Translations under genes and position numbers: made by a program | Shown here: positions 1 to 64,000 of the stretch, one piece after another | Layout of the letters: each line of letters starts with the position of its first letter | Position numbering within the stretch: the first letter of the stretch is position 1 | Assembly: GCA_013697245.1 (NCBI GenBank) | Contig: JACCXH010000044.1 | Coordinates: 62,001-126,000, forward strand | Source of the DNA: Bacteroidota bacterium | GTDB taxonomy: Bacteria > Bacteroidota > Bacteroidia > B-17B0 > Aurantibacillaceae | DNA length: 64,000 nucleotides | Direction: 5' to 3' | The notes under the pieces: model-generated | Databases searched by the model: none | The model's input: only the letters and a program-made list of their open reading frames with translations | What the model was told of the DNA's origin: nothing

Positions 1-81
1 AACAACATCTTCAAATTTGAGTTCCATTTTACAGATGGATGTAGATACATTTGTTTTAGTTCCGGAGTTTCGATCGAGCAT
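1..81 (-). CDS. Possible partial gene at the window edge (N-terminal 27 codons)
   Basis: An open frame starts at an ATG (81-79, minus strand) and runs without a stop to base 1, giving MLDRNSGTKTNV followed by 15 more residues. It lies downstream of the cyclase gene on the same strand, after a 75-base gap. I recognise no domain, and 27 codons without a stop can occur by chance. It is listed only because the strand and spacing fit the next gene of a minus-strand series. Confidence 0.3.
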   Translation of the reverse strand, partial: MLDRNSGTKTNVSTSICKMELKFEDVV

Positions 82-156
82 TGTTAAAAATAATATAATT
101 CTTATTTAAAGCAAAGCTTATTACGGAAAATCTAGAAAAAAATCAGGATAATTTTA

Positions 157-909
157 TCAAACAACCTTATACAAAACCGGCTTACTAGGACTGGCATCAT
201 TTTCAAAAGGAGCTATTTGTAAATTTAAAATGTAAGTGCCATCATCTACTTCGTTAGGAACGTAAATAAATTCGGTAATGGTCTTGTGTAATTGCGTATT
301 GTTTGGGTAATTCCAAAAAGTATGATGCGCTTCCAGCTTGCCGCCGTCTTGCTCTTTATCGATGCTTGGCATATCGATCAATAAATGCATGACGCCCAAT
401 TCATTTAAAAATTCAATTGCCTCTTTTAAAACATAAGGCGGATTGGTGTTGCTGTAATGCGCGCTCAATTTATTTAAACCATTGCCTAAGGTTCTAATAA
501 CAAGGGCTTCAGGCTTTCCACTATTCTTTAATAATGTTTCAAGAGCTTTGCGTGTAATAACATAATCCCCATTTTCTAATTGTTCCGGAAGAATAGTTAC
601 AACCTCAGCAACAAACATAAAACGGTCTAAATTTTTATTGATGGTATAAAACTCTTTACTAATATGGCCTACGCATTCTGTATGCGTACCGTTACCATGC
701 GGATTAAATGTAATGTTCCTGAAATTTACGCTTCCTCCTTTATTTACATCCCCTACCCAATCGCCCATAACAACAGTCTCTAATTTCATTGGCTGCACAT
801 ACCAGGCACTGGCGCAATCCTGGCCGGTATGTAAAGGAATGGAAATATTTATCGGCTTAAAAAAATCGATCCTGTATTCTTTTCCTCTATGAAAGATTGT
901 TGCTATCAT
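157..909 (-). CDS. Cyclase family protein (metal-dependent hydrolase related to kynurenine formamidase)
   Basis: This 250-residue protein belongs to the cyclase/arylformamidase family (PF04199), cytosolic hydrolases that bind a divalent metal through a GTHxD-type motif. The motif is seen at residues 71-82 as HGNGTHTECVGH, with H71, H76 and H82 in place and Glu78 where most members have Asp. The length fits the family and no signal peptide is seen. Family members open N-formylkynurenine or other amide or lactone bonds. A tryptophan 2,3-dioxygenase lies 26 kb away in this window, so a kynurenine role is possible, but the two genes are not linked and the motif is not that of classical KynB. The substrate is therefore left open. 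The ATG at 909 is the natural start. Confidence 0.8.
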   Translation of the reverse strand: MIATIFHRGKEYRIDFFKPINISIPLHTGQDCASAWYVQPMKLETVVMGDWVGDVNKGGSVNFRNITFNPHGNGTHTECVGHISKEFYTINKNLDRFMFVAEVVTILPEQLENGDYVITRKALETLLKNSGKPEALVIRTLGNGLNKLSAHYSNTNPPYVLKEAIEFLNELGVMHLLIDMPSIDKEQDGGKLEAHHTFWNYPNNTQLHKTITEFIYVPNEVDDGTYILNLQIAPFENDASPSKPVLYKVV

Positions 910-949
910 ACCTTAATTTAAAATTTTCGATTTAATTATTTACAAGTTT

Positions 950-1035
950 AAGCCACGAATTTCACTAATTCCACAAAACTATTTTTTCAAATTATTTTTC
1001 TATTAATTGAACCTGCCTGCGGCAGATTATTAATT
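950..1035. repeat. Degenerate intergenic repeat of the CACGAATTTCACTAATT type
   Basis: The gap between thyA and the cyclase gene holds CACGAATTTCACTAATT followed, after a T-rich stretch and a GC-rich palindromic core (CTGCCTGCGGCAG), by AATTACACTAATTAA. Such short cac-gaatt/actaatt phrases are common in intergenic DNA of environmental Bacteroidota. No open frame is seen. The function is unknown and the copy looks decayed. Confidence 0.4.
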
Positions 1036-1042
1036 ACACTAA

Positions 1043-1837
1043 TTAAACTGCTACTGCTGCTTTAATATGCGGATGCGGATCATAATTCTCTAAAGTAAAA
1101 TCTTCGAATTTAAAATCAAAAATAGATCTGACATCCGGGTTTATCTTCATTATTGGTAATGGTCTTAGATCTCTTGATAGCTGCAGTTTAGTTTGCTCAA
1201 TATGGTTAGAGTATAAATGCGCATCTCCTAAAGTATGAATGAAATCGCCTACTTTTAAATTACACACTTGTGCTACCATCATGGTTAATAATGCATAAGA
1301 TGCAATATTAAATGGCACGCCTAAAAAAATATCAGCACTGCGTTGATATAATTGACAACTTAATTTTCCATCAGCCACATAAAATTGAAAGAAGGCATGG
1401 CATGGTGGTAATTTCATGTTATTGATATCTGCTACATTCCAGGCGCTAACAATTAAACGTCTTGAATCCGGATTTTTTTTGATCATGTCAATTACCTGTG
1501 TTATCTGGTCGATGTGCCCACCATTTGGTGTAGGCCAATTGCGCCATTGGTAGCCGTATACCGGACCAAGATTTCCTTTTTCATCTGCCCAATCATCCCA
1601 AATACTTACACCATTATCTTTTAAATATTTAATATTAGTGTCACCTTTTAAGAACCACAGTAATTCGTGAATAATACTTTTTGTATGTAATTTTTTAGTG
1701 GTGCATAAGGGAAAACCATCCTGTAAATTAAAACGCATCTGGTAACCAAAAACACTAACTGTACCGGTTCCGGTGCGGTCGGTTTTGGTGGCGCCAACAT
1801 TTAAAACATGTTGCATTAGATCGTGATACTGTTTCAT
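1043..1837 (-). CDS. thyA: Thymidylate synthase
   Basis: ThyA methylates dUMP to dTMP using 5,10-methylenetetrahydrofolate, in the cytosol. With the start at the ATG at 1837 the protein has 264 residues, the same length as the Escherichia coli enzyme, and begins [13 protein letters not shown] longer frame adds seven residues (to 1858) that the family lacks. Visible signatures are [16 protein letters not shown] near the N-terminus, the catalytic Cys146 in [12 protein letters not shown], and the dUMP-binding [17 protein letters not shown] segment. No dihydrofolate reductase gene follows; the next gene downstream is the cyclase. The identity is secure. Confidence 0.98.
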
Positions 1838-1864
1838 AATTCTATAAGTAAAATACAAAAATAA

Positions 1865-1894
1865 AAATCCCCCGGTTTAATAACAGGGGGATTT
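1865..1894 (-). terminator. Intrinsic terminator of the 1786-residue surface protein gene
   Basis: A 9-bp stem (1865-1873 with 1886-1894, core CCCCC/GGGGG) closes a 12-base loop. Read on the minus strand it is followed by a T-rich run. It lies 23 bases past the stop of the minus-strand gene ending at 1917. Confidence 0.8.
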
Positions 1895-1916
1895 ATAAAA
1901 AGTTTTTAGATTTTAA

Positions 1917-4900
1917 CTATCGTATGAGATTAACATGGCCAACGTACTCCTTATATCCCTCGCCATGGGCTCCCAGCACTTTTATCTTGTAAGTATAGGT
2001 GGAAGATTCAGCCTGTTTGCCTTTTATAGAGCCATCCCAGCCTTTACTGTAATCCCTTGTGAAGTAGATCTGGTTACCATCGCTTGCCCACAATTCCATA
2101 ATAAAATCATCTGTAGAAAAGCCAACCCCTTTTGGAATAAAAATATCATTTTTTCCATCACCATTCGGTGTAAATGAGTTTGGAATATATATAGCAATAT
2201 CATCTATCACTTCAACTAATTTAAATACGGTGTCTGAGCAACCCTGGTCGGTTACAGAGATCAACATAGTTGGGAATTTTCCTACTGCCGTATAGGTACG
2301 TTGCGGATACATCTCTATGGATGTTGAATCGTATCCACTTACGCCGGTACCGGTAAACATCCAGGTGCGCGAAACAATTGGTCCGTTTTGTGCTGTTGGG
2401 AAAAAAAGTATTTGATTACTTGTAACTGTTGGAAGTTCGGGCATATAATGAAAATCTGCTTTCGGACTTGGATGAACAACTATTGGATCTAAATACCGGA
2501 ACTTTCCTGCGCAACCATTCGTGCCAAGGGTTAAAATATTTAGTGTATAAGTTCCTGCAATTGGCAAACAATAGTAAAAACTATCTGCAACTATTGGGTC
2601 TATATTATTTCCAAAATCATAGCTAACAGAAACTGCTTCGGTTCCGAACTTTGAATTATAAAAGGCGCAGAATGGCTCACAGCCAATGGCATTGTCCAAT
2701 CGCAGATCCGGAAGCGGTGGTTGTTTTACATTAATTGTAAAAGTGTGTGCAATCGTGTAAGTAGGGCAAGCAATGTCGTATGCATATACATTGTAAATAA
2801 CGGTTCCAAATGGCGTTGCAGTTTGTAAACTACCTGTTGGTGAACTTAAGAAACTGGCAGGGTTCCATACGTAAGCGTAATTTGCGGTTCCTCCAACAGA
2901 ACCAACTTTAAGCTTTACACTGTCGCCTCTGCAAACGGTTGTATTAGTTGGTACTAATGAATATTGGATAGGGGAAGAAACGTTTACCTGAATAGATTGG
3001 GTAGTAGCACAAAAACCAATAAACGCCGTTAAACTGTAAGTCCCCGACATCGTTAAATTTACATTTGGAATAACCAAATTTTGAGTATTTGCAATTACAC
3101 CACTCGCATTTTGCCATGAATAAGAAGTTGCCCCAACAGGGCCGGAAATAGTTAAAACAGAATTATAACAAGCAAATTGTGTTGTAGGTAACGTGAATGA
3201 AATAACGGGATTAACGATCAAATTAACCGTGTTTGTATTATTACAGGTTAAAAAGCCATTGGTGTATTGTGTGGTGATAGTATAAATACCAGAAGCTGTT
3301 ACCGGTGTATTGTAAATCGTAGCATTAGCAACGGCTGCGGTGTAACTGCTTGGCCCTGTCCAAAAATAAGATACTGCCCCAATTGAATTAGCTTGCAGGA
3401 CATTTGTTTGTAATGCGCAGCCATTCATGATAGAATTAACTGTGATAGAATTTATTGTCACAACATTTATCTGGTTGGTACCGGTATTGGTACAGCTAAC
3501 CGAACCAATGGCAAATAAGGCGGTTGAAGTATACACACCGGCACCATTCGGCTGGATATTTACAATAGAAGTAGAAGCTAAATTAGAAGAAAAACTATTT
3601 GGTCCATTCCAAGCATAAGAAATTGCACCAACAGCACTGGTAGATAATATTGCAGTAGCACTTTGACAAATGTTTGCAGGAACAACAACATTTACTACAG
3701 GTGTGGCAACCACCGAAACGTTAGATACAGCAGCAGTAGTACAGGTTAAAATACCGTTGGTGAAAAATGCAGTTCCGGTATAATTACCGGCGCCGGTTGG
3801 TAAAACACCAATCACAGTAGCATTTTGAATAGCCGACGTATAAGCCCCTGGCCCATTCCAGGAGTAAGAAACAGCCGAAGCAGCATTAGCGGTTAAATTT
3901 ACATTTGCGCCTTCGCAAACAGTAAAATTTGTTGTTACGTTAACCGTATTTGTTCCAACCACATTTATCTGATTGGTTGTAGTTTTTGAACAGATTAAAG
4001 TTCCTATTGAAAATAATGCTGTTGTAGAATATACGCCTGCGCCAACTGTTTGAATGTTTGGAATATTCGGCGTGGCAATATTCGAGTTAAATCCATTTGG
4101 TCCCAACCACGAATAAGAAATTGCACCCGGTGCAGCTGCAGTAAAACTAGCGGTAGCATTCTGACATATGTTAGTAGGATATGTTACATTTATAGTTGGT
4201 GTAGCAACAACCGATACATTTGAAATCGCGCCTGTGGTGCATGTTAAAATGCCATTTGTAAAATAGGCTGTAGCAGAATAATTACCCGCACCGGCAGGAA
4301 GAATAGCTGCAACAGTTGGGTTTTGTAAAGCAGATGTATAAGCACCCGGCCCATTCCATGAATAAGATACGGCAGAAGTAGCGTTAGAAACTAAATTTAA
4401 ATTTGATCCTTCACAAATAGTATAAGTAGGAGCTACAGAAACAGTATTGGTTGTTATAACGCTAATCTGGTTAGTGCCTGTTGTTGTACAACTAACAGTT
4501 CCAATCGCAAAAGTAGCAGTTGAAGTATAAACACCTGAGGCAGCCGGTTGAATATTTATGATAGACGGAGAAGCAATATTTGAAGTAAAGGTATTTGGTC
4601 CAGCCCATGTAAAACCTATAGCGCCGGTCGCACTGGTTGTCATGTTTGCTGTGGCATTCTGACAAATATTTGCCGGAACAATAACACTAACCGTTGAAAT
4701 TGGAACAACAGATACATTGGAAACCGCAGCAGTTGTGCAGGTTAGAACGCCATTTGTAAAAAAGGCAGTAGCGGTATAATTTCCCGAACTTGTTGGAATA
4801 ATATTATTTATAGTTGGATTTTGAAACGCCGAAGTATAAACCGCCGGACCATTCCAGGAATAGGATACGGCTGAAACAGCACTCGAAGTCAAATTTAAAT

Positions 4901-7277
4901 TTGTGCCTTCACATAGAGTAAAGTTTGGCGTTACAGCAACTGTATTGGTTCCAACTACATTTATCTGATTTGTTCCTGTAGTGATACAACTCACTGTTCC
5001 AATAGCATAGGTAGCTGTTGTTGTGTAAATACCAGAACCGTTAGTTTGAATATTGGCAATAAACGGTGCGGCGATATTTGATGTAAAGAAATTTGGTCCA
5101 GACCAGGAATAAGATAATGGCAATGGCGAAGTTGTAGCGCTTAAATTGGCCGTACCATTCTGACAAATATTATTTGGAACTGCAACAGTTACAGGCGAGG
5201 TTGCCACAATGGATACATTTGAAACTGCACCTGTGGTACAAGTTAAAGTGCCGTTTGAAAAAAGAGCGGTCACACTATAATTTCCGGCATTTGCAGGAAC
5301 AAGAGCTGCCTGGGTAGGGTTTTGCAACGCTGAAGTATAACTGCCCGGCCCGGTCCATGAATACGAAACTGCCGGTGCTGCGCCTGACGTTAAATTTAAA
5401 GTAGAACCTTCGCACAATGTAAAACTAGGTGTTACGGCAACTGTATTAGTACCTACAACATTAATTTGATTTGTTCCTGTAGTTGTGCAACTCACACTTC
5501 CAATAGCATACGTAGCAGTAGTTGAGTAAATACCTGAAGCAATAGTTTGAATATTGACAATGGATGGATTTGAAAGATTGGATGTGAATGTATTTGGCCC
5601 GGACCAAAAGTAAGATAATGGCAAAGGGGATGTTGTTACGGTTAAATTAGCAGTTGCATTTTGACAAATATTATTTGGAACCGCAACTGTTACAGGCGAG
5701 GTTGCCACAATAGATACATTTGAAACAGCGCCCATAGTGCAGGTTATAGAACCGTTCGTGAAAAGTGCTGTCACAAAATAATTACCGGCATCAGCGGGTA
5801 ATATGCCATTGCGGGTTGGATTTTGCAAAGCTGAAGTATAGGTTCCAGGCCCTGTCCACGAATATGAAACCGCAGAAACAGCATTGGATGTTAAATTTAA
5901 ATTCGAGCCTTCACACAATGTAAAATTTGGTGTGATAGCAACGGTGTTAGTTGCCACAACATCTATCAACATGGTATTTGTTTTTGGACAAGCAATGCCA
6001 TTAAAATTAATATTTGAACTTACCGTATAGATCCCTGATGAAGTTGGTTGAATTGTATTGATGGTTGGATTTTGTAGCGCTGATGAATATGCACCAGGCC
6101 CAGTCCATGCATAAGCTGTTGCGGTTGGCATAGATGAAGTTAGATTAACCGTACCTCCCTGACAGGCATTGCTGCTTGTACTTACGGTAATAGAATTATT
6201 GGGTGCCACATTTACCACTGTTGTCTGTGTACCAGTGCATCCATTGGTATAATTGGCAATAACAGAAAATGTTCCAATGTTTGGTGTGGTAATGTTTGGA
6301 ATAGAAATAGATGTTGTTGCAAAAGTAGATGTTGGTGAGGCAGGTCCTGCAACGCTGAAAGAACCACTGCCTGTTGGATTAATTGTAAATGTTGCATTGC
6401 TGCCATAACAAAAATTTGTTGGCGTTGTAATTGAAATTGGAATAACCGGATTGATAGTTAAAGTAAATGTTGTTTGATCTGCAATTGGTGCACCCGAACT
6501 ATTTAACCCCTGCGCCTGAACTGTATAAACCTGATTAACTAATGAACTTACTGTGAATGATGGGCTACCTTGCACAACTGCACCAGGATACAAAGTATAT
6601 GTTCCCGAAGATGCATTCACGTAAGTGCCTGTGAAAACTGCTAACTGCCCCGGGCAGGCTGTAAGATTTGGGTATAATAAAGGATTACATGAAACGCCGG
6701 CGCTTCCTGTATTTGCAAATGAAACGTTAGTGTTTACACCACTTGGGTTGGTAATTAAAATAATATACTGTTGTCCTTGAACAACCGGAATTGAAGGTTG
6801 GAAATTACAAGGAGATCCGCCAAAAGGAACTGTTCCCATTCCTGTGCCACCTGCACCGGTGCAATTCCAATTACATGCCACTGGAGGTAATGTATTATTA
6901 AAAATATTAGTGCAGGCTGATGGTGAATACGGCCACATGATCCAATCATAATTTCCGGCTTGCGGAAAGGCCGAGCCAAATGCCCCAAAAGAAAACCCTA
7001 AGTTTCCGGATGATGTAATGTTGAGTAATAACCATTGTGGATTAGCAACGTTGGTAAACATACAACCTGCATTTACCGCCTGAGGATTACCAAAAGGGTT
7101 ACTAACATTTAAACCGGGAGTTAAACCTGTTCCAATACCCGCTGTAAAACTAAAAAGAGAATTCGTGCAAAGATTTTGTGCGTTATTACAAACAACAGCA
7201 TTCTGAGAATAAAAATTATTTTTAAAAACTGCGGTTAAAACAAGAATGATAAATATTTTAAAGAAGGTTCTATTCAT
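1917..7277 (-). CDS. Giant Ig-like repeat surface protein with T9SS type B sorting domain
   Basis: This 1786-residue exported protein has an N-terminal signal peptide ending about FKNNFYSQ (residue 25). A cysteine-containing region follows (about 30-290). Residues 440-1275 form five copies of a two-module Ig-like dyad. Module A carries CEGSxLNLTS and SYSWxGPGxYTSALQNP; module B carries NICQNATAN and NIQPxxSGVY. Further Ig/PKD-like domains lead to a gliding-motility-associated C-terminal domain (CHU_C, about the last 85 residues) with FTPNGDGKNDIF and GWDGSIKG. That domain routes proteins through the type IX secretion system to the cell surface. An adhesin-like or structural role is inference from the architecture. 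The two upstream genes are paralogues. Composition is rich in Thr, Ser, Asn and Ala with almost no charged residues in the repeats. Confidence 0.9.
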   Translation of the reverse strand: MNRTFFKIFIILVLTAVFKNNFYSQNAVVCNNAQNLCTNSLFSFTAGIGTGLTPGLNVSNPFGNPQAVNAGCMFTNVANPQWLLLNITSSGNLGFSFGAFGSAFPQAGNYDWIMWPYSPSACTNIFNNTLPPVACNWNCTGAGGTGMGTVPFGGSPCNFQPSIPVVQGQQYIILITNPSGVNTNVSFANTGSAGVSCNPLLYPNLTACPGQLAVFTGTYVNASSGTYTLYPGAVVQGSPSFTVSSLVNQVYTVQAQGLNSSGAPIADQTTFTLTINPVIPISITTPTNFCYGSNATFTINPTGSGSFSVAGPASPTSTFATTSISIPNITTPNIGTFSVIANYTNGCTGTQTTVVNVAPNNSITVSTSSNACQGGTVNLTSSMPTATAYAWTGPGAYSSALQNPTINTIQPTSSGIYTVSSNINFNGIACPKTNTMLIDVVATNTVAITPNFTLCEGSNLNLTSNAVSAVSYSWTGPGTYTSALQNPTRNGILPADAGNYFVTALFTNGSITCTMGAVSNVSIVATSPVTVAVPNNICQNATANLTVTTSPLPLSYFWSGPNTFTSNLSNPSIVNIQTIASGIYSTTATYAIGSVSCTTTGTNQINVVGTNTVAVTPSFTLCEGSTLNLTSGAAPAVSYSWTGPGSYTSALQNPTQAALVPANAGNYSVTALFSNGTLTCTTGAVSNVSIVATSPVTVAVPNNICQNGTANLSATTSPLPLSYSWSGPNFFTSNIAAPFIANIQTNGSGIYTTTATYAIGTVSCITTGTNQINVVGTNTVAVTPNFTLCEGTNLNLTSSAVSAVSYSWNGPAVYTSAFQNPTINNIIPTSSGNYTATAFFTNGVLTCTTAAVSNVSVVPISTVSVIVPANICQNATANMTTSATGAIGFTWAGPNTFTSNIASPSIINIQPAASGVYTSTATFAIGTVSCTTTGTNQISVITTNTVSVAPTYTICEGSNLNLVSNATSAVSYSWNGPGAYTSALQNPTVAAILPAGAGNYSATAYFTNGILTCTTGAISNVSVVATPTINVTYPTNICQNATASFTAAAPGAISYSWLGPNGFNSNIATPNIPNIQTVGAGVYSTTALFSIGTLICSKTTTNQINVVGTNTVNVTTNFTVCEGANVNLTANAASAVSYSWNGPGAYTSAIQNATVIGVLPTGAGNYTGTAFFTNGILTCTTAAVSNVSVVATPVVNVVVPANICQSATAILSTSAVGAISYAWNGPNSFSSNLASTSIVNIQPNGAGVYTSTALFAIGSVSCTNTGTNQINVVTINSITVNSIMNGCALQTNVLQANSIGAVSYFWTGPSSYTAAVANATIYNTPVTASGIYTITTQYTNGFLTCNNTNTVNLIVNPVISFTLPTTQFACYNSVLTISGPVGATSYSWQNASGVIANTQNLVIPNVNLTMSGTYSLTAFIGFCATTQSIQVNVSSPIQYSLVPTNTTVCRGDSVKLKVGSVGGTANYAYVWNPASFLSSPTGSLQTATPFGTVIYNVYAYDIACPTYTIAHTFTINVKQPPLPDLRLDNAIGCEPFCAFYNSKFGTEAVSVSYDFGNNIDPIVADSFYYCLPIAGTYTLNILTLGTNGCAGKFRYLDPIVVHPSPKADFHYMPELPTVTSNQILFFPTAQNGPIVSRTWMFTGTGVSGYDSTSIEMYPQRTYTAVGKFPTMLISVTDQGCSDTVFKLVEVIDDIAIYIPNSFTPNGDGKNDIFIPKGVGFSTDDFIMELWASDGNQIYFTRDYSKGWDGSIKGKQAESSTYTYKIKVLGAHGEGYKEYVGHVNLIR
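3455..5960 (-). repeat. Tandem coding repeat, five dyads of about 500 bp
   Basis: Within the surface protein gene, module A begins near 5950, 5450, 4948, 4450 and 3947 (phrase TNTV followed by an F/Y-T-x-CEG motif). A degenerate sixth start lies near 3455. The period is about 500 bp or roughly 166 residues. Each period holds one A and one B module of about 80 residues. The neighbouring paralogues hold one clear dyad each, so the array has expanded, or contracted in the others, by whole dyads. Confidence 0.85.
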
Positions 7278-7452
7278 TTAAAATTAAAACAATACAAACG
7301 ATATCTGGTTTTAAAAATTAAAAATTATTAGCAAAAAAATTACCAAACAAAGTTATGAATTATTCTGTGAAAGAGGCCTTTTTCCCTAAGCAAAACCTCG
7401 GTTTTACTCAATTACATAACCTAATCTGAAAGAATACCCTGGTCAGGGTATT

Positions 7453-7486
7453 AAAAAAAAATCCTCCTGTTTTTTGCAGGAGGATC
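7453..7486 (-). terminator. Intrinsic terminator of the 1233-residue surface protein gene
   Basis: A 9-bp stem (ATCCTCCTG, 7461-7469, with CAGGAGGAT, 7477-7485) closes a short loop and is followed on the minus strand by nine T residues. It ends the transcript of the gene whose stop is at 7509. Confidence 0.9.
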
Positions 7487-7508
7487 TCTTAATTAAAACT
7501 TCTTTTTA

Positions 7509-10500
7509 TTATTTCATTAAAGTAACATGACCTATATATTCTTTTTTGCCCTCGCCGTTTGCACCAACTGCATAGATCTTATAAATATAAACACCATCTT
7601 GCGCGGGTTGGCCTTTTACCGTGCCATCCCAACCTTTGGTCACATCTTTTGTTTGATACATGGAATGTCCCCAACGGTCAAATAATTCCATACTATAACC
7701 TGTTGCTTTTAGCCCAAGGCCTTTTATATTAAATATATCATTAAGCCCATCACCATTTGGTGTAAATGTATTTGGAATGAATACGTTAAAGTCTTCAATT
7801 ATATCGATGAATTTAACCACGCTATCAATACAACCTTTATCCGTTCTTTGAATTAACATCACAGGATATTTTCCCGGGTTTTCAAAAACACGTTGCGGAT
7901 GTTGTATGTTTGAAGTATCGTAACCATTAATTCCGGTTCCGCTAAACATCCAGTTAATACTGGTAATTGGACCATACTTGTACATTGGGTTAAATGTAAC
8001 CTGGTTATTGCTTGTTGTAACAACATCCGGATCCCAATTAAAATCTGAGTGTGGTTTTGGCCATACAATAATCGGTTCAGGATAGTCATAAACACCCCTG
8101 CAACCATTTTTACCAAGAGAAGATATTTTTAAATAATATGTACCCGGCTCATTAAGGCAATGATAGAAACTATCAGCTTGCATGATTTGTCCACCTCCAA
8201 AATCGTAGGTTGTAACCGCAGCCTGGTTTTGTGTTTTTGTATTAAAGAACAAACATAACGGTTCGCAACCTTTGTCTTTTTCTAATTGCAGATCCGGCAT
8301 TGGCGGTTGACCAACAGTTACAGTAAACGTATAGAAAACTGTGTAATTCGGACAAGCAATATCATAACCTGCAAGGTTGTAAACCGTTGTACCAATTGGG
8401 TGGCCGTATTGTACACTTCCTGTAGGCGATCCAAGGAAAACTCCAGGAGTCCATACGTAAGCGTAATTCTGACTTCCACCTGTAGATCCAACAATCAGCT
8501 TAACACTATCGCCCCTGCAAATAGTTTGGTTTGGCGGTGTTAAAGTGTATGCCAACGGTGTTAATACTTCTATCTGTATTTTTTGGCTTGTAATACAAGG
8601 TCCTAACTGAACATTTAAAGTGTACGTTCCCGATTGATTAGGCTGAATAGAAGGAATGGTAAGGTTTTGCGAGTTAGAGCTAAATCCTGTTGAACCGGTC
8701 CATGTATATGTTGTTGCTCCTGCAGGACCATTTACATTTAAAAGGCTATTGTAGCACATTTGCCTGTAAGCATCTAATGTAAAAGTTATTCTGGGATTTA
8801 CAGTAAGTTGAACAGTGTTATTATTATAACAAATAAGTGAACCGTTATTGTATGAAGTATAAACAGTATATATACCGGTTGCAGCCGGTGTTGCAAAATA
8901 AATAGATGGGCTTGGGCCATTTGCCGTAAATGTTGCCGGCCCGCTCCATGAGAATGTTACCGCCCCTTGTGAGCTGGAATTGAAGTAGGCATTGCTTGGT
9001 TCGCAAATACTAATTGTTGGTGTTACTATAACAGGATTAACCGGTACAACCGATATTTGATTTGAACCTGTGATGGTACAACTTACACTTCCAATTGCAA
9101 ACGTTGCTGTCGAAAAATAAGTTCCCGAACCGCTTGGCTGAATGTTTGGAATTGCTGTGGCCTGTAAATTAGAGCTAAAATTATTTGGCCCTATCCATGA
9201 ATAACTAATCGCACCAGGTGCTAAAGCACTAATATTTGCAGTTGCATATTGACAAAGATTAGTTGGCACTGTAACGTTAACCGGCGAAGTTGGCACAACT
9301 GATACATTTGTAACAGCATTTGAGGTACAAACCAAAGTGGTTACCGGACTTGTGAAATAAGCTGTAACACTATAATCTCCGGAATTTGCCGGCATTAAAT
9401 TAGGAATACTTGGATTTTGCAAAACTGAATTATATGCGGGTCCAGTCCATGAATAAGACACGGCTCCGGATGCACCCGATATTAAATTTAAATTTGCTCC
9501 TTGACAAAGCGTAAAACTTGGTGTAACTACTACAGGTGATACTGGAACAACGGCCATGTTTGTTGAACCTGAAGAGAAACAGACCCCGCCGTTTGTAAAT
9601 GTATTGGTTACAGTTACAGAATAAGTTCCGGAATCATTCGGCACAGGACTTGGGATCGCAGGGTTTTGTGTGCTTGAATTATATCCATTCGGACCAGTCC
9701 AACCGTAAGTTGTTGTTCCTGCAACGCTGCTGTTTACAGAGAGCGTAACCGGTGAGCCCTGGCAGACCGGACCATTATTACTAACTGTTGCAATTGTTGG
9801 TGTAGGGTTTACAATTACCTGCGTTGTTTGTGTGCCAACACAACCGGCAGTATTTGTAAATGAAACCGAATAAATAGTGGTAGCCATTGGATTGGCCGTA
9901 ACGTTTGGACCACTAATAGTATTTAAAGTTGCCGGCGGAGCCCAGGTATAAGTGGGTGCGCCATTAGCCGTTAAATTCGCGGCACTGCCGGTACAAATTG
10001 TACCACCTGTAATAGTTATTGGGTTTAAAGGTGTTGTTGTTACTGATACTACTGCGCTTCCGGTTTTGCAACCCAGATTATCCGCAACGTTCACAGTGTA
10101 TGTACCTGATAAAAGATTTGTTGCAACCGAAGTACTTTGTGCAGTTGGCGTCCAAGTATATGTGTAAGCAGGATTACCGCCTAAAACTGTAACGGTTGCA
10201 TTTGAAGTTGGACATGATGGTGTACTCGCGGCAGTTACTGTTAAGCAAGGACCAGTTTGATAATACATCCCACAAACATTAATTGCATAACAGTCTCCCG
10301 TGCTGGTAAGGCCATAATTTGCAGTTGTTTGTCCATTTACAGCAGGCGCGCCCGGTGCCTGAATATAATCCCATACCTTTTGTGAGGCTATCGGGTAAGT
10401 TGCATTATTAACCAAACTATTAAAACGAATATTTGGTGCTGAGATTTGTTGTAGATCGCCAACAACCATAAAATTTGAGGTACTTGTAGGATTACCGCAA

Positions 10501-11210
10501 ACATTAAAACCAGAGATAACATTGTTAATCGTACCACCGATACCAACAAAACAACCATCAGCAATAACGATACTTCCTGTAATGTTTAAAGCCGGATCAA
10601 CATAAACGATAAATATTGTTGCGCCATCAGTATCTTTTGAAGGTGTTTGCGGCATTACCGGACAACCATTGATACTGTATGTTCCATTACCGGTAATGAT
10701 AGAAGTAATGTTAGCACGGGAAGTCCATGTTCCGCCATATCCCCAGCATTTGTCAGTATGAAAACCAACCTGGCTCATTGCAAATACCTGACTAACTGCG
10801 GAAGGATTTGTTATAGTTGCATTAAAATTACCTGAACCTGTTTGACCCGAACCACCTGCGTATAAAAAAGCTGCTTGAATAATTGCACCTGCAGGTATTC
10901 CTGAAACAACAACCGGACAAGGCTGTGTAGTGCCTGTTCCCGGAGGAACACCACCAAAAACCCTTTTGTGTAACCTTGCTGAAACTTGCGTAAAACCTAA
11001 ACCGCAGGCCGTTTGTGTATAAGTGGTAGCAAGGGATCCGTTACCATTCATAACATTATTGTTAGAGTTTCCTTTTGGTCCACTTGATGTTGGTGGAGCA
11101 ATATAACAAGTTGGACAAGGAGTACCCGGTAATGGATTGTTATATGTTTGTGCTGTTAACGAAACATTTAACAGCAAACAAAACAAAAGAGATTTAATAG
11201 TAGTTTTCAT
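7509..11210 (-). CDS. Giant Ig/PKD-like surface protein with T9SS type B sorting domain
   Basis: This 1233-residue exported protein has a signal peptide MKTTIKSLLFCLLLNVSLTAQ. An N-terminal region of about 290 residues has no repeats and includes GNGTYSINGCPVMPQTP. A string of Ig-like modules follows, including one A-B dyad of the type found five times in the downstream paralogue (about residues 555-722; CQGANLNLISG and NLCQYATANISAL). The last 450 residues are strongly similar to the flanking paralogues and end in a CHU_C domain with FTPNGDGLNDIF, DRWGHSMY and GWDGTVKG. T9SS export and surface anchoring follow from that domain. The ligand is unknown. It has its own terminator and 230-base gaps on both sides, so it is probably transcribed alone. 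Confidence 0.9.
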   Translation of the reverse strand: MKTTIKSLLFCLLLNVSLTAQTYNNPLPGTPCPTCYIAPPTSSGPKGNSNNNVMNGNGSLATTYTQTACGLGFTQVSARLHKRVFGGVPPGTGTTQPCPVVVSGIPAGAIIQAAFLYAGGSGQTGSGNFNATITNPSAVSQVFAMSQVGFHTDKCWGYGGTWTSRANITSIITGNGTYSINGCPVMPQTPSKDTDGATIFIVYVDPALNITGSIVIADGCFVGIGGTINNVISGFNVCGNPTSTSNFMVVGDLQQISAPNIRFNSLVNNATYPIASQKVWDYIQAPGAPAVNGQTTANYGLTSTGDCYAINVCGMYYQTGPCLTVTAASTPSCPTSNATVTVLGGNPAYTYTWTPTAQSTSVATNLLSGTYTVNVADNLGCKTGSAVVSVTTTPLNPITITGGTICTGSAANLTANGAPTYTWAPPATLNTISGPNVTANPMATTIYSVSFTNTAGCVGTQTTQVIVNPTPTIATVSNNGPVCQGSPVTLSVNSSVAGTTTYGWTGPNGYNSSTQNPAIPSPVPNDSGTYSVTVTNTFTNGGVCFSSGSTNMAVVPVSPVVVTPSFTLCQGANLNLISGASGAVSYSWTGPAYNSVLQNPSIPNLMPANSGDYSVTAYFTSPVTTLVCTSNAVTNVSVVPTSPVNVTVPTNLCQYATANISALAPGAISYSWIGPNNFSSNLQATAIPNIQPSGSGTYFSTATFAIGSVSCTITGSNQISVVPVNPVIVTPTISICEPSNAYFNSSSQGAVTFSWSGPATFTANGPSPSIYFATPAATGIYTVYTSYNNGSLICYNNNTVQLTVNPRITFTLDAYRQMCYNSLLNVNGPAGATTYTWTGSTGFSSNSQNLTIPSIQPNQSGTYTLNVQLGPCITSQKIQIEVLTPLAYTLTPPNQTICRGDSVKLIVGSTGGSQNYAYVWTPGVFLGSPTGSVQYGHPIGTTVYNLAGYDIACPNYTVFYTFTVTVGQPPMPDLQLEKDKGCEPLCLFFNTKTQNQAAVTTYDFGGGQIMQADSFYHCLNEPGTYYLKISSLGKNGCRGVYDYPEPIIVWPKPHSDFNWDPDVVTTSNNQVTFNPMYKYGPITSINWMFSGTGINGYDTSNIQHPQRVFENPGKYPVMLIQRTDKGCIDSVVKFIDIIEDFNVFIPNTFTPNGDGLNDIFNIKGLGLKATGYSMELFDRWGHSMYQTKDVTKGWDGTVKGQPAQDGVYIYKIYAVGANGEGKKEYIGHVTLMK

Positions 11211-11389
11211 CCGGGTATAAGTTTAGATAAAGATACCCTTATAGGGAAAGTTTAACAAACTATTCCCTCATTTTAAGATAGCGTTCACGAAGTATGTTAA
11301 GTGCATATTTTATTTTAAACCGTTTTAACTCTAAAAAAAAGCCTGGAAATTACTTTTTAACATTCCAAAAAAGGAGTTTAGGTGAAATC

Positions 11390-11426
11390 AAAAAAAATCC
11401 TTCGCGTTATGACGCGAAGGATTTTT
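11390..11426 (-). terminator. Intrinsic terminator of the glycine-rich surface protein gene
   Basis: A 12-bp stem (AATCCTTCGCGT, 11396-11407, with its complement at 11412-11423) closes a four-base loop and is followed on the minus strand by an uninterrupted T run. It lies just past the stop at 11444. Confidence 0.92.
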
Positions 11427-11443
11427 AATCATTTTTTTAGTAT

Positions 11444-14400
11444 TTATTTCATTAAAGTAACATGTCCGATATATTCTTTACGACCCTCTCCGTTAGCACC
11501 AACTACTCTTATTTTGTAAATATAAACACCATCCTGAGACTGAATTCCTTTTACAGTTCCGTCCCACCCCTTAGTATAATCTTTGCTGAAGAATAAAGAA
11601 TTCCCCCAACGATCAAATAATTCCATACTAAATCCTTCAGGTTTAAATCCTAAACCTTTTATTAAAAACATATCGTTTAATCCATCACCATTTGGTGTAA
11701 ATCCATTTGGAATATACACGTTAAAGTCTTCTATAATTTCAATATTTTTGATCGTAGAATCAACACAAGCATGATCCGTTCTTTGGATCAACATGATGGG
11801 AAATTTACCGGCATTTTCAAAAACACGTTGTGGATTTTGAACATTACTTGTATCAAACCCATTAATGCCGGTCCCTGTAAACATCCAGTTAATGCTGGTT
11901 ATTGGACCATATTTTGCCATTGGGTTAAAAGTTACCTGGTTATTACTGGTTGTTACTACATCCGGGTTCCAATTGAAATCAGAATGTGGTTTTGGCCAAA
12001 CAACAATTGGCATTGGATGATCATAAGTGCCTTTACAGCCATTTTTGCCAACCGAAGTAATTCTTAAATTATAAGTTCCCGGCTCGTTAAGACAGTAGCT
12101 AAAGCTATCTGCCTGCATGATCTTGGTTCCACCAAAATCGTAAGTAGTTATTGCTGCGGTATTTTGGCTTTTTGTATTATAAAATAAACATAACGGTTCG
12201 CAGCCTTGTTGTTTATCTAATTGAAGATCGATAACAGGTGGTTGATTTACTTGTATGGTGAACGTATGGAAAACTGTGTAATTAGGGCAAGCAATATCAT
12301 AACCGCCAAGGTTATAAATTGTTGTTCCAATTGGGTGGCCATATTGTACGCTACCTGTGGGTGATGCCAAGAATACACCAGGAGACCAAACATAAGCATA
12401 GTTCTGACTTCCACCGGTTGAACCTGCAATTAATTCAACGCTATCTCCTCTGCAAATTGTTCTGTTTTGCGGAGTAAGCGTAAATGAAAGCGGCGATAAT
12501 ACATCAATGTCTATTTTTTGAGTTGTAACACATGGCCCTAAAGAAACATTTAAAGTATATGATCCCGATTGGTTAGGTTGAATACCAGCTATAGTAAGGT
12601 TTTGAGAGTTTGAAGTAAATCCTGTAGAACTCGTCCACGAATAACTTGTTGCCCCCGCAGGACCATTTATATTTAATAATGAGTTATAACACATTTGTTT
12701 ATACGGTATCAAGGTAAATGTCAATCTTGGATTAACAATTAATTGAGTTGTATTTGTATTAAAACAAATTAAAGAGCCGTTATTATAAGAGGTTGTAATT
12801 GTATAGATACCGGAAAGACTTGGTGTGCTATAATACAAAGTAGGATTTGCATTTTGTGCATTAAAATTATTTGGACCAGTCCAAGAATAAGTTGCTGCAC
12901 CATTTGAACTTGATGACAATTGCGCGTTTGCAGGCTCGCAGATACTTATTGTAGGTGTTACAACAATTGGATTAACCGGTACCACATTTATTTGGTTAGA
13001 TCCGGTAGTCGTGCAACTTACAGTTCCAATTGCAAAAGTAGCAGTTGAAAAATATACTCCTGAAGAAGCTGGCTGAATGTTACTAATTGAAGTTGCTTGC
13101 AAATTAGATGTAAAGTTATTTGGACCAACCCATGAATACCCAATAGCGCCAGGCGCTAATGCACTAATATTTGCTGTTGTAAATTGACATAAGTTATTTG
13201 GCACAGTAACAGCAACCGGTGAAGTTGGAACAACCGATAAGTTGCTTACGGATGTTGCAGAACAAACTAATGTTGTGGCAGGGCTCGTAAACAGAGCGGT
13301 TAAACTATAATTACCCGAATTAACTGGTGTTACATTAGCAATAAGTGGGCTTTGAGCACTTGAAGTGTAAGTTCCTGGACCAACCCAAGAAAAAGTGGTA
13401 GGTTGTATAGCTATACTCGTATTTAAGGTGAGGTTAGCTCCTGGGCAAAGCGTGTAATTTGCACTTGATGGCAAGGCTGTATTAATAATTACCGCCAATA
13501 AACTTGTATCTTTTTTACAAGTTAATGTTGATGTAAATATTAAAGGCGTATTTGCTGCAGTAGTAAACACTGTGCTTGCCAAACTTTGTGTGTAATTGTA
13601 GACGGCAGTTGCGCTATATGTTCCGGCATTTATTGAGCTAGAATTTACGATGGACGGTGATTGCGTATTTGAAGCAAAACTATTTGGACCTAACCAAGAG
13701 TATAATGCACTTACAGACTGGCCAGCAACAGCAACAGTAGGGTTTATTGGTGTTAATGAAAAGTTTAAAGTTGTGCCCTGGCAAGCTGGTGCATTTACAC
13801 CAAACACCGAAATCGTAGGTGTTTGATTTACCATGACTTGCACTGTACTTGCGCAAGCGCCAACAGTGCCATTTGAGCCCGCATAAACAGTATAAATTCC
13901 ACTAGCTAAAGGGGTTGGGTTGGGAGAAAATAAAAATTGAGTAGTTATTACAGTACCCGGGCCCGGGGTTGATTGAGTCATATAACTGCCAACAGTTGGT
14001 GTTGAAGCTGGGTTAACAGCAACTGCTGTAGAATTTACAACACTATTAAAGCCGCCCGGTCCTGTCCAAGAGAAAGTTAAAACACCTGCTGCGGTTGTTG
14101 TTATTTGAGCTGATAAGCTAAGTGTGTTTAATGCCGGTGCTGAACGCGAACACATTGCATAGCTTTCGATAACAGTTGGGTTTATGCCGGGAAGATAATA
14201 AACAGTTACACTTCCATTTCCATTTTGCGCTGCCGGTGAACATAATGAACCAGCCGGATAAAAACTTGATCCGCCGCCGCCGCCGCCGCCGCCGTTTGCA
14301 CCGGTGCAACAACCGTCATTTCCGCCGCCGCCGCCGCCATAATAACCGCCGCCTCCGCCGCCGCCGGATGCAGTTTGCCATGGACCACCTTGTCCGCCAA

Positions 14401-15010
14401 CGCCTAGTGTTCCGGGAGAACCACCAGGAGGGGTTGCTGCCCAAGGTATTCCGGCAGTACCACCAGCAATTTGTGTTCCGCCACCGCCACCAGAACCATA
14501 AGTATTACATCCTGCCAAGCCGTTATTACAATTTGCCGCGCCACCGCATGCTGAACTTGAACCGCCTCCAGCACCACCGCCACCTCCGGCTACTAATATT
14601 CTATTAGCTAAAGCAAAAGGTGCAACTCTAACATCTGAAGCACCTCCACCACCAAATGAACTATATATTGCATTGCCAGTTGAAGCCTGGCCAGTACCGC
14701 CTCCATTAAAACCTCCAGAAGCAGCACCTTGAGTTCCAGCACCGCCTACCATAATTTGAAATACTTGACCGGGTGTTACCGCGTAAGTTGCTTGTATTGC
14801 AGCTCCTAAACCGCCGCCGCCGCCGCCTTTTGCACCTCTAACAACAAATGTAACAGTAGATACACATAAAGTACTTGGAACTGTAAATGTTTGAACCGCA
14901 CCGGTAAAGGCGAAATTTACAGACGAGGCACCTGGGGTAATCGGTGATAAACTCTGTCCACGAACACTGGCAAATGCTAATAGTATTAAAGATATGATAA
15001 AATTTTTCAT
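11444..15010 (-). CDS. Glycine-rich plus Ig-like surface protein with T9SS type B sorting domain
   Basis: The start is placed at the ATG at 15010, which gives 1188 residues and a clean signal peptide (MKNFIISLILLAFASVRGQ). The longer frame to 15064 adds a Lys/Arg-rich extension that would spoil it. Residues about 47-270 form a glycine-rich domain resembling PF12810, with TFTVPSTLCVSTVTFVVRGA, TPGQVFQIMVGGAG, GGGGASDVR and NRILVAGGGGGAGGG. Ig-like modules follow, including one A-B dyad (about 517-680), then the 450-residue C-terminal part shared with its two downstream paralogues, ending in CHU_C with FTPNGDGLNDMF and GWDGTVKG. It is probably a T9SS-exported surface protein. The glycine runs are encoded by GC-rich codon runs unlike the rest of the window. 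Confidence 0.9.
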   Translation of the reverse strand: MKNFIISLILLAFASVRGQSLSPITPGASSVNFAFTGAVQTFTVPSTLCVSTVTFVVRGAKGGGGGGLGAAIQATYAVTPGQVFQIMVGGAGTQGAASGGFNGGGTGQASTGNAIYSSFGGGGASDVRVAPFALANRILVAGGGGGAGGGSSSACGGAANCNNGLAGCNTYGSGGGGGTQIAGGTAGIPWAATPPGGSPGTLGVGGQGGPWQTASGGGGGGGYYGGGGGGNDGCCTGANGGGGGGGGSSFYPAGSLCSPAAQNGNGSVTVYYLPGINPTVIESYAMCSRSAPALNTLSLSAQITTTAAGVLTFSWTGPGGFNSVVNSTAVAVNPASTPTVGSYMTQSTPGPGTVITTQFLFSPNPTPLASGIYTVYAGSNGTVGACASTVQVMVNQTPTISVFGVNAPACQGTTLNFSLTPINPTVAVAGQSVSALYSWLGPNSFASNTQSPSIVNSSSINAGTYSATAVYNYTQSLASTVFTTAANTPLIFTSTLTCKKDTSLLAVIINTALPSSANYTLCPGANLTLNTSIAIQPTTFSWVGPGTYTSSAQSPLIANVTPVNSGNYSLTALFTSPATTLVCSATSVSNLSVVPTSPVAVTVPNNLCQFTTANISALAPGAIGYSWVGPNNFTSNLQATSISNIQPASSGVYFSTATFAIGTVSCTTTGSNQINVVPVNPIVVTPTISICEPANAQLSSSSNGAATYSWTGPNNFNAQNANPTLYYSTPSLSGIYTITTSYNNGSLICFNTNTTQLIVNPRLTFTLIPYKQMCYNSLLNINGPAGATSYSWTSSTGFTSNSQNLTIAGIQPNQSGSYTLNVSLGPCVTTQKIDIDVLSPLSFTLTPQNRTICRGDSVELIAGSTGGSQNYAYVWSPGVFLASPTGSVQYGHPIGTTIYNLGGYDIACPNYTVFHTFTIQVNQPPVIDLQLDKQQGCEPLCLFYNTKSQNTAAITTYDFGGTKIMQADSFSYCLNEPGTYNLRITSVGKNGCKGTYDHPMPIVVWPKPHSDFNWNPDVVTTSNNQVTFNPMAKYGPITSINWMFTGTGINGFDTSNVQNPQRVFENAGKFPIMLIQRTDHACVDSTIKNIEIIEDFNVYIPNGFTPNGDGLNDMFLIKGLGFKPEGFSMELFDRWGNSLFFSKDYTKGWDGTVKGIQSQDGVYIYKIRVVGANGEGRKEYIGHVTLMK
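14271..14338 (-). repeat. In-frame CCG/GGC trinucleotide runs coding polyglycine
   Basis: On the plus strand there are eight perfect CCG units at 14271-14294 and a second run at 14322-14338, with shorter runs near 14350-14366 and 14812-14826. Read on the minus strand they code glycine, so unit changes keep the frame. They are a GC-rich island in an AT-rich window. Confidence 0.85.
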
Positions 15011-15245
15011 AAAATTTCTTTCAACGAATTTACATTTAAGTTTTCTGGTTTTCGTTTTTTTCACTCATTTAAAGTGGATATTGAATAACTAAAAAGCCAT
15101 TTTTAGGGGGTAAGAGGTGCTTTAATCGGTTAAAATACACTTTCGCTCATTTTTATTTTTTTAATCGTAATTTTTCTGGAAAATATCCTCAAGCTCACTT
15201 CAAACTATGTAATTAAAATTTACACAACTTATGCTTTTTATTTTA

Positions 15246-15851
15246 TCACTTTTGATACCGATAATGGCCAATAATTTTATAATCAAACAGCATATCTTCA
15301 ATCGTATTGCCTCCGCCAATATTATGAGCTATCATGTAACGCTTGCCATCAGCCGAAAGCTGGTCTGTTACAATGCCAATATGGGTAATGCCACTTACTA
15401 CGTTTTTATTTTGAAGGTTCCAGGTAACAAGGTCGCCGGGTTTATAGTCCTCAGCTTTATTGGTTATTGCTAATTCAGCCTTTTTATTTTTAAAATAGGT
15501 CATCAAATTTGGCACTCTTCTATGATCAATATTGGTATCGGGGGCTTTTAACTTCCATAATTTGGGATAGTCTTTAAAATACTTTACCATGTCTTCATGT
15601 ATTTCTTTTTGAAGATCGATCCCCAAGCCTCTATATGCTCTGATTATCAGATCGGTACAAACGCCTGTATTTGACGGCACATCACCATTTGGATATTTTA
15701 TTTGAATATACGCAGGCTCATAGCTTACCTTAATTTTAGTTTGATTAACCGCCTGAACAACCAGCTTTTGAAAAAAAGAAGAATCCTGTTTAAACGAAAA
15801 AATAGCAAAAATCAGTAAAAAAATAGCAATTTTATACGGTTTGATCTTCAT
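15246..15851 (-). CDS. DUF1287 domain protein, exported
   Basis: This 201-residue protein belongs to the DUF1287 family (PF06940). Visible signatures are GDVPSNTGVCTDLIIRAYRGLGIDLQ (Cys and Asp conserved), NIDHRRVPNLMTYF, a DLVTWNL segment and a C-terminal THIGIV/MIAHNIGGG pair. The spaced Cys, His and His resemble the NlpC/P60-like papain fold, so a peptidase or amidase role in the envelope is plausible but unproven. An N-terminal hydrophobic stretch (residues 8-20) suggests export. A TAnnTTTG-type octamer lies at 15886-15893 on the minus strand, 34 bases ahead of the ATG. The gene is divergent from rfbA. Confidence 0.85.
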   Translation of the reverse strand: MKIKPYKIAIFLLIFAIFSFKQDSSFFQKLVVQAVNQTKIKVSYEPAYIQIKYPNGDVPSNTGVCTDLIIRAYRGLGIDLQKEIHEDMVKYFKDYPKLWKLKAPDTNIDHRRVPNLMTYFKNKKAELAITNKAEDYKPGDLVTWNLQNKNVVSGITHIGIVTDQLSADGKRYMIAHNIGGGNTIEDMLFDYKIIGHYRYQK

Positions 15852-15885
15852 TTCAGCATGAAAATAGCCATTTTTATTCAGAAGT

Positions 15886-15893
15886 CAAATTTA
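15886..15893 (-). promoter_or_regulatory. Putative -7 element for the DUF1287 gene
   Basis: The minus strand reads TAAATTTG, a perfect match to the Bacteroidota TAnnTTTG -7 consensus, about 35 bases before the ATG. No clear -33 TTG lies 17-23 bases upstream, and the DNA is very AT-rich, so chance is possible. Confidence 0.35.
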
Positions 15894-15936
15894 AATTTAT
15901 CAGAAAATTTTAAACCTTATGATTTTAAAAAATTTG

Positions 15937-15944
15937 TACCTTTC
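15937..15944 (+). promoter_or_regulatory. Putative -7 element for the rfbA operon
   Basis: TACCTTTC follows TTTG and matches TAnnTTTG except for the last base. It sits 20 bases before the rfbA ATG at 15965, a usual distance in this phylum. Confidence 0.35.
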
Positions 15945-15964
15945 CAAACCACAAATTTAAAACT

Positions 15965-16831
15965 ATGAAGGGAATTATTTTAGCAGGAGGCTCAGGCACA
16001 CGTTTACACCCACTTACTTTAGCAATGAGTAAACAAATGATGCCTATTTATGATAAACCAATGATCTATTACCCATTATCCGTTTTAATGATGGCCGGTA
16101 TTAATGAGATCTTGATAATTTCTACCCCACACGATCTTCCAAACTTTGAAAGACTTTTAGGGACGGGCGAAAGTATAGGCTGTAAATTTTCATACGTGGT
16201 ACAGGAAGTGCCAAATGGTTTAGCCCAGGCTTTTGTTTTAGGCGAAAAATTTATTGGAAAAGAAAAAGTAGCTTTAATTTTAGGCGATAATATTTTTTAT
16301 GGGGTTGGCTTAGGCGGTAGTCTGCGCCAAATCAATGATCCAGAAGGTGGGGTTGTTTTTGCATACCATGTTAGCGACCCTGAACGTTATGGGGTTGTTG
16401 AGTTTGATAAAAATCATAAAGCTATTTCAATCGAAGAAAAACCAAAAGAACCAAAATCAAATTATGCTGTGCCGGGTTTATATTTTTATGATAATACTGT
16501 CGTGCAAATTGCAAAAGATCTTAAGCCTAGTCCACGTGGCGAATATGAAATTACAGATGTAAATAAAGAGTATTTAAAACAGGGTAAATTAAAAGTTTCT
16601 ATCATGGATCGTGGTACTGCGTGGTTGGATACAGGGACTTTTCAATCTTTAATGCAGGCAGGCCAATTTGTGCAGGTAATCGAAGAGCGTCAGGGTTTAA
16701 AAATTGGTTGTATTGAAGAGGTTGCTTTTAAGATGGGTTATATCAACAAAGAACAATTAATAAAAGTGGCTACACCTTTAACTAAAAGTGGTTATGGCAC
16801 TTATTTATTAGATATTGCCAAAAACTCTTAA
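15965..16831 (+). CDS. rfbA: Glucose-1-phosphate thymidylyltransferase
   Basis: RfbA (RmlA) joins glucose-1-phosphate and dTTP to make dTDP-glucose, the first step to dTDP-rhamnose and related deoxysugars for cell-surface polysaccharides. The 288 residues match the family length. The nucleotide-binding [11 protein letters not shown], the [18 protein letters not shown] segment, the EEKP motif and [11 protein letters not shown] are all present. No rfbBCD genes are adjacent; instead the gene is followed after nine bases by a polyprenyl synthase and then a thioesterase, with which it probably forms a transcription unit. The enzyme is cytosolic. Confidence 0.97.
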
Positions 16832-16840
16832 TTTTTTTTC

Positions 16841-17821
16841 GTGAACAATTATCAATCATTCCTCGATCTTTTTTTAAAACATTTAGAAGAATACCGCTCA
16901 CATTTAAATTCTAAATCGCCCAAAGAACTTTACGAACCAGAGAATTATATTTTATCGCTTGGCGGAAAGAGATTGCGCCCTCTATTAGCTTTAATTGCTT
17001 GCGACCTTTTTGATAAAGACCCAAAATTGGCGCTTAACTCAGCGCTTTCGGTAGAACTCTTTCATAATTTTTCACTCATTCACGATGACATTTTAGATGC
17101 TGCACCATTGCGCAGAAATAAAGAGACTGTGCATGAAAAATGGAATACCAATATTGCTATTTTAAGTGGCGATGTGATGCTGGTAAAAGCAAAACAGGTT
17201 TTAGAACATTACGATTTTAAAGAGTTTAAAAAACTAAATATTCTTATAAATAAAACCGCCATCGAAGTCTGCGAAGGCCAACAACACGACATGAATTTTG
17301 AGAGCATGGATAATGTTCATGTAACTAATTACATTGATATGATCACCAACAAAACGGCTGTGTTATTGGGTTGCAGCTTAAAAATGGGTGCCATTAACGC
17401 CAATGCAAAAGAGGAAGATCAAACTAATTTATATGCGTTTGGAAAACATCTAGGTGTTGCTTTTCAATTAATGGATGATCTTTTAGACGCTTTTGCAACA
17501 GATCAAAAAAAATTCGGTAAACAAATTGGCGGGGATATTATGGCAAACAAAAAAACATTTTTATTTTTAAAGGCACAAGAATTAGCATCAGAAAAACAAA
17601 ATAAAGAGTTGTTGAAACTGATGAAAACAAAAGACCCTCAAAAAAAAGTAGAAGGTGTTTTAACTATTTACGATACCTTGAACATAAAAAAAATATGCCA
17701 ACAAGAAGCAGATGTGCACACCTTACAGGCCATAGATTTTTTAAATAAAGTAAATGGCAACGCTTCTAAAAAAGAAAATTTAAAAAAATACGCTAAAGAA
17801 CTTTTAAATCGACAGGCTTAA
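16841..17821 (+). CDS. Polyprenyl diphosphate synthase
   Basis: This 326-residue trans-isoprenyl diphosphate synthase condenses isopentenyl diphosphate onto an allylic primer in the cytosol. The first Asp-rich motif is LIHDDILDAAPLRR (DDxxD) and the second is FQLMDDLLDAF; GGKRLRPLL lies near the N-terminus. A Phe sits five residues before the first DDxxD, a position where aromatic residues limit the product to about C15-C20. That is an inference from family rules; a longer quinone side-chain product is less likely but not excluded. The start is a GTG nine bases after the rfbA stop. The gene overlaps the thioesterase gene by one base (TAATG), which suggests translational coupling. Confidence 0.93.
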   Translation: MNNYQSFLDLFLKHLEEYRSHLNSKSPKELYEPENYILSLGGKRLRPLLALIACDLFDKDPKLALNSALSVELFHNFSLIHDDILDAAPLRRNKETVHEKWNTNIAILSGDVMLVKAKQVLEHYDFKEFKKLNILINKTAIEVCEGQQHDMNFESMDNVHVTNYIDMITNKTAVLLGCSLKMGAINANAKEEDQTNLYAFGKHLGVAFQLMDDLLDAFATDQKKFGKQIGGDIMANKKTFLFLKAQELASEKQNKELLKLMKTKDPQKKVEGVLTIYDTLNIKKICQQEADVHTLQAIDFLNKVNGNASKKENLKKYAKELLNRQA

Positions 17822-18243
17822 TGACTTACCGGGACTATAAACACATTATACCGATTCAATTGCGCTTTAACGATGTAGATAGGTTAAACCACGTAAACAA
17901 TGCCTGTTATTTAAGTTTTTTTGAATTAGGGCGTGTAAAATATTTTAACCAGGTATTAAACAAAAATATTAATTGGAACGAGAAAGGTTTTATAACTGCC
18001 AGAACAGAGATAGACCATCTTACACCGCTTTATTTGTTGGACGAGGTATATTGTTGCACCAAAATAATTAAGCTTGGCACAAAAAGCATGACCATAAAAA
18101 ATGTGATCCTTAAAAAGGTTGACGGTAATTTAATTGAAGCAGCAAGCGGCATTGGCATTTTAGTAGCCATGGATTATTTAAAAAAGATAAGCATTGAAAT
18201 ACCCACCGATTGGCGAAAACTAATAGAAGATTTCGAGAAATGA
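17821..18243 (+). CDS. Hotdog-fold acyl-CoA thioesterase (4HBT/YbgC type)
   Basis: This 140-residue cytosolic protein has the 4-hydroxybenzoyl-CoA thioesterase pattern near the N-terminus: LRFNDVDRLNHVNNACYLSFFELGR, with the catalytic Asp of DVDRLNHVN visible. The length is typical for single hotdog enzymes. Its start shares one base with the stop of the polyprenyl synthase. Homologues hydrolyse acyl-CoAs such as DHNA-CoA or short fatty acyl-CoAs. The position after a prenyl synthase hints at quinone or isoprenoid metabolism, but the substrate cannot be read from sequence. Confidence 0.9.
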   Translation: MTYRDYKHIIPIQLRFNDVDRLNHVNNACYLSFFELGRVKYFNQVLNKNINWNEKGFITARTEIDHLTPLYLLDEVYCCTKIIKLGTKSMTIKNVILKKVDGNLIEAASGIGILVAMDYLKKISIEIPTDWRKLIEDFEK

Positions 18244-18254
18244 TCTCGCGCCAA

Positions 18255-18310
18255 CCTAAACCGTAAACCTACGCAGTGTCCCTTGGTGGAGGTTGCCCGA
18301 AGGGAAAGAG
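18255..18310. repeat. Hairpin-containing intergenic sequence of repeat-like character
   Basis: The 70 bases between the convergent thioesterase gene and the type A T9SS gene include a GC-richer stretch with CCCTT pairing to AAGGG across GGTGGAGGTTGCCCG. There is no T run on either strand, so it is a poor intrinsic terminator. The base composition differs from its surroundings. It may be one copy of a dispersed repeat. Confidence 0.3.
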
Positions 18311-18313
18311 GAA

Positions 18314-18922
18314 TTACTTCGCAATCACAAACCTTTTACCAACAGTGGTTGAGTTTTTCAAAACCTCGCTTTTTAAATTTAAAAGATAAACCCCATTCGG
18401 CAACTGATCTGTATTTATAGAAGCATTTCTGTTTTTTAAACTAATTTCTTGCTCTCGAATTAACTGCCCAAGATTATTAAAGATTTCTACTTTTGTAAAC
18501 TCTGTTTCAAGATCAAAACTGATGTTTAAAATATCATTTGCTGGGTTTGGGTATACAAAAAAATGAACAGAGGTCTCTTCGTTGCTTATTATACTTGTTG
18601 TGACAGGGTAATAAAGTGAGCAAGCTACAAATGCTCCACAAGTCGAATTGCCTAGAAAATCAATTATTACAGTATACGTCCCGTTACATACATTCGATAA
18701 ATTTGATGCGCCCCAAAGAATAGTTGTTCCTGAAGAAATAGATTGAATTCCAACTTGCACGGGAGGAAATGATGGACATGAGTAACCATTAATTGTAAAA
18801 GAAATTGTACTGTTGCAGCAAGTAGTACATGTATTATTAACTTGAACTGTACTTGTAATATATGGCTGAGCAATAGCGAAGCTAAATATTGAAACAAAAT
18901 AAATAATTAAAATATTTTTCAT
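18314..18922 (-). CDS. Secreted protein with T9SS type A sorting domain
   Basis: The ATG at 18922 gives 202 residues and a signal peptide MKNILIIYFVSIFSFAIAQ; the longer frame uses a TTG five codons upstream. The mature N-terminal half (about 20-120) is Cys-rich (CTTCCNSTISF, YSCPSFPPV, CNGTY) and resembles a small beta-sandwich. The C-terminal 80 residues form a Por-secretion (type A) sorting domain: FVYPNPANDILNISF, VEIFNNLGQLI, LPNGVYLLNL and a final KRFVIAK. It should be exported by the T9SS and the C-terminal domain cleaved. No function can be assigned to the passenger part. Confidence 0.85.
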   Translation of the reverse strand: MKNILIIYFVSIFSFAIAQPYITSTVQVNNTCTTCCNSTISFTINGYSCPSFPPVQVGIQSISSGTTILWGASNLSNVCNGTYTVIIDFLGNSTCGAFVACSLYYPVTTSIISNEETSVHFFVYPNPANDILNISFDLETEFTKVEIFNNLGQLIREQEISLKNRNASINTDQLPNGVYLLNLKSEVLKNSTTVGKRFVIAK

Positions 18923-18985
18923 AACTATCTTAAACAAGTATTATGCCAATTATCTTATACTATTTAGGTCTTCTCATCTCTGAAA

Positions 18986-20512
18986 TTAAAGATCATCCAG
19001 ATCAACAATATACAGCATTTTTCCGCCAAAAAAATAGATCTTGTTTTTCATGACAATACTTTGCTCCACTAAATTTAATGTGGCCAATAATTCAAAATTT
19101 TTATTAATAACGTAAGTGTTCTTATAGTTAAAAATAACAGTTTTATCTTTGTAAACTTTATCGCGCTTAAATAATTCGGTATAATGGTATTCGTATTGCA
19201 CATCTACTTTATCTACACCATACACTTTGTTATTCTCTGTTTTAAAATAAACCACGTTATCATTAATAAAATTTAAAGGCACATAATAGCCTTCTTTTTC
19301 AACAAAATATTCGTCACCATTAATGAATTCTACAAAACGGCCGTACTTATGGTCATCAAGCGGGATAAGGTTCTCAAAAGATTCGTTATTAGAGTTTGTT
19401 TGAATGATGTTTTTTTTATCTGCCAGCAAATACGATTGTTTTTGTGGTAAAAAATCAATTAAACTTTCGGAAGAAGTAAATTTACTTTGAGAATTGATCT
19501 TCCCGGTTGCCCCGTCAATATTCATTACAAATGGTTTGCCATAAAGCACATAATTGTCTTTAAACTGGCTTAAACCTAAATTAATTAAGGTAATTGCCGA
19601 ACCACTTTTTGTTAAGATCATTTTTGAGATTGGTAATTCTTTCAGGTCTAACTCCCACAATAATTCGCCGGTGGCTTTTACAGCAATGATCTTTTCTTTA
19701 CTACCAAAATAAATAACATCGCCGTCAATTAAAATATTTGAACCTAAATGGGTGAGCAAATTATCTTCTTTAGTAGTTTTATACGACGCATTTACTTTTT
19801 GAACGTTGCTTTTATTTACCACTGAATAAACAAGTGACTTTTGATTTTTCTCAGCTGTAACAAGTGCATGCGACCATATTAAACCGGTATTAATGTTAAT
19901 GGCATGCAAACCATTTGCCGCAATTATGATGGTTGTATCGTTCAAATATTTTACATCCATCCAATCTTCTTTATGAGATATACTGGCAGACCAATTTACC
20001 GTACCATTTAATAAACTAATACAGGTTAACTCGTCCGGCTTTTTAGGATCTTCATACGTTAAGCCGGAACTGTTTCTAGGAATAGCGTAAACAACCCTAT
20101 CCTTAAAATCATACACTTCAAACCCATGTTTTTTATCGTAACGGCTTGTTTTTGCATCATTCGAAAAAAGTAAAAAATCTCCTGTAAGGTTAAGATCAAA
20201 GCGTAAACTTTCGTATAACCAGTTTATAGAATCTGTTGCGCAATTTAAACCGGCAATAAATCCTTTATTAATATATAACCTACCGGAAGGGTCTTTTTTA
20301 CGCGTTGAAAATATTAATTGGTTAGACGCCGTATCCGACTGATAATCGTATAAAGGTGAACTAAGACTGTACGTTTTAGCCGTTATGGTTTTAATGCTTG
20401 TTGCCGAAATACCAAGGTCTTTTACAAACGACTTATAATAATTCATTTGTGTTTGCCCTAAAACCGTAAAGGTTAAACAAACAAAGAGTGAAAAAATAAA
20501 GAAGTATTTCAT
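18986..20512 (-). CDS. Exported PQQ-like beta-propeller protein of unknown function
   Basis: This 508-residue protein has a signal peptide (MKYFFIFSLFVCLTFTVLGQ). The repeated pattern of a short strand, Gly and Trp (NCATDSINWLYES, SLLNGTVNWSAS, NINTGLIWSHA, KATGELLWELD, NIDGATGKINSQ) marks WD-like or PQQ-like propeller blades. No enzyme motif is seen. It follows the HAMP-SpoIIE phosphatase by 17 bases on the same strand and is most likely the last gene of that operon. It may therefore act in the same envelope signalling path, for example as a periplasmic ligand sensor or scaffold. That role is inference from position only. Confidence 0.75.
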   Translation of the reverse strand: MKYFFIFSLFVCLTFTVLGQTQMNYYKSFVKDLGISATSIKTITAKTYSLSSPLYDYQSDTASNQLIFSTRKKDPSGRLYINKGFIAGLNCATDSINWLYESLRFDLNLTGDFLLFSNDAKTSRYDKKHGFEVYDFKDRVVYAIPRNSSGLTYEDPKKPDELTCISLLNGTVNWSASISHKEDWMDVKYLNDTTIIIAANGLHAININTGLIWSHALVTAEKNQKSLVYSVVNKSNVQKVNASYKTTKEDNLLTHLGSNILIDGDVIYFGSKEKIIAVKATGELLWELDLKELPISKMILTKSGSAITLINLGLSQFKDNYVLYGKPFVMNIDGATGKINSQSKFTSSESLIDFLPQKQSYLLADKKNIIQTNSNNESFENLIPLDDHKYGRFVEFINGDEYFVEKEGYYVPLNFINDNVVYFKTENNKVYGVDKVDVQYEYHYTELFKRDKVYKDKTVIFNYKNTYVINKNFELLATLNLVEQSIVMKNKIYFFGGKMLYIVDLDDL

Positions 20513-20529
20513 ATAAATATTTTAAAAAA

Positions 20530-22311
20530 TTAAACTTTTAATCCAATGATCAACACGTCATCTACCTGCTCAAGGTCACCCTGCCAATCGGCTAATGTTT
20601 TATCAAGGAAATCTATTTGTTCTTTAACAGGTTTAATAGTAATCTGTGTGAGTAGTTTTCTAAAATTACCTACCATAAATTTTTTGCCTCTTGGTCCGCC
20701 AAATTGATCAGCATAACCATCACTAAAAATAAAGATCTGGTCGTTCTTTTGTAATTGAATGGTGATGTTATCAAAGTTTTGTTTTTCACCAATAAAAGCC
20801 CCAATAGGAAATTTATTCGCTCTGTGTTCTGTCAATTCGCCATTCCTTACCAAGTAAAGTGGGTTGTAGGCGGCGGCATATTGCAATTCTAAGGTATCGT
20901 AATTAATGCAGCACAAAGTAATATCCATACCATCTTTAGACTGCGTGCCTTTATTGCTTACGTGCAAAGTATTAATTACCCCTTCTCTTAATTTATCAAG
21001 GATCTCTGATGGCTTAATAACATCTGTATTACTAATAATATCTTTTAAAATATTATGTCCTACTAAACTCATAAATGCTCCGGGAACACCATGTCCGGTG
21101 CAATCTACGGCGGCAAAATACGTGAGGTTATTTTTTCTTTCCAACCAATAGAAATCGCCGCTAACAATATCTTTGGGTTTAAACAATACAAAAGAGTTTG
21201 GTAAAAACTGGTTAATGATACTATCGGGTGGTAATATAGCTTGCTGAATGCGTTTCGCGTAATGAATACTATCTGTTACTTGTTTGTAAAGTATTTCAAG
21301 CTCCTCATTTTTATTTTCGATCTCTGATTTTTGACGCACAACCTCTTCAGTACGCTCCATTACTTTACGCTCGAGACTTCTTTCATTCTCCGCAAGATCA
21401 TCCCTCATTTTTAATAAGGCATGGCCCAAACTATCATCCTTACTTAAAGGTTTGTAGTTCGCATCAAATTTACCGGCTCCGGTTTCTTTCGCAAATTTAG
21501 TTGTTTGCTCCATCGACTGTATCAATTCATTCAATGCAATTCCCATCTCTCCTACTTCATCGCTACGTGTTTGAATACGCTCTTTTGGCAAAATACCAAG
21601 GCCCATAGACAGTAACATTTTTTTAAGTACTTGTATTGGTTTGGTAATTGAGCGTGTTGTGTATAAAGCAATTAATAATCCACCAATTACAAGTGTAATA
21701 CCTAAGGCCTGAACAAATCCTTTTAAGAATTTAAAAGAATCAAACATTTCATCCTTTACCTTTTCTGCGGCTTCCTGCTTAAAAGCGATCAATGAATTAA
21801 GATTACGATAAATGGTTTTAATGTTTACCTCAGAGTCTTCATAAGGTAAACGCGCCATCATATAAATGTTTGGATCTTCGTATGCTTCAGCAGAATTTAA
21901 TTGACCTATGATCTCGTTTTGATATACTTTAAATAAAGTTTCAACACGTCCAAAAATCACTCTTAGCTGAGTTTTTTCATCGGGTGACCAGGTTTGAGAC
22001 AATGCCTGCAACAATTTTTTTTGTTCAGGATATTCTTTACGAATAATATTTTTTAATTCATCTCTGAACTCAATATCATTAAAACTTTTATTGTAAAACC
22101 ATTTTGAAACATTTGTATGCGAACGCTGTAATAAAAGGTTTAATTCCTTTAACTCGGCCACGCTTGGCGTAACCTGGCCCACCACGGTTTCGGTTTGTCT
22201 TTTGCTGTCGTTTAAAGTAAGAACCGTTAAAATAAAGGCTACCATTGTTAAAACAATAAATGAGCCAAATCCTAATCCAATTTTTCTTCCTATCGTGAAT
22301 CTAATTGCCAT
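20530..22311 (-). CDS. Membrane SpoIIE-family serine/threonine phosphatase with HAMP domain
   Basis: The 593 residues run in order: a membrane segment (about 11-33), a periplasmic four-helix-bundle-like sensor region (about 35-190), a second membrane segment (LGITLVIGGLLIALYTTRSI, about 201-220), a HAMP domain with RSITKPIQVLKKM, a coiled coil rich in Glu and Lys (about 300-345), and a C-terminal PP2C/SpoIIE phosphatase domain. The last contains DIVSGDFYW, AAVDCTGHGVPGAFMS, IFSDGYADQFGG and VDDVLIIG, which include the metal-binding Asp residues. This class dephosphorylates Ser/Thr on partner proteins. The start shares one base with the stop of the TPR gene (TAATG). The layout resembles SiaA of Pseudomonas, but the adjacent proteins are YfiR-like and TPR rather than SiaBCD. 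Confidence 0.9.
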   Translation of the reverse strand: MAIRFTIGRKIGLGFGSFIVLTMVAFILTVLTLNDSKRQTETVVGQVTPSVAELKELNLLLQRSHTNVSKWFYNKSFNDIEFRDELKNIIRKEYPEQKKLLQALSQTWSPDEKTQLRVIFGRVETLFKVYQNEIIGQLNSAEAYEDPNIYMMARLPYEDSEVNIKTIYRNLNSLIAFKQEAAEKVKDEMFDSFKFLKGFVQALGITLVIGGLLIALYTTRSITKPIQVLKKMLLSMGLGILPKERIQTRSDEVGEMGIALNELIQSMEQTTKFAKETGAGKFDANYKPLSKDDSLGHALLKMRDDLAENERSLERKVMERTEEVVRQKSEIENKNEELEILYKQVTDSIHYAKRIQQAILPPDSIINQFLPNSFVLFKPKDIVSGDFYWLERKNNLTYFAAVDCTGHGVPGAFMSLVGHNILKDIISNTDVIKPSEILDKLREGVINTLHVSNKGTQSKDGMDITLCCINYDTLELQYAAAYNPLYLVRNGELTEHRANKFPIGAFIGEKQNFDNITIQLQKNDQIFIFSDGYADQFGGPRGKKFMVGNFRKLLTQITIKPVKEQIDFLDKTLADWQGDLEQVDDVLIIGLKV

Positions 22312-23213
22312 TAGTCTATTTTAATATTTAACTCTTTACATTTCTTTTTAAACTCTTCTTCCTTCGCTTTATCGTTTAGCATTTTATAAATACTATGAAG
22401 CGCTTCCACCGCTTTTACGTTCTTATTATCAACCTTATAAACCTTAATAATAAATTGCTCGGCTTGTTTAGCCAATTTAATGATGTTTTCCTGCACTACA
22501 TCTATTTGCGAGAAATCGGCCCCGTAATCTAATCCCTTACCAAGATTAACTGCCTGGTTATAATACATGATACCTAGATTAATATTTGCCGAAGGATTTT
22601 CAGGTTGCATATCCAACACTTTTAACAAGGCTAATTTTGCAACATCCTGCGCAGCAATATTTTTATTATCCTTATTAAAAATATCAGAATACAAACTGCC
22701 AACTGCTAAATAATATTCAATATCCCTTGCCGTAAAACTTGTGCCCGGTTCTGCCAGTAAAAAATTTTCTTTAAACTTGTTGTAAGCAATAAGACTGTGC
22801 TTGTAATTGATAGAATCCATCAACAATACTTTAGAAAGGTTAAAATAACCTGCGGCAATATTTGAAAGTAATTTTTTGTTGTTTCCTGCAAATGTCTCGT
22901 CAGGCTTTAAGCTGTTTGAAGTTTTTAAAGAAGAAATAATGGTATCACGTAAGTTAGAGTTTAATTTTAGTTTATCGGTACGTTTGTAAATTTCAAAATA
23001 AATATATGCGCGGGTGGTCCAACTCACAAAATCTGCTTTGGTTTCCGGATGAACAATAACACTATCTATGGCCAATTTGGCCATGTCGGCGTTCTTTGAT
23101 TGCAGTAATTGTTGGGCTCGGTTAAGCTTATCATTCTGCGCAAAACCATTTATAACACATAGCATTAAAATGCTATAGGTTAAGGTTTTTATTATGTAGC
23201 GCCATTTGCTCAT
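22311..23213 (-). CDS. Exported TPR-like protein
   Basis: This 300-residue protein has an N-terminal signal or anchor (TLTYSILMLCVINGFAQ) and an all-helical body with TPR-like pairs, for example LNRAQQLLQSKNADMAKLAIDS and NPSANINLGIMYYNQAVNLG. No catalytic motif is visible. It lies 17 bases after the YfiR-like gene and its stop overlaps the start of the SpoIIE phosphatase, so the three are very likely co-translated. A scaffold role in the periplasm between the YfiR-like protein and the sensor region of the phosphatase is a reasonable hypothesis. Confidence 0.75.
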   Translation of the reverse strand: MSKWRYIIKTLTYSILMLCVINGFAQNDKLNRAQQLLQSKNADMAKLAIDSVIVHPETKADFVSWTTRAYIYFEIYKRTDKLKLNSNLRDTIISSLKTSNSLKPDETFAGNNKKLLSNIAAGYFNLSKVLLMDSINYKHSLIAYNKFKENFLLAEPGTSFTARDIEYYLAVGSLYSDIFNKDNKNIAAQDVAKLALLKVLDMQPENPSANINLGIMYYNQAVNLGKGLDYGADFSQIDVVQENIIKLAKQAEQFIIKVYKVDNKNVKAVEALHSIYKMLNDKAKEEEFKKKCKELNIKID

Positions 23214-23230
23214 TTTAATTTTTTTTAATT

Positions 23231-23758
23231 TTACTCAACATTAATTGCCAGTGCTTTAAAATCATCATTTGTTTTTAGGCCCGCTTTTACCGCGTTATTT
23301 TTATTATACTCAAATTTTAATTTATTATCGATTACTACAAAATTTATACTCGAACCTGTTTTACAAGCATTCGGACTTTCAGCAACAACCAACGTACCTT
23401 TGGCTTTACTTTTTGCAGAAACATCCGGCACTGATTTTGAAACATCGGGTAATAGAAAAACTATTTGCGCTGAAACAGCCGCATCGAACACATAAGAATT
23501 TTTAACTTCGATATCCTGGTTACCAACCTTTTTTTTGCTGGCTAGCGTTTTTAATTCGGTAATAAGGTTTTCGTTTTTACCAACCACGTAAATAACAAAA
23601 TTTCCCTCCTTTTTTTTATCCGACCACTCAAAATAGCGTGTAAAGTTGTAAAGGAAAACCGCTTTGATCTTTGCGTTGGTATCATAGTTAGACGGCTGTT
23701 GAAATCTAAACGAGATAACACAAAATAATAGTACCCAATATTTGAAATTTTTGCCCAG
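23231..23758 (-). CDS. YfiR-like (DUF4154) periplasmic protein, apparent CTG start
   Basis: The C-terminal part has the YfiR/DUF4154 signature GSSINFVVIDNKLKFEYN followed by NNAVKAGLK. Translating upstream of the first GTG (23587) in the same frame yields the missing family N-terminus, NAKIKAVFLYNFTRYFEWS, preceded by a hydrophobic signal peptide. No ATG, GTG or TTG exists in that upstream part. The best start is CTG at 23758, giving MGKNFKYWVLLFCVISFRF and 175 residues, a normal family length. An ATT at 23788 is the other option. A TATATTTG -7-like box lies 26 bases before the CTG. YfiR proteins are periplasmic repressors of membrane signalling enzymes, which fits the downstream HAMP phosphatase. 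A sequencing error hiding an ATG cannot be excluded. Confidence 0.8.
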   Translation of the reverse strand: MGKNFKYWVLLFCVISFRFQQPSNYDTNAKIKAVFLYNFTRYFEWSDKKKEGNFVIYVVGKNENLITELKTLASKKKVGNQDIEVKNSYVFDAAVSAQIVFLLPDVSKSVPDVSAKSKAKGTLVVAESPNACKTGSSINFVVIDNKLKFEYNKNNAVKAGLKTNDDFKALAINVE

Positions 23759-23783
23759 TTTTTTAAAAAATTTATCTAATTTA

Positions 23784-23791
23784 CAAATATA
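23784..23791 (-). promoter_or_regulatory. Putative -7 element of the YfiR/TPR/SpoIIE operon
   Basis: The minus strand reads TATATTTG, a perfect TAnnTTTG match. Transcription from it would begin about 20 bases before the proposed CTG start, which supports that start over the GTG inside the domain. No clear TTG lies at the -33 spacing. Confidence 0.45.
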
Positions 23792-23854
23792 ATGCTTGGT
23801 TTTTAAAAGCTTTTATTGTTATTTTCATATTTTAGTCTTAAAATCGTATTACAA

Positions 23855-24442
23855 TTGAGTTCCACCAACAAATACAGCAGTTACTCTGATAACGACCTAA
23901 TTAACACTTTTTTAGAGAAAGATGATAATAATATCGTTGGTATCCTGTATGAACGCTACGGACATCTGGTTTTAGGTTTATGCATAAAATACCTAAAAAA
24001 CAAGGATGAGGCGCAAGATGCAGTCATTCAAATATTTACCGGCCTAATGAAAGACCTGAAAAAGCACAAAATTGAGTTCTTTAAAAGCTGGCTTTACGTA
24101 TATAGTAAGAATTTTTGCCTTATGGAGTTGCGCAAAAGGCAAAGTATGCTTAAGAAAGAGCTTGAATTAAAAGAAAATGTTCATTTAATTATGGATTTTT
24201 CCAATCCTGAGCATCTCAATGAAAAAGAGAAGCAAATTGTGATTATGGAAAAGGCTATTGAATTGTTGAATGTTGAGCAGAAAAAATGTATCGACCTCTT
24301 TTATTTAAAGAACAAATCCTACATTGAAATAGTTGATATGACAGGTTACACGGCCAATGAAGTAAAAAGTCATATACAAAATGGCAAAAGAAATTTAAAA
24401 TTAAAAATGGAAATATTAATTAATGAAGACCCCAATAAATAA
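23855..24442 (+). CDS. ECF-type RNA polymerase sigma factor
   Basis: The protein has region 2 features (ILYERYGHLVLGLCIKYLKNKDEAQDAVIQIF) and a region 4 helix-turn-helix (IELLNVEQKKCIDLFYLKNKSYIEIVDMTGYTANEVKSHIQNGKRNLK), the pattern of ECF sigma-70 factors. There is no ATG at the front. A TTG at 23855 gives 195 residues beginning SSTNKYSSYSDNDLI, typical for the family; a TTG at 23816 would add 13 hydrophobic residues. The last 20 bases overlap the start of the anti-sigma-like gene, so the two are coupled. It is divergent from the YfiR operon and may share its regulatory region. The regulon is unknown. Confidence 0.9.
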   Translation: MSSTNKYSSYSDNDLINTFLEKDDNNIVGILYERYGHLVLGLCIKYLKNKDEAQDAVIQIFTGLMKDLKKHKIEFFKSWLYVYSKNFCLMELRKRQSMLKKELELKENVHLIMDFSNPEHLNEKEKQIVIMEKAIELLNVEQKKCIDLFYLKNKSYIEIVDMTGYTANEVKSHIQNGKRNLKLKMEILINEDPNK

Positions 24443-25790
24443 CGATAATTTAGATCAACTTTTTAATAAAGCGAAAGCGGATAAACAAAGTTTAGATGAC
24501 TTTGAAAAAGATGCTTTGGCCGGTTTTGATATGTTGGGTTCTGAAAAAGAAGCTGCCAACCTAAAAGCATCTTTAGATACCCGCATTAAAAAAGAATTAT
24601 TTGAAAAAGAAGAAGAAAAAAATCCTAAAATATATTGGTGGGCTGCCGCAGGCTTAATTTTAGTTGTAGGCTTAAGCGTACTTTTTGTTATGAATAATAA
24701 CGATTCGGTTAATAAAGCACATGATCTTGCTATAAAAAACACTGTACAAGAAAGCGATAAGAGTGTTTTACCAGATAGTAAAAAGGAATTAAAAGAACAG
24801 GAACTTGTCCCACCAATAGAAGCTGCAACTATTACCGATGAAAAAAGGCCGGTTGTAAAAGATGCAGAGCCATTAAAAACCGGGAAGTTGGAAGAAAAAG
24901 ATCTTGCAGAAAAAAAGCAAACAACCGATTTTGCAAAAGTTGCTAAAGAAGAACCAAAATCAAGAATGATCATTCCCTCCACCACAAAGATGGGGCCTAC
25001 TGATATCAACAAAGTTGAAAAAGAAAATTTTGACAGAAAAAAAGATGTGTCGAGTATTGGGAACGGCGTTGCTTCTAAAAATGCAACTACCGGTGGTTTA
25101 AATGATCTTTCAAAAAACTCAAAAGATACAGAAGGCGAAGAATTTAAATCAGTTGCAAAAAAAGCAGCCGATCAAAATCAAAAATTAGCGCAATCTGAAG
25201 TTGCTTCTAATGATGAGATCGCCTATGGTGGAAAATCAGCAGAAAAAACAAAAAGCGAGGAAAGAAATGCGGACAACGATGCGGAAAAAAACATCAATCA
25301 ACCTGTTGCAACCAGCAAAAATAATAGTGCTAATAACCGGAACGAAGAAAAAGCGGATAAAAAAGCGAAGAGGGCAAGTAACAAACAAAGTTCTGCAGGG
25401 ATAGTAGGAGAGAGCGATGACTATAAACCCGGCACAACAAATTCTACACCTAAAGGAGTTGTAACTATGGAAACCACCACTGCTGCAATACCCGCAGAGC
25501 CTCAAAAAGAAAGCGCTGTAAATTTTTATTATACCGGTGGAGAAACAGCCCTTACGAGTGACCTTAAAGAAAAATTAAAAGGAAAAGACCTTAACCAAAA
25601 ATTTGACGCTACTGTTTTTGTTACAGAAAAAAAGGTTGTAGAAAAAGTAGACTATATAAATTCTTACGATCTTACCGCAAAACAAAAAGAGGATCTAACT
25701 AAAATTTTAAAGAGTTTAACTAAGTTTAATTTCTTAATATGCCCTGCTACAAAAAGTTTGTTTCCTTATAAGATTCTGTATAGGCCGTAA
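24423..25790 (+). CDS. Anti-sigma-like single-pass membrane protein with long charged periplasmic region
   Basis: The 455 residues have an acidic/basic cytosolic N-terminus (1-66; DQLFNKAKADKQSLDDFEKDALAGFDML), one membrane helix (YWWAAAGLILVVGLSVLFVM, about 69-88), and a long low-complexity region rich in Lys, Glu, Asn, Ser and Ala (90-355). The C-terminal domain of about 95 residues (NFYYTGGETALTSDL to LFPYKILYRP) looks folded. The gene overlaps the sigma factor gene by 20 bases. That context and the single membrane pass suggest an anti-sigma factor whose periplasmic part senses the signal, but no canonical zinc or ASD motif is seen. Confidence 0.65.
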   Translation: MKTPINNDNLDQLFNKAKADKQSLDDFEKDALAGFDMLGSEKEAANLKASLDTRIKKELFEKEEEKNPKIYWWAAAGLILVVGLSVLFVMNNNDSVNKAHDLAIKNTVQESDKSVLPDSKKELKEQELVPPIEAATITDEKRPVVKDAEPLKTGKLEEKDLAEKKQTTDFAKVAKEEPKSRMIIPSTTKMGPTDINKVEKENFDRKKDVSSIGNGVASKNATTGGLNDLSKNSKDTEGEEFKSVAKKAADQNQKLAQSEVASNDEIAYGGKSAEKTKSEERNADNDAEKNINQPVATSKNNSANNRNEEKADKKAKRASNKQSSAGIVGESDDYKPGTTNSTPKGVVTMETTTAAIPAEPQKESAVNFYYTGGETALTSDLKEKLKGKDLNQKFDATVFVTEKKVVEKVDYINSYDLTAKQKEDLTKILKSLTKFNFLICPATKSLFPYKILYRP

Positions 25791-25910
25791 TCTAAGAATT
25801 ACGAATATATACGAATTATGAATTTAATACGAATTATGAATTTAATACGAATATGCCAATCTAAATAAATTGCTTTGATTCGTATTTTCTTACAGATTCG
25901 TAATTTGTAG
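25791..25910. repeat. Tandem and inverted ACGAATTATGAATTTAAT repeats between convergent genes
   Basis: Two perfect 18-bp units (25811-25828 and 25829-25846) and a partial third lie between the anti-sigma and gldA stops. AATTACGAAT at 25797-25806 is the exact inverse of ATTCGTAATT at 25896-25905, and AATACGAAT near 25844 pairs with ATTCGTATT near 25878. The region can therefore fold into a long hairpin. It could act as a two-way terminator or be a decayed mobile repeat. Confidence 0.7.
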
Positions 25911-25916
25911 AATAAT

Positions 25917-26822
25917 TTATTTTTTAGTTAGTTCCTTAAACACATCTTCCATCTTCTGCTCTTCTTTGTTTAAGGTTAATACGCTTAAATTGTTAGCTAC
26001 AGCAAAATTGAAAATGTCTTTACGCACATCTTCGGTAGATGTAGAAGATAATTGCCAGGTATTGCCTTGCAGGTGTTTTACTTTTTCAATGTTGGTTATT
26101 TTGTGAAGTAATTTTTCTGAAACTTCTTTATCAAATTCTACTGTAATAATTTGTTGGGTAGTATTTTTTTGGAGGTTCTTTGTTTCGTCATTCGCAACAA
26201 TTTCGCCCTTATTAATGATAATTACACGATCGCAAATTGCCTCTACTTCCTGCATGATATGCGTGCTTAACATCACGGTCTTTTCTTTTCCAAGCGCTTT
26301 TATTAAGCCGCGGATCTCTTCCAGTTGATTTGGATCTAAACCGGTTGTAGGCTCATCCATGATCAATACTTTTGGGTCGTGAATAATTGCCTGAGCCAAA
26401 CCAACGCGCTGGCGATAACCTTTACTTAATGCACCGATCTTTTTATTTTGTTCAACTTGTAAGCCGGTCATTTCTATCATATCCTTAACGCGGCTTTTTA
26501 AATTTTTTATCTTATAAATGCCGCCAACAAATTCTAAGAATTCTTTTACATACATATCCAAATACAATGGATTATGCTCCGGCAAATAACCAATTTGTTT
26601 TCTAACTTCTAAACTTTGGCTTGTAATATCAAAACCGCATACCTTTGCACTACCCTCTGTTGGTGGGATATAGCAGGTTAATATTTTCATCATGGTGCTT
26701 TTACCTGCACCATTTGGGCCTAAAAAACCAACTATCTCGTTACTGCCAACTTCAAACGAAATAGTATTCAACGCTTTTTGTGCGCCGTATAATTTAGTAA
26801 TATTATTTACTTGTATCGACAT
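25917..26822 (-). CDS. gldA: Gliding motility ABC transporter ATP-binding protein GldA
   Basis: This 301-residue ABC ATPase begins MSIQVNNITKLYGAQKALNTISF, the form seen in GldA. It has Walker A GPNGAGKST, signature LSKGYRQRVGLAQA, Walker B VLIMDEPTTGLD and the switch His in LSTHIMQE, followed by a C-terminal domain of about 80 residues. In Flavobacterium GldA works with GldF and GldG in an inner-membrane transporter linked to gliding; neither partner is next to it here. It overlaps the tryptophan dioxygenase stop by one base. Actual gliding cannot be inferred, because many non-gliding Bacteroidota keep this ATPase. Confidence 0.88.
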   Translation of the reverse strand: MSIQVNNITKLYGAQKALNTISFEVGSNEIVGFLGPNGAGKSTMMKILTCYIPPTEGSAKVCGFDITSQSLEVRKQIGYLPEHNPLYLDMYVKEFLEFVGGIYKIKNLKSRVKDMIEMTGLQVEQNKKIGALSKGYRQRVGLAQAIIHDPKVLIMDEPTTGLDPNQLEEIRGLIKALGKEKTVMLSTHIMQEVEAICDRVIIINKGEIVANDETKNLQKNTTQQIITVEFDKEVSEKLLHKITNIEKVKHLQGNTWQLSSTSTEDVRKDIFNFAVANNLSVLTLNKEEQKMEDVFKELTKK

Positions 26823-27829
26823 TATTTATTATCTCTGAAAACATTTGTTACAACCCAACCTTTACCCCAATCTTCCACTTCTGCTTCCGACCAAAGCTCG
26901 GGAAAGAAAATTCTTTTTTGAAAACGCGGTGGTAAATATTTTTGCCAATTTGTACCGCCAGTAGCGGCAATATCTTCGGTGTTTTGTTGTAAGTATTGTA
27001 CGGCAGATTTATAGTGTACTAAAGGCCAGTTAATATTTACATTAACATCTAATTCTTTTAAAGCATTAATTACTTTAGGATTTTTTTGGTCGGTCTCAGG
27101 CAGTGATCTGTACTTTGTCCATATGTTTTTTGTTTTGTATTCGTGCGCCAATTTTATAAAATCCTTCGCATATTTCTTTTCAAATTGCACTAATGTTAAT
27201 GTTTTTTTACCGGTGCTTAATTCTGTAGCGCCTTTGTTCCAATAAATATGATCGAACATTTCTTCAATGCTGGGATCTTTTCCTTTTAAAGTTGGACGTA
27301 CTTCTTTATCTACCAGGTTAAAAAAATCGGTTGAGCAGATCTCTATTTTACGGTATTGAGCGCTTTGAAATCCGCTTGCAGGAAGCAAAGCCATGCGGTA
27401 ACGCAAGAACTGCTCTTTCTCCATGCCATTGATCATGATCTCGAAAGATTTTGTCAACGCTTCAAAATAACGGTTAATACGCCCTACTCGTTCGGCAAAA
27501 AAATTAGCATCTAATTTATCTTTCCAGCCAACTAATTTACCGTTGGGTAAAATATTTGGGCCATTGTTCCCGATCTGATCAAATTCATGTAGCGCTAATT
27601 TAAAATACAATTCGGTAATTTGATGATACATGATAAAGATCATCTCATCTGGAAAATCTGTTTTTGGATTTTGTAATGTTAAAAGTGTTTCAACCTGTGT
27701 ATAATCCCAATAAGTTAAATAATTTGATAATAATAATCCATCTAAATAACTATTTATATCCTGACCCATTTGGCCATATTTTTCTTCCAGTAATTTAATT
27801 TTCTCTTCCATTTTGCTATCAAACGCCAT
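26822..27829 (-). CDS. Tryptophan 2,3-dioxygenase
   Basis: This cytosolic haem enzyme opens the indole ring of L-tryptophan to N-formylkynurenine, the first step of the kynurenine pathway. The 335 residues include TYWDYTQVETLLTLQNP, the active-site His69 in IMYHQITELYFKLALHE, and SGFQSAQYRKIE. A C-terminal LVHYKSA carries the likely haem-ligand His, followed by the ATGGTNWQKYLPP loop (usually GTGG). Its gene stop overlaps the gldA start by one base and it follows mltG by 58 bases. No formamidase or kynureninase gene is adjacent; the cyclase-family gene at 157-909 is the only candidate in this window. Confidence 0.93.
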   Translation of the reverse strand: MAFDSKMEEKIKLLEEKYGQMGQDINSYLDGLLLSNYLTYWDYTQVETLLTLQNPKTDFPDEMIFIMYHQITELYFKLALHEFDQIGNNGPNILPNGKLVGWKDKLDANFFAERVGRINRYFEALTKSFEIMINGMEKEQFLRYRMALLPASGFQSAQYRKIEICSTDFFNLVDKEVRPTLKGKDPSIEEMFDHIYWNKGATELSTGKKTLTLVQFEKKYAKDFIKLAHEYKTKNIWTKYRSLPETDQKNPKVINALKELDVNVNINWPLVHYKSAVQYLQQNTEDIAATGGTNWQKYLPPRFQKRIFFPELWSEAEVEDWGKGWVVTNVFRDNK

Positions 27830-27887
27830 AACTATTTCTTTTTAATTCCGGATTTTATTTATTCTATTGTTTCAAAAATACTAATTT

Positions 27888-28931
27888 TTATCGGTTAATG
27901 CCTCTTTTGTTCATAGCCTTTTGGTAAGCATTTGCGTACTTTAAGTGTTCTTCGTAGGTACAGGAAAAGTCTGAGTAACCATTTAGTTCAGGCTTGGCAC
28001 AAAAGAAAATGAATTTATGTTTTACATGATTTAAAACCGCATCAATGGATTGTATAGAAACAAGACAAATTGGTCCCGGTGGCAATCCTTTATTTTTGTA
28101 TGTATTATAAGGCGAATTAATTTCTTTGTCTACATCCAATACACGTTGCACATCAAAATTCTTATTCGCAAATTTTAAAGTTGGGTCGGCTTGTAAACAC
28201 ATGTTTTTATTTATACGATTAATATATACTCCTGCAATTTTTTCCTGTTCGCTCTCTATTGCACTTTCAGATTGTGCAATAGATGCTAACGTAATTACTT
28301 CCGAAACTGTAAAGCCAATTTTTTTTGCAAGTGTTTTTCTTTTTTCATTCCAGGTTGTATTATAGGTTTTTTTTAGGGCATCAATAAACTCATCCATACT
28401 ACTCGCCCATCCTATTTCGTATACACCCGGACGTATCAATGCAAAAGCATTATCCGGATCTAACCTAAAATCATCGTAAAGTTTTTTTTCGTCAGCTAAA
28501 TAATTTTCTAATTCCTCATCATTTAATTCCAATTTATCATCCACGTAGGCAACAAACTCCTCAAGGTTATGAATTTGTGAGTTAAATGTTAGTTTTACTT
28601 TTTCCTGTTTATTGTATTTAATTAAATTAATGATCTGGCGTTTCGTCATACCATTGGTGATACGGTATTTGCCGGGATGGATGTTCTTATCCAGGTCCAT
28701 TTTCTTTGCGAGGAACTCAAAAGCTTTAAGGTCATCAATAATATTCTCAGAATTAATATCGTTGATCACATCTTCAAAAGAATCATTCGTTTCAATATAA
28801 ATGTAAGTGTAATTCTTATCTTTTAAATGTATAGCACCGGCAATGTATTTTTGATAAACGAAATAAGCTCCTGCAGCCAATACAAGAATAAGTATTAAAC
28901 TAATTATTTTTCCCCTTCCCTTTTTACTCAT
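27888..28931 (-). CDS. mltG: Endolytic murein transglycosylase MltG
   Basis: MltG cuts nascent peptidoglycan strands in the inner membrane and sets glycan length. The 347 residues have a cytosolic basic start, one membrane helix (KIISLILILVLAAGAYFVYQ), a LysM-like subdomain, and the YceG domain. That domain shows LASIAQSESAIESEQEKIAGVYINRI, the CLQADPTLKFA loop and YNTYKNKGLPPGPI. The Gln and Glu in AQSES match the VQKET form common in this phylum, with the Glu as the probable catalytic residue. The start codon overlaps the stop of the cytochrome gene by four bases (ATGA). Confidence 0.95.
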   Translation of the reverse strand: MSKKGRGKIISLILILVLAAGAYFVYQKYIAGAIHLKDKNYTYIYIETNDSFEDVINDINSENIIDDLKAFEFLAKKMDLDKNIHPGKYRITNGMTKRQIINLIKYNKQEKVKLTFNSQIHNLEEFVAYVDDKLELNDEELENYLADEKKLYDDFRLDPDNAFALIRPGVYEIGWASSMDEFIDALKKTYNTTWNEKRKTLAKKIGFTVSEVITLASIAQSESAIESEQEKIAGVYINRINKNMCLQADPTLKFANKNFDVQRVLDVDKEINSPYNTYKNKGLPPGPICLVSIQSIDAVLNHVKHKFIFFCAKPELNGYSDFSCTYEEHLKYANAYQKAMNKRGINR

Positions 28932-30967
28932 AATAAACGTTCTACCTGCTCAAGAACCATCTTTGCCTTTTGGTTTTTTGGGTTTATTTTTAAAATAGTT
29001 TGCAAATATTTTTTTGATAAATTCTTATCTTTCATAAAAGCATAATAGCCGGCTAAATTTAATAATAATGGTTCATAATCCGGATCGATCTTTTCAGCAT
29101 TTTTATATAGTCTAAATGCTTCAGCCTGTTGCCCCTGACTTAATCTTATATAGCCCAAATTACTCATCGCAGAAACATGTTTTGGATTCTCTTTCAAGAT
29201 AAAATTAAATTGCTCAATAGCATCGTTAAAATTATTTAAAGCCGCCAAAGTGCTTCCTAGTTTATTCCTGAAATCTAAATTATAAGGGGCCAGTTTTACT
29301 GCTTGTTTGAACCATTTTACAGAACCCTTAACATTATTGGTATTATAATACGATTCGGCAATTCGGTAACAGCTCCAGGCATCTATATTGTCATAAGATT
29401 GTTTAGTGAACAACAAATTAAAGCACTTTTGTTCGCCGGCCAGGTTAACATACGCGATCACCTTTTTAAAATCCTGTTTAATAAAATTTAACTGTATTAA
29501 AGCTCTAAGATTTGTGAAAAGGTCGTTCGCCGTTTGATCTTTTAATAAGATAGTGGCAGAATCCAAATAAGGATTATTTTGGTCAAATTTATCGTATTGA
29601 TTAATATAAGCCTGCGCTTTTGTAAGTGTACTTGGGGTTTTCTCGTTAATAGAATACAAACCAACAAAGGTTTTTATTTTATCTTTCTCTGTTTTAGAAA
29701 TTGGTTTTCTTATATAATGATCATGCACCGAAACATGGGGGATATCGCTAGCCCCGGAAACAGGCATGTGGCAGCTGACGCAATTACTTATTTTTTTAGT
29801 CCCTAGGCCGCAGCTTGCAGCATGCAGCACTGCCAACTGCTTGCTGCTTACTATTGTTGACTGGTGACAATTCAAACATGCATCGTTAAAAACATTTGTA
29901 TTTGTTTCTTTTACACTTACATGTGGGTTGTGGCATGTGATACAGGTCATTGCCTCTTTATATGGCTTCAGCGTGCTCTTATCTTTTACTTTTTCATACG
30001 ACTTAATAAAGCAAGCGCTTTGTTTTAAACGATCGGCATGAGAAGCCATAATAAAATCTTCATCAGCATTTTTATATTTAGGTAAAAACACAGAAATATA
30101 ATCGCTTAATTTTTGCCCGGGTTTAAAGTCATAAAAAGACTTTCCTTCTTTTAAAACGGCATTACCTTGTAAATGGCATCGTTGGCAAAGGTCGAACTGC
30201 CTATCGATAGATAATTTTGCAGGGTTAACAATAGAGTAATCAATTAATTTAGAAGTATCTACTTTTGTTCCCAATTGCCTCTCTGCCACGTGTATACTTC
30301 CTGGACCATGACAGCGTTCGCAATCGATACCGGTTGGAATGCTTGTATATTTATTTTCAGATCCCAAAACAAAATTTGGATAACCGTTATGGCAACTCAT
30401 ACACTCTAACCCTATCTTTCTTGTGAAATGAGTATTCACACCATTCTCAAATCCGGGAGGAAGGTCCCAATGTTTTTTTTGTGTGTAATAGGTCAGTGGC
30501 ATTTGATTAATGTAACCGTTAACCGATTGTAAGTGCGAATTGGTGTGTTGGCCCGAACCAATAATAAAATTAACCTGCTCGGTGCGCGAATAAATAGTGT
30601 CTTTGCTTTCTAAACGGTATTCTTTAAAATACAAACTATCCTTATCCCAAAATGCGTTATAATGCATATTTGAAAATTTATCGTAAATGTTGGTGTTAGA
30701 GAAATCGGCTGACGATTTTTCTTTGGTGGCAATGCCTAGAGACTTGCCCATGCCGGTTTTAATAAAGGTATTATAAATATTTTGGTGACAAAGTTTACAG
30801 GTATTCATGCCAACATATTTGGCAGAGTCTGAATGATTTAAATAAAGTGACGAATCTTTTTTTGCAGCAGTAGGTCTGGCATCTTTATTTGGTGGTACAT
30901 CGCAAAATTTCAATAATCCAATTAATGCAATGGCAACAGATAAAAATATATGAACTTTTTTAGGCAC
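28928..30967 (-). CDS. Seven-haem c-type cytochrome fused to TPR repeats
   Basis: The 679 residues carry an N-terminal signal or anchor (VHIFLSVAIALIGLLKFC). Seven CxxCH haem sites begin at residues 57, 189, 216, 261, 340, 362 and 394 (for example CKLCH, CMSCH, CERCH, CVSCH). The multihaem part resembles the cytochrome c554/NrfA-like class. From about residue 520 it continues as TPR repeats, including SYYNTNNVKGSVKWFKQAVK and AMSNLGYIRLSQGQQAEAFRL. It is presumably periplasmic and transfers electrons; the TPR half may dock a partner. The start is a GTG that overlaps the GNAT gene by eight bases. Donor and acceptor are unknown. Confidence 0.88.
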   Translation of the reverse strand: MPKKVHIFLSVAIALIGLLKFCDVPPNKDARPTAAKKDSSLYLNHSDSAKYVGMNTCKLCHQNIYNTFIKTGMGKSLGIATKEKSSADFSNTNIYDKFSNMHYNAFWDKDSLYFKEYRLESKDTIYSRTEQVNFIIGSGQHTNSHLQSVNGYINQMPLTYYTQKKHWDLPPGFENGVNTHFTRKIGLECMSCHNGYPNFVLGSENKYTSIPTGIDCERCHGPGSIHVAERQLGTKVDTSKLIDYSIVNPAKLSIDRQFDLCQRCHLQGNAVLKEGKSFYDFKPGQKLSDYISVFLPKYKNADEDFIMASHADRLKQSACFIKSYEKVKDKSTLKPYKEAMTCITCHNPHVSVKETNTNVFNDACLNCHQSTIVSSKQLAVLHAASCGLGTKKISNCVSCHMPVSGASDIPHVSVHDHYIRKPISKTEKDKIKTFVGLYSINEKTPSTLTKAQAYINQYDKFDQNNPYLDSATILLKDQTANDLFTNLRALIQLNFIKQDFKKVIAYVNLAGEQKCFNLLFTKQSYDNIDAWSCYRIAESYYNTNNVKGSVKWFKQAVKLAPYNLDFRNKLGSTLAALNNFNDAIEQFNFILKENPKHVSAMSNLGYIRLSQGQQAEAFRLYKNAEKIDPDYEPLLLNLAGYYAFMKDKNLSKKYLQTILKINPKNQKAKMVLEQVERLL

Positions 30968-31490
30968 CGGTATTTATTAGTTGCAGGAACCAAACATCTT
31001 CAAAATAATTGATCCCGTTTTTGTGCCATGCTTTTTTTAAACCGCATTTTTCAAAGCCTGCCTTTTCAAACAATGCAAGACTTGCAGCATTTGATTGATT
31101 AACATTTACATAAATTTGCTTTAAATGAAGTGTATTAAAAGCGTAGAACTTCATCAACTCTATACACTCTAAGGCAATGCCATTACCACGATAATCATCG
31201 TGCACATATATTCCTAATCCGCAACGCGCATGCTGTGGTTCAAACTCAAAAAGATCGATGATGCCAACAGTTTCCTGCGTATCGGCTTTACTGATCATTA
31301 AACGTAATTGTTTATTAGTGTAAATATCCTGGTATGCCGTATTTACAAATTCATCCAGAACTGCTTTTGAGAATGGTGTTTGCGTGTAACTTACTTCCCA
31401 TAAATTATGGTTATTCTCCCAGCGGTACAAAATATCCGCATCTGATGGCTCTAAAGCCCGTATTGAAATATTCTCTCCTTTTAAAAACAT
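30960..31490 (-). CDS. GNAT family N-acetyltransferase (RimJ/RimL type)
   Basis: This 176-residue cytosolic protein has the RimL-like layout: ISIRALEPSDADILYRWENN at the front, GIIDLFEFEPQHARCGLGIYV in the middle, the acetyl-CoA-binding DDYRGNGIALECIELM loop, and NQSNAASLALFEKAGFE near the end. Such enzymes acetylate N-termini, polyamines or small amines. It shares one base with the stop of the unknown gene upstream and overlaps the cytochrome gene, so all belong to one tight transcription unit. The substrate cannot be told. Confidence 0.9.
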   Translation of the reverse strand: MFLKGENISIRALEPSDADILYRWENNHNLWEVSYTQTPFSKAVLDEFVNTAYQDIYTNKQLRLMISKADTQETVGIIDLFEFEPQHARCGLGIYVHDDYRGNGIALECIELMKFYAFNTLHLKQIYVNVNQSNAASLALFEKAGFEKCGLKKAWHKNGINYFEDVWFLQLINTGA

Positions 31491-32047
31491 TAATCTTTAT
31501 AATAAGGTAAACGCTGTGCTTTTATTGTTTCATTTAATTCTTCAATGGTATAATATGGCAATTCCATGGTATTGTTGTTCATTTCAAAATTCAAAGCGCC
31601 GGCATGATCCAAATAAAAATTTTCGCTTAGGCGTTTCATGAGATCTGCGTATAATTCTGTTTCTATTAATTGTACGGCATAAAATTCTTCAAAAAATAAT
31701 TTGATTGGCGAAAGGCAGGTTGCTTCGTATTGCCTTACAGGGCCAAATCTTTTAATACTTTCTTTAAACATATCTAACTGATGATCTAAACTAAAAACAG
31801 GATGTTTCTTTAATTTAACAAAAACACTTTCTATTTTTTTTTGTGAGATGGTTTTCAATAAAGCATCTGCGTTAACGTTTAATTCATGGCCTTTGATAGT
31901 AAGCGAATTATAATTGCCATTAATTAATATACCTACATGTGGCGGAATGCGGTTAGCATGTAATACCACCAACCAGGATCCTTTAAATAGATCCTGCTCA
32001 TTTAAACCAATTGTTTTTACTTCAATATTTACTGTTTCACGAATCAC
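31490..32047 (-). CDS. Conserved-looking protein of unknown function
   Basis: This 185-residue protein has no signal peptide or membrane segment. It begins at a GTG that overlaps the dapF stop by four bases (GTGA) and ends sharing one base with the GNAT start. Visible features are a beta-rich front (GSWLVVLHANRIPPHVGILI) and a helical rear (LSPIKLFFEEFYAVQLIETEL). I do not recognise a family. The double overlap argues strongly that it is a real, translated gene. Confidence 0.75.
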   Translation of the reverse strand: MIRETVNIEVKTIGLNEQDLFKGSWLVVLHANRIPPHVGILINGNYNSLTIKGHELNVNADALLKTISQKKIESVFVKLKKHPVFSLDHQLDMFKESIKRFGPVRQYEATCLSPIKLFFEEFYAVQLIETELYADLMKRLSENFYLDHAGALNFEMNNNTMELPYYTIEELNETIKAQRLPYYKD

Positions 32048-32829
32048 ACTATTTCTATTGAACCATTAAATACTTTTACTGCCGGACCTATTAACCAGAT
32101 ATTATAAAAATTTTGTTCCAGCACTCGTTCAAACTTTACTTCTAAATTTCCACCCAATGTTCTTACAAGGCAATTATTTTTACCGTTCGAAATCCCTTTC
32201 ATAGCAGCAACTAAAGCCGCTGCAGTAACACCTGTACCACAAGAATATGTTTCATCTTCAACACCTCTTTCATAGGTGCGCACAAATAACGCATCCTCTA
32301 ACCTCTCAATAAAATTCACATTCGTCCCTTCTTCCTTAAAGCGCTCATTATAACGGATCAAAGCGCCATTTTTTTTCACGTCGTAATTTGCAATATCATT
32401 CACCAGTTTTACAAAATGTGGCGAGCCTGTATTTAAATAAAAATGGTCGCTAGCGGTTTCTACATTTTTTACATCCTGCATTTTTAAAGATATGATCTCA
32501 TTCTCATCTATGGTTGCTTCATGCATACCATCAATCGCCAAGAACATGGCGCTATTTTTGATAATGCCTAAATGTTTTGCAAAAGCAGTAATGCAGCGGC
32601 CGCCATTACCACACATGCTGCTTGGATTACCATCACTATTATAATATACCATTTTAAAATCTGCACCGGGCTCTAGCTCTAATAACATTAAACCATCTGC
32701 ACCAATACCAAAACGACGATCGCATAAAAATTTAATTTGTTCGGTTGTTAAAGAGATGTCGTTCGACCGATTATCTATCAAAATAAAATCGTTACCTGTG
32801 CCCTGGTATTTATAAAACAAAAGTTGCAT
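32044..32829 (-). CDS. dapF: Diaminopimelate epimerase
   Basis: DapF interconverts LL- and meso-diaminopimelate for peptidoglycan and lysine synthesis, using two Cys as acid and base. Both are present: Cys73 in SSMCGNGGRC and Cys197 in TYSCGTGVTAAA. The N-terminal YQGTGNDFILIDNR and CDRRFGIGADGLML motifs confirm the family. The 261 residues are normal. The ATG at 32829 lies six bases after the stop of the upstream membrane protein gene. Confidence 0.97.
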   Translation of the reverse strand: MQLLFYKYQGTGNDFILIDNRSNDISLTTEQIKFLCDRRFGIGADGLMLLELEPGADFKMVYYNSDGNPSSMCGNGGRCITAFAKHLGIIKNSAMFLAIDGMHEATIDENEIISLKMQDVKNVETASDHFYLNTGSPHFVKLVNDIANYDVKKNGALIRYNERFKEEGTNVNFIERLEDALFVRTYERGVEDETYSCGTGVTAAALVAAMKGISNGKNNCLVRTLGGNLEVKFERVLEQNFYNIWLIGPAVKVFNGSIEIV

Positions 32830-32835
32830 AAAAAT

Positions 32836-33468
32836 TTAGTTAATTTTTGCTAATAGGTCTGTATCTACAACTCTTTCAAGCGACTTAAAATCTGAACCAT
32901 AAAAAAGTTTATAAACCTGGTCGGAGCTTTTAATATAGTAGGACTTATCTAATTCATAGATCGAAACATTGTTGTAATCCATAAAGCCATATAACAATAC
33001 TTTATTTTTTGAGAAGCGGTAACCCTTCGAGTTTAGAGGTGTTTTCCAGAATTCAATAAAATAAAGATCGGATGTGTTTTCTTTAACGCCGGCAATATCA
33101 GCGGCTAAAGAATCATTCGCCAGCGCGGTGGGCGAAATATGAATGATCTTTACATTCTTTACAGATAACAATTCATCTGTAGCGATATTTATCTCTGTAT
33201 TATCACGAATAAGGCTATCTACCTCTGAATAATTTACTTTGTTGGTCTTACCTAAATTAATTTTGAAGCGTTCTTTATCTTTCTTTTTTTCATCGCCTTC
33301 TTTATCTGCATTTTTAATTGGTTGTTCAACTACTGTAATTTGCGATTTTGCAGAATCTTTTATTTTATTGAACAGGTCGTTTATTTTAAAAACAAAAAAA
33401 CCAACCCCCACCAAAAGGCCAATTGATAATCCAAAAACAAAAGTGGGTATTTTACGACTGAATCTCAT
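32836..33468 (-). CDS. Single-pass membrane protein of unknown function
   Basis: The 210 residues start with a basic tail and one membrane helix (TFVFGLSIGLLVGVGFFVF, about 9-27), then a Lys-rich linker (50-75) and a periplasmic domain of about 135 residues with FIEFWKTPLNSKGYRFSKN and FMDYNNVSIYELDKSYYI. No family is recognised. It is the first gene of the minus-strand set that runs through dapF to gldA, and is divergent from htrA. The topology suggests an envelope role beside the peptidoglycan genes dapF and mltG, which is inference. Confidence 0.75.
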   Translation of the reverse strand: MRFSRKIPTFVFGLSIGLLVGVGFFVFKINDLFNKIKDSAKSQITVVEQPIKNADKEGDEKKKDKERFKINLGKTNKVNYSEVDSLIRDNTEINIATDELLSVKNVKIIHISPTALANDSLAADIAGVKENTSDLYFIEFWKTPLNSKGYRFSKNKVLLYGFMDYNNVSIYELDKSYYIKSSDQVYKLFYGSDFKSLERVVDTDLLAKIN

Positions 33469-33590
33469 TTAATTTCAAGAGTAAATTTAGCAATTTTTTT
33501 CAAGTCCGGTTAAGGTTTGTTAAAAAGAATACAAAAACGTAACAACGGTATTAATTTTACGTTTATAAATCTAAAACAAAATAAAAAGCA

Positions 33591-35051
33591 ATGAAAAAGT
33601 TTATGTCAACACTAGTTGTGGCGTGTTTTGGAGGATTAGTAAGCCTATCAGCCGCCCGTTATTTTTATTCAGGCGATAAAAATAATACAAGTCAAATTAC
33701 AAAGCCTTTTCAACAAGAAAATATTAAACTGGCCAACTATATCGAAAACCAAAGTTCCGGCCTTAACACTGATTTTACGAATGCTGCCGAAAAATCGTTA
33801 AATGCAGTAGTGCACATTAAAACAGTAAGCGAGCAGGTGAATAATTTAAATTACGATCCTTTTGCCGAATGGTTTTACGGACCTCAAAAAAGGCAGCAGA
33901 ATTATAGTACGGAAGGAAGCGGAAGTGGTGTAATTATTAGCGAAGATGGTTACATTGTTACTAATAACCACGTGGTTAGCGGCGCCGATAAAATTGAAGT
34001 AATACTAAACGATAAAAGAACTTATGTGGGTGAAGTAATTGGCGCAGATGCAAGCACAGATGTTGCCTTGATAAGGATCAAAGAAAAAAGCCTTCCGTTC
34101 TTAAGCTATGGTAATAGCGAATCGGTAAAAATAGGCGAATGGGTTTTAGCAGTTGGAAATCCCTTTAACCTCGAAAGTACGGTAACAGCAGGTATTATTA
34201 GCGCAAAAGGAAGAAGCAATATTCTGGATGGCAATAAGCGCCCTATTGAATCATTTATACAAACCGATGCAGCAGTTAACCCCGGCAATAGCGGTGGCGC
34301 ATTAGTTAATACAGCCGGCGAACTAATTGGCATCAACACAGCAATAGCCTCTAACAATGGTGCTTACCAGGGTTATTCGTTTGCTGTGCCTGTAAATATT
34401 GTTAAAAAAATAGTTAGCGATCTGGCAGAATTTGGCGTTGTGCAAAGGGCTTATTTTGGTGTAAGTATCCGCGACCTAGATGCAAAATTTGCAGCCGATA
34501 AGAATATAAAACTTTTAAAAGGCATTTATGTGAATGGTGTAACCTTAGGCGGAAGTGCCGAAGATGCAGGAATACAGGAAGGCGACGTAATTACCAGAAT
34601 AGAGAATACCAATGTAGGAAGTGTTAGCGAGTTGCAGGAGCAATTAAGTAAATACAGACCCGGAGATAAAGTAAACATTGTAACTGTTAGAAATAGTAAA
34701 GAAATGAATATGAACGTAGTTTTAAAAAGTCTGGACAATACTACCAGCTTAATTAAGAAAAGCGAGATCACCAAAAAATCGCTTTCAGCTTTAGGGGCTG
34801 ACTTTGAAGAGATGAATTCAGATGATCTTGCAAAATTCAGGATCAATAACGGTGTAAAAATTAAAAAACTTTCAGTTGGCAAATTATCACAAGTTGGTAT
34901 TAAAGAGGGCTTTATAATTACGAGCATTGATAAGAAGAAAGTAAGCAGTACACAGGATATTACCAATTTATTGGAAAATAAATCAGGTACAGTACTGATT
35001 GAAGGTTTTTATCCTAATGGAGCCCGCGCCTATTACGGTTTTGCATTGTAA
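33591..35051 (+). CDS. Do-like (HtrA/DegP) periplasmic serine protease
   Basis: This 486-residue protease has an N-terminal signal or anchor (MSTLVVACFGGLVSLSAARYF), a trypsin-like domain and two PDZ domains (about 280-375 and 390-486). The catalytic triad is visible as His127 in TNNHVV, Asp157 in STDVALIRI and Ser234 in NPGNSGGALV. The first PDZ has IYVNGVTLGGSAEDAGIQEGD. Such enzymes degrade or refold damaged envelope proteins. It stands alone, with a hairpin terminator after it. The gene upstream is divergent, leaving 122 bases for both promoters. Confidence 0.95.
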   Translation: MKKFMSTLVVACFGGLVSLSAARYFYSGDKNNTSQITKPFQQENIKLANYIENQSSGLNTDFTNAAEKSLNAVVHIKTVSEQVNNLNYDPFAEWFYGPQKRQQNYSTEGSGSGVIISEDGYIVTNNHVVSGADKIEVILNDKRTYVGEVIGADASTDVALIRIKEKSLPFLSYGNSESVKIGEWVLAVGNPFNLESTVTAGIISAKGRSNILDGNKRPIESFIQTDAAVNPGNSGGALVNTAGELIGINTAIASNNGAYQGYSFAVPVNIVKKIVSDLAEFGVVQRAYFGVSIRDLDAKFAADKNIKLLKGIYVNGVTLGGSAEDAGIQEGDVITRIENTNVGSVSELQEQLSKYRPGDKVNIVTVRNSKEMNMNVVLKSLDNTTSLIKKSEITKKSLSALGADFEEMNSDDLAKFRINNGVKIKKLSVGKLSQVGIKEGFIITSIDKKKVSSTQDITNLLENKSGTVLIEGFYPNGARAYYGFAL

Positions 35052-35070
35052 ATTTAAATTAACATTGGTT

Positions 35071-35105
35071 AAAAAGGCGGATGTAAACCATTCGCCTTTT
35101 TATTT
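35071..35105 (+). terminator. Intrinsic terminator of the HtrA gene
   Basis: A stem of about 13 bp (AAAAAGGCGGATG, 35071-35083, with CATTCGCCTTTTT, 35089-35101, one G-U pair) closes a five-base loop and runs into T-rich sequence, 20 bases past the stop. Confidence 0.88.
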
Positions 35106-35133
35106 TAAACCTAGTTAATGTCATAAATTTTCA

Positions 35134-35141
35134 TACTTTTG
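35134..35141 (+). promoter_or_regulatory. Putative -7 element of the V4R-histidine kinase gene
   Basis: TACTTTTG matches TAnnTTTG perfectly and lies 18 bases before the proposed TTG start at 35160. No TTG is found at -33. Confidence 0.45.
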
Positions 35142-35159
35142 ATAGGCTAATTTATTAAT

Positions 35160-36608
35160 TTGACATCACAACAATCCATATTAAATTTAAAAAAAAGAAT
35201 ACAAGAGCTCGAAAAAGAGAACAAGGTCTTAAAAAAGAAAAAAGATGTTTTTTTTACGGATAAGCCTACTGTAAAAACTCCCAAACAAATAAAACCGCTT
35301 TTTGATGCAGCTTCTTTAACTGTAAAAAAATATTTCGAATCTTTTAAAGCCAACCCTAGTTTATCTAAAATTGAAGTTAACGGACAGCGTTATATTTTAA
35401 TGAGAGCTGAATCATTGGCGAACGATTTTTTTAAAAACATCATTAAATTATATGCCGACCGGCCTTTACCCGAAGCTATTAAAATAGGAAGGAATTTATT
35501 ATTTGACATGGCGCATTTAATTGGAATGGAAGACGCCAGGAATTTTCATATAAAAATGAAATTAAAAGATCCTCTTTCTAAATTATCTGCCGGTCCGGTT
35601 CATTTTGCATACACCGGTTGGGCTTTTGTTGATATTTTGGAAGAAAGCAGGCCTAGCCCTGATAAAAATTTTTACCTCAAATACAATCATCCATTTTCGT
35701 TCGAAGCAGACTCCTGGATAAAATCTAAAGAGAAAGTAGATTTTCCTGTTTGTACAATGAATGCAGGTTACTCGTCAGGTTGGTGCGAAGAAAGTTACGG
35801 CATTAATTTAACGGCGGTAGAAATTACCTGTCGTGCAAAAGGAGACAAGAATTGTACTTTTATTATGGCTCCGCCGGATAAGATAAATATTTACCTACAA
35901 AAAGAATCAGTAAAATATAAACGTTTGAGAAAATATGATGTTCCTTTATTTTTTGAAAGGAAAAAAGTAGAAGAAAAATTAAATAATGCCGTAAAAGAAA
36001 AAGAAACACTTTTAAAAGAAGTTCATCACCGTGTAAAAAATAATTTACAGATCATTACAAGTTTATTGCGCCTGCATGCTGACAAAGAGAATAATTTGCA
36101 TTTTTCGGAGTTGGTTACAGAGAGTCAAAATCGTATTACATCAATGGCGTTAACGCATGAAATGCTTTATGCCAACTCTAACTTCAGCAATATTAACCTG
36201 GCAGAATACTCTACCTCTATTTTTAGCCAGTTAAAAAGTACCTATAACGCTAAATTTGTACAGCTCGATCTTTCTGTGCCGAAAGATTTTTCCTTCGAAA
36301 TCGATAAAATGATCCCGATTGGACTAATTATGAATGAAGTAATAAGTAATGCATTTAAATATGCCTTTACAAAAAGCAAAGGGAAAATTACAATTTCGCT
36401 CAAAAAAAACTCTTTAACCATTTCGGATAATGGTCAGGGCCTTCCTAAAAATTTCGACAACCATGAAAATGAAAGTTTTGGAATTCAATTGATACATTTA
36501 TTGGCCGACCAGATAGATGCCAAATTAACGATAGATAGAAAAAAAGGAAGTGCTTTTACTTTGCATTTTAAAACGCCCATTAAACAAACAGTTTCTACAG
36601 ATCTTTAA
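35160..36608 (+). CDS. Soluble histidine kinase with V4R-type sensor domain
   Basis: The 482 residues show a short coiled coil (8-33), a V4R-like ligand domain (about 60-245), a HisKA_2/HWE-like dimerisation helix and a HATPase domain. The V4R part has the conserved C...GYSSGW...G...EITCRAKGDKNCTF ending. The phospho-acceptor helix reads LKEVHHRVKNNLQIITSLLR. The ATPase shows NEVISNAFKYAF and ISDNGQGLP. No membrane helix is present, so it should sense a cytosolic ligand; V4R domains bind hydrocarbons or other hydrophobic small molecules. The start is a TTG (the next in-frame ATG is far inside). No response regulator is adjacent. DUF3817 follows after five bases. Confidence 0.87.
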   Translation: MTSQQSILNLKKRIQELEKENKVLKKKKDVFFTDKPTVKTPKQIKPLFDAASLTVKKYFESFKANPSLSKIEVNGQRYILMRAESLANDFFKNIIKLYADRPLPEAIKIGRNLLFDMAHLIGMEDARNFHIKMKLKDPLSKLSAGPVHFAYTGWAFVDILEESRPSPDKNFYLKYNHPFSFEADSWIKSKEKVDFPVCTMNAGYSSGWCEESYGINLTAVEITCRAKGDKNCTFIMAPPDKINIYLQKESVKYKRLRKYDVPLFFERKKVEEKLNNAVKEKETLLKEVHHRVKNNLQIITSLLRLHADKENNLHFSELVTESQNRITSMALTHEMLYANSNFSNINLAEYSTSIFSQLKSTYNAKFVQLDLSVPKDFSFEIDKMIPIGLIMNEVISNAFKYAFTKSKGKITISLKKNSLTISDNGQGLPKNFDNHENESFGIQLIHLLADQIDAKLTIDRKKGSAFTLHFKTPIKQTVSTDL

Positions 36609-36613
36609 AATTT

Positions 36614-36922
36614 ATGGCTTCACAATTTACAGATACAAATTTAGGCAGGTTTAGATTAATTGCTTTATTGGAAGGCATTTCGTACCTCGTGCTCTTATGC
36701 ATTGCCATGCCTTTAAAATACAAATTTGGTTTTGAACTTGCCGTAAAATATACAGGTTGGGTACACGGCATTTTATTTATAGCCTATCTTATTTTACTTT
36801 TAAAAGTGTGGAAACAATATCATTGGAATTTTAAAAAAGTAGTTTTTGCTTTTATTGCTGCCTTATTACCTTTTGGAACTTTTGTTTTAGATAAACAATT
36901 ACGCGACCAGAATTCAATTTAA
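36614..36922 (+). CDS. DUF3817 integral membrane protein
   Basis: This 102-residue protein has three hydrophobic segments and the DUF3817 pattern: FRLIALLEGISYLVLLCIAMPLKY, GWVHGILFIAYLILLL and the Pro-Phe-Gly of LLPFGTFVLDKQL. The family function is unknown. It lies five bases after the V4R histidine kinase, so it is probably co-transcribed and may be an accessory of that sensor. Confidence 0.88.
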   Translation: MASQFTDTNLGRFRLIALLEGISYLVLLCIAMPLKYKFGFELAVKYTGWVHGILFIAYLILLLKVWKQYHWNFKKVVFAFIAALLPFGTFVLDKQLRDQNSI

Positions 36923-36924
36923 AA

Positions 36925-37015
36925 ATTTAAACCACCAAAAGCACAAAAATAGTTCACAAAGAACACAAAATATATTGTGCCCATAATGCCTCATTAGTGA
37001 CCGTTGTGGTTAATT
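36925..37015. repeat. Intergenic AACCACnAAAnnCAC-type repeat with inverted ends
   Basis: The gap between convergent DUF3817 and DUF1415 genes begins with AACCACCAAAAGCACAAAAA, contains CACAAAGAACACAAAA, and ends with GTTGTGGTTAA, so the outer AACCAC is inverted at the far side. Phrases of CACAAAG repeated every 9-12 bases are a known class of dispersed repeat in environmental bacteria. Confidence 0.55.
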
Positions 37016-37017
37016 TT

Positions 37018-37563
37018 TTAAACAGTTAAACACGCAGACCTAAGCATCTGCATATATAATAAGCCTTTTTCTCTTGCCAGTTTAATATTATGTTCAGGAA
37101 TTGATTCCGGATCTTTATATAACGACAAAGCTTTTGTGATACTGTCTTCCCGTAATAAATGTAACATAGGATACACCGAACGGTTAGTATAATTTGCAGC
37201 GTCATCTTTTTCTGCACCATCAAAACAATAGTCTGGATGAAAACTTGCCAATTGATAAATACCTTCGTATCCTTCTTGTTCTAATAAAGTTTGTGCTTTA
37301 TCTACCAAGCTTAAATACTCTTCAAAATCATTAAAGCGATCGGGCAAAATAATAAATGTTGTTTCAATATCATTATTACTATCCAAGTAGTGCATTTCTT
37401 TAATTACAGATCCCAAGCTCATTTCAAGATCAGGCTTATTTAAAACAGAGTAGTGAATACTTTTTTTAAGAAGTGCCTTTGCTGCAAAAGGGCAAAAATT
37501 AAGATCAATAACTACAGATCTGATCCATTTTTGTGTTTGCTCTATTATTAATGTATCGGTCAA
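37018..37563 (-). CDS. DUF1415 family protein
   Basis: This 181-residue cytosolic protein shows the DUF1415 pattern: TQKWIRSVVIDLNFCPFAAKAL near the front, FIILPDRFNDFEEYLSLVD in the middle, GIYQLASFHPDYCFDGAEKDDAANYTNRSVYPMLHLLRE, and a helical tail. The conserved Cys, His and Asp residues hint at an enzyme, but the function is unknown. The start appears to be TTG at 37563. It is convergent with DUF3817 and divergent from the 1221-residue T9SS protein. Confidence 0.9.
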   Translation of the reverse strand: MTDTLIIEQTQKWIRSVVIDLNFCPFAAKALLKKSIHYSVLNKPDLEMSLGSVIKEMHYLDSNNDIETTFIILPDRFNDFEEYLSLVDKAQTLLEQEGYEGIYQLASFHPDYCFDGAEKDDAANYTNRSVYPMLHLLREDSITKALSLYKDPESIPEHNIKLAREKGLLYMQMLRSACLTV

Positions 37564-37665
37564 AATAAATTATTTTTATCAGGTAAAGTTGATTAAAATT
37601 TCTGAAATAATTTAATCTGTTTTTTTTTGAAACATTATTATAAAACAAGCTACCCTTTGAAACTA

Positions 37666-37722
37666 TTGATACTACTGTATTTTAACATATTTTTGTTTTT
37701 TGGCACGGTTGTTGTAAACTTG
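37666..37722 (+). promoter_or_regulatory. Putative promoter(s) of the 1221-residue T9SS protein gene
   Basis: TTG at 37666-37668 is followed after 19 bases by TATTTTTG (37688-37695), a full match to the TTG-N17-23-TAnnTTTG pattern. A second pair, TTG at 37693 and TAAACTTG at 37715-37722 (one mismatch, again 19 bases), lies closer to the ATG at 37762. Confidence 0.5.
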
Positions 37723-37761
37723 TTTTAGACACCAAACAATCAACAATTTAAAATAAAGTAT

Positions 37762-40700
37762 ATGAAAGCGACACGTAAAATTTTCGTGATCCTCTGGGCA
37801 ATTATTGCATTAAATGTAAATAAAAGCGAAGCACAAGTGGATCTTAAAGCATCTTACATCTTTACCGGCGACTCTGTTTCCGGATTTGATGAACCCTCTG
37901 TATCTGCAGCAGCACTAAGTAATGGCTGCTATGGAAAAGAATTTAAAGTATTCGTTTATAACCAAAAAAGAATTTTTATTAAACAGAAATATAAATTAAA
38001 AACAACTTCTTTGAAAAACCTTACACTTTTTCAAAACCTAAATTCATTTAAAACTTCTTCACTTCCTGCCGGAGGAGCATGTAATAATGAAGATTTTGAA
38101 TTAGCAGCAGCGCAAATAAATGCCCCGGGTGCTGTGCAGGGATGGTCGTTGCAGTCGGGCTCATACAATGGTGGATGTAACCCTCCCGGTTTTTTTGCAA
38201 CTAATAATTATACAGTTTTTAATGCCGCAACAATTGACCCAAAAATTCCGGGTCAAGTTAGTTCGTATTTTGACGCGCAAGTAAATACTGCACCCGCGGG
38301 AAATTGTTTTTTAAAATTAAACGATGCAACTGCAGGTGCAAAATCTGCACAAGCATCAAAAGCATTTATTGTAAATCCAAACAATGCTTTATTCCAATAT
38401 GCTTACTTACCGGTGATACAAGATGGTACACACGCTTGTTGCGATCAACCGGGTTTTAGCATTAAAGTAACCGTTACAAATACAGTAACAAGTACGTCAA
38501 CCGTTCTAGCTTGTCCTAATATTTCAATTGCTGTGCCGGGTGCCGGCTGTTCATTTACAGTGCCGCCCGGCGGACCTGTTTTTGTTCCAGCCGTAGGTGG
38601 CGGCAATTGGGTTTATTCTAACTGGACCGCTTCAGCGATTGATCTTTCTCCCTATTTAAATAACCTTGTACAAATAGATGTAACAGTAGTTGATTGTGGT
38701 TTTGGCGGACACGGTGCTTATATTTATTTTGACGCTAAATGTGCTCCAATGACAATAATTGGAAACGGAAATCAATTTCCTGCAGGAACACCTTCTATAA
38801 CATTACCAACTTGTGGTGCAACGGGCGCAACTATAATTGCACCTGCCGGCTTAGGGCCATATTCGTGGGCTGGCGCAGTTGGCCCTCCTTACACCACTCC
38901 ACTAATGAGTAATCAAACGCTTACAACTACTAATTCAGGTAATTTCACACTAACGATGAATCCTCCTGGATCGTGTGCACCAATCATTCGGATTATCACT
39001 GTAACAATTACACCGGCGCCACAAATTTTCGCATCAGTTGCTCAGGCACCCTGTGGAAGTACAGTTGCTGTTGCTTCCTGCACAACTGCAGGTTCAGCAT
39101 CTGTTGCCTCAACTATTGTGTGGACGCCTAATCCACTCTCATTAAACGCTTCTACAACACAGGCAACTTATCTTGTAGGTACGGGCCCTGTTACAGTTAC
39201 AGCTTCCGACCCATTGGGTTGTATGGCTTCTGCCACCGTTAATATTAACAGCGCGCCGCCTGCTCCTACATTTACTATTACAAATGTTACCGGTTCCGGA
39301 AGTATTACCTGTGCACATCCAACTATTAATTTTACTGCGGCAAGCAGCTACACGTATGGAACTTTGACCTACACATGGGTAAGTTTAAGCGGAACTGCAA
39401 GTGGAACAAATGTTACTTTAAGCAACCCAACACCTTATACTGTTACAGCTACAGATCAAGCAACCGGGTGTAGTTCTTTCTCGGTATTTACAATTGGTAT
39501 TAATACGGTTGCTCCAACCTCAACGGTTACGCCAATGGTACAAAATATTATTTGTCCTGCAGGTTCGCCGGCAACATTCACAGCTATCACAACAAACACT
39601 TCTACAAATATGATGCAATGCTGGACATCGCCTTTCTCGCCGGCTCCTGTTTGCAGTAACGGTACACTTTCTATTTTTCCTGCTCCTATTGGAATAAGCA
39701 CAGTTTGTATTACCAATAACATTAATGGTTGCAGTGTTTGCAAAACTGTTACGGTTACATCCTCCTCTGGATTTCCAACTTTTAATGTTACCAGTCCGCA
39801 ACAATTTACGATAGGTTGTGGTACTACAAGTTTAGCAACCATAAGCATTTCTAGTGTTACAACTAATCCAATACCGGGAGGTTCTGTGAATTATACGCTT
39901 TTACCTCCGAGTTTTGTGGGGCCGAGTTATTCATTTAGTAACGTATCCACCTTTACAGTAAATACACCGGGCCAATACACCGTGATCACACATGATATTT
40001 CAAATAATTGTGAGACCCGGGTTCCTGTTTCAATTATTCAAAATACAGTTGGGCCTCAAATTACAGCAGCGGCAAGTCAGGAAACGTTGACTTGCAAAGT
40101 GCCAAAAACTATTTTACAAGGCACAAGCACCAATACCAATGTTTCATTTAGTTGGGCATTTCCTGGTGCTCCCGGTCAAACACCAAATGATACGCTTACT
40201 GTGTTTACAACCACTAATACAACCAACACCGTTGTTGCAACTTATACTTTATCAATTACCGATAATATTAATAAATGCAAGAGTACACAAACTTTAACAA
40301 TCTACCAGAATATTGCCAAACCTACCGCCTCAATAACCGGAGGTAACCAAATAACCTGCGCCACACCAACCATTAACTTAACCAATTCGAGTTATACAAA
40401 TGCTGTTACTGCCGCCTTTGATCATCATTTGGTAGTGATCGGTTATATTTGGTCCGGCCCTTCACCACAGCCAACTTATTCTAATACATCCACGTATATT
40501 GCCTTTACGCCGGCAGGTGTTGCAAATGCTTACACTTTGGTTGCCATGGATATGAATAATGGTTGTACAGCAGTTGCCACAAAAACAATTGCAGACAATC
40601 GTATTTACCCGGTTGTAAATAATCCTGTAGCACCTGCACCATTTGTTTTAGATTGCGGCACACCCGGTTCTAATTGTACAATGATAGCACCGATCATTAG

Positions 40701-41427
40701 CGGAACAACAACAGGCTTCACCTATGCATGGGGCGTGGTGCCAACTACTTCTTTTAGTTGTTTAAGTTGTTCTACTACCTGCGTAAATAAAACCGGTGAG
40801 TATAATATTTTTGTGACCAACCCTGCAAACGGTTGTGTTACCGAAGCACAGGTACAAGTTATTGATGGAACATTGAATGGCGATTTTGCGCCAAGCTCTA
40901 TTACAGGTTTTGCACCTCTAACAGTTACATTCCAGAATTTATCTGCTTCCTCATCTCCGTCAACACCAAATGCAAGTATTACTTCTGTTTGGAGTTTTGG
41001 TAACGGTGGAAGTCAGGTTACCAATTCTGTAAGCATATCGCCGGTAACCACTTATTCTAATCCCGGAACCTATACGGTTACAATGTATGCGTTAAAGGGC
41101 TCATGTAAAGATACCGTTGTAAAAATAATTACAGTTGAGATCCCATCTAAATTTGAAGTGCCAAATGTATTCACACCAAATGGTGATGGTAGTAATGATA
41201 TCTTCTTTTTAAAAGTAACTAACCTTACAGATATCAATGCCCTAATATTTGACCGTTGGGGAAATAAAGTTTTCGAATCTAATAGTAACACCGGAAACAT
41301 TGCCTGGGACGGAAAAAATATGTCTGGCAAAGAAACAGCTGTTGGCACTTACTTTTATATTATTAAAGGTACAGGTAAAGACGGTAAAGAATATGATCAA
41401 AAAGGTAACGTAAGTTTGTACCGATAA
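37762..41427 (+). CDS. Large secreted protein with lectin-like front and T9SS type B sorting domain
   Basis: The 1221 residues start with a signal peptide (MKATRKIFVILWAIIALNVNKSEAQ). A jelly-roll-like domain of about 230 residues follows (NNEDFELAAAQINAPGAVQGW to HGAYIYFDAKCAP). A chain of Ig-like modules with paired Cys comes next, then a PKD domain near 1040-1110 (VWSFGNGGSQVTNSV). The end is a CHU_C domain with FTPNGDGSNDIFF, DRWGNKVFES and GTYFYIIKGTG. It should be exported by the T9SS. Its repeats differ from the A-B dyads of the 1.9-15 kb trio, so it is a separate lineage. A carbohydrate- or cell-binding role is inferred from architecture. A strong terminator follows. Confidence 0.9.
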   Translation: MKATRKIFVILWAIIALNVNKSEAQVDLKASYIFTGDSVSGFDEPSVSAAALSNGCYGKEFKVFVYNQKRIFIKQKYKLKTTSLKNLTLFQNLNSFKTSSLPAGGACNNEDFELAAAQINAPGAVQGWSLQSGSYNGGCNPPGFFATNNYTVFNAATIDPKIPGQVSSYFDAQVNTAPAGNCFLKLNDATAGAKSAQASKAFIVNPNNALFQYAYLPVIQDGTHACCDQPGFSIKVTVTNTVTSTSTVLACPNISIAVPGAGCSFTVPPGGPVFVPAVGGGNWVYSNWTASAIDLSPYLNNLVQIDVTVVDCGFGGHGAYIYFDAKCAPMTIIGNGNQFPAGTPSITLPTCGATGATIIAPAGLGPYSWAGAVGPPYTTPLMSNQTLTTTNSGNFTLTMNPPGSCAPIIRIITVTITPAPQIFASVAQAPCGSTVAVASCTTAGSASVASTIVWTPNPLSLNASTTQATYLVGTGPVTVTASDPLGCMASATVNINSAPPAPTFTITNVTGSGSITCAHPTINFTAASSYTYGTLTYTWVSLSGTASGTNVTLSNPTPYTVTATDQATGCSSFSVFTIGINTVAPTSTVTPMVQNIICPAGSPATFTAITTNTSTNMMQCWTSPFSPAPVCSNGTLSIFPAPIGISTVCITNNINGCSVCKTVTVTSSSGFPTFNVTSPQQFTIGCGTTSLATISISSVTTNPIPGGSVNYTLLPPSFVGPSYSFSNVSTFTVNTPGQYTVITHDISNNCETRVPVSIIQNTVGPQITAAASQETLTCKVPKTILQGTSTNTNVSFSWAFPGAPGQTPNDTLTVFTTTNTTNTVVATYTLSITDNINKCKSTQTLTIYQNIAKPTASITGGNQITCATPTINLTNSSYTNAVTAAFDHHLVVIGYIWSGPSPQPTYSNTSTYIAFTPAGVANAYTLVAMDMNNGCTAVATKTIADNRIYPVVNNPVAPAPFVLDCGTPGSNCTMIAPIISGTTTGFTYAWGVVPTTSFSCLSCSTTCVNKTGEYNIFVTNPANGCVTEAQVQVIDGTLNGDFAPSSITGFAPLTVTFQNLSASSSPSTPNASITSVWSFGNGGSQVTNSVSISPVTTYSNPGTYTVTMYALKGSCKDTVVKIITVEIPSKFEVPNVFTPNGDGSNDIFFLKVTNLTDINALIFDRWGNKVFESNSNTGNIAWDGKNMSGKETAVGTYFYIIKGTGKDGKEYDQKGNVSLYR

Positions 41428-41442
41428 AATAAGTCTGAATTT

Positions 41443-41476
41443 AAAAAGCAGTTTCTGTAATTGGAAACTGCTTTTT
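41443..41476. terminator. Two-way intrinsic terminator between convergent genes
   Basis: A perfect 13-bp stem (AAAAAGCAGTTTC, 41443-41455, with its complement at 41464-41476) closes an eight-base loop. T runs on both strands allow it to stop the T9SS gene from the left and the exonuclease gene from the right. Confidence 0.9.
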
Positions 41477-41487
41477 CTATTTTCAGA

Positions 41488-42855
41488 TCAAAGGTCGATC
41501 ACTCTTCTTTTACTTTTTCGTAACCAGCTTTGCAAAATGCCATCTGTATCGGGATAATAAAGACTGCGTTTTACCAAACCACTAATTTCTTCGGAAGAAC
41601 TAAAATTATCTGTTACATCAAAATAACCATAGCCTGCGTAATGCCCATTCTCTACCAGTATCAAAGCATTTTCATCTGCCCTTCGTCCTTTTTCGATGAT
41701 CGCAAAATTTGGGTGATGAAAACTATATTGATCTAAAATTTGTTGCGCACGTTTATTGTACTCCTCAATTTCTTCCTCACCGGCACAAATGCCGTTACAT
41801 TTTTTTATCTGGTGATTAAAGCAAAAACTTCCTTCACTTGTTAATGTGCAATATTGTAAGCAAAGTGTTTTTTCTTCGATCCAGCTTTCTAGCCTTTCGC
41901 GGGTTGACAGATAATTTGTAAAAGCAATTAACGAGTTTTCAGCTTCTTCATACGGAACAATCTTAAAACTAATTATACCCTCTTTGTTTTTAAACCAATC
42001 AATACTATGTGTAAATATATCTGCTTTACTTTTGCGGTTATACAAAGGCTTATGTTTTTTTATTTCTTCGGATTCCAATAATAAAGCAATTATTTCGCTA
42101 CCTGTTTCTACAAAATCCACATTGTAAAGATCGTTCAACATTTTTTTGCCCTTACGCTCATCTGTTCCAAAATGACTTTGCGCTCGGTTGTACATATTAA
42201 TACTTTTTCCAATATAAATGATCTCTCCTGCTTTATTTAAAAAATAGTATACGCCGCAACTTTCCGGTAATTTATTTAAAATGTATTTTTTAATATTATC
42301 AATGCGGCGGGTCATTATTTCAACCAGGCCTTTATTTTTATATAAAGGGTTATTATTCTTGAGTTGAATTAAAAGATCAAAGAGTTGCGCCGTAGCAACC
42401 GCATCTCCTTCTGCTCTATGCCTTCCAAAGATTTCGATACTTAATGAAGCACATAAATGACCAAGGCTATAAGAAATTCTTCCCGGAATTAATTTTCTGC
42501 TTAAACGAACCGTACATAAAGTTTCGCGTTGGTATTTATAACCCAAAGAAGCAAATTCGTCTTTGATAAAATTATAATCAAAGCCAACATTATGCGCTAC
42601 AAAAACACAATTCTCTGTCATTTCAATTATTTTTTTTGCTACTTCGTGAAATTTTGGCGCATTCTGCACCATTTCATTGGTGATGTTTGTAATACCAACA
42701 TAATAATGTGAAATATTACACTCTGGATTTAGTAAGGTTGTGAATTTGTCTACTACCGTTAAACCATCATGCACCAAAATACATATTTCGGTAATTCTAC
42801 CCCGCTGATAATTAAATTTTCCTCCGCAGGTCTCTATGTCTATTATGGCAAACAT
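41488..42855 (-). CDS. DEDDh exonuclease fused to a GIY-YIG nuclease domain
   Basis: The ATG at 42855 starts the exonuclease fold directly (MFAIIDIETCGG, with the DxE metal ligands) and gives 455 residues; ten extra upstream codons are unneeded. Residues 1-170 form a DnaQ-like domain with HNVGFDYNFIKDEF and the terminal HRAEGDAVATAQLF Asp. Residues about 205-290 form a GIY-YIG domain like that of UvrC and Cho: CGVYYFLNKAGEIIYIGKS, YNRAQSHF and ALLLESEEIKKHKPLYN. A Cys-bearing linker and an unassigned tail follow. Fusions of this kind suggest DNA repair incision followed by trimming. The gene stands alone, 57 bases from the LytTR regulator. Confidence 0.9.
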   Translation of the reverse strand: MFAIIDIETCGGKFNYQRGRITEICILVHDGLTVVDKFTTLLNPECNISHYYVGITNITNEMVQNAPKFHEVAKKIIEMTENCVFVAHNVGFDYNFIKDEFASLGYKYQRETLCTVRLSRKLIPGRISYSLGHLCASLSIEIFGRHRAEGDAVATAQLFDLLIQLKNNNPLYKNKGLVEIMTRRIDNIKKYILNKLPESCGVYYFLNKAGEIIYIGKSINMYNRAQSHFGTDERKGKKMLNDLYNVDFVETGSEIIALLLESEEIKKHKPLYNRKSKADIFTHSIDWFKNKEGIISFKIVPYEEAENSLIAFTNYLSTRERLESWIEEKTLCLQYCTLTSEGSFCFNHQIKKCNGICAGEEEIEEYNKRAQQILDQYSFHHPNFAIIEKGRRADENALILVENGHYAGYGYFDVTDNFSSSEEISGLVKRSLYYPDTDGILQSWLRKSKRRVIDL

Positions 42856-42912
42856 GCTTCGGTAAAGTAACGGCTTTATTTGCAAGCAATAAAATAATGC
42901 TATAATTCATAG

Positions 42913-43668
42913 CTATTTATCCAGCCATTGTTTAAAGTCGTTCACCCGCTCACGACTAACTACACTATCTTCATCCTTTAAGGTAGCTGAGTTGATCTTT
43001 AAGCGACTGTTAAAATAAGTGCCTACTTTTTGCACGCTACTTATATTTATTAAAACTTTACGGTTGATGCGAAAAAATACATCTGGCGAAATAAGTGTTT
43101 CTAAAGCATCGAGGGTATAATCGATTACATACCGCTTACCATTTTCTGTAACAAGCAACACTAAACCATCTTCAGAAATAAAATGCAGGATCTCTTCAGT
43201 TTTAACGGATGATATATTGTCTCCAATTTTCACCATAAAGCGGTTTTTGTATTGTTTATTGATACTTTTATAGGCGTTTGCAATATTTTCTAAAATAACG
43301 GATTGATTATTTCCTCTTAATTTTTTGTATTTCTCAACAGCCGCGCGCAGGTCTTCAATTCCGATAGGTTTAAGAAGGTAATCAACACTATTTATTTTAA
43401 ATGCCTGTATGGCATATTCATTAAATGCAGTTGTAAAAATAACCGGTGTTTCAATAGCTATTTTAGAAAAAATATCAAAGCTTAAACCATCGGCTAAATG
43501 AATATCTACAAAAAGCAGGTCAGCTTTTAATCCTTTTGAAAATTCCTCTACACTTTTTTTAACGGAATCAAAAGTGGCAATAATATTAATTGAATCATCT
43601 ACTTTTTTTAGAAGTGTAGTCAAATGCTCAGCCGATAATTTTTCGTCCTCTATTATTATTGCATTCAT
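42913..43668 (-). CDS. LytTR-family response regulator
   Basis: This 251-residue regulator has a receiver domain (1-120) with acidic residues IIEDE, the phospho-acceptor Asp in LLFVDIHLADG, and the Lys in LLKPIG. A LytTR DNA-binding domain follows (about 145-251; FMVKIGDNISSVKTEEILHFISEDG, FFRINRKVLINISSV). It is separated from its histidine kinase gene by one base, so the pair is co-expressed. Targets are unknown; the TonB-dependent receptor gene just upstream of the kinase is a natural candidate. Confidence 0.95.
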   Translation of the reverse strand: MNAIIIEDEKLSAEHLTTLLKKVDDSINIIATFDSVKKSVEEFSKGLKADLLFVDIHLADGLSFDIFSKIAIETPVIFTTAFNEYAIQAFKINSVDYLLKPIGIEDLRAAVEKYKKLRGNNQSVILENIANAYKSINKQYKNRFMVKIGDNISSVKTEEILHFISEDGLVLLVTENGKRYVIDYTLDALETLISPDVFFRINRKVLINISSVQKVGTYFNSRLKINSATLKDEDSVVSRERVNDFKQWLDK

Positions 43669-43669
43669 G

Positions 43670-44683
43670 TTATTTCAATAATGGAATTTTTACTGCAAAA
43701 GTTTTTTCTGTTTGAATAACCTCTACTTGTTGCTCTGTAAAAAATCTGTAACGATCTTTTATATTCTGCAGTCCTGTTTTAGAACTGATTTCATTAGAGG
43801 TTCGCAATTGAAGGTTATTGGAGACTAAAAGCATATTATCTTCTATTTTAATATGGATCGTTAAAGGTAATTCGTTCGAGATCTCGTTATGTTTAATAGC
43901 ATTTTCAACAAGCATTTGAAGCGATAATGGCGGCAACATTAAATGCGTTTTTTCGGTAGGGACATTAATATCAAAGCGAATATTTTTATCAAAACGAATT
44001 TGCAGCAAATAGGTGTAAGAGTTTATAAAGGTTAATTCCCTTTCAAGTGATACCAATTCGTTGTTACGGTTATCTAACAAATAACGATACACTTTAGAAA
44101 GTTGATTAATAAAATCCACTGCTTTATCCTGATCAATATACACCAGAGACGACAGCACGCTTAAATTATTAAATAAAAAATGAGGGTTTAATTGATTCTT
44201 TAAATTTTGCAATTGCGACTGTAAACTTTCTGATTTATATTTTTCTATCTCCACCAACGATCTTTTCCAATTATTAAAAAACTGCGAGCCAATTTCAATT
44301 GCCAAAATAATAATTGAAATTAAAACGCCAAGAATAATTGCAGTAATCATGAAGGAATCCTTAGTTTGAGCAGGCAACGTACAAACAAATTTATCAAATG
44401 CCATCATGGATAAGTGGATGACGAGGGCACTAAAAAAAACACTGGTTGGTAAGTGAACTAAAATGCGTTTCCCCGGATTTTTTTCCCATGGAAATTTGCG
44501 ATTCATCAATGTATCAATTCTTAAATTTCCTTCCCAAACAAGAATAGTTATTGCAATAGAGATAAAAAAGTCGAAAAAACGGTTGTGTTCCTGGTGCGCA
44601 CCCACCATAATAGTATCAAGCAACTTGGAAATAATTATCCCAACAACTATCATGTAAACAAACCGTATATTCTTTTTTCTCAT
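43670..44683 (-). CDS. LytS-type membrane histidine kinase
   Basis: The 337 residues have four hydrophobic segments in the first 150 residues and then a His_kinase (PF06580) domain with LQNLKNQLNPHFLFNNLSVLSSLV, the His of LNPHFLFN being the phospho-acceptor. An ATPase end follows (LPPLSLQMLVENAIKHNE, KTGLQNIKDRYRFF). There is no extracellular sensor domain, so the signal is probably sensed in the membrane. Its partner LytTR regulator follows after one base. The TonB-dependent receptor lies 101 bases upstream on the same strand. Confidence 0.95.
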   Translation of the reverse strand: MRKKNIRFVYMIVVGIIISKLLDTIMVGAHQEHNRFFDFFISIAITILVWEGNLRIDTLMNRKFPWEKNPGKRILVHLPTSVFFSALVIHLSMMAFDKFVCTLPAQTKDSFMITAIILGVLISIIILAIEIGSQFFNNWKRSLVEIEKYKSESLQSQLQNLKNQLNPHFLFNNLSVLSSLVYIDQDKAVDFINQLSKVYRYLLDNRNNELVSLERELTFINSYTYLLQIRFDKNIRFDINVPTEKTHLMLPPLSLQMLVENAIKHNEISNELPLTIHIKIEDNMLLVSNNLQLRTSNEISSKTGLQNIKDRYRFFTEQQVEVIQTEKTFAVKIPLLK

Positions 44684-44784
44684 TGTTTAAATGTAAGAAT
44701 TTTATTTCTTAACGCTATCTCTTTGCTCTTTTAGCCTGCGTTTAAATAAGTGAAAAAGGATTATTATATTTAGTAGAGCTCTCA

Positions 44785-47163
44785 TTAAAACTGTATCCTA
44801 TAAACAAAGTTTGGAAAAAACCCAATTTGATAGGCTGTATTGATCTTATTAGTGATTGGATTATAACGTTGCGCAAACACATTTTTATTGTTGGTTACAT
44901 TTTGTATATCAAACGAAAGGGTTTGCGATAATTTGCTTTTTCGGCTATTAAATGTAAAACCGGTTTTTACATCTAACCTAAAAAAATCAGGGTTTCGCTG
45001 CGAAAATGCATAAGCATCGCCCTGCAAAACCTGTGCATGAATAGCTTGCGAGGCAGCCAGATCAACCGGTGTATAATATCTTCCACCAGCCTGGGTCATT
45101 TTTACACCAACCGAAAACACATTACGTTTTTCTTTTCCAATTTTAAAATCTTTACCACCTAAAACATTATAAACAAAGTTGCCATTAAAAGCCGTATTGT
45201 GTTCAATGTTATCACTGCCTTTATATTTTGATTCATAGATAGTACCGGTTATTAAAACATAATACCCTTTACTAAAAAATTTCTCAATGGTTAGCTCGGC
45301 GCCATAATTAGTTCCTGTACCGGTATTTTTAAGATCACTTTGATTATTAGGTAAAAAACTTGCACCGGCATTTAACATTGAAAAGCTACTTGGCAACCGG
45401 GTAACCGGAACGTTAGATAACATTTGGTAATACACTTCTGTTTTTATTCTCCAATCTTTAACTGGTAAAATATCATATCCCAAAACAAAATGCTGGCTAC
45501 GCGTAAATCCTAAATTTCGGTTTGAAAGATCGTAGCTGCCGTCCGATTTAAGCGTGCGGTAAAAATACACATCGGTTGGCTGCATTTGGCTATGCATGCC
45601 ATAACCGGCGCTAATTGTGTTTTTTTGGTTGAGTTGGTATTTTAAACCAACCCTCGGTTCAATAGAGGTAGAGTTATTTAATGCCAATAGTTGGCCATGT
45701 ATTCCCAGGTTTAAAGTAAGTTTTTCTGTAAAACGGTATTTTGCTTGTGCATAAGCCTGGTGAAGCATTGTGTGATCATTAAAATCCCAATATTGGTTCC
45801 AAACAGAATTAGAATCTCTTTCACGTGCATTTAAAATAAGGTTAATCATTTCAGAAATAGCACCCACTTTTACAAACAGTTTTGAATTTATTTTTGAATT
45901 ATAAGATAGATTAATTGAATAGTGTAACTGACTGGTTTTATTTTCAATATTTCTTTGTATGGGTTTTGTAGATGTGGCAATGTTGTCTTCTAAATAATTA
46001 GACCCATTGTAAGTTGCGCCAATAACTGTATTAAAGTATGACCGCTCATTTACTTTAATAAAATGCTTCAGCCCAATTAAACCAATATCGCTTGTAAAAT
46101 AACTATCTTTTGATGGATTGGCAAAAAGATCGGTACTATCTATTTTAGTATGAATAAAATCGATCTTGCTTTTTGCACCCAAACCAAACAACGTAAATTT
46201 TCCGAATTTTGTAGTACCACCATTTATTTTAAAAGAAAGATCCTGATAAAAAGGTGTTGCAGCTGTACCAATTGGAATACCAATTTTTTGTGCCACACCG
46301 GTAAAAGAATAACGGTATGCAAATAAATACGAAGAACCTTTGGCTTTATTTATAGGTCCCTCGGTCATTGCCTCTAAGCCTGTAAGCGCCCCTAATTGAA
46401 ATGTATGTTCCTTTTTTTCAGAATTACCTGTTCTAAAACCAAGGTCGAACACACCGGCATTTGCATTACCATACTCTGAAGGAAAAGCGGATGTAAAAAA
46501 ATCAGAATTTTTGATCACGTTGGTATTTATTGCGCTAACAGGGCCGCCGGTTGTACCAACTGTTGAAAAATGATTTGGGTTTGGAATATTTAAACCTTCT
46601 ATACGCCATAAAACACCTGTTGGTGAATTACCGCGGATAACAATATCATTTCGTGAATCATCGGGCGAGCTAACACCTGCAAAATTGGCGGCAAGACGCG
46701 ACGGATCTGAACGCCCACCTGCATAACGATTAACTTCCTCCATCGAAAAAGATCGCCCGCTTACGCTGGTCATTTCGTTATTGGTCTCGTTCTTTTTAGT
46801 TCCTGAAACAACTACCTCGTTCAACGAACTAATATTTTCTTCCATACCAATTTCTAAGACTACCTCTTTACCCGATGTAACAACTACATTTGGCATTACA
46901 ATTTCTTTATAACCCAAATAAGAGATCTTAAGATCATAACGACCGGGATTTACATCGGTCATTTTAAACCTTCCTTCCATGTCTGTCGTAGTTCCTTTTA
47001 GTGGATCGGTTCCTATAATGATCACATTCGCACCAGGGATTATAGATTGAGATTGTTTATCCACTATTGTTCCACGAACGGTTTGCATTGGGCTTTGCGC
47101 CTGTACCTTAAAGGTAAATACAACAAAAAGTAAGATTACCCTAAACACATAATTTTTTTTCAT
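44785..47163 (-). CDS. TonB-dependent outer-membrane receptor with carboxypeptidase-like domain
   Basis: The 792 residues (start MKKNYVF at 47163; an ATG two codons upstream is equally possible) carry a signal peptide ending VFTFKVQAQ, a CarboxypepD_reg-like domain (about 25-110; VRGTIVDKQSQSIIPGANVII, DMEGRFKMTDVNPGRYDLKI), a plug domain (VVVSGTKKNE, IVIRGNSPTGVLWRIEGLNIP) and a long beta-barrel ending YQIGFFPNFVYRIQF. Such receptors import chelated metals, vitamins or oligosaccharides using TonB energy. No SusD partner is adjacent, so it is not a classic glycan locus. The substrate is not predictable. A LytS/LytTR pair follows on the same strand. Confidence 0.94.
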   Translation of the reverse strand: MKKNYVFRVILLFVVFTFKVQAQSPMQTVRGTIVDKQSQSIIPGANVIIIGTDPLKGTTTDMEGRFKMTDVNPGRYDLKISYLGYKEIVMPNVVVTSGKEVVLEIGMEENISSLNEVVVSGTKKNETNNEMTSVSGRSFSMEEVNRYAGGRSDPSRLAANFAGVSSPDDSRNDIVIRGNSPTGVLWRIEGLNIPNPNHFSTVGTTGGPVSAINTNVIKNSDFFTSAFPSEYGNANAGVFDLGFRTGNSEKKEHTFQLGALTGLEAMTEGPINKAKGSSYLFAYRYSFTGVAQKIGIPIGTAATPFYQDLSFKINGGTTKFGKFTLFGLGAKSKIDFIHTKIDSTDLFANPSKDSYFTSDIGLIGLKHFIKVNERSYFNTVIGATYNGSNYLEDNIATSTKPIQRNIENKTSQLHYSINLSYNSKINSKLFVKVGAISEMINLILNARERDSNSVWNQYWDFNDHTMLHQAYAQAKYRFTEKLTLNLGIHGQLLALNNSTSIEPRVGLKYQLNQKNTISAGYGMHSQMQPTDVYFYRTLKSDGSYDLSNRNLGFTRSQHFVLGYDILPVKDWRIKTEVYYQMLSNVPVTRLPSSFSMLNAGASFLPNNQSDLKNTGTGTNYGAELTIEKFFSKGYYVLITGTIYESKYKGSDNIEHNTAFNGNFVYNVLGGKDFKIGKEKRNVFSVGVKMTQAGGRYYTPVDLAASQAIHAQVLQGDAYAFSQRNPDFFRLDVKTGFTFNSRKSKLSQTLSFDIQNVTNNKNVFAQRYNPITNKINTAYQIGFFPNFVYRIQF

Positions 47164-47182
47164 TTGCATTAATTTTATGGGT

Positions 47183-47190
47183 CAAAATTA
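47183..47190 (-). promoter_or_regulatory. Putative -7 element of the TonB-dependent receptor gene
   Basis: The minus strand reads TAATTTTG, a perfect TAnnTTTG match, about 20 bases before the start. No clear -33 partner is seen. Confidence 0.4.
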
Positions 47191-47455
47191 TGTAAGGTCC
47201 GGCGTAGCTAAAACACTAAAACATATGAACTGTTGATTTTGGGCAATGAACTGTAAATAGACCACCTTCAGCAAATTAGACGGTAAAAAACCTAATATTA
47301 TCTAAAAAATACCTATGTGTGGGTATATTCTTTTAAATTTAAAGTACCTATACTTGAAAAAGCGATTCTGTACCAAATATTTTAATATTTTTAGAGAAGA
47401 TTTGACGAACAAGTAAAAGGCAAATACAAATTAGAAATATTAAAAAAATAAAAGA

Positions 47456-47833
47456 ATGGAAAATTTAATTATTGCATCTACATTAAAATCTCCCGGGGTA
47501 AATTTTAATACCAATGGCGACCTTTTAATTTCAGGAAAATCAATTCCTGAGGATTCAAACAATTATTATAAACCTCTTTTTGTATGGCTGGAAGAGTTTA
47601 GAAAAACATCGCCACCAGCAGTAAACCTGACGTTAAAATTAGAATATATGAATACATCCAGTGTTCGTATAATTTTAAAGTTTTTGCAAAATCTGGTAGC
47701 CATGTCAAAAGAAAATGTTAAACTAAAAATTACGTGGGTTTACGATTTTGATGATGATGATATTTGCGAACAAGGAGAAATTATTCAGGAAAGCATTAAA
47801 TATCCTATCGAAATGGTAGAGCACAGAGCTTAA
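47456..47833 (+). CDS. SiaC-like regulatory phosphoprotein (DUF1987)
   Basis: This 125-residue cytosolic protein matches DUF1987/SiaC: STLKSPGVNFNTNGDLLISG, KSIPEDSNNYYKPLFVWLEEF, LEYMNTSSVRIILKFL and the acidic DFDDDDICEQGEII. In Pseudomonas aeruginosa SiaC is phosphorylated on a Thr in the equivalent YxNTSS segment (here Thr67) by SiaB and dephosphorylated by the SpoIIE phosphatase SiaA; its state controls a diguanylate cyclase. Here a TPR-SpoIIE phosphatase gene starts 50 bases downstream, an apt phosphatase partner, while no SiaB-like kinase or GGDEF protein is in the window. The 286-base gap before it is shared with the divergent TonB receptor gene. Confidence 0.9.
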   Translation: MENLIIASTLKSPGVNFNTNGDLLISGKSIPEDSNNYYKPLFVWLEEFRKTSPPAVNLTLKLEYMNTSSVRIILKFLQNLVAMSKENVKLKITWVYDFDDDDICEQGEIIQESIKYPIEMVEHRA

Positions 47834-47883
47834 AAACTTACTTAAAGGCATTTGCCATTAGCGTGAGTATTAAAATAATTTAT

Positions 47884-50043
47884 ATGAAATTAGTTTTATC
47901 ACTCTTAATGGCTTGTTCAATTGCCTTGGCACAAGTTGACCAAAAGCAGGTCGACTCCCTTACAAAGATCGCCAACAGTAATTCATCAGACAGTATACGC
48001 ATAAGCGCCTTATCAGACCTTAACTGGCTTTTCGCTATTTCAAATCCAAAAAAATCAAAAGAATATGCTATAAAAGAGATACAATTATCTGCTAATGCAT
48101 CGCCATTATTAAAAGCACAGGCATTTAACGACCTTGCCATTTCTTTTTATAAATTAACTATTAACGATTCTGCATTATTTTATAATAAAAAAGCTTATGA
48201 AATAAGAAAATTAAGCGGTCGAAAAGATCTAATGGCTTCTTCATTAAGTAAGATCGCCGTTGTTTATATTGACATTGGAAATTACCAGCAGGCCCTTATC
48301 GCCAACCTCGAAGCCTTAAATATTTATGAGCAAAAAAAAGATGATGCAAAGTTGTCTTTGATATATAACAATATAGGGCAACTTTACGAAAAATTAAACC
48401 GTCCCGATAAACATGTATATTATGTAGAAAGATCATTGGCGCTATGCAAAAAATTAGGAGATGAATACGGAGAAGCAAATTGCTGCGCCAACCTGGCAGA
48501 ATCTTATTTAAAAAAAGGAAAAACGAAAGAGGCCTTTGAGCTTATGGATAGGGTGGTTGCCGTATATGTAAAAAATAGCGACTCATTAAGTTTATCAACG
48601 GCGTACAATAATCTTGGTTACCTTAATAGGCTTATTGGTAACAAAAAAGAAGCAAAAGCCTATTATTTAAAAGCCATAGAAATTTGTAAAAGATTAAATA
48701 ACTTGCAAAGCCTACTGTTGTTTTTACATAATTTAAGCTCTATTTACCTGTCCGAAAAAAACTATTTGGATGCTGAACGCACGAGTAAAGAAGTTTTGGC
48801 TTTAACCCCACCGGATAATGTTGCACAACTACTTTTAAGTTATCGTTTATTGGCAAACATTTCGCCTTACCTAAATAAAGCCGAGGAAGCAGAAAAATAT
48901 CTTGACAAATTTGTCAATCTAAAAGATTCCATTTTTTCAAAAGAGAATGCCAATTCAATGGCCCGCCTGCAAACACTGTTTGAAACTGAAAAGCAAGACC
49001 TCACCATTCAAAATCTTGAAAAAGATAAGACACTACAGGCAATTCAAATTAAAAAAAGAAATACTACTATTATTGCCGTTACAATTGGCTTAGGCTTATG
49101 CGTATTACTTGTTTTTGCCGTATTTAGAAGTTACCGTTTAAAACAAAAAGCCAATGCTATTATTACCCAACAAAAAGAAAAAGTAGAATCACAGCGCGAT
49201 GAGTTAAAACATAAGAACGAGTTAATTGAAGAAAAAAGTAAGGAGATCACTGATAGTATTAATTATGCTAAACGCATACAGGATGCTATTTTACCTTCGG
49301 TAGCCGATATTAAAAAACATTTGCCTAATAATTTTGTGTACTACGATCCAAAAGATATTGTTGCCGGAGATTTTTATTGGATGCATACTTCTGAGGACCT
49401 CATTTTTATAGCAGCTGCCGATTCAACAGGCCATGGCGTGCCGGGCGCTATGGTAAGTATTGTTTGCAGCAATGCATTGGATAAAGCCGTAAAAGATTTT
49501 AGATTAACAAAACCGGGCGAAATATTAGACAAAACAACCGACCTTGTTATAGAAGCCTTTGTAAAGAATGGAGAAATAACCACCGGCGAAATGGGTGAAG
49601 AAATAAAAGATGGCATGGATATTTCTTTATTATGCATTGATAAAAAAAATAAAAAAATATCCTGGAGCGGTGCCAATAATCAATTATGGTATGTAAGTCC
49701 CGAATTAGTGATAGCCCCTGCAATTGGCGCATTTAGGGAAATGAAAGAAATTAAAGCCGATAAACAACCTGTAGGAAAAAATGAATACCGCAAAAATTTT
49801 ATAACACATGATATTCCTTACGAAGAAGGCACCCTCTTTTATTTAATGACAGATGGATACGCTGATCAATTTGGCGGACCAAAAGGCAAAAAATTCAAAT
49901 ACAAACAGCTTGAAGAGATCCTGGTTAGCAATTGCGCCTTACCACTTAAAGATCAAAAAGAAATACTGATTGAAACCTTTAATAACTGGAAGCTGGGCCA
50001 CGAACAAGTGGATGACGTAACCATTATTGGCATACGCATCTAA
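47884..50043 (+). CDS. TPR-containing membrane SpoIIE-family phosphatase
   Basis: The ATG at 47884 gives 719 residues and a signal peptide (MKLVLSLLMACSIALAQ); the longer frame uses a GTG seven codons earlier. Periplasmic TPR repeats cover about 20-375 (AYEIRKLSGRKDLMASSLSKIAVVYIDIGNYQQA and similar). A membrane helix follows (TTIIAVTIGLGLCVLLVFAVF, about 393-413), then a coiled coil, the linker ITDSINYAKRIQDAILPS, and a PP2C/SpoIIE domain with DIVAGDFYW, AAADSTGHGVPGAMVS, MTDGYADQFGG and VDDVTIIG. All metal-binding Asp positions are present. It lies next to the SiaC-like gene, its likely substrate. The signal sensed by the TPR part is unknown. Confidence 0.92.
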   Translation: MKLVLSLLMACSIALAQVDQKQVDSLTKIANSNSSDSIRISALSDLNWLFAISNPKKSKEYAIKEIQLSANASPLLKAQAFNDLAISFYKLTINDSALFYNKKAYEIRKLSGRKDLMASSLSKIAVVYIDIGNYQQALIANLEALNIYEQKKDDAKLSLIYNNIGQLYEKLNRPDKHVYYVERSLALCKKLGDEYGEANCCANLAESYLKKGKTKEAFELMDRVVAVYVKNSDSLSLSTAYNNLGYLNRLIGNKKEAKAYYLKAIEICKRLNNLQSLLLFLHNLSSIYLSEKNYLDAERTSKEVLALTPPDNVAQLLLSYRLLANISPYLNKAEEAEKYLDKFVNLKDSIFSKENANSMARLQTLFETEKQDLTIQNLEKDKTLQAIQIKKRNTTIIAVTIGLGLCVLLVFAVFRSYRLKQKANAIITQQKEKVESQRDELKHKNELIEEKSKEITDSINYAKRIQDAILPSVADIKKHLPNNFVYYDPKDIVAGDFYWMHTSEDLIFIAAADSTGHGVPGAMVSIVCSNALDKAVKDFRLTKPGEILDKTTDLVIEAFVKNGEITTGEMGEEIKDGMDISLLCIDKKNKKISWSGANNQLWYVSPELVIAPAIGAFREMKEIKADKQPVGKNEYRKNFITHDIPYEEGTLFYLMTDGYADQFGGPKGKKFKYKQLEEILVSNCALPLKDQKEILIETFNNWKLGHEQVDDVTIIGIRI

Positions 50044-50176
50044 ACGGAAATAACGGCTTTTTAAAAAATATATGGGATATTGCATGTTACTTTACCCGGT
50101 TCGCAATAGTTTTATAGTATCGTTTTATTTATTAACATATCCCCCATTTTGGGGGATAGTTTTTTATAGTCAATTT

Positions 50177-50217
50177 GTTAACTTTAATACGCCAAATAAT
50201 AGGCGTTAACTTTAATA
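50177..50217. promoter_or_regulatory. Direct repeat with central palindrome upstream of the DUF2911 gene
   Basis: GTTAACTTTAATA occurs twice (50177-50189 and 50205-50217), 28 bases apart, with ACGCC-N8-GGCGT between them. The second copy ends nine bases before the ATG. The arrangement looks like an operator; TAACTTTA is also one base from the TAnnTTTG -7 consensus. Confidence 0.4.
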
Positions 50218-50225
50218 AAGATTCC

Positions 50226-51323
50226 ATGAGAACATTACACATTTTTACAGCCTTACTTTTTACAAGCATTTTTTCTACGGCTCAGGTTTTAAAGTCAATG
50301 CCACCGGGTGGAAATAAAAAAGCAATCACAGTTGAGCAAATTGGCATTACTGATGTTACCATAAAGTATGATCGCCCGGGTGTTAAAGGCCGCGAAGGTA
50401 AGATCTACGGCACTGATATTGTGCATACGGGCTTTGTGAACCCTGGCTTTGGTACCAGTAAAGCAGCGCCATGGCGCGCCGGTGCAAACGAAAACACCAC
50501 GATTGAATTTTCTACCGATGTTAAAATAGAAGGCAAAGATCTTCCTGCCGGCAAATATGGTTTTTTTATAGCTTACGATGCAAATGAAAGTATTTTGATA
50601 TTTTCTAAGAATAGTACATCATGGGGAAGTTATTTTTACGACGATAAAGAAGATGCTTTACGCGTTAACATAAAACCGGTGGCTTTAGATAAAAGTATTG
50701 AGCGTTTAAAATACGAATTCATGGGTCAAACTGAAAACTCTGCCGTTGTTGCTTTACAGTGGGAAAAATTAAGTTTCCCTTTTAAAATTGAGGTAGATCT
50801 TGTAAAAACACAATTAGATAATTTGCGTTTGGCCTTAAGAAACAGAGACGGTTTTAAATGGGAAGTTTCTGAACAAGCCGCCAGTTTATGTTTGCAAAAC
50901 AATACTAATTTAGAAGAAGGTTTAGAGTGGTCTAACAGTGCTGTTAGTTTTGATAAGAACTTCACTACTTTAAGAACAAATGCCGGATTGCTAGAAAAAT
51001 TAGGAAAAAAAGAAAAAGCAGATTCAACTAATAAAGCTGCTTATGCTATAGGATCAATGACAGAACTACACCAATACGGTAGAATGTTGATCAACCAAAA
51101 AAAGAGCAAAGAGGCTTTGGAAGTATTTCAAATAAATGCTAAAAAAAATCCAAAACAATTTACTACGTATGCAGGCTTAACAAGAGGTTATTCTGCTGTT
51201 GGCGATTACAAAACGGCATTGGTTAACGCTAAAGCTGCTCTTGCTTTGGCACCGGATGATATAAATAAAAACTCGGTTAAAAACATGATCGATAAATTGC
51301 AAAAAGGACAAGATGTAAATTGA
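50226..51323 (+). CDS. DUF2911 domain protein with C-terminal TPRs, exported
   Basis: The ATG at 50226 gives 365 residues with a signal peptide (MRTLHIFTALLFTSIFSTAQ); the longer frame from 50175 has no family support. Residues about 25-185 match DUF2911: ITDVTIKYDRPGVKGREGKIYG, PWRAGANENTTIEFSTDVKI, LPAGKYGFFIAYD and SWGSYFYDDKEDALRV. TPR-like repeats follow (YGRMLINQKKSKEALEVFQINAKKNP, GYSAVGDYKTALVNAKAAL). It is probably periplasmic or surface-exposed; the family function is unknown. It stands alone before the aldo/keto reductase. Confidence 0.9.
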   Translation: MRTLHIFTALLFTSIFSTAQVLKSMPPGGNKKAITVEQIGITDVTIKYDRPGVKGREGKIYGTDIVHTGFVNPGFGTSKAAPWRAGANENTTIEFSTDVKIEGKDLPAGKYGFFIAYDANESILIFSKNSTSWGSYFYDDKEDALRVNIKPVALDKSIERLKYEFMGQTENSAVVALQWEKLSFPFKIEVDLVKTQLDNLRLALRNRDGFKWEVSEQAASLCLQNNTNLEEGLEWSNSAVSFDKNFTTLRTNAGLLEKLGKKEKADSTNKAAYAIGSMTELHQYGRMLINQKKSKEALEVFQINAKKNPKQFTTYAGLTRGYSAVGDYKTALVNAKAALALAPDDINKNSVKNMIDKLQKGQDVN

Positions 51324-51380
51324 TTTTTTGCGTTTCTTTTATTGTATTGATTAGTTTATTTTTGTTTGTAAATTTAATTC

Positions 51381-52331
51381 ATGCAAAAAAGAAAATTAGG
51401 GAACACCGACATCACAACCTTACCTCTGGCCTTTGGTGGCAATGTATTTGGCTGGACCATCAACGAAAAAATTTCCTTCGAATTATTGGATCAATACGTT
51501 GCCTCCGGCTTTACACTTATTGATACCGCAGATGTTTATTCGCGCTGGGCTTCCGGTATTGGCGGCGAATCAGAGACCATAATCGGTAACTGGATGAAAT
51601 TGCGTAAGAACCGTAATAAGGTAAACATTGCTACAAAAGTTGGCATGGATATGGGCCAGGGCAAAATTGATATTTCTAAAAAATACATTCTTAAAGCAGT
51701 TGAAGATTCTTTAAAAAGATTACAAACCGATCGTATTGACCTTTACCAATCGCACAAAGATGATGAAACAACCCCAGTAGAAGAAACTTTAGATGCTTAT
51801 GCGCAACTTGTAAAAGAAGGCAAGATCAGGTGGATCGGCGCCTCCAACTTCACTCCCGCTCGCTTAAAAGACTCCCTTGCAGCTAGCAAAAAATATAATT
51901 TACCGCGTTACGAAACCTTACAGCCAATTTATAATTTATATAACCGCGAAGAATTTGAAAAAGAATTGTTGGCTATTTGTGTAGAGCATAATATTGGTGT
52001 CATAAATTATTATGCTTTGGCTGCAGGATTTTTAACCGGAAAATACCGCTCAGAAAATGATATTTCAAAAAGTGTTCGTGGCGCCGGTGCTCACCGCTAT
52101 ATGAACGAAAGAGGTTTTAAGATCTTAAAAGCGATGGATGAAGTAGCTGCGGAAAAGAAGACCAGCCTTGCCGCAATTTCTGTAGCCTGGTTAATTGCGC
52201 AACCCGGAGTGACAGCTCCAATTGCAAGTGCCACCAATGCCGAACAGTTGCAAATAATATTAAAAGCAACCGAACTCTCGCTGGATAGCACTACCATTGC
52301 CTTTCTTAACCTGGCAAGCGCATGGAAATAG
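51381..52331 (+). CDS. Aldo/keto reductase
   Basis: This 316-residue cytosolic NADPH-dependent oxidoreductase has a TIM-barrel pattern. The catalytic Asp and Tyr lie in TLIDTADVYSRWASG, the Lys in NIATKVGM, and the His in LYQSHKDDETTPVEETL; GASNFTPARL and a late cofactor-binding SATNAEQLQ follow. It resembles the YajO/IolS-like group. The substrate cannot be told. Only about 57 bases separate it from the DUF2911 gene. Confidence 0.94.
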   Translation: MQKRKLGNTDITTLPLAFGGNVFGWTINEKISFELLDQYVASGFTLIDTADVYSRWASGIGGESETIIGNWMKLRKNRNKVNIATKVGMDMGQGKIDISKKYILKAVEDSLKRLQTDRIDLYQSHKDDETTPVEETLDAYAQLVKEGKIRWIGASNFTPARLKDSLAASKKYNLPRYETLQPIYNLYNREEFEKELLAICVEHNIGVINYYALAAGFLTGKYRSENDISKSVRGAGAHRYMNERGFKILKAMDEVAAEKKTSLAAISVAWLIAQPGVTAPIASATNAEQLQIILKATELSLDSTTIAFLNLASAWK

Positions 52332-52337
52332 TGCCTT

Positions 52338-52368
52338 TTGTATTATCACTTATATTTTCTTACTTTTA
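52338..52368 (+). promoter_or_regulatory. Putative promoter of the Lys/Glu-rich protein gene
   Basis: TTTTG (TTG at 52338-52340) is followed after 20 bases by TACTTTTA (52361-52368), one mismatch from TAnnTTTG. The proposed TTG start codon lies 17 bases further on. Confidence 0.4.
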
Positions 52369-52385
52369 TTACACCGTATCACACC

Positions 52386-54086
52386 TTGAAAAGATCATAT
52401 AAAATAATCGTAGCCTTTATTTTTATAATCGCTACTTGCCAGGCGCAATGGACCTTAAAATTAAGTAGCAATGTTTATTTGCGAAAATGGAAATTAGATA
52501 CCAAGGCCAATAAAGAAGAAAAGGAAATTGACGGTGCAACCGTTACACTTTTTCAAGCCGGAAAACAGATCTCACAAACCACAACCAGTAATGGCGGAGA
52601 ATTTACAGTTCTTGTCCCAAAGGATGGCGAATTTTATTTGACAGTTTCTTACCCCGGTTGCAATACGAAACGTATGGCCATCAATACTCAAAATGTTCCT
52701 GAAAATATGTCGAAAGACAATTATAAACCATCTTTTGAAATTACAGGGGGCTTTATAATGGTAAGACCGTATCCTGGAATTAATTACTCGGAATTAAGTC
52801 AGGACCTTATACGCGTTGAATACCTTCCAAACAAAAAAGCGTTTGATGATACCGAGGCCGGAACAGAAAAAGGTTTAGGAATTGTTTCAAAGATCTATGC
52901 TGCAGAAGATGACTTATTTAATCGTTTTTGCTCTACCAATAAAGCCGGCGATGTTGCTTTAGCCAAACCCGATTGTCCACTTGCCAAATCACTTTACGAA
53001 AAAGCAATTAGCATGATTGCCGGCGAACAATACCCGGTTGATCAATTGGCGAAAGTAGGTTTATGTTTAAAAGATAAAGAATTAGCGGAAGCGGCTGCAA
53101 AGGCTAAAGCTGAAGAAGAAGCAAAAAAAGCAGCGGCTGATGCCGCCGCAAAAACTGCTACGCAGGCCAATAAAGAAAAAGAAAATAAAGACGCTGCCGA
53201 TAAAAAAGCAATTGCAGATGCTATTGCAAAAGCCAATGCCGATAAAGCAGCTTTAGTAAAAGAAGAAGAAGCTAAACTTGCTAAAGCCTCCAAAGAAAAA
53301 GCTGCAAAAGAAGATGCGGAAAAGGAAAAACTAGCAAAAGAAAAAGCGGAAAAGGAAAAGAAAGATAAAGCAACAGAAGAAAGATTGGCAAAACAAAAAT
53401 TTTATGAAGAACAACGAGCTAAAGAAAAAAACGGGGCACTTATTGTAAAACAAAAATCGCCGCAGGAAATTGAAGCAGAAGCAAAATTAGCAAAACAAAA
53501 AGAAGGTCAGTACAAATCGCAGGCCGAAGATAAAGAAGCCATGGCAGCCGATGCTGAAAAAGCAAAAGCCAAATATGAGGAAAATCAAAAAGCTGCAAAA
53601 GAGAGAGAACAAAAACAAAAAGAAGGTTTGGCTAAATCCAAAGCAGAAGATGAAGCCGCCATGAAAGATGACGAAGCTAAAAAGGCCGCGAAACAAAAAG
53701 AGAGAGAGCAAAAACAAAAAGAAGGCATCGCGAAATCGAAAGCAGAAGATGATGCTGCGATAAAGGCCGATTTTGAGAAAAAAGAAAAAGCAAGGGCTCA
53801 AAGAGAAGCCGACGAAAAAGAAAAGAAAAGACTTGCCTATGAAACCAAAACAAAAGACGGCCAGGGCGAAATGGACAAAGGAAATTCTGATCATAGCTTA
53901 CCGCAAGTATTAGGCAATACGAGTGAAAAATATAAAGCAAAAATTAAAGTAGCCGACGACTATTTTAAAATGAAGCGTTATGACGAAGCAAAAATAGCTT
54001 ACCAAGGTGCCATGCAATACAAAGCTAACGATCCATATGCAACAAGTAAATTAGCAGATATTGAAAAATTAACTGCTCCCAAGTAA
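52386..54086 (+). CDS. Exported Lys/Glu/Ala-rich helical protein with beta-sandwich front
   Basis: No ATG precedes the signal peptide. A TTG at 52386 gives 566 residues beginning KRSYKIIVAFIFIIATCQAQ, while the longer frame (also TTG) adds residues that lie within the promoter. Residues about 45-110 look like a carboxypeptidase-regulatory or Cna-B-like domain (IDGATVTLFQAGKQI, EFYLTVSYPGCNTKRMAI). Residues about 235-505 form one long charged helix, TolA-like, including three KQKEGxxKSxAED repeats. The end (YKAKIKVADDYFKMKRYDEAK) is TPR-like. It may span the periplasm or hold a surface complex; the function is unknown. Confidence 0.78.
   Translation: MKRSYKIIVAFIFIIATCQAQWTLKLSSNVYLRKWKLDTKANKEEKEIDGATVTLFQAGKQISQTTTSNGGEFTVLVPKDGEFYLTVSYPGCNTKRMAINTQNVPENMSKDNYKPSFEITGGFIMVRPYPGINYSELSQDLIRVEYLPNKKAFDDTEAGTEKGLGIVSKIYAAEDDLFNRFCSTNKAGDVALAKPDCPLAKSLYEKAISMIAGEQYPVDQLAKVGLCLKDKELAEAAAKAKAEEEAKKAAADAAAKTATQANKEKENKDAADKKAIADAIAKANADKAALVKEEEAKLAKASKEKAAKEDAEKEKLAKEKAEKEKKDKATEERLAKQKFYEEQRAKEKNGALIVKQKSPQEIEAEAKLAKQKEGQYKSQAEDKEAMAADAEKAKAKYEENQKAAKEREQKQKEGLAKSKAEDEAAMKDDEAKKAAKQKEREQKQKEGIAKSKAEDDAAIKADFEKKEKARAQREADEKEKKRLAYETKTKDGQGEMDKGNSDHSLPQVLGNTSEKYKAKIKVADDYFKMKRYDEAKIAYQGAMQYKANDPYATSKLADIEKLTAPK
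53490..53800 (+). repeat. Coding repeat of KQKEGxxKSxAED units
   Basis: Three units start near 53495, 53612 and 53711, each coding KQKEG, then K-S-x-A-E-D and a Lys/Glu-rich spacer. The last two are about 100 bp apart and the most alike. They extend the helical rod of the protein. Confidence 0.7.
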
Positions 54087-54136
54087 ATTGTGTCCTGTGT
54101 CCTGCCGTCTTGCTTCTTTCCACTAAAAATCTAAAA

Positions 54137-54787
54137 ATGGAATCATCAACTACTTTACCCTTATTAAATGCTGTCGAACTCAGAGTACTGGGTTCTTTGA
54201 TGGAAAAAAGCAAAACCACTCCCGACTATTATCCAATGAGCGTAAATGCTTTAACTGCTGCATGTAATCAAAAAACATCGCGTAAACCTGTGGTTGATTA
54301 TGATGAAGAAACTGTTACAGTTGCATTAAATAATTTAAAAAGCCAAAGTATTGTTAGTACTGCTGTTGGCGGAAGTATTCGCGCGGTAAAATACAAACAT
54401 AATTTTACAACCGTTTATCCTTTAAGTGATGGAGAATTGGCCGTTCTATGTTTGTTGTTCCTCCGCGGACCACAAACTCCCGGCGAATTAAATACCAACT
54501 CTGCGCGCTTGCATGAGTTCAGATCATTAGAAGGGGTGCACGATTCCCTCACTAAATTAATGAACAGGGAATCTCCTTTTGTAAAAGAATTGCCTAAACG
54601 CGCGGGTCAAAAAGAAACACGTTTTACACATTTGTTAGGTGATGTTGTAAATTATGAAGAGGATGAATTGCACGAAGAACCAACACGAAAAAACACGAAC
54701 GATCTTGAGGCACGTCTTGCTAAAGTTGAACAGGAACTGGCAGAAATAAAGGAAATTTTAGCAAAGATCACAAAAGATCTCTTTTAA
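54137..54787 (+). CDS. YceH family protein (DUF480)
   Basis: The ATG at 54137 gives 216 residues. DUF480 motifs are clear: ELRVLGSLMEKSKTTPDYYPMSVNALTAACNQKTSR, YDEETVTVALNNLKSQSI, and LCLLFLRGPQTPGELNTNSARLHEF, with a C-terminal coiled coil (DLEARLAKVEQELAEIKEIL). The family folds as two winged helices, but its function is not established. It follows the Lys/Glu-rich gene by 50 bases and is convergent with the His-rich lipoprotein gene. Confidence 0.94.
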   Translation: MESSTTLPLLNAVELRVLGSLMEKSKTTPDYYPMSVNALTAACNQKTSRKPVVDYDEETVTVALNNLKSQSIVSTAVGGSIRAVKYKHNFTTVYPLSDGELAVLCLLFLRGPQTPGELNTNSARLHEFRSLEGVHDSLTKLMNRESPFVKELPKRAGQKETRFTHLLGDVVNYEEDELHEEPTRKNTNDLEARLAKVEQELAEIKEILAKITKDLF

Positions 54788-54797
54788 TTTTTCATTC

Positions 54798-54828
54798 AAA
54801 AAAAATCCCCGCTAAACTAACGGGGATA
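54798..54828 (-). terminator. Intrinsic terminator of the His-rich lipoprotein gene
   Basis: A 7-bp GC-rich stem (ATCCCCG, 54805-54811, with CGGGGAT, 54821-54827) closes a nine-base loop and is followed on the minus strand by a run of T. The plus strand is less T-rich after the stem, so the main direction is minus. Confidence 0.85.
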
Positions 54829-54850
54829 TTAATTATAAAAAATTATCGGA

Positions 54851-55339
54851 TTATTTATCGTTTGCGCTTGCCTTATTTGCAACTTTGTTAGCGATTGTAA
54901 AATTAATGGTAATAATATGTTTTTGCATTTCATGCTCATGATGTTCGCCATTTCCATGATGCCCCCTTCTGTTATGCCGGCGCTCGCCATGGTCACTATC
55001 ATGATCTTGATGTTCGCAATTTCCATGGCCTTCTTTTTCGTTTGAAATAATTACCATGTCGCTTCCTGTAAAGTTAGCGGTTGGTGTATATTTATAAACA
55101 AAACTTCCGTCCGCACTCTTTTCAATAACACTAATATTGTCATGCTCGCCTTGTTTAGCTATTGTATAAGGTATATGACCTTCATTCATAGGTAAAATAT
55201 AAGAGTAGGTTTCGTTTAACTTAACCGTTGCATGAATGGTTTCTGTCACCGGCAGTTCTTCTTGTTCAGTTTTTTTGCACGATGGCAAAGTAATTAGTAC
55301 GATACTTGCAATAGCAAATAATAGGCTTGTCTTTTTCAT
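54851..55339 (-). CDS. Histidine-rich lipoprotein
   Basis: This 162-residue protein begins with a lipoprotein signal (MKKTSLLFAIASIVLITLPSC, Cys21 in the lipobox position), so it is probably anchored in the outer membrane. Residues about 35-105 look like a small Ig- or cadherin-like fold (SFVYKYTPTANFTGSDMVII). Residues about 104-142 are very rich in His with Asp, Glu, Gly and Arg (GHGNCEHQDHDSDHGE, RRGHHGNGEHHEHEMQKH), followed by a short beta strand and a Lys/Asn tail. The His cluster suggests binding of zinc, nickel, copper or cobalt. No transporter is adjacent. No family is recognised. Confidence 0.8.
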   Translation of the reverse strand: MKKTSLLFAIASIVLITLPSCKKTEQEELPVTETIHATVKLNETYSYILPMNEGHIPYTIAKQGEHDNISVIEKSADGSFVYKYTPTANFTGSDMVIISNEKEGHGNCEHQDHDSDHGERRHNRRGHHGNGEHHEHEMQKHIITINFTIANKVANKASANDK

Positions 55340-55474
55340 CTTTTAGTTGTTTAAAGTTAATATTAAAACGCCTGGTATTACTAATAAGACGGCATTTTTA
55401 ACTAAAACTTGTGCTTAAAAACTAAATTTATGTTAAATTTTTACTTAAAAAGACGTGCCAAGCTTTTCTGTTTT

Positions 55475-55501
55475 TTGAAATGAATTATTAATTTACTTTT
55501 G
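55475..55501 (+). promoter_or_regulatory. Putative promoter directly before the DUF2461 gene
   Basis: TTG (55475-55477) is followed after 16 bases by TACTTTTG (55494-55501), a full -7 match. The ATG is at 55509, so a transcript started from this box would have almost no leader. Confidence 0.45.
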
Positions 55502-55508
55502 GGTAATT

Positions 55509-56195
55509 ATGAAGGCAAGCCTTAAACCATCTAACCTTGAGTTTTTAAAGCTCATTAAGAAAAATAATAACCGCGATTGGTTCAATGCTCATAAAGAGCG
55601 CTATTTGACCGAACTACAAAATATAGAATTGTTTGCGGATGCTTTGTTAATTGAAATAAATAAACACGATGTGATAGAAACTGTGAGCGGAAAAAAAAGC
55701 CTTCACCGTATCTACCGCGATGTACGTTTCTCGAAAGATAAAACACCTTACAATTCACATTGGGGTGGCAGCTTTAAACGTGCAACAAAAGCAAGAAGGG
55801 GTTCTTATTATTTTCATTTTGAATCAGGTAACTCTTTTGTTGCAGGTGGTTTTTGGGGACCAGAGCCCGGAGACCTGAAACGCATTCGTGATGAATTTGC
55901 TTACGATGCTAAAAGTTTTAGGGCCATTTTAAAGAATAAGAATTTTGTAAATACGTTTGGTACTTTAAAGGGTGAGCAAATAAAAACCACGCCCAAGGGC
56001 TTTGATGCAGATAGCGAGGCGATAGACCTATTACGTTACAAACAATTTTTACTGATCAAAAAATTTACAGATAAAGAAGTTTTAAGTCCCGATTTTTTAA
56101 AAAAAGTAAATAGCGCCTTTATTCACATGCGTCCATTTTTGAATTACATGAGTGAAGTGTTAACAACAGATGTAAACGGGATCTCAACGATCTGA
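55509..56195 (+). CDS. DUF2461 family protein
   Basis: This 228-residue cytosolic protein matches DUF2461 (TIGR02453): LEFLKLIKKNNNRDWFNAHKERY, SLHRIYRDVRFSKDKTPYNSHWGG, and YYFHFESGNSFVAGGFWGPEPGDLKRIRDE. The length is normal and the function of the family is unknown. The gene runs toward the NlpC/P60 gene with a 42-base gap, but that gene has its own promoter-like box. Confidence 0.94.
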   Translation: MKASLKPSNLEFLKLIKKNNNRDWFNAHKERYLTELQNIELFADALLIEINKHDVIETVSGKKSLHRIYRDVRFSKDKTPYNSHWGGSFKRATKARRGSYYFHFESGNSFVAGGFWGPEPGDLKRIRDEFAYDAKSFRAILKNKNFVNTFGTLKGEQIKTTPKGFDADSEAIDLLRYKQFLLIKKFTDKEVLSPDFLKKVNSAFIHMRPFLNYMSEVLTTDVNGISTI

Positions 56196-56225
56196 CAGAT
56201 CGATCTATTGCTTAACTTTGTTTTG

Positions 56226-56233
56226 TACCTTTG
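56226..56233 (+). promoter_or_regulatory. Putative -7 element directly before the NlpC/P60 gene
   Basis: TACCTTTG, preceded by TTTTG, matches TAnnTTTG perfectly. The ATG follows after four bases, so a transcript from here would be leaderless. A TTG at 56208 is 15 bases upstream, slightly short of the usual spacing. Confidence 0.45.
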
Positions 56234-56237
56234 TTGA

Positions 56238-56744
56238 ATGCGTGCATTTAAACACATCTTTTTTATTGTTTTTATTTTTTTCTTTTTTGGATTTACCATC
56301 GATCAATTTGATCTATGTCTTCAGAAAAATAAAATAGCCGCAGATAGTTTAGTGGCCTTCGCTAAAAAACAGATGGGCACAAAATATCGTTACGCTAATT
56401 GTAGCCCAACAGCCGGTTTTGATTGTTCGGGTTTTGTTTATTATACCTTTGAGCATTTTAAAATAAAGGTACCGCGATCATCTATCGATTATACTAATTT
56501 TGGTAAAAGGGTTGATCCGGATTCCTGTAAGATCGGTGATGTTATCATATTTACAGGAACTCATCCAAAGAACAGAAAACCCGGGCATGTGGGCATTATT
56601 TTATCCAATCCGGGAGAGGATATTACATTTATACATAGCTCGTCCAGCAAAAAGAAGTCCGGTGTAAAGATATCTTCGTTTAAGCACGAACCTTACTATA
56701 AATTACGCTTTATTAAAATTGTGAGAGTAGCAGAAATTATTTAA
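56238..56744 (+). CDS. NlpC/P60 family cell-wall peptidase
   Basis: This 168-residue protein has an N-terminal hydrophobic signal (FKHIFFIVFIFFFFGFTI) and an NlpC/P60 domain. The catalytic Cys is in GFDCSGFVYYTF and the His in KPGHVGIIL, with a third polar residue, probably His, in TFIHSSSS. Such enzymes cut peptide stems of peptidoglycan in the periplasm. The protein is just the domain plus signal, without SH3 or LysM parts. It is followed by endonuclease III after 21 bases. Confidence 0.94.
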   Translation: MRAFKHIFFIVFIFFFFGFTIDQFDLCLQKNKIAADSLVAFAKKQMGTKYRYANCSPTAGFDCSGFVYYTFEHFKIKVPRSSIDYTNFGKRVDPDSCKIGDVIIFTGTHPKNRKPGHVGIILSNPGEDITFIHSSSSKKKSGVKISSFKHEPYYKLRFIKIVRVAEII

Positions 56745-56765
56745 TTTTAAACATAAAACATTTTT

Positions 56766-57395
56766 ATGGCAAACACAGATTGGTCAAAAGCATTAAAACC
56801 TTTATTGGATAAATACAAAGGTAAAGCACACCCTTTAGAATACAAAAATATATATCAATTAGTAGTAATGGTTATTCTATCAGCGCAGGATTCAGATAAG
56901 AACATTAACAACCTTGCCCCTGCCCTGTTCAAAGCGTTTCCAAATATGAAAGCGCTGGCAACTGCAACCGAAAAAGAATTGTTTGAATTTATAAGTAAAG
57001 TTAGAAATTTTGGAAATAAAACCAAGTGGCTAATGACATTAGCAAAAACGCTTAAAGAAGATAAGAATATTCCTTTAACGATGGAGGCTTTGATCGAACT
57101 ACCTGGTATTGGACGAAAATCTGCCAATGTTATTATGCGCGGTGCCGGTATAAAAGCCGAAGGCGTTATTGTTGATTTGCATGTTGTGCGCGTTGCGCCG
57201 CGAATTGGAATTGCCACAGGAACTGATCCAAAAAAAATTGAAAAACAAATTATGGAAGTTATTCCTGAAAAAGACTGGGGCGAAATTGGCATGGCAATTT
57301 CTTTTTTAGGAAGAGAGACCTGCAGACCAACACATCCACATCACCAGGATTGCCCGATAAGCAAACACTGCGCTTACTTTAAAGCCAATCATTAA
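56766..57395 (+). CDS. nth: Endonuclease III with a Cys-to-His change at one iron-sulfur ligand
   Basis: Endonuclease III removes oxidised pyrimidines and nicks the abasic site. The helix-hairpin-helix LPGIGRKSANVI contains the catalytic Lys118 and the VDLHVVRV segment holds Asp137; the 209 residues are a normal length. The C-terminal [4Fe-4S] motif is usually C-x6-C-x2-C-x5-C. Here Cys186, Cys196 and Cys202 fit the first, third and fourth positions, while the second is His193 (in PHHQDC). The cluster may be ligated by His or lost. The gene ends before a repeat-like gap and a two-way terminator. Confidence 0.93.
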   Translation: MANTDWSKALKPLLDKYKGKAHPLEYKNIYQLVVMVILSAQDSDKNINNLAPALFKAFPNMKALATATEKELFEFISKVRNFGNKTKWLMTLAKTLKEDKNIPLTMEALIELPGIGRKSANVIMRGAGIKAEGVIVDLHVVRVAPRIGIATGTDPKKIEKQIMEVIPEKDWGEIGMAISFLGRETCRPTHPHHQDCPISKHCAYFKANH

Positions 57396-57408
57396 TTTTA
57401 AATATCTT

Positions 57409-57503
57409 ACGAGATTGAACACAGATGACGCTGATTGAACGGATCTTCACCGATTAAATATCTGATCATCTGTTTTATCCGTCAGATCAGTCTTCTATCT
57501 CGT
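57409..57503. repeat. Imperfect long inverted repeat after endonuclease III
   Basis: ACGAGAT (57409-57415) is inverted as ATCTCGT (57497-57503). The inner parts also correspond: a GAACACAGATGACGCTGAT arm against the inverse of ATCCGTCAGATCAGTCTTCT, with about 60-70% pairing. The CACAGATGACGCTGATTGAACGGAT phrase is of the kind found as dispersed repeats in many environmental genomes. No open frame is inside. Confidence 0.6.
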
Positions 57504-57515
57504 TTTATAAAACAC

Positions 57516-57547
57516 AAAAGGCCGGCATACACAACCGGCCTTTTTTT
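57516..57547. terminator. Two-way terminator between nth and hsp20
   Basis: A 10-bp stem (AAAAGGCCGG, 57516-57525, with CCGGCCTTTT, 57535-57544) closes a nine-base loop and has T runs on both strands. It lies 18 bases past the stop of the minus-strand hsp20 gene. Confidence 0.9.
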
Positions 57548-57565
57548 CGAATAGCGTGTTTAAAA

Positions 57566-58012
57566 TTATTCGATAGTGATCTGTTTTTTTGGCTTTAGCC
57601 TCGAGTCTTCCCGTTTTCCAACTGTTAAGGATAACAAACCATCCTTGTAATTTGCATTTATCTTTTCAACATCGGCAGTTTCCGGTAAAGTAAATGCGCG
57701 TTTAAATGAACCGTAGTGAAATTCTCTACGCGTTAATTTTTCATTCTCTTCGCTTTTTTCTTCTGTACGTTCTCCGCTTACTGTAAGCACACCGTTATCT
57801 ACTTCAACTTTAAAATCTTTTTTGTCCATGCCCGGCACTGCCAAATCTATCTTAAAATCTTCAGCACGTTCTTTAATATTTACCGAAGGCATCCAGTGCA
57901 TTGGTTCGTCTTTCCATAAACGATCTAAAGTATCATTAAAAAAAGATGGAAAATCAACAGAACGCTCTAAGTTGCTTAAACCGTTAAGGTTTTTAAATTT
58001 TATCAGTGTCAT
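57566..58012 (-). CDS. Small heat-shock protein (Hsp20/alpha-crystallin family)
   Basis: This 148-residue cytosolic chaperone has the alpha-crystallin domain at about 40-148: PSVNIKERAEDFKIDLAVPGMDKKDFKVEV, GVLTVSGERTEEK, FHYGSFKRAFTLPETADVEKI and the YKDGLLSLTVGK strand. It holds unfolding proteins for later refolding. The 230-base upstream gap has an inverted repeat CACG-N8-CGTG (about 58086-58101) that might be an operator, but no known heat-shock element is certain. Confidence 0.96.
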   Translation of the reverse strand: MTLIKFKNLNGLSNLERSVDFPSFFNDTLDRLWKDEPMHWMPSVNIKERAEDFKIDLAVPGMDKKDFKVEVDNGVLTVSGERTEEKSEENEKLTRREFHYGSFKRAFTLPETADVEKINANYKDGLLSLTVGKREDSRLKPKKQITIE

Positions 58013-58218
58013 AATTTTATTTTTTTAGGTTAAACTCTTTGTTTTTTTAGTTTAGGCGCCTGTTAAATTATCATCAAATCACATTCCACGAAACAAAACG
58101 TGACAAAACATGTAGATTTTCACATTTTTTTAGAAATGTTCAATGAAAAAATTTCAGGCTTAGCTTAATATAAAAGTCATTATGGCATTTCTATAAAAAA
58201 ATTAAACAGATCTTTTAT

Positions 58219-58226
58219 TAGATTTG
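58219..58226 (+). promoter_or_regulatory. Putative -7 element of the MFS transporter gene
   Basis: TAGATTTG matches TAnnTTTG perfectly, 19 bases before the ATG at 58246. No -33 TTG is evident. Confidence 0.4.
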
Positions 58227-58245
58227 AAAGTTATTTCTTACAAAT

Positions 58246-59445
58246 ATGATAGGCCGCACAATTTCTTTATATAAAACTTCCTTTACGGGCCTTTCCAGAG
58301 AAACCTGGCTTCTTTCACTTACCATGTTAATTAACCGAAGCGGCACAATGGTTGTTCCGTTTATGACACTTTACCTTACTAGTAAAGAAATGGGCCATAG
58401 CTTAAGCGATGCCGGAATAGTGATGGGCCTGTTTGGTTTAGGTGCCATTATAGGCGCATTTTTTGGTGGCAGGTTTACTGATAAGATAGGTTTTCGTAAG
58501 GTGCAGTTAATTACACTTTTTTTTGGCGGTATTTTATTTATTGTTCTTGGGCAAATACATTCCTTTTCGCTTATTTGTTTGTTCACTTTTTTATTAAGTT
58601 TTGTGAACGAAGGATTTAGGCCGGCTAATTCATCGGCCATTGCATTTTATAGTAAACCCGAGAATAGAACGCGCTCATTCTCACTTAACCGCTTATCTAT
58701 TAACCTTGGTTGGGCTGTTGGTGTTTCTATTGGCGGGCTAATTGCAGCCTATAGTTATGAATTATTATTTTGGGTAGACGGGCTCACTAATATTTGCGGT
58801 GCCATTGTTTTATTTTTCTTTTTAAAACCAGCAAAGATCTCCACTAAAACCGAAGTTAAAAAAGAAGAAGTGCCTATTTCTCAATCTGCCTACAAAGATA
58901 AAAAATATCTATTTTTCATTGTTTTAGTAACGCTATTTGCTTTTTGTTTTTTTCAGTTATTTACAACCGTACCAAAATATTTTCGCGACAATTTATTTTT
59001 AAGCGAACGTTATATCGGTTTTATCATGGCCTTTAATGGACTAATTATAGTTTGTATTGAAATGGTGTTGATCTATATTTTAGAAAAGAAGAACAGGAAC
59101 ATGTTCTTTATTCGTTTTGGTTTAATAATGTGTGCCATGGCTTTTTTCTCATTATTATTGCCGGGTAACGCAAAATTGATAACACTTATCATGATCTTAT
59201 TTATTACCATTGGCGAGATCACATCAATGCCATTTATGAATTCGTTTTGGATCAGTCGCACGAACGAAAAGAACCGCGGACAATACGCAGCTTTATATAC
59301 CATTGCCTGGGGCACCGGGCAAACACTTGGGCCATTTTTTTGCTCGAAGTTAGTAGAGGCAAGCAGCTTTACTGCTCTCTTCATTGTTTTAGGAAGCGTT
59401 TTACTTTTAACAGCCTATGGCTTTTACAAATTAAGCCGCAATTAA
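58246..59445 (+). CDS. Major facilitator superfamily transporter
   Basis: This 399-residue inner-membrane protein has about twelve hydrophobic segments and the loop 2-3 motif A as GGRFTDKIGFRKVQL. The front reads LSLTMLINRSGTMVVPFMTLYL and the halves are joined by a Lys/Glu-rich loop (about 195-220). It resembles the MdtH/YdeR-like group of drug or metabolite exporters, but the substrate cannot be told. It is monocistronic, with a hairpin just after the stop. Confidence 0.93.
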   Translation: MIGRTISLYKTSFTGLSRETWLLSLTMLINRSGTMVVPFMTLYLTSKEMGHSLSDAGIVMGLFGLGAIIGAFFGGRFTDKIGFRKVQLITLFFGGILFIVLGQIHSFSLICLFTFLLSFVNEGFRPANSSAIAFYSKPENRTRSFSLNRLSINLGWAVGVSIGGLIAAYSYELLFWVDGLTNICGAIVLFFFLKPAKISTKTEVKKEEVPISQSAYKDKKYLFFIVLVTLFAFCFFQLFTTVPKYFRDNLFLSERYIGFIMAFNGLIIVCIEMVLIYILEKKNRNMFFIRFGLIMCAMAFFSLLLPGNAKLITLIMILFITIGEITSMPFMNSFWISRTNEKNRGQYAALYTIAWGTGQTLGPFFCSKLVEASSFTALFIVLGSVLLLTAYGFYKLSRN

Positions 59446-59450
59446 AATCA

Positions 59451-59482
59451 AAAGCCACTACTTTTATAAGTAGTGGCCTTTA
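59451..59482 (+). terminator. Intrinsic terminator of the MFS transporter gene
   Basis: GCCACTAC pairs with GTAGTGGC across a short AT-rich loop and is followed by CTTTAATT. It lies within ten bases of the stop. The T run is short, so efficiency is uncertain. Confidence 0.75.
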
Positions 59483-59849
59483 ATTAAGGATATCATTTTT
59501 AAAAGATATCCTATTTCGTTCACCGTATCCCACCTGTGCTTTTGCGCTGATGTCGGCTAATGGTAGTATATTTTATACCTTTAAACGTTGTTCAGGAACT
59601 TCTCCCTCTCCCTGGTATTTTTCAACTCCGGGTAGTTTTAGGTTAATTACATTATTTACAATGCAAACCCTGTGCCAAAAAACAAACACTACTGTAAAAC
59701 AGTAAGTTAATGCTTTACATATTTGTTTTTTTGTGAAATAAATTACTTTTTTTGGGATTTCTGTGTCAAAAATAATTCCGCATTTTAGATCTACTATCTT
59801 TTATGGAAAAAAGAATTAAGAGGCATCTTAATTTAAACGCTCATTCACC
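59483..59849. other. Gene-free gap with a second hairpin
   Basis: After the MFS terminator there is a perfect 8-bp hairpin (AGGATATC, 59487-59494, with GATATCCT, 59505-59512). About 330 bases with no convincing open frame follow. No tRNA, riboswitch or known small RNA pattern is recognised. The last 60 bases should contain the promoter of the next gene; TATCTTTT near 59797 is one base from the -7 consensus. Confidence 0.5.
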
Positions 59850-61121
59850 ATGAAAAATAATATACTCTTCATTTTCAGTCTTGGCATCCAACTATCATTT
59901 GGACAAAGCTTTTTAAACGGCAATTTTGAAAATAACACTGCCAATGGCGACCAAATAAATTTATCGAATGTGGATTGTAATGCAAAACTAAGCGATGTTA
60001 ATTCTTTTGGTTCATATGGCGATGTGGATATTATTAACTCTTCCTCGTATGGTGGCAGTGGTGCGCAGGACGGCAAATGGTATTTAGGTTTAACCGGTGG
60101 CGGAACCGATATTGTTGCTTTAAGTCTTAATGCGCCTTTAACGGCAGGGAAAATTTATACGATATCTTACTATGATAGAAGAACCGGTAGTTATGTGGTA
60201 TCGCCCATTCAAATTGGGTTATCCACTACCAATAATAATGCCGGAACAATTGTATACACCTGCCCGGAATTAGCTGAATTAAATGTATGGACACAACGCA
60301 CCTTTACTTTTGTGGCACCCAATAACGGACAATATATTACTGTTCAAATGCAAAGCGGCGATATACAACATTGGGTTAACGTAGATAATTTTATTTTTAA
60401 TAAGACCAAGTGTGACGGACAGTTAACAATACTTGCATCGGCAACCTCAGTTGGGCTTGGAAGTTCTGCAACTTTTACTGTGCTAGGCGGTTCAAATTAT
60501 ACCTGGGCAACTGCAGGAACATTAAGCGCATTAACCGGCAGTATTGTTTCAGCTATACCACAAACCAATACAATTTATACAGTTAGCAGCCAACAAAAAG
60601 GTTGCGCTATTTTAACAGCAACAGTTGCGCTAAATATAATTAAGCCTAATGAAGAAAAAACAAAAGACACAGTTATTGTAGAAGAATTGGTTAAAGAAAA
60701 AGAGATTGTGTCTGTACTTACTAAAACCCATCATAAAAAAATATTTGGTAAACACAGAGTTAACGGGCGTAAATTTATTGTGCAGGAATCTATTACCGTT
60801 GCAAGCAATTCTATTAAGATCATGGTGTGGGATAAGAACAGAGCTGATGGCGACCAGGTATCTTTATATTTGAACGGAGAATTGGTTGTAGAAAAATTTA
60901 CAGTTACCAAAACAAAAAAAGAAATTATCTTAAATTTAGATCCCGGAAAAAATATGATTGTGATGTATGCTTTAAATTTAGGTTTGATCCCACCAAACAC
61001 GGCAGCATTAAGTATTAACGACGGATCAAAACGTGCTAAATATATTACCTTGGTTTCTAACCTTAAAAAAAGTGGGGCTCTGGAAGTATTTTATGATCCT
61101 TTAGTATATAACCACAACTAA
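59850..61121 (+). CDS. Secreted two-part beta-sandwich protein of unknown function
   Basis: The 423 residues have a signal peptide (MKNNILFIFSLGIQLSFGQ). The N-terminal beta-sandwich domain (about 20-190) has FLNGNFENNTANGDQINLSN, GAQDGKWYLGLTGGG and a VNVDNFIF end, as in carbohydrate-binding-like folds. A short Ig-like module follows (about 195-265), then a Lys/Glu-rich linker. The C-terminal module (about 310-423; IKIMVWDKNRADGDQVSLYL and GLIPPNTAALSINDG) recurs in secreted Bacteroidota proteins. There is no CHU_C or type A sorting end, so the route after the Sec system is unclear. Confidence 0.8.
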   Translation: MKNNILFIFSLGIQLSFGQSFLNGNFENNTANGDQINLSNVDCNAKLSDVNSFGSYGDVDIINSSSYGGSGAQDGKWYLGLTGGGTDIVALSLNAPLTAGKIYTISYYDRRTGSYVVSPIQIGLSTTNNNAGTIVYTCPELAELNVWTQRTFTFVAPNNGQYITVQMQSGDIQHWVNVDNFIFNKTKCDGQLTILASATSVGLGSSATFTVLGGSNYTWATAGTLSALTGSIVSAIPQTNTIYTVSSQQKGCAILTATVALNIIKPNEEKTKDTVIVEELVKEKEIVSVLTKTHHKKIFGKHRVNGRKFIVQESITVASNSIKIMVWDKNRADGDQVSLYLNGELVVEKFTVTKTKKEIILNLDPGKNMIVMYALNLGLIPPNTAALSINDGSKRAKYITLVSNLKKSGALEVFYDPLVYNHN

Positions 61122-61139
61122 AAAGGAATAGATTGTTTT

Positions 61140-61592
61140 TTAATTAACGTTTATCAGGTCAATATCAAATATTAAAACCGAATTAGCGGGAATGCTTCCG
61201 GTGGCTTGGGCTCCGTAACCAAGAGCCGAAGGAATTAACAATACACCTTTTCCACCTTTTTTAAAATAAGGAATGCCTTCCTGCCAACCTTTTATGACAG
61301 AATTTAAATTAAATGTAGCGCCAACCGCCGCACTTTGATCGAACACAGTGCCATCTTTTAAACTGCCTTTATAATTTACTGTTACATTTGAGTTGGCATT
61401 TGGTTGAATGCCGGTGCCCTGACTGCTAATAACATAATATAAACCGCTACCAGTTGCAATAGCATTTAATTTATTATCCGAAATATAATTGGTAATTATT
61501 TTCTCATCAAGCTCTGCCTGATTAGAAATTTTTTTCTTTTTACAGGTAACAAAACTTAAAACGATAACTGTTATTAATAGGATCTTTTTCAT
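61140..61592 (-). CDS. FKBP-type peptidyl-prolyl isomerase, probable lipoprotein
   Basis: The ATG at 61592 gives 150 residues starting MKKILLITVIVLSFVTCKKKK, a lipoprotein-like signal with Cys17; the longer frame to 61664 reaches back into the phosphatase gene and is unlikely. The FKBP domain (about 60-150) shows VTVNYKGSLKDGTVFDQS, FNLNSVIKGWQEGIPYFKKGGKGVLLIPSALGYG and IPANSVLIFDIDLINV. It should speed proline isomerisation of exported proteins in the periplasm or on the outer membrane. The SpoIIE phosphatase gene ends 47 bases upstream. Confidence 0.94.
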   Translation of the reverse strand: MKKILLITVIVLSFVTCKKKKISNQAELDEKIITNYISDNKLNAIATGSGLYYVISSQGTGIQPNANSNVTVNYKGSLKDGTVFDQSAAVGATFNLNSVIKGWQEGIPYFKKGGKGVLLIPSALGYGAQATGSIPANSVLIFDIDLINVN

Positions 61593-61639
61593 GTTAAAAA
61601 CATTATATAAACAAATATAGTTCATTTTCTTACAAGATC

Positions 61640-64000
61640 TTATACTCGGATGCCGATAACGCAAACATCATCCACTTGCTCTAACGCGCCTTTTCCGCCA
61701 ACCGGCCAGGCCTTCCAGGCCTCAAAAGCGTTCACTAATTTTTGTCGTTGAACTTCCATAGGTGCGTTCGTATTTTCAAGGATCAGTTCAAGCAATTGTT
61801 TATACTTGAATTTTTTTCCTCGTGGCCCGCCAAACTGATCAGCATATCCATCCGTAAACATATATATACAATCGCCTTTTTGTAATTGCAAACTTTCATT
61901 AACAAATATTTTCCCTTCGCCCAAATAACCACCAATACTTGCTTTGGTAGCTTTAAGTTCGGTAATAACATTATTTCGTATATGAATCAGAGGACGGTGT
62001 GCTCCCGCAAAATTCAATACTTTACTTTCTAAATGTACAGCGCATAAAGCAACATCCATACCATCCTGCACCGCTTTATGTTCATCATTTTTAGCGAAGG
62101 AAGAAAAAATAGTTTTATCAAGTTCGGTTAATACGCGTGCGGGATCTGTAATATGTTTTTCGTTTATGATATGGTTCAAATGATCTACACCTATCACGCT
62201 CATAAATGCACCCGGCACCCCATGGCCCGTACAATCAACTGCGGCAAGCATTAATGTATCTTTTACTTTTGAGAACCAGTATAGATCGCCGCTCACAATA
62301 TCTTTTGGTAAATAATAAATAAAATGCTCGGCAAAATACATATTCAATTGGCCTTCCGGTGGTAAGATTGCTTCCTGAATCCGTTTTGCGTAACGAATAC
62401 TGTCCATGATCTCTTTTCGTTGCAGTGCGATCTCATCACGGTTGATCTGTATCTGGTCGTAAGCAGATTGCAATTGTAAATTAGAGCGTTGTTTTAAACG
62501 GTAACGGTTAAAGATCAAAAATATGATCACAAATAAAACGATCAAGCCCGCCAGCATCATATTTTTTTGAAGACTACTGACTTTTAATTCATTTTCGTGT
62601 GCTTCTTGTTGTTGATTTAAAGTAGCGATCTCTGCTGCCTGCTTTTCATTCTTGTACAGCGCTTCCATCTTCGCGATTTTTTCTGTACTCTCTTTTTTGA
62701 AGGCGGTATCTTTTAGGTCAGCATATTGCTTATAATAATCTGCCGATAATTTATACTCGCCAATTTCTTCGTTATAATGACCTAAACTTTTTAAAGCAAC
62801 TAATTCTTGTGATACTAAGCTTATCTTTTTTGCGATAGCTAATGCTTCTTCATAATTTATCTTTGCTTCTTTTTTTCTATTGGTCACCAAATAAAAATTT
62901 GCGCCTTGCACCAGGTAACGGCAAATACCATCCTGGTCGCCAGACTCGCGTTTAAGTGCCAACGCTTCCACAACACAAACCAAACCTTTTTCGTATTGTT
63001 TTTTCCTATAATAAATTTCGGCAATGGACCCCAAACAAACGGCATAATGTTCTTTATGCCCAATTTGCTGAAATACTTCTTTGGTCTGTTCAAATTTTTC
63101 AAGTGCAAGGTCCAACTTACCCTGATCCATTAAAATATTTCCAATATTGTGTCGCACGTTAGCAAGGTATTCTATATCATTTATACCGGCTAATATTTTT
63201 TCAGCATCGTAATAATTATCTAATGCTTTTTGTTCGTTGGGCAGATTGAGATACACATTACCAATATTGACCAGGCAACCTGCGAAATCTTTTTTACGGC
63301 CCATTGGTTGATATATCTTTTGCGCTTTTACATAATTAGCGATGGCATTTGTAAAATCATGGATCTCTTTATAACTGCCACCTATAGCATTATAGCACTT
63401 TGCCATGCCATCCGAATCGTTGCGCTGAATATATATGTCGAGACTTAATTTATAAAATTTTAAAGCCGGGATGTGTTCACCTAAAGATTGAAATGTTTTG
63501 GCATAAAAATAAAGATTAAGTGCAAAAGCCTTTGTATTATCCGAAGCGCGGGCTAATTGCGAAGCTCTTAAAAATAATGGATTGGCCAAACGGAATTTAT
63601 CATTCCTGGCATGCCAGATGCCGTTAGTATAATTGGCTTCGATTTGCCCGTGAACATAATTGGCCTCATTATACATTTTTGTTGCTTCATTATACTGTTT
63701 TACTACTGCATCAAAATCACCTTTTGATTCTTTATATCTTGCAAGAGCCATAAAATAATCGCCGGAATATTTTTTGTCGCCAGATGCTTTTGCCAGATTA
63801 TAAGCTTCCTGCAAATAATTTAAAGGAACAATAGTGGTATCCTTTGCGTGAATGATGGCCAATTTAAGAAGTGTGGAAATACGAGCGGTATCTTTTTGCG
63901 TTTTAAGAACCTTTACAAGACTATCCTCTTTTTTAGTTTGGGCGTGAACTGAAAAAAGAATACCATTTAAACAAAATAGCAGCAGAACAAGGAAGGTTTG
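61640..64000 (-). CDS. TPR-containing membrane SpoIIE-family phosphatase (N-terminus cut by the window edge)
   Basis: The frame stays open to base 64000. The last readable residues upstream form a signal peptide (QTFLVLLLFCLNGILFSVHAQ), so only a few codons are missing. The 786 residues seen comprise periplasmic TPR repeats (about 30-430; YNAIGGSYKEIHDFTNAIANYVKAQKIY and similar), a membrane helix (NMMLAGLIVLFVIIFLIF), a coiled coil, the linker IMDSIRYAKRIQEAILPP, and a SpoIIE domain with DIVSGDLYW, AAVDCTGHGVPGAFMS, MFTDGYADQFGG and VDDVCVIG. It has the same design as the phosphatase at 47884-50043. No SiaC-like partner is seen beside it in the window. Confidence 0.92.
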   Translation of the reverse strand, partial: QTFLVLLLFCLNGILFSVHAQTKKEDSLVKVLKTQKDTARISTLLKLAIIHAKDTTIVPLNYLQEAYNLAKASGDKKYSGDYFMALARYKESKGDFDAVVKQYNEATKMYNEANYVHGQIEANYTNGIWHARNDKFRLANPLFLRASQLARASDNTKAFALNLYFYAKTFQSLGEHIPALKFYKLSLDIYIQRNDSDGMAKCYNAIGGSYKEIHDFTNAIANYVKAQKIYQPMGRKKDFAGCLVNIGNVYLNLPNEQKALDNYYDAEKILAGINDIEYLANVRHNIGNILMDQGKLDLALEKFEQTKEVFQQIGHKEHYAVCLGSIAEIYYRKKQYEKGLVCVVEALALKRESGDQDGICRYLVQGANFYLVTNRKKEAKINYEEALAIAKKISLVSQELVALKSLGHYNEEIGEYKLSADYYKQYADLKDTAFKKESTEKIAKMEALYKNEKQAAEIATLNQQQEAHENELKVSSLQKNMMLAGLIVLFVIIFLIFNRYRLKQRSNLQLQSAYDQIQINRDEIALQRKEIMDSIRYAKRIQEAILPPEGQLNMYFAEHFIYYLPKDIVSGDLYWFSKVKDTLMLAAVDCTGHGVPGAFMSVIGVDHLNHIINEKHITDPARVLTELDKTIFSSFAKNDEHKAVQDGMDVALCAVHLESKVLNFAGAHRPLIHIRNNVITELKATKASIGGYLGEGKIFVNESLQLQKGDCIYMFTDGYADQFGGPRGKKFKYKQLLELILENTNAPMEVQRQKLVNAFEAWKAWPVGGKGALEQVDDVCVIGIRV

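Follow-up and report, generated by a model that had tools for sequence, protein, structure and literature searches.

YfiR-type proteins are known elsewhere as brakes on c-di-GMP synthesis, their usual receptor partner being a CHASE8/PAS-type sensor. In the parts of Malone et al. 2012 (PMC3375315) used here, Pseudomonas YfiR represses YfiN directly, as judged by genetics and co-immunoprecipitation, and YfiR-YfiN[PAS] systems with swapped outputs (GGDEF-EAL, HPT, histidine kinase) are already described; the main text of that article, whose outputs are listed in Table S4, contains none of the terms “SpoIIE”, “tetratricopeptide” and “Bacteroid”. Two further systems serve for comparison, namely SiaABCD of P. 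aeruginosa and the pairs of YfiR with CHASE8-HAMP histidine kinases found in Bacteroidia. We found no description of YfiR with SpoIIE, or of the gene trio presented below, in the open PMC literature (titles and abstract openings of the top-ranked matches, preprints excluded).

The 64,000-nt stretch of DNA analysed here (the window) carries four tightly packed minus-strand genes in the order yfiR-like, TPR, phosphatase and propeller-like, spaced by 17, −1 and 17 bases (Table 1); order, strand and gaps were all re-found as a previous sequence-only reading had given them. Export of the yfiR-like, TPR and propeller-like proteins was judged by eye from their N-termini. We favour, with a probability of about 60%, the reading that a receptor phosphatase, gated by YfiR and the TPR protein, acts on a SiaB/SiaC-type partner switch. 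The exported YfiR-type and TPR proteins would jointly act on the four-helix periplasmic sensor, probably through physical contact, and thereby set phosphatase activity, with repression as the presumed default sign of YfiR; the SiaA-like cytosolic PP2C domain would dephosphorylate a SiaC-type phosphoprotein, its putative substrate, and a SiaB-type kinase would phosphorylate that protein, giving a partner switch in genomes that appear to lack diguanylate cyclases.

Table 1. Features of the locus and its upstream neighbour, in window positions.
Feature	Position	Strand	Evidence
yfiR-like gene (DUF4154), exported product, 175 aa	23231..23758	−	PF13689
Exported TPR-like alpha-solenoid protein, 300 aa	22311..23213	−	structure model; PDB profile and fold matches
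4HB sensor-HAMP-SpoIIE/PP2C membrane phosphatase, 593 aa	20530..22311	−	Pfam; nearest structure SiaA PP2C
Periplasmic four-helix sensor, about residues 36–195 of phosphatase	21727..22206	−	4HB_MCP_1; helices in model
PP2C catalytic domain, residues 397–592 of phosphatase	20536..21123	−	SpoIIE match; invariant motifs
Exported propeller-like protein, optional fourth gene	18986..20512	−	sub-cut-off PQQ_2
CTG start codon of yfiR	23756..23758	−	genus-wide conservation
TATATTTG, promoter −7-like box, 25 nt upstream of yfiR start codon	23784..23791	−	
ECF sigma factor gene, divergent neighbour, non-core	23816..24442	+	sigma70-ECF, 77 bits

As in YfiBNR and the YfiR-YfiN[PAS] systems, an exported YfiR-family protein is encoded next to a two-helix membrane receptor that carries HAMP and, in the cytosol, an enzyme. 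The YfiR-like (DUF4154) assignment is well above the Pfam cut-off (PF13689, 92.4 bits against 24.9, E 3.6e-26), and the protein is the sole DUF4154 match above cut-off in its own genome; its profile matches P. aeruginosa YfiR structures weakly (E 0.008), and its score with the NCBIfam YfiR equivalog, 18.1 bits, is below the cut-off of 85. The phosphatase proved to be the membrane protein with sensor and HAMP that had been read from the sequence: Pfam returns SpoIIE (67 bits), 4HB_MCP_1 over residues 5–188 (30.2 bits, cut-off 27) and a HAMP slightly below its cut-off (24.1 bits against 25), and the sensor helices can be seen in a structure model whose overall confidence is low (pLDDT 71). A YfiR-type protein beside a HAMP-SpoIIE phosphatase is thus real, but the parallel with YfiN drawn in the sequence-only reading is looser than it suggested: Pfam finds no CHASE8 in the receptor and 4HB_MCP_1 in its place, whereas YfiBNR/YfiN have PAS/CHASE8, and the output is a SpoIIE/PP2C phosphatase where YfiN is a diguanylate cyclase. 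The TPR protein is a further difference from YfiBNR, and no YfiB-type (OmpA-type) gene was matched by Pfam among the genes of the operon. The YfiR-CHASE8 systems of Bacteroidia resemble the trio in that a YfiR-family gene directly precedes a membrane sensor, but differ by their histidine kinase output and CHASE8 sensor; of the 15 non-trio YfiR loci listed, 10 were submitted to Pfam, and at 6 of these the adjacent kinase has CHASE8.

The TPR call is sub-threshold in Pfam (E 0.03) but agrees with profile matches to TPR proteins in the PDB and with an all-helical model (12 helices, pLDDT 90.6) that Foldseek matches to TPR superhelices; the TM-scores are low, mostly 0.18–0.43 among the hits listed whichever length is used, and the repeat class alone was taken. 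The propeller assignment is weak: the gene is there, but its product scores 21.5 bits with PQQ_2 against a cut-off of 27.6.

Across related genomes, the TPR gene is immediately preceded by yfiR at 77/77 testable loci, one of the 78 distinct loci being cut at yfiR by a contig end, and immediately followed by a sensor-phosphatase gene at 77 of the 78, the exception being a trio without phosphatase (L047). These counts leave out the window and the weak or partial TPR matches L053, L158, L159 and L160, and count L055, a copy of L044, once. Gene order in related genomes, on which the sequence-only reading had staked its proposal, is therefore kept at all but one locus, and an arrangement retained at almost every one of the 78 loci beyond the window is more than chance. 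On sequence evidence, yfiR, the TPR gene and the phosphatase gene are one inherited unit in many Bacteroidia. Strong matches to the TPR protein occur in 46 of the 158 genomes of our class sample, in 21 families, as against only 2 of 198 in a phylum-wide draw, so that this frequency depends strongly on the sample. The propeller had been counted among the gating proteins, and here the earlier proposal must be trimmed: with a genus-built profile, its gene is found at 22/35 genus loci and at 0/43 loci outside the genus, a few contigs stopping short of that place; this rules it out as a core part and restricts it to part of one genus.

Within the genus, three loci (L042, L043, L068) encode a phosphatase whose sensor half is 67–68% identical to that of the window and whose catalytic half is just 42–43% identical, against 61–91% for the catalytic half at the other 32 genus loci (a range computed on 74 phosphatases). 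In this genus, then, catalytic halves were exchanged and the input half remained linked to YfiR and the TPR protein. Such strict conservation of the input half is confined to the genus, since elsewhere sensor halves are in general less conserved (35–62%) than catalytic halves (44–64%). The swapped loci also bear on a reading that we regard as unlikely, in which the same YfiR/TPR-gated receptor has a different substrate, e.g., a protein that partners the divergently encoded ECF sigma factor. Partner switches controlling sigma factors are the classical targets of SpoIIE phosphatases, and a divergent ECF sigma gene lies within 150 bp at 27 of the 33 genus loci with enough contig; it is missing at all three swapped loci and at 3/30 unswapped ones. 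L042 and L043 are, however, close relatives, which reduces this swap-and-loss pattern to about two events, and outside the genus an adjacent sigma gene is found at 3/43 loci (one in a different genus of the same family, two in other families) and not at the other 40, L157 having no upstream contig left.

YfiR and SpoIIE also meet in single proteins. Twelve DUF4154 frames of at least 500 aa occur in the 158-genome sample, all with a strongly hydrophobic stretch between domains; ten carry a PP2C domain by profile, and the other two a class III cyclase and a histidine kinase, respectively. Pfam confirmed DUF4154 plus SpoIIE in 6/6 fusions submitted and returned neither a 4HB domain nor TPR in the fusions, which therefore document the pairing of YfiR with SpoIIE and not with the 4HB sensor. 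They tie YfiR and the SpoIIE phosphatase together independently. Co-regulation alone hardly explains such fusions at 10 loci, nor the strict gene order across many families, and this weighs on a quite improbable alternative in which YfiR and the TPR protein have no regulatory role but serve as clients or assembly factors, co-regulation keeps the trio together, and the phosphatase responds by itself to a ligand of its own or to the membrane. The latter has a precedent in SiaA of P. aeruginosa, proposed, in the part of PMC12834913 used here, to sense membrane perturbation via its own N-terminal region; a client or assembly role nevertheless departs from the Pseudomonas precedent of direct repression (PMC3375315, as above).

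A diguanylate cyclase as the target of YfiR is ruled out for the 60 genomes searched, 42 of them with a TPR-protein match: GGDEF was found in 0/60, as against 8/14 control genomes, so there is no diguanylate cyclase there for YfiR to act on. This also sets the trio apart from SiaABCD, since SiaD is absent here; YfiR and the TPR protein, conversely, belong only to the trio, and siaB and siaC lie outside its operon. The likeness resides in the membrane HAMP-PP2C phosphatase and in the SiaB-SiaC pairs of related genomes that carry the trio. Indeed, the nearest solved structure to the phosphatase is the PP2C domain of SiaA (6k4e; profile E 9.6e-54, Foldseek TMt 0.87), and its catalytic residues (GDFY, D403, TGHGVPGA, D531-G532, DQFGG, D584-D585) are invariant in an alignment of 27. 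Its architecture fits the SiaA equivalog, but the NCBIfam score of 208.8 bits falls short of the cut-off of 700, the match being confined to residues 264–592.

SiaC is encoded in 46/46 genomes with the TPR protein versus 47/112 others of the class sample (Fisher p 5e-14, uncorrected for kinship), and in 9/16 genomes with DUF4154 and without the TPR protein. In related genomes, 14 of 15 inspected siaC loci have a SiaB-like gene next to siaC, seven of these SiaB-like genes having been chosen by eye and used to build the profile; the exception is L192, where siaC begins 10 bp past the stop codon of a YfiR-SpoIIE fusion. One SiaB-like protein was confirmed by Pfam (PF19788) and by a match to 6kko_A. 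In the one Bacteroidia SiaC aligned to a solved SiaC, the NTSS stretch is kept and, by count, holds the phosphorylated threonine, given as T68 in the part of PMC7647112 used here. Near the trio, siaC was found in one family only (L049, L136, L141), always outside the operon. One has to keep in mind that the window's own genome encodes 7 SiaC and 55 SpoIIE domains, and that, when 9 of the 54 other SpoIIE domains were tested, 8 matched the SiaA model too, which disqualifies SiaA-likeness as proof of a SiaC substrate. Because of this abundance and widespread SiaA-likeness, SiaC may serve other phosphatases, and the co-occurrence may merely mirror SpoIIE richness.

The yfiR start deserves separate consideration. 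The full yfiR frame has no ATG, GTG or TTG at its start, and the end that the sequence-only reading gave it, 23758, falls on a CTG codon which relatives back as the start: CTG is found at the orthologous position at 28/34 genus loci, the window being additional, and ATT (2), TTG (2), ATA (1) and ATG (1, L048) at the remaining six. Length differences of 1 base among relatives just upstream, seen by eye, argue against coding there and hence against an alternative ATG, GTG or TTG start. At 32 of the 33 genus loci for which a start was called, no in-frame ATG occurs from the upstream stop to residue 30, and the single one found ahead of yfiR (L037) sits upstream of the promoter box. That box, TAnnTTTG, which we take to be the Bacteroidota −7 promoter consensus, lies 13–31 nt 5′ of the yfiR start at all 33. 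Weak start codons are not a trait of yfiR only: GTG is retained in the prenyl synthase gene, and TTG predominates in the sigma gene. Of the gene families compared, yfiR alone had CTG as its apparent start. The weak CTG may keep YfiR dosage low. In the part of PMC3375315 used here, one of the five changes in a compensatory P. aeruginosa YfiR allele is L1M, described there as improving the start codon, which implies that P. aeruginosa yfiR also has a non-ATG start.

A broader and more tentative reading would make YfiR a general periplasmic gate of SiaA-like phosphatases that switch SiaB/SiaC, with the repressor dose limited by the CTG start and a near-leaderless transcript. Bacteroidia free of c-di-GMP would, in detail, use YfiR-TPR on a 4HB receptor and, separately, YfiR fused in one transmembrane chain.

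A YfiR brake module thus appears to have been joined to Ser/Thr phosphatase signalling, which suggests a different route for signals from the envelope to the cell. The choice between CTG and a stronger start makes dosage control by initiation strength open to a clean experiment, and a role of SiaB/SiaC outside c-di-GMP signalling becomes directly testable. For an organism with a very large SpoIIE repertoire such as this one, the trio is a candidate upstream input.

The sequence-only reading described four tightly packed minus-strand genes, which is borne out in the window, where they are separated by gaps of 17, -1 and 17 bases. The second product is predicted to be an all-helical solenoid of 12 helices (pLDDT 90.6), and the top Foldseek matches of this model are TPR superhelices. 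Apart from the yfiR-like gene, Pfam returned no DUF4154 match over cut-off in the window's own genome.

Features of the operon, its surroundings and other YfiR loci (L-numbers, loci fetched from other genomes)
Feature	Location	Strand	Assignment
Four-gene operon	window 23758-18986	-	
Gene 1, yfiR-like		-	Pfam DUF4154 (YfiR); first of four
Gene 2, TPR-like		-	No Pfam above cut-off; profile matches PDB TPR proteins
Gene 3, phosphatase		-	Pfam 4HB_MCP_1, HAMP (just under cut-off), SpoIIE
Gene 4, propeller-like		-	Pfam PQQ_2, sub-threshold
Polyprenyl synthase	window 16841-17821		
Divergent sigma unit	window 23816-25790		ECF sigma factor; long protein, by eye anti-sigma-like, with a single apparent membrane helix
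YfiR-cyclase	L194:6392-8194		YfiR domain and class III nucleotide cyclase, one chain
YfiR-kinase	L202:5192-8407		1072 aa; YfiR domain fused to PAS-GAF histidine kinase
YfiR, C-terminal half	L203:5285-6004		240-247 aa; lipoprotein-like N-terminus, by eye
YfiR, C-terminal half	L209:4516-5256		240-247 aa; lipoprotein-like N-terminus, by eye

The yfiR-like, TPR-like and phosphatase genes form a unit, hereafter the trio. The TPR-like protein found matches in 42 of 60 genomes, and its profile in 68 of the 158 class genomes; both counts include the own genome. In 46 of the 68 the match is stronger than E 1e-50; these 46 belong to 21 families, and 45 of the strong matches span nearly the whole model, the exception being genome G143 (positions 88-297). 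Certain families frequently carry the trio and many have none, since only two of 198 genomes drawn across the phylum had a strong match. We mapped the neighbourhoods of 79 strong-match loci, window excluded; L055 duplicates L044, which leaves 78 distinct loci. In 77 of them yfiR lies directly upstream of the TPR gene on the same strand, the one locus without a visible yfiR (L066) beginning at a contig end. Downstream, 77 loci likewise carry the phosphatase's sensor part, which is missing after the TPR gene in L047. The catalytic domain is visible at 74 loci (L045, L136 and L145 end with the contig), and the widest gaps before the phosphatase, measured between stop-to-stop frames, are 380, 168 and 145 bases. 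The expected co-occurrence of all four genes thus holds for the trio and fails for the propeller, which a profile built from genus members detected at 22 of 35 loci of the window's genus (L036 being assigned by similarity) and at 0 of 43 outside it.

DUF4154 is present in 62 of the 158 class genomes, and all 12 frames of 500 aa or longer (from 11 genomes) were fetched. By profile, 10 of them carry a PP2C domain, nine in a single frame and L201 in two pieces, and the remaining two are the YfiR-cyclase of L194 and the YfiR-kinase of L202; Pfam confirmed DUF4154 with SpoIIE in 6/6 submitted fusions. All 12 have a 19-residue stretch of mean hydropathy 2.3-3.4 between the YfiR and output domains, the coiled coils being a by-eye call, and in L192 a SiaC gene begins 10 bp past the fusion's stop codon. 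Such YfiR-SpoIIE fusions speak independently for YfiR domains governing SpoIIE phosphatases.

The YfiR-cyclase gene of L194 sits directly after a YfiR-SpoIIE fusion gene, and the frames after the L202 fusion resemble response regulators. Fifteen other YfiR loci were listed and the neighbours of 10 submitted to Pfam; at six of these 10, yfiR adjoins a CHASE8-HAMP histidine kinase, the arrangement nearest to YfiN. The L203 and L209 proteins represent another YfiR arrangement.

In three genus loci (L042, L043, L068), phosphatase residues 1-345 share 67-68% identity with the window and the catalytic half only 42-43%, against 61-91% for the catalytic half in the remaining 32. Outside the genus the trend is reversed (sensor half 35-62%, catalytic half 44-64%), so what this swap demonstrates is limited to the genus: there the output could be exchanged without separating the input half from YfiR and the TPR-like protein.

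Among solved structures, the SiaA PP2C domain (6k4e) comes closest to the catalytic domain, with a profile match of E 9.6e-54 and a fold match of TMt 0.87. This likeness is not specific to the trio, since 8/9 other tested SpoIIE domains of the same genome also match the SiaA model. That genome (4.4 Mb) has a large phosphatase repertoire, with 55 SpoIIE domains, and seven SiaC genes. SiaC occurs in 93 of the 158 class genomes, in 46/46 with the TPR-like protein versus 47/112 others (Fisher p 5e-14, uncorrected for kinship); of the 16 genomes with DUF4154 and no TPR-like protein, nine have it. Genomes G085 and G135 hold one SiaC each and only three SpoIIE matches, one being the trio's. No PP2C was detected by profile in the stretches surrounding siaC, which measured 9 kb (G035, G085, G135), 10 kb (G119) and 8 kb (G161). 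Three trios of one family (L049, L136, L141) have SiaB-SiaC some 3-4 kb upstream; the contig of the family's fourth trio, L148, extends only 3.6 kb in that direction. In an alignment with the solved SiaC, one SiaC from Bacteroidia retains NTSS, whose threonine would by count be T68, one extra chain residue being allowed. A search of 60 genomes gave no GGDEF match.

The yfiR gene opens with CTG in the window and in 28 of 34 genus loci, always at the same place; the others use ATT (2), TTG (2), ATA (1) and ATG (L048). A TAnnTTTG box, which we take to be the Bacteroidota -7 element, lies 13-31 nt upstream in 33/33 genus loci with a called start. Among controls, an ATG lies near the start of most genes assessed (TPR 31/34, PP2C 34/35, propeller 22/22, thioesterase 20/20, rmlA 19/19, ABC 18/18, TDO 17/17), and of only 2/20 prenyl synthase (mostly GTG) and 2/27 sigma genes (mostly TTG, by eye). 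In P. aeruginosa, one report describes a YfiR allele that is compensatory and carries five changes, among them L1M, which its authors mark as improving the start codon (PMC3375315). Given this allele and the CTG kept in the genus, it is plausible that a weak start codon limits the dose of the repressor.

The polyprenyl synthase starts with GTG in 17 of 18 genus loci lacking a nearby ATG, and with TTG in one. The divergent sigma gene, whose start seems to be a TTG near 23855 and not 23816, adjoins the trio at 27 of 33 genus loci and is missing at the three swapped loci.

Of the proposal that YfiR, the TPR-like protein and the propeller gate the phosphatase, control by YfiR is well supported, as judged from the fusions and the kept gene order, and the propeller falls away. 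The sign of this control, the contact, the role of the TPR-like protein and the substrate of the phosphatase are what we infer. The trio is neither YfiBNR nor SiaABCD, because defining features of each fail; in function it would resemble a receptor gated by YfiR, like that of YfiNR, with a SiaA-like phosphatase attached.
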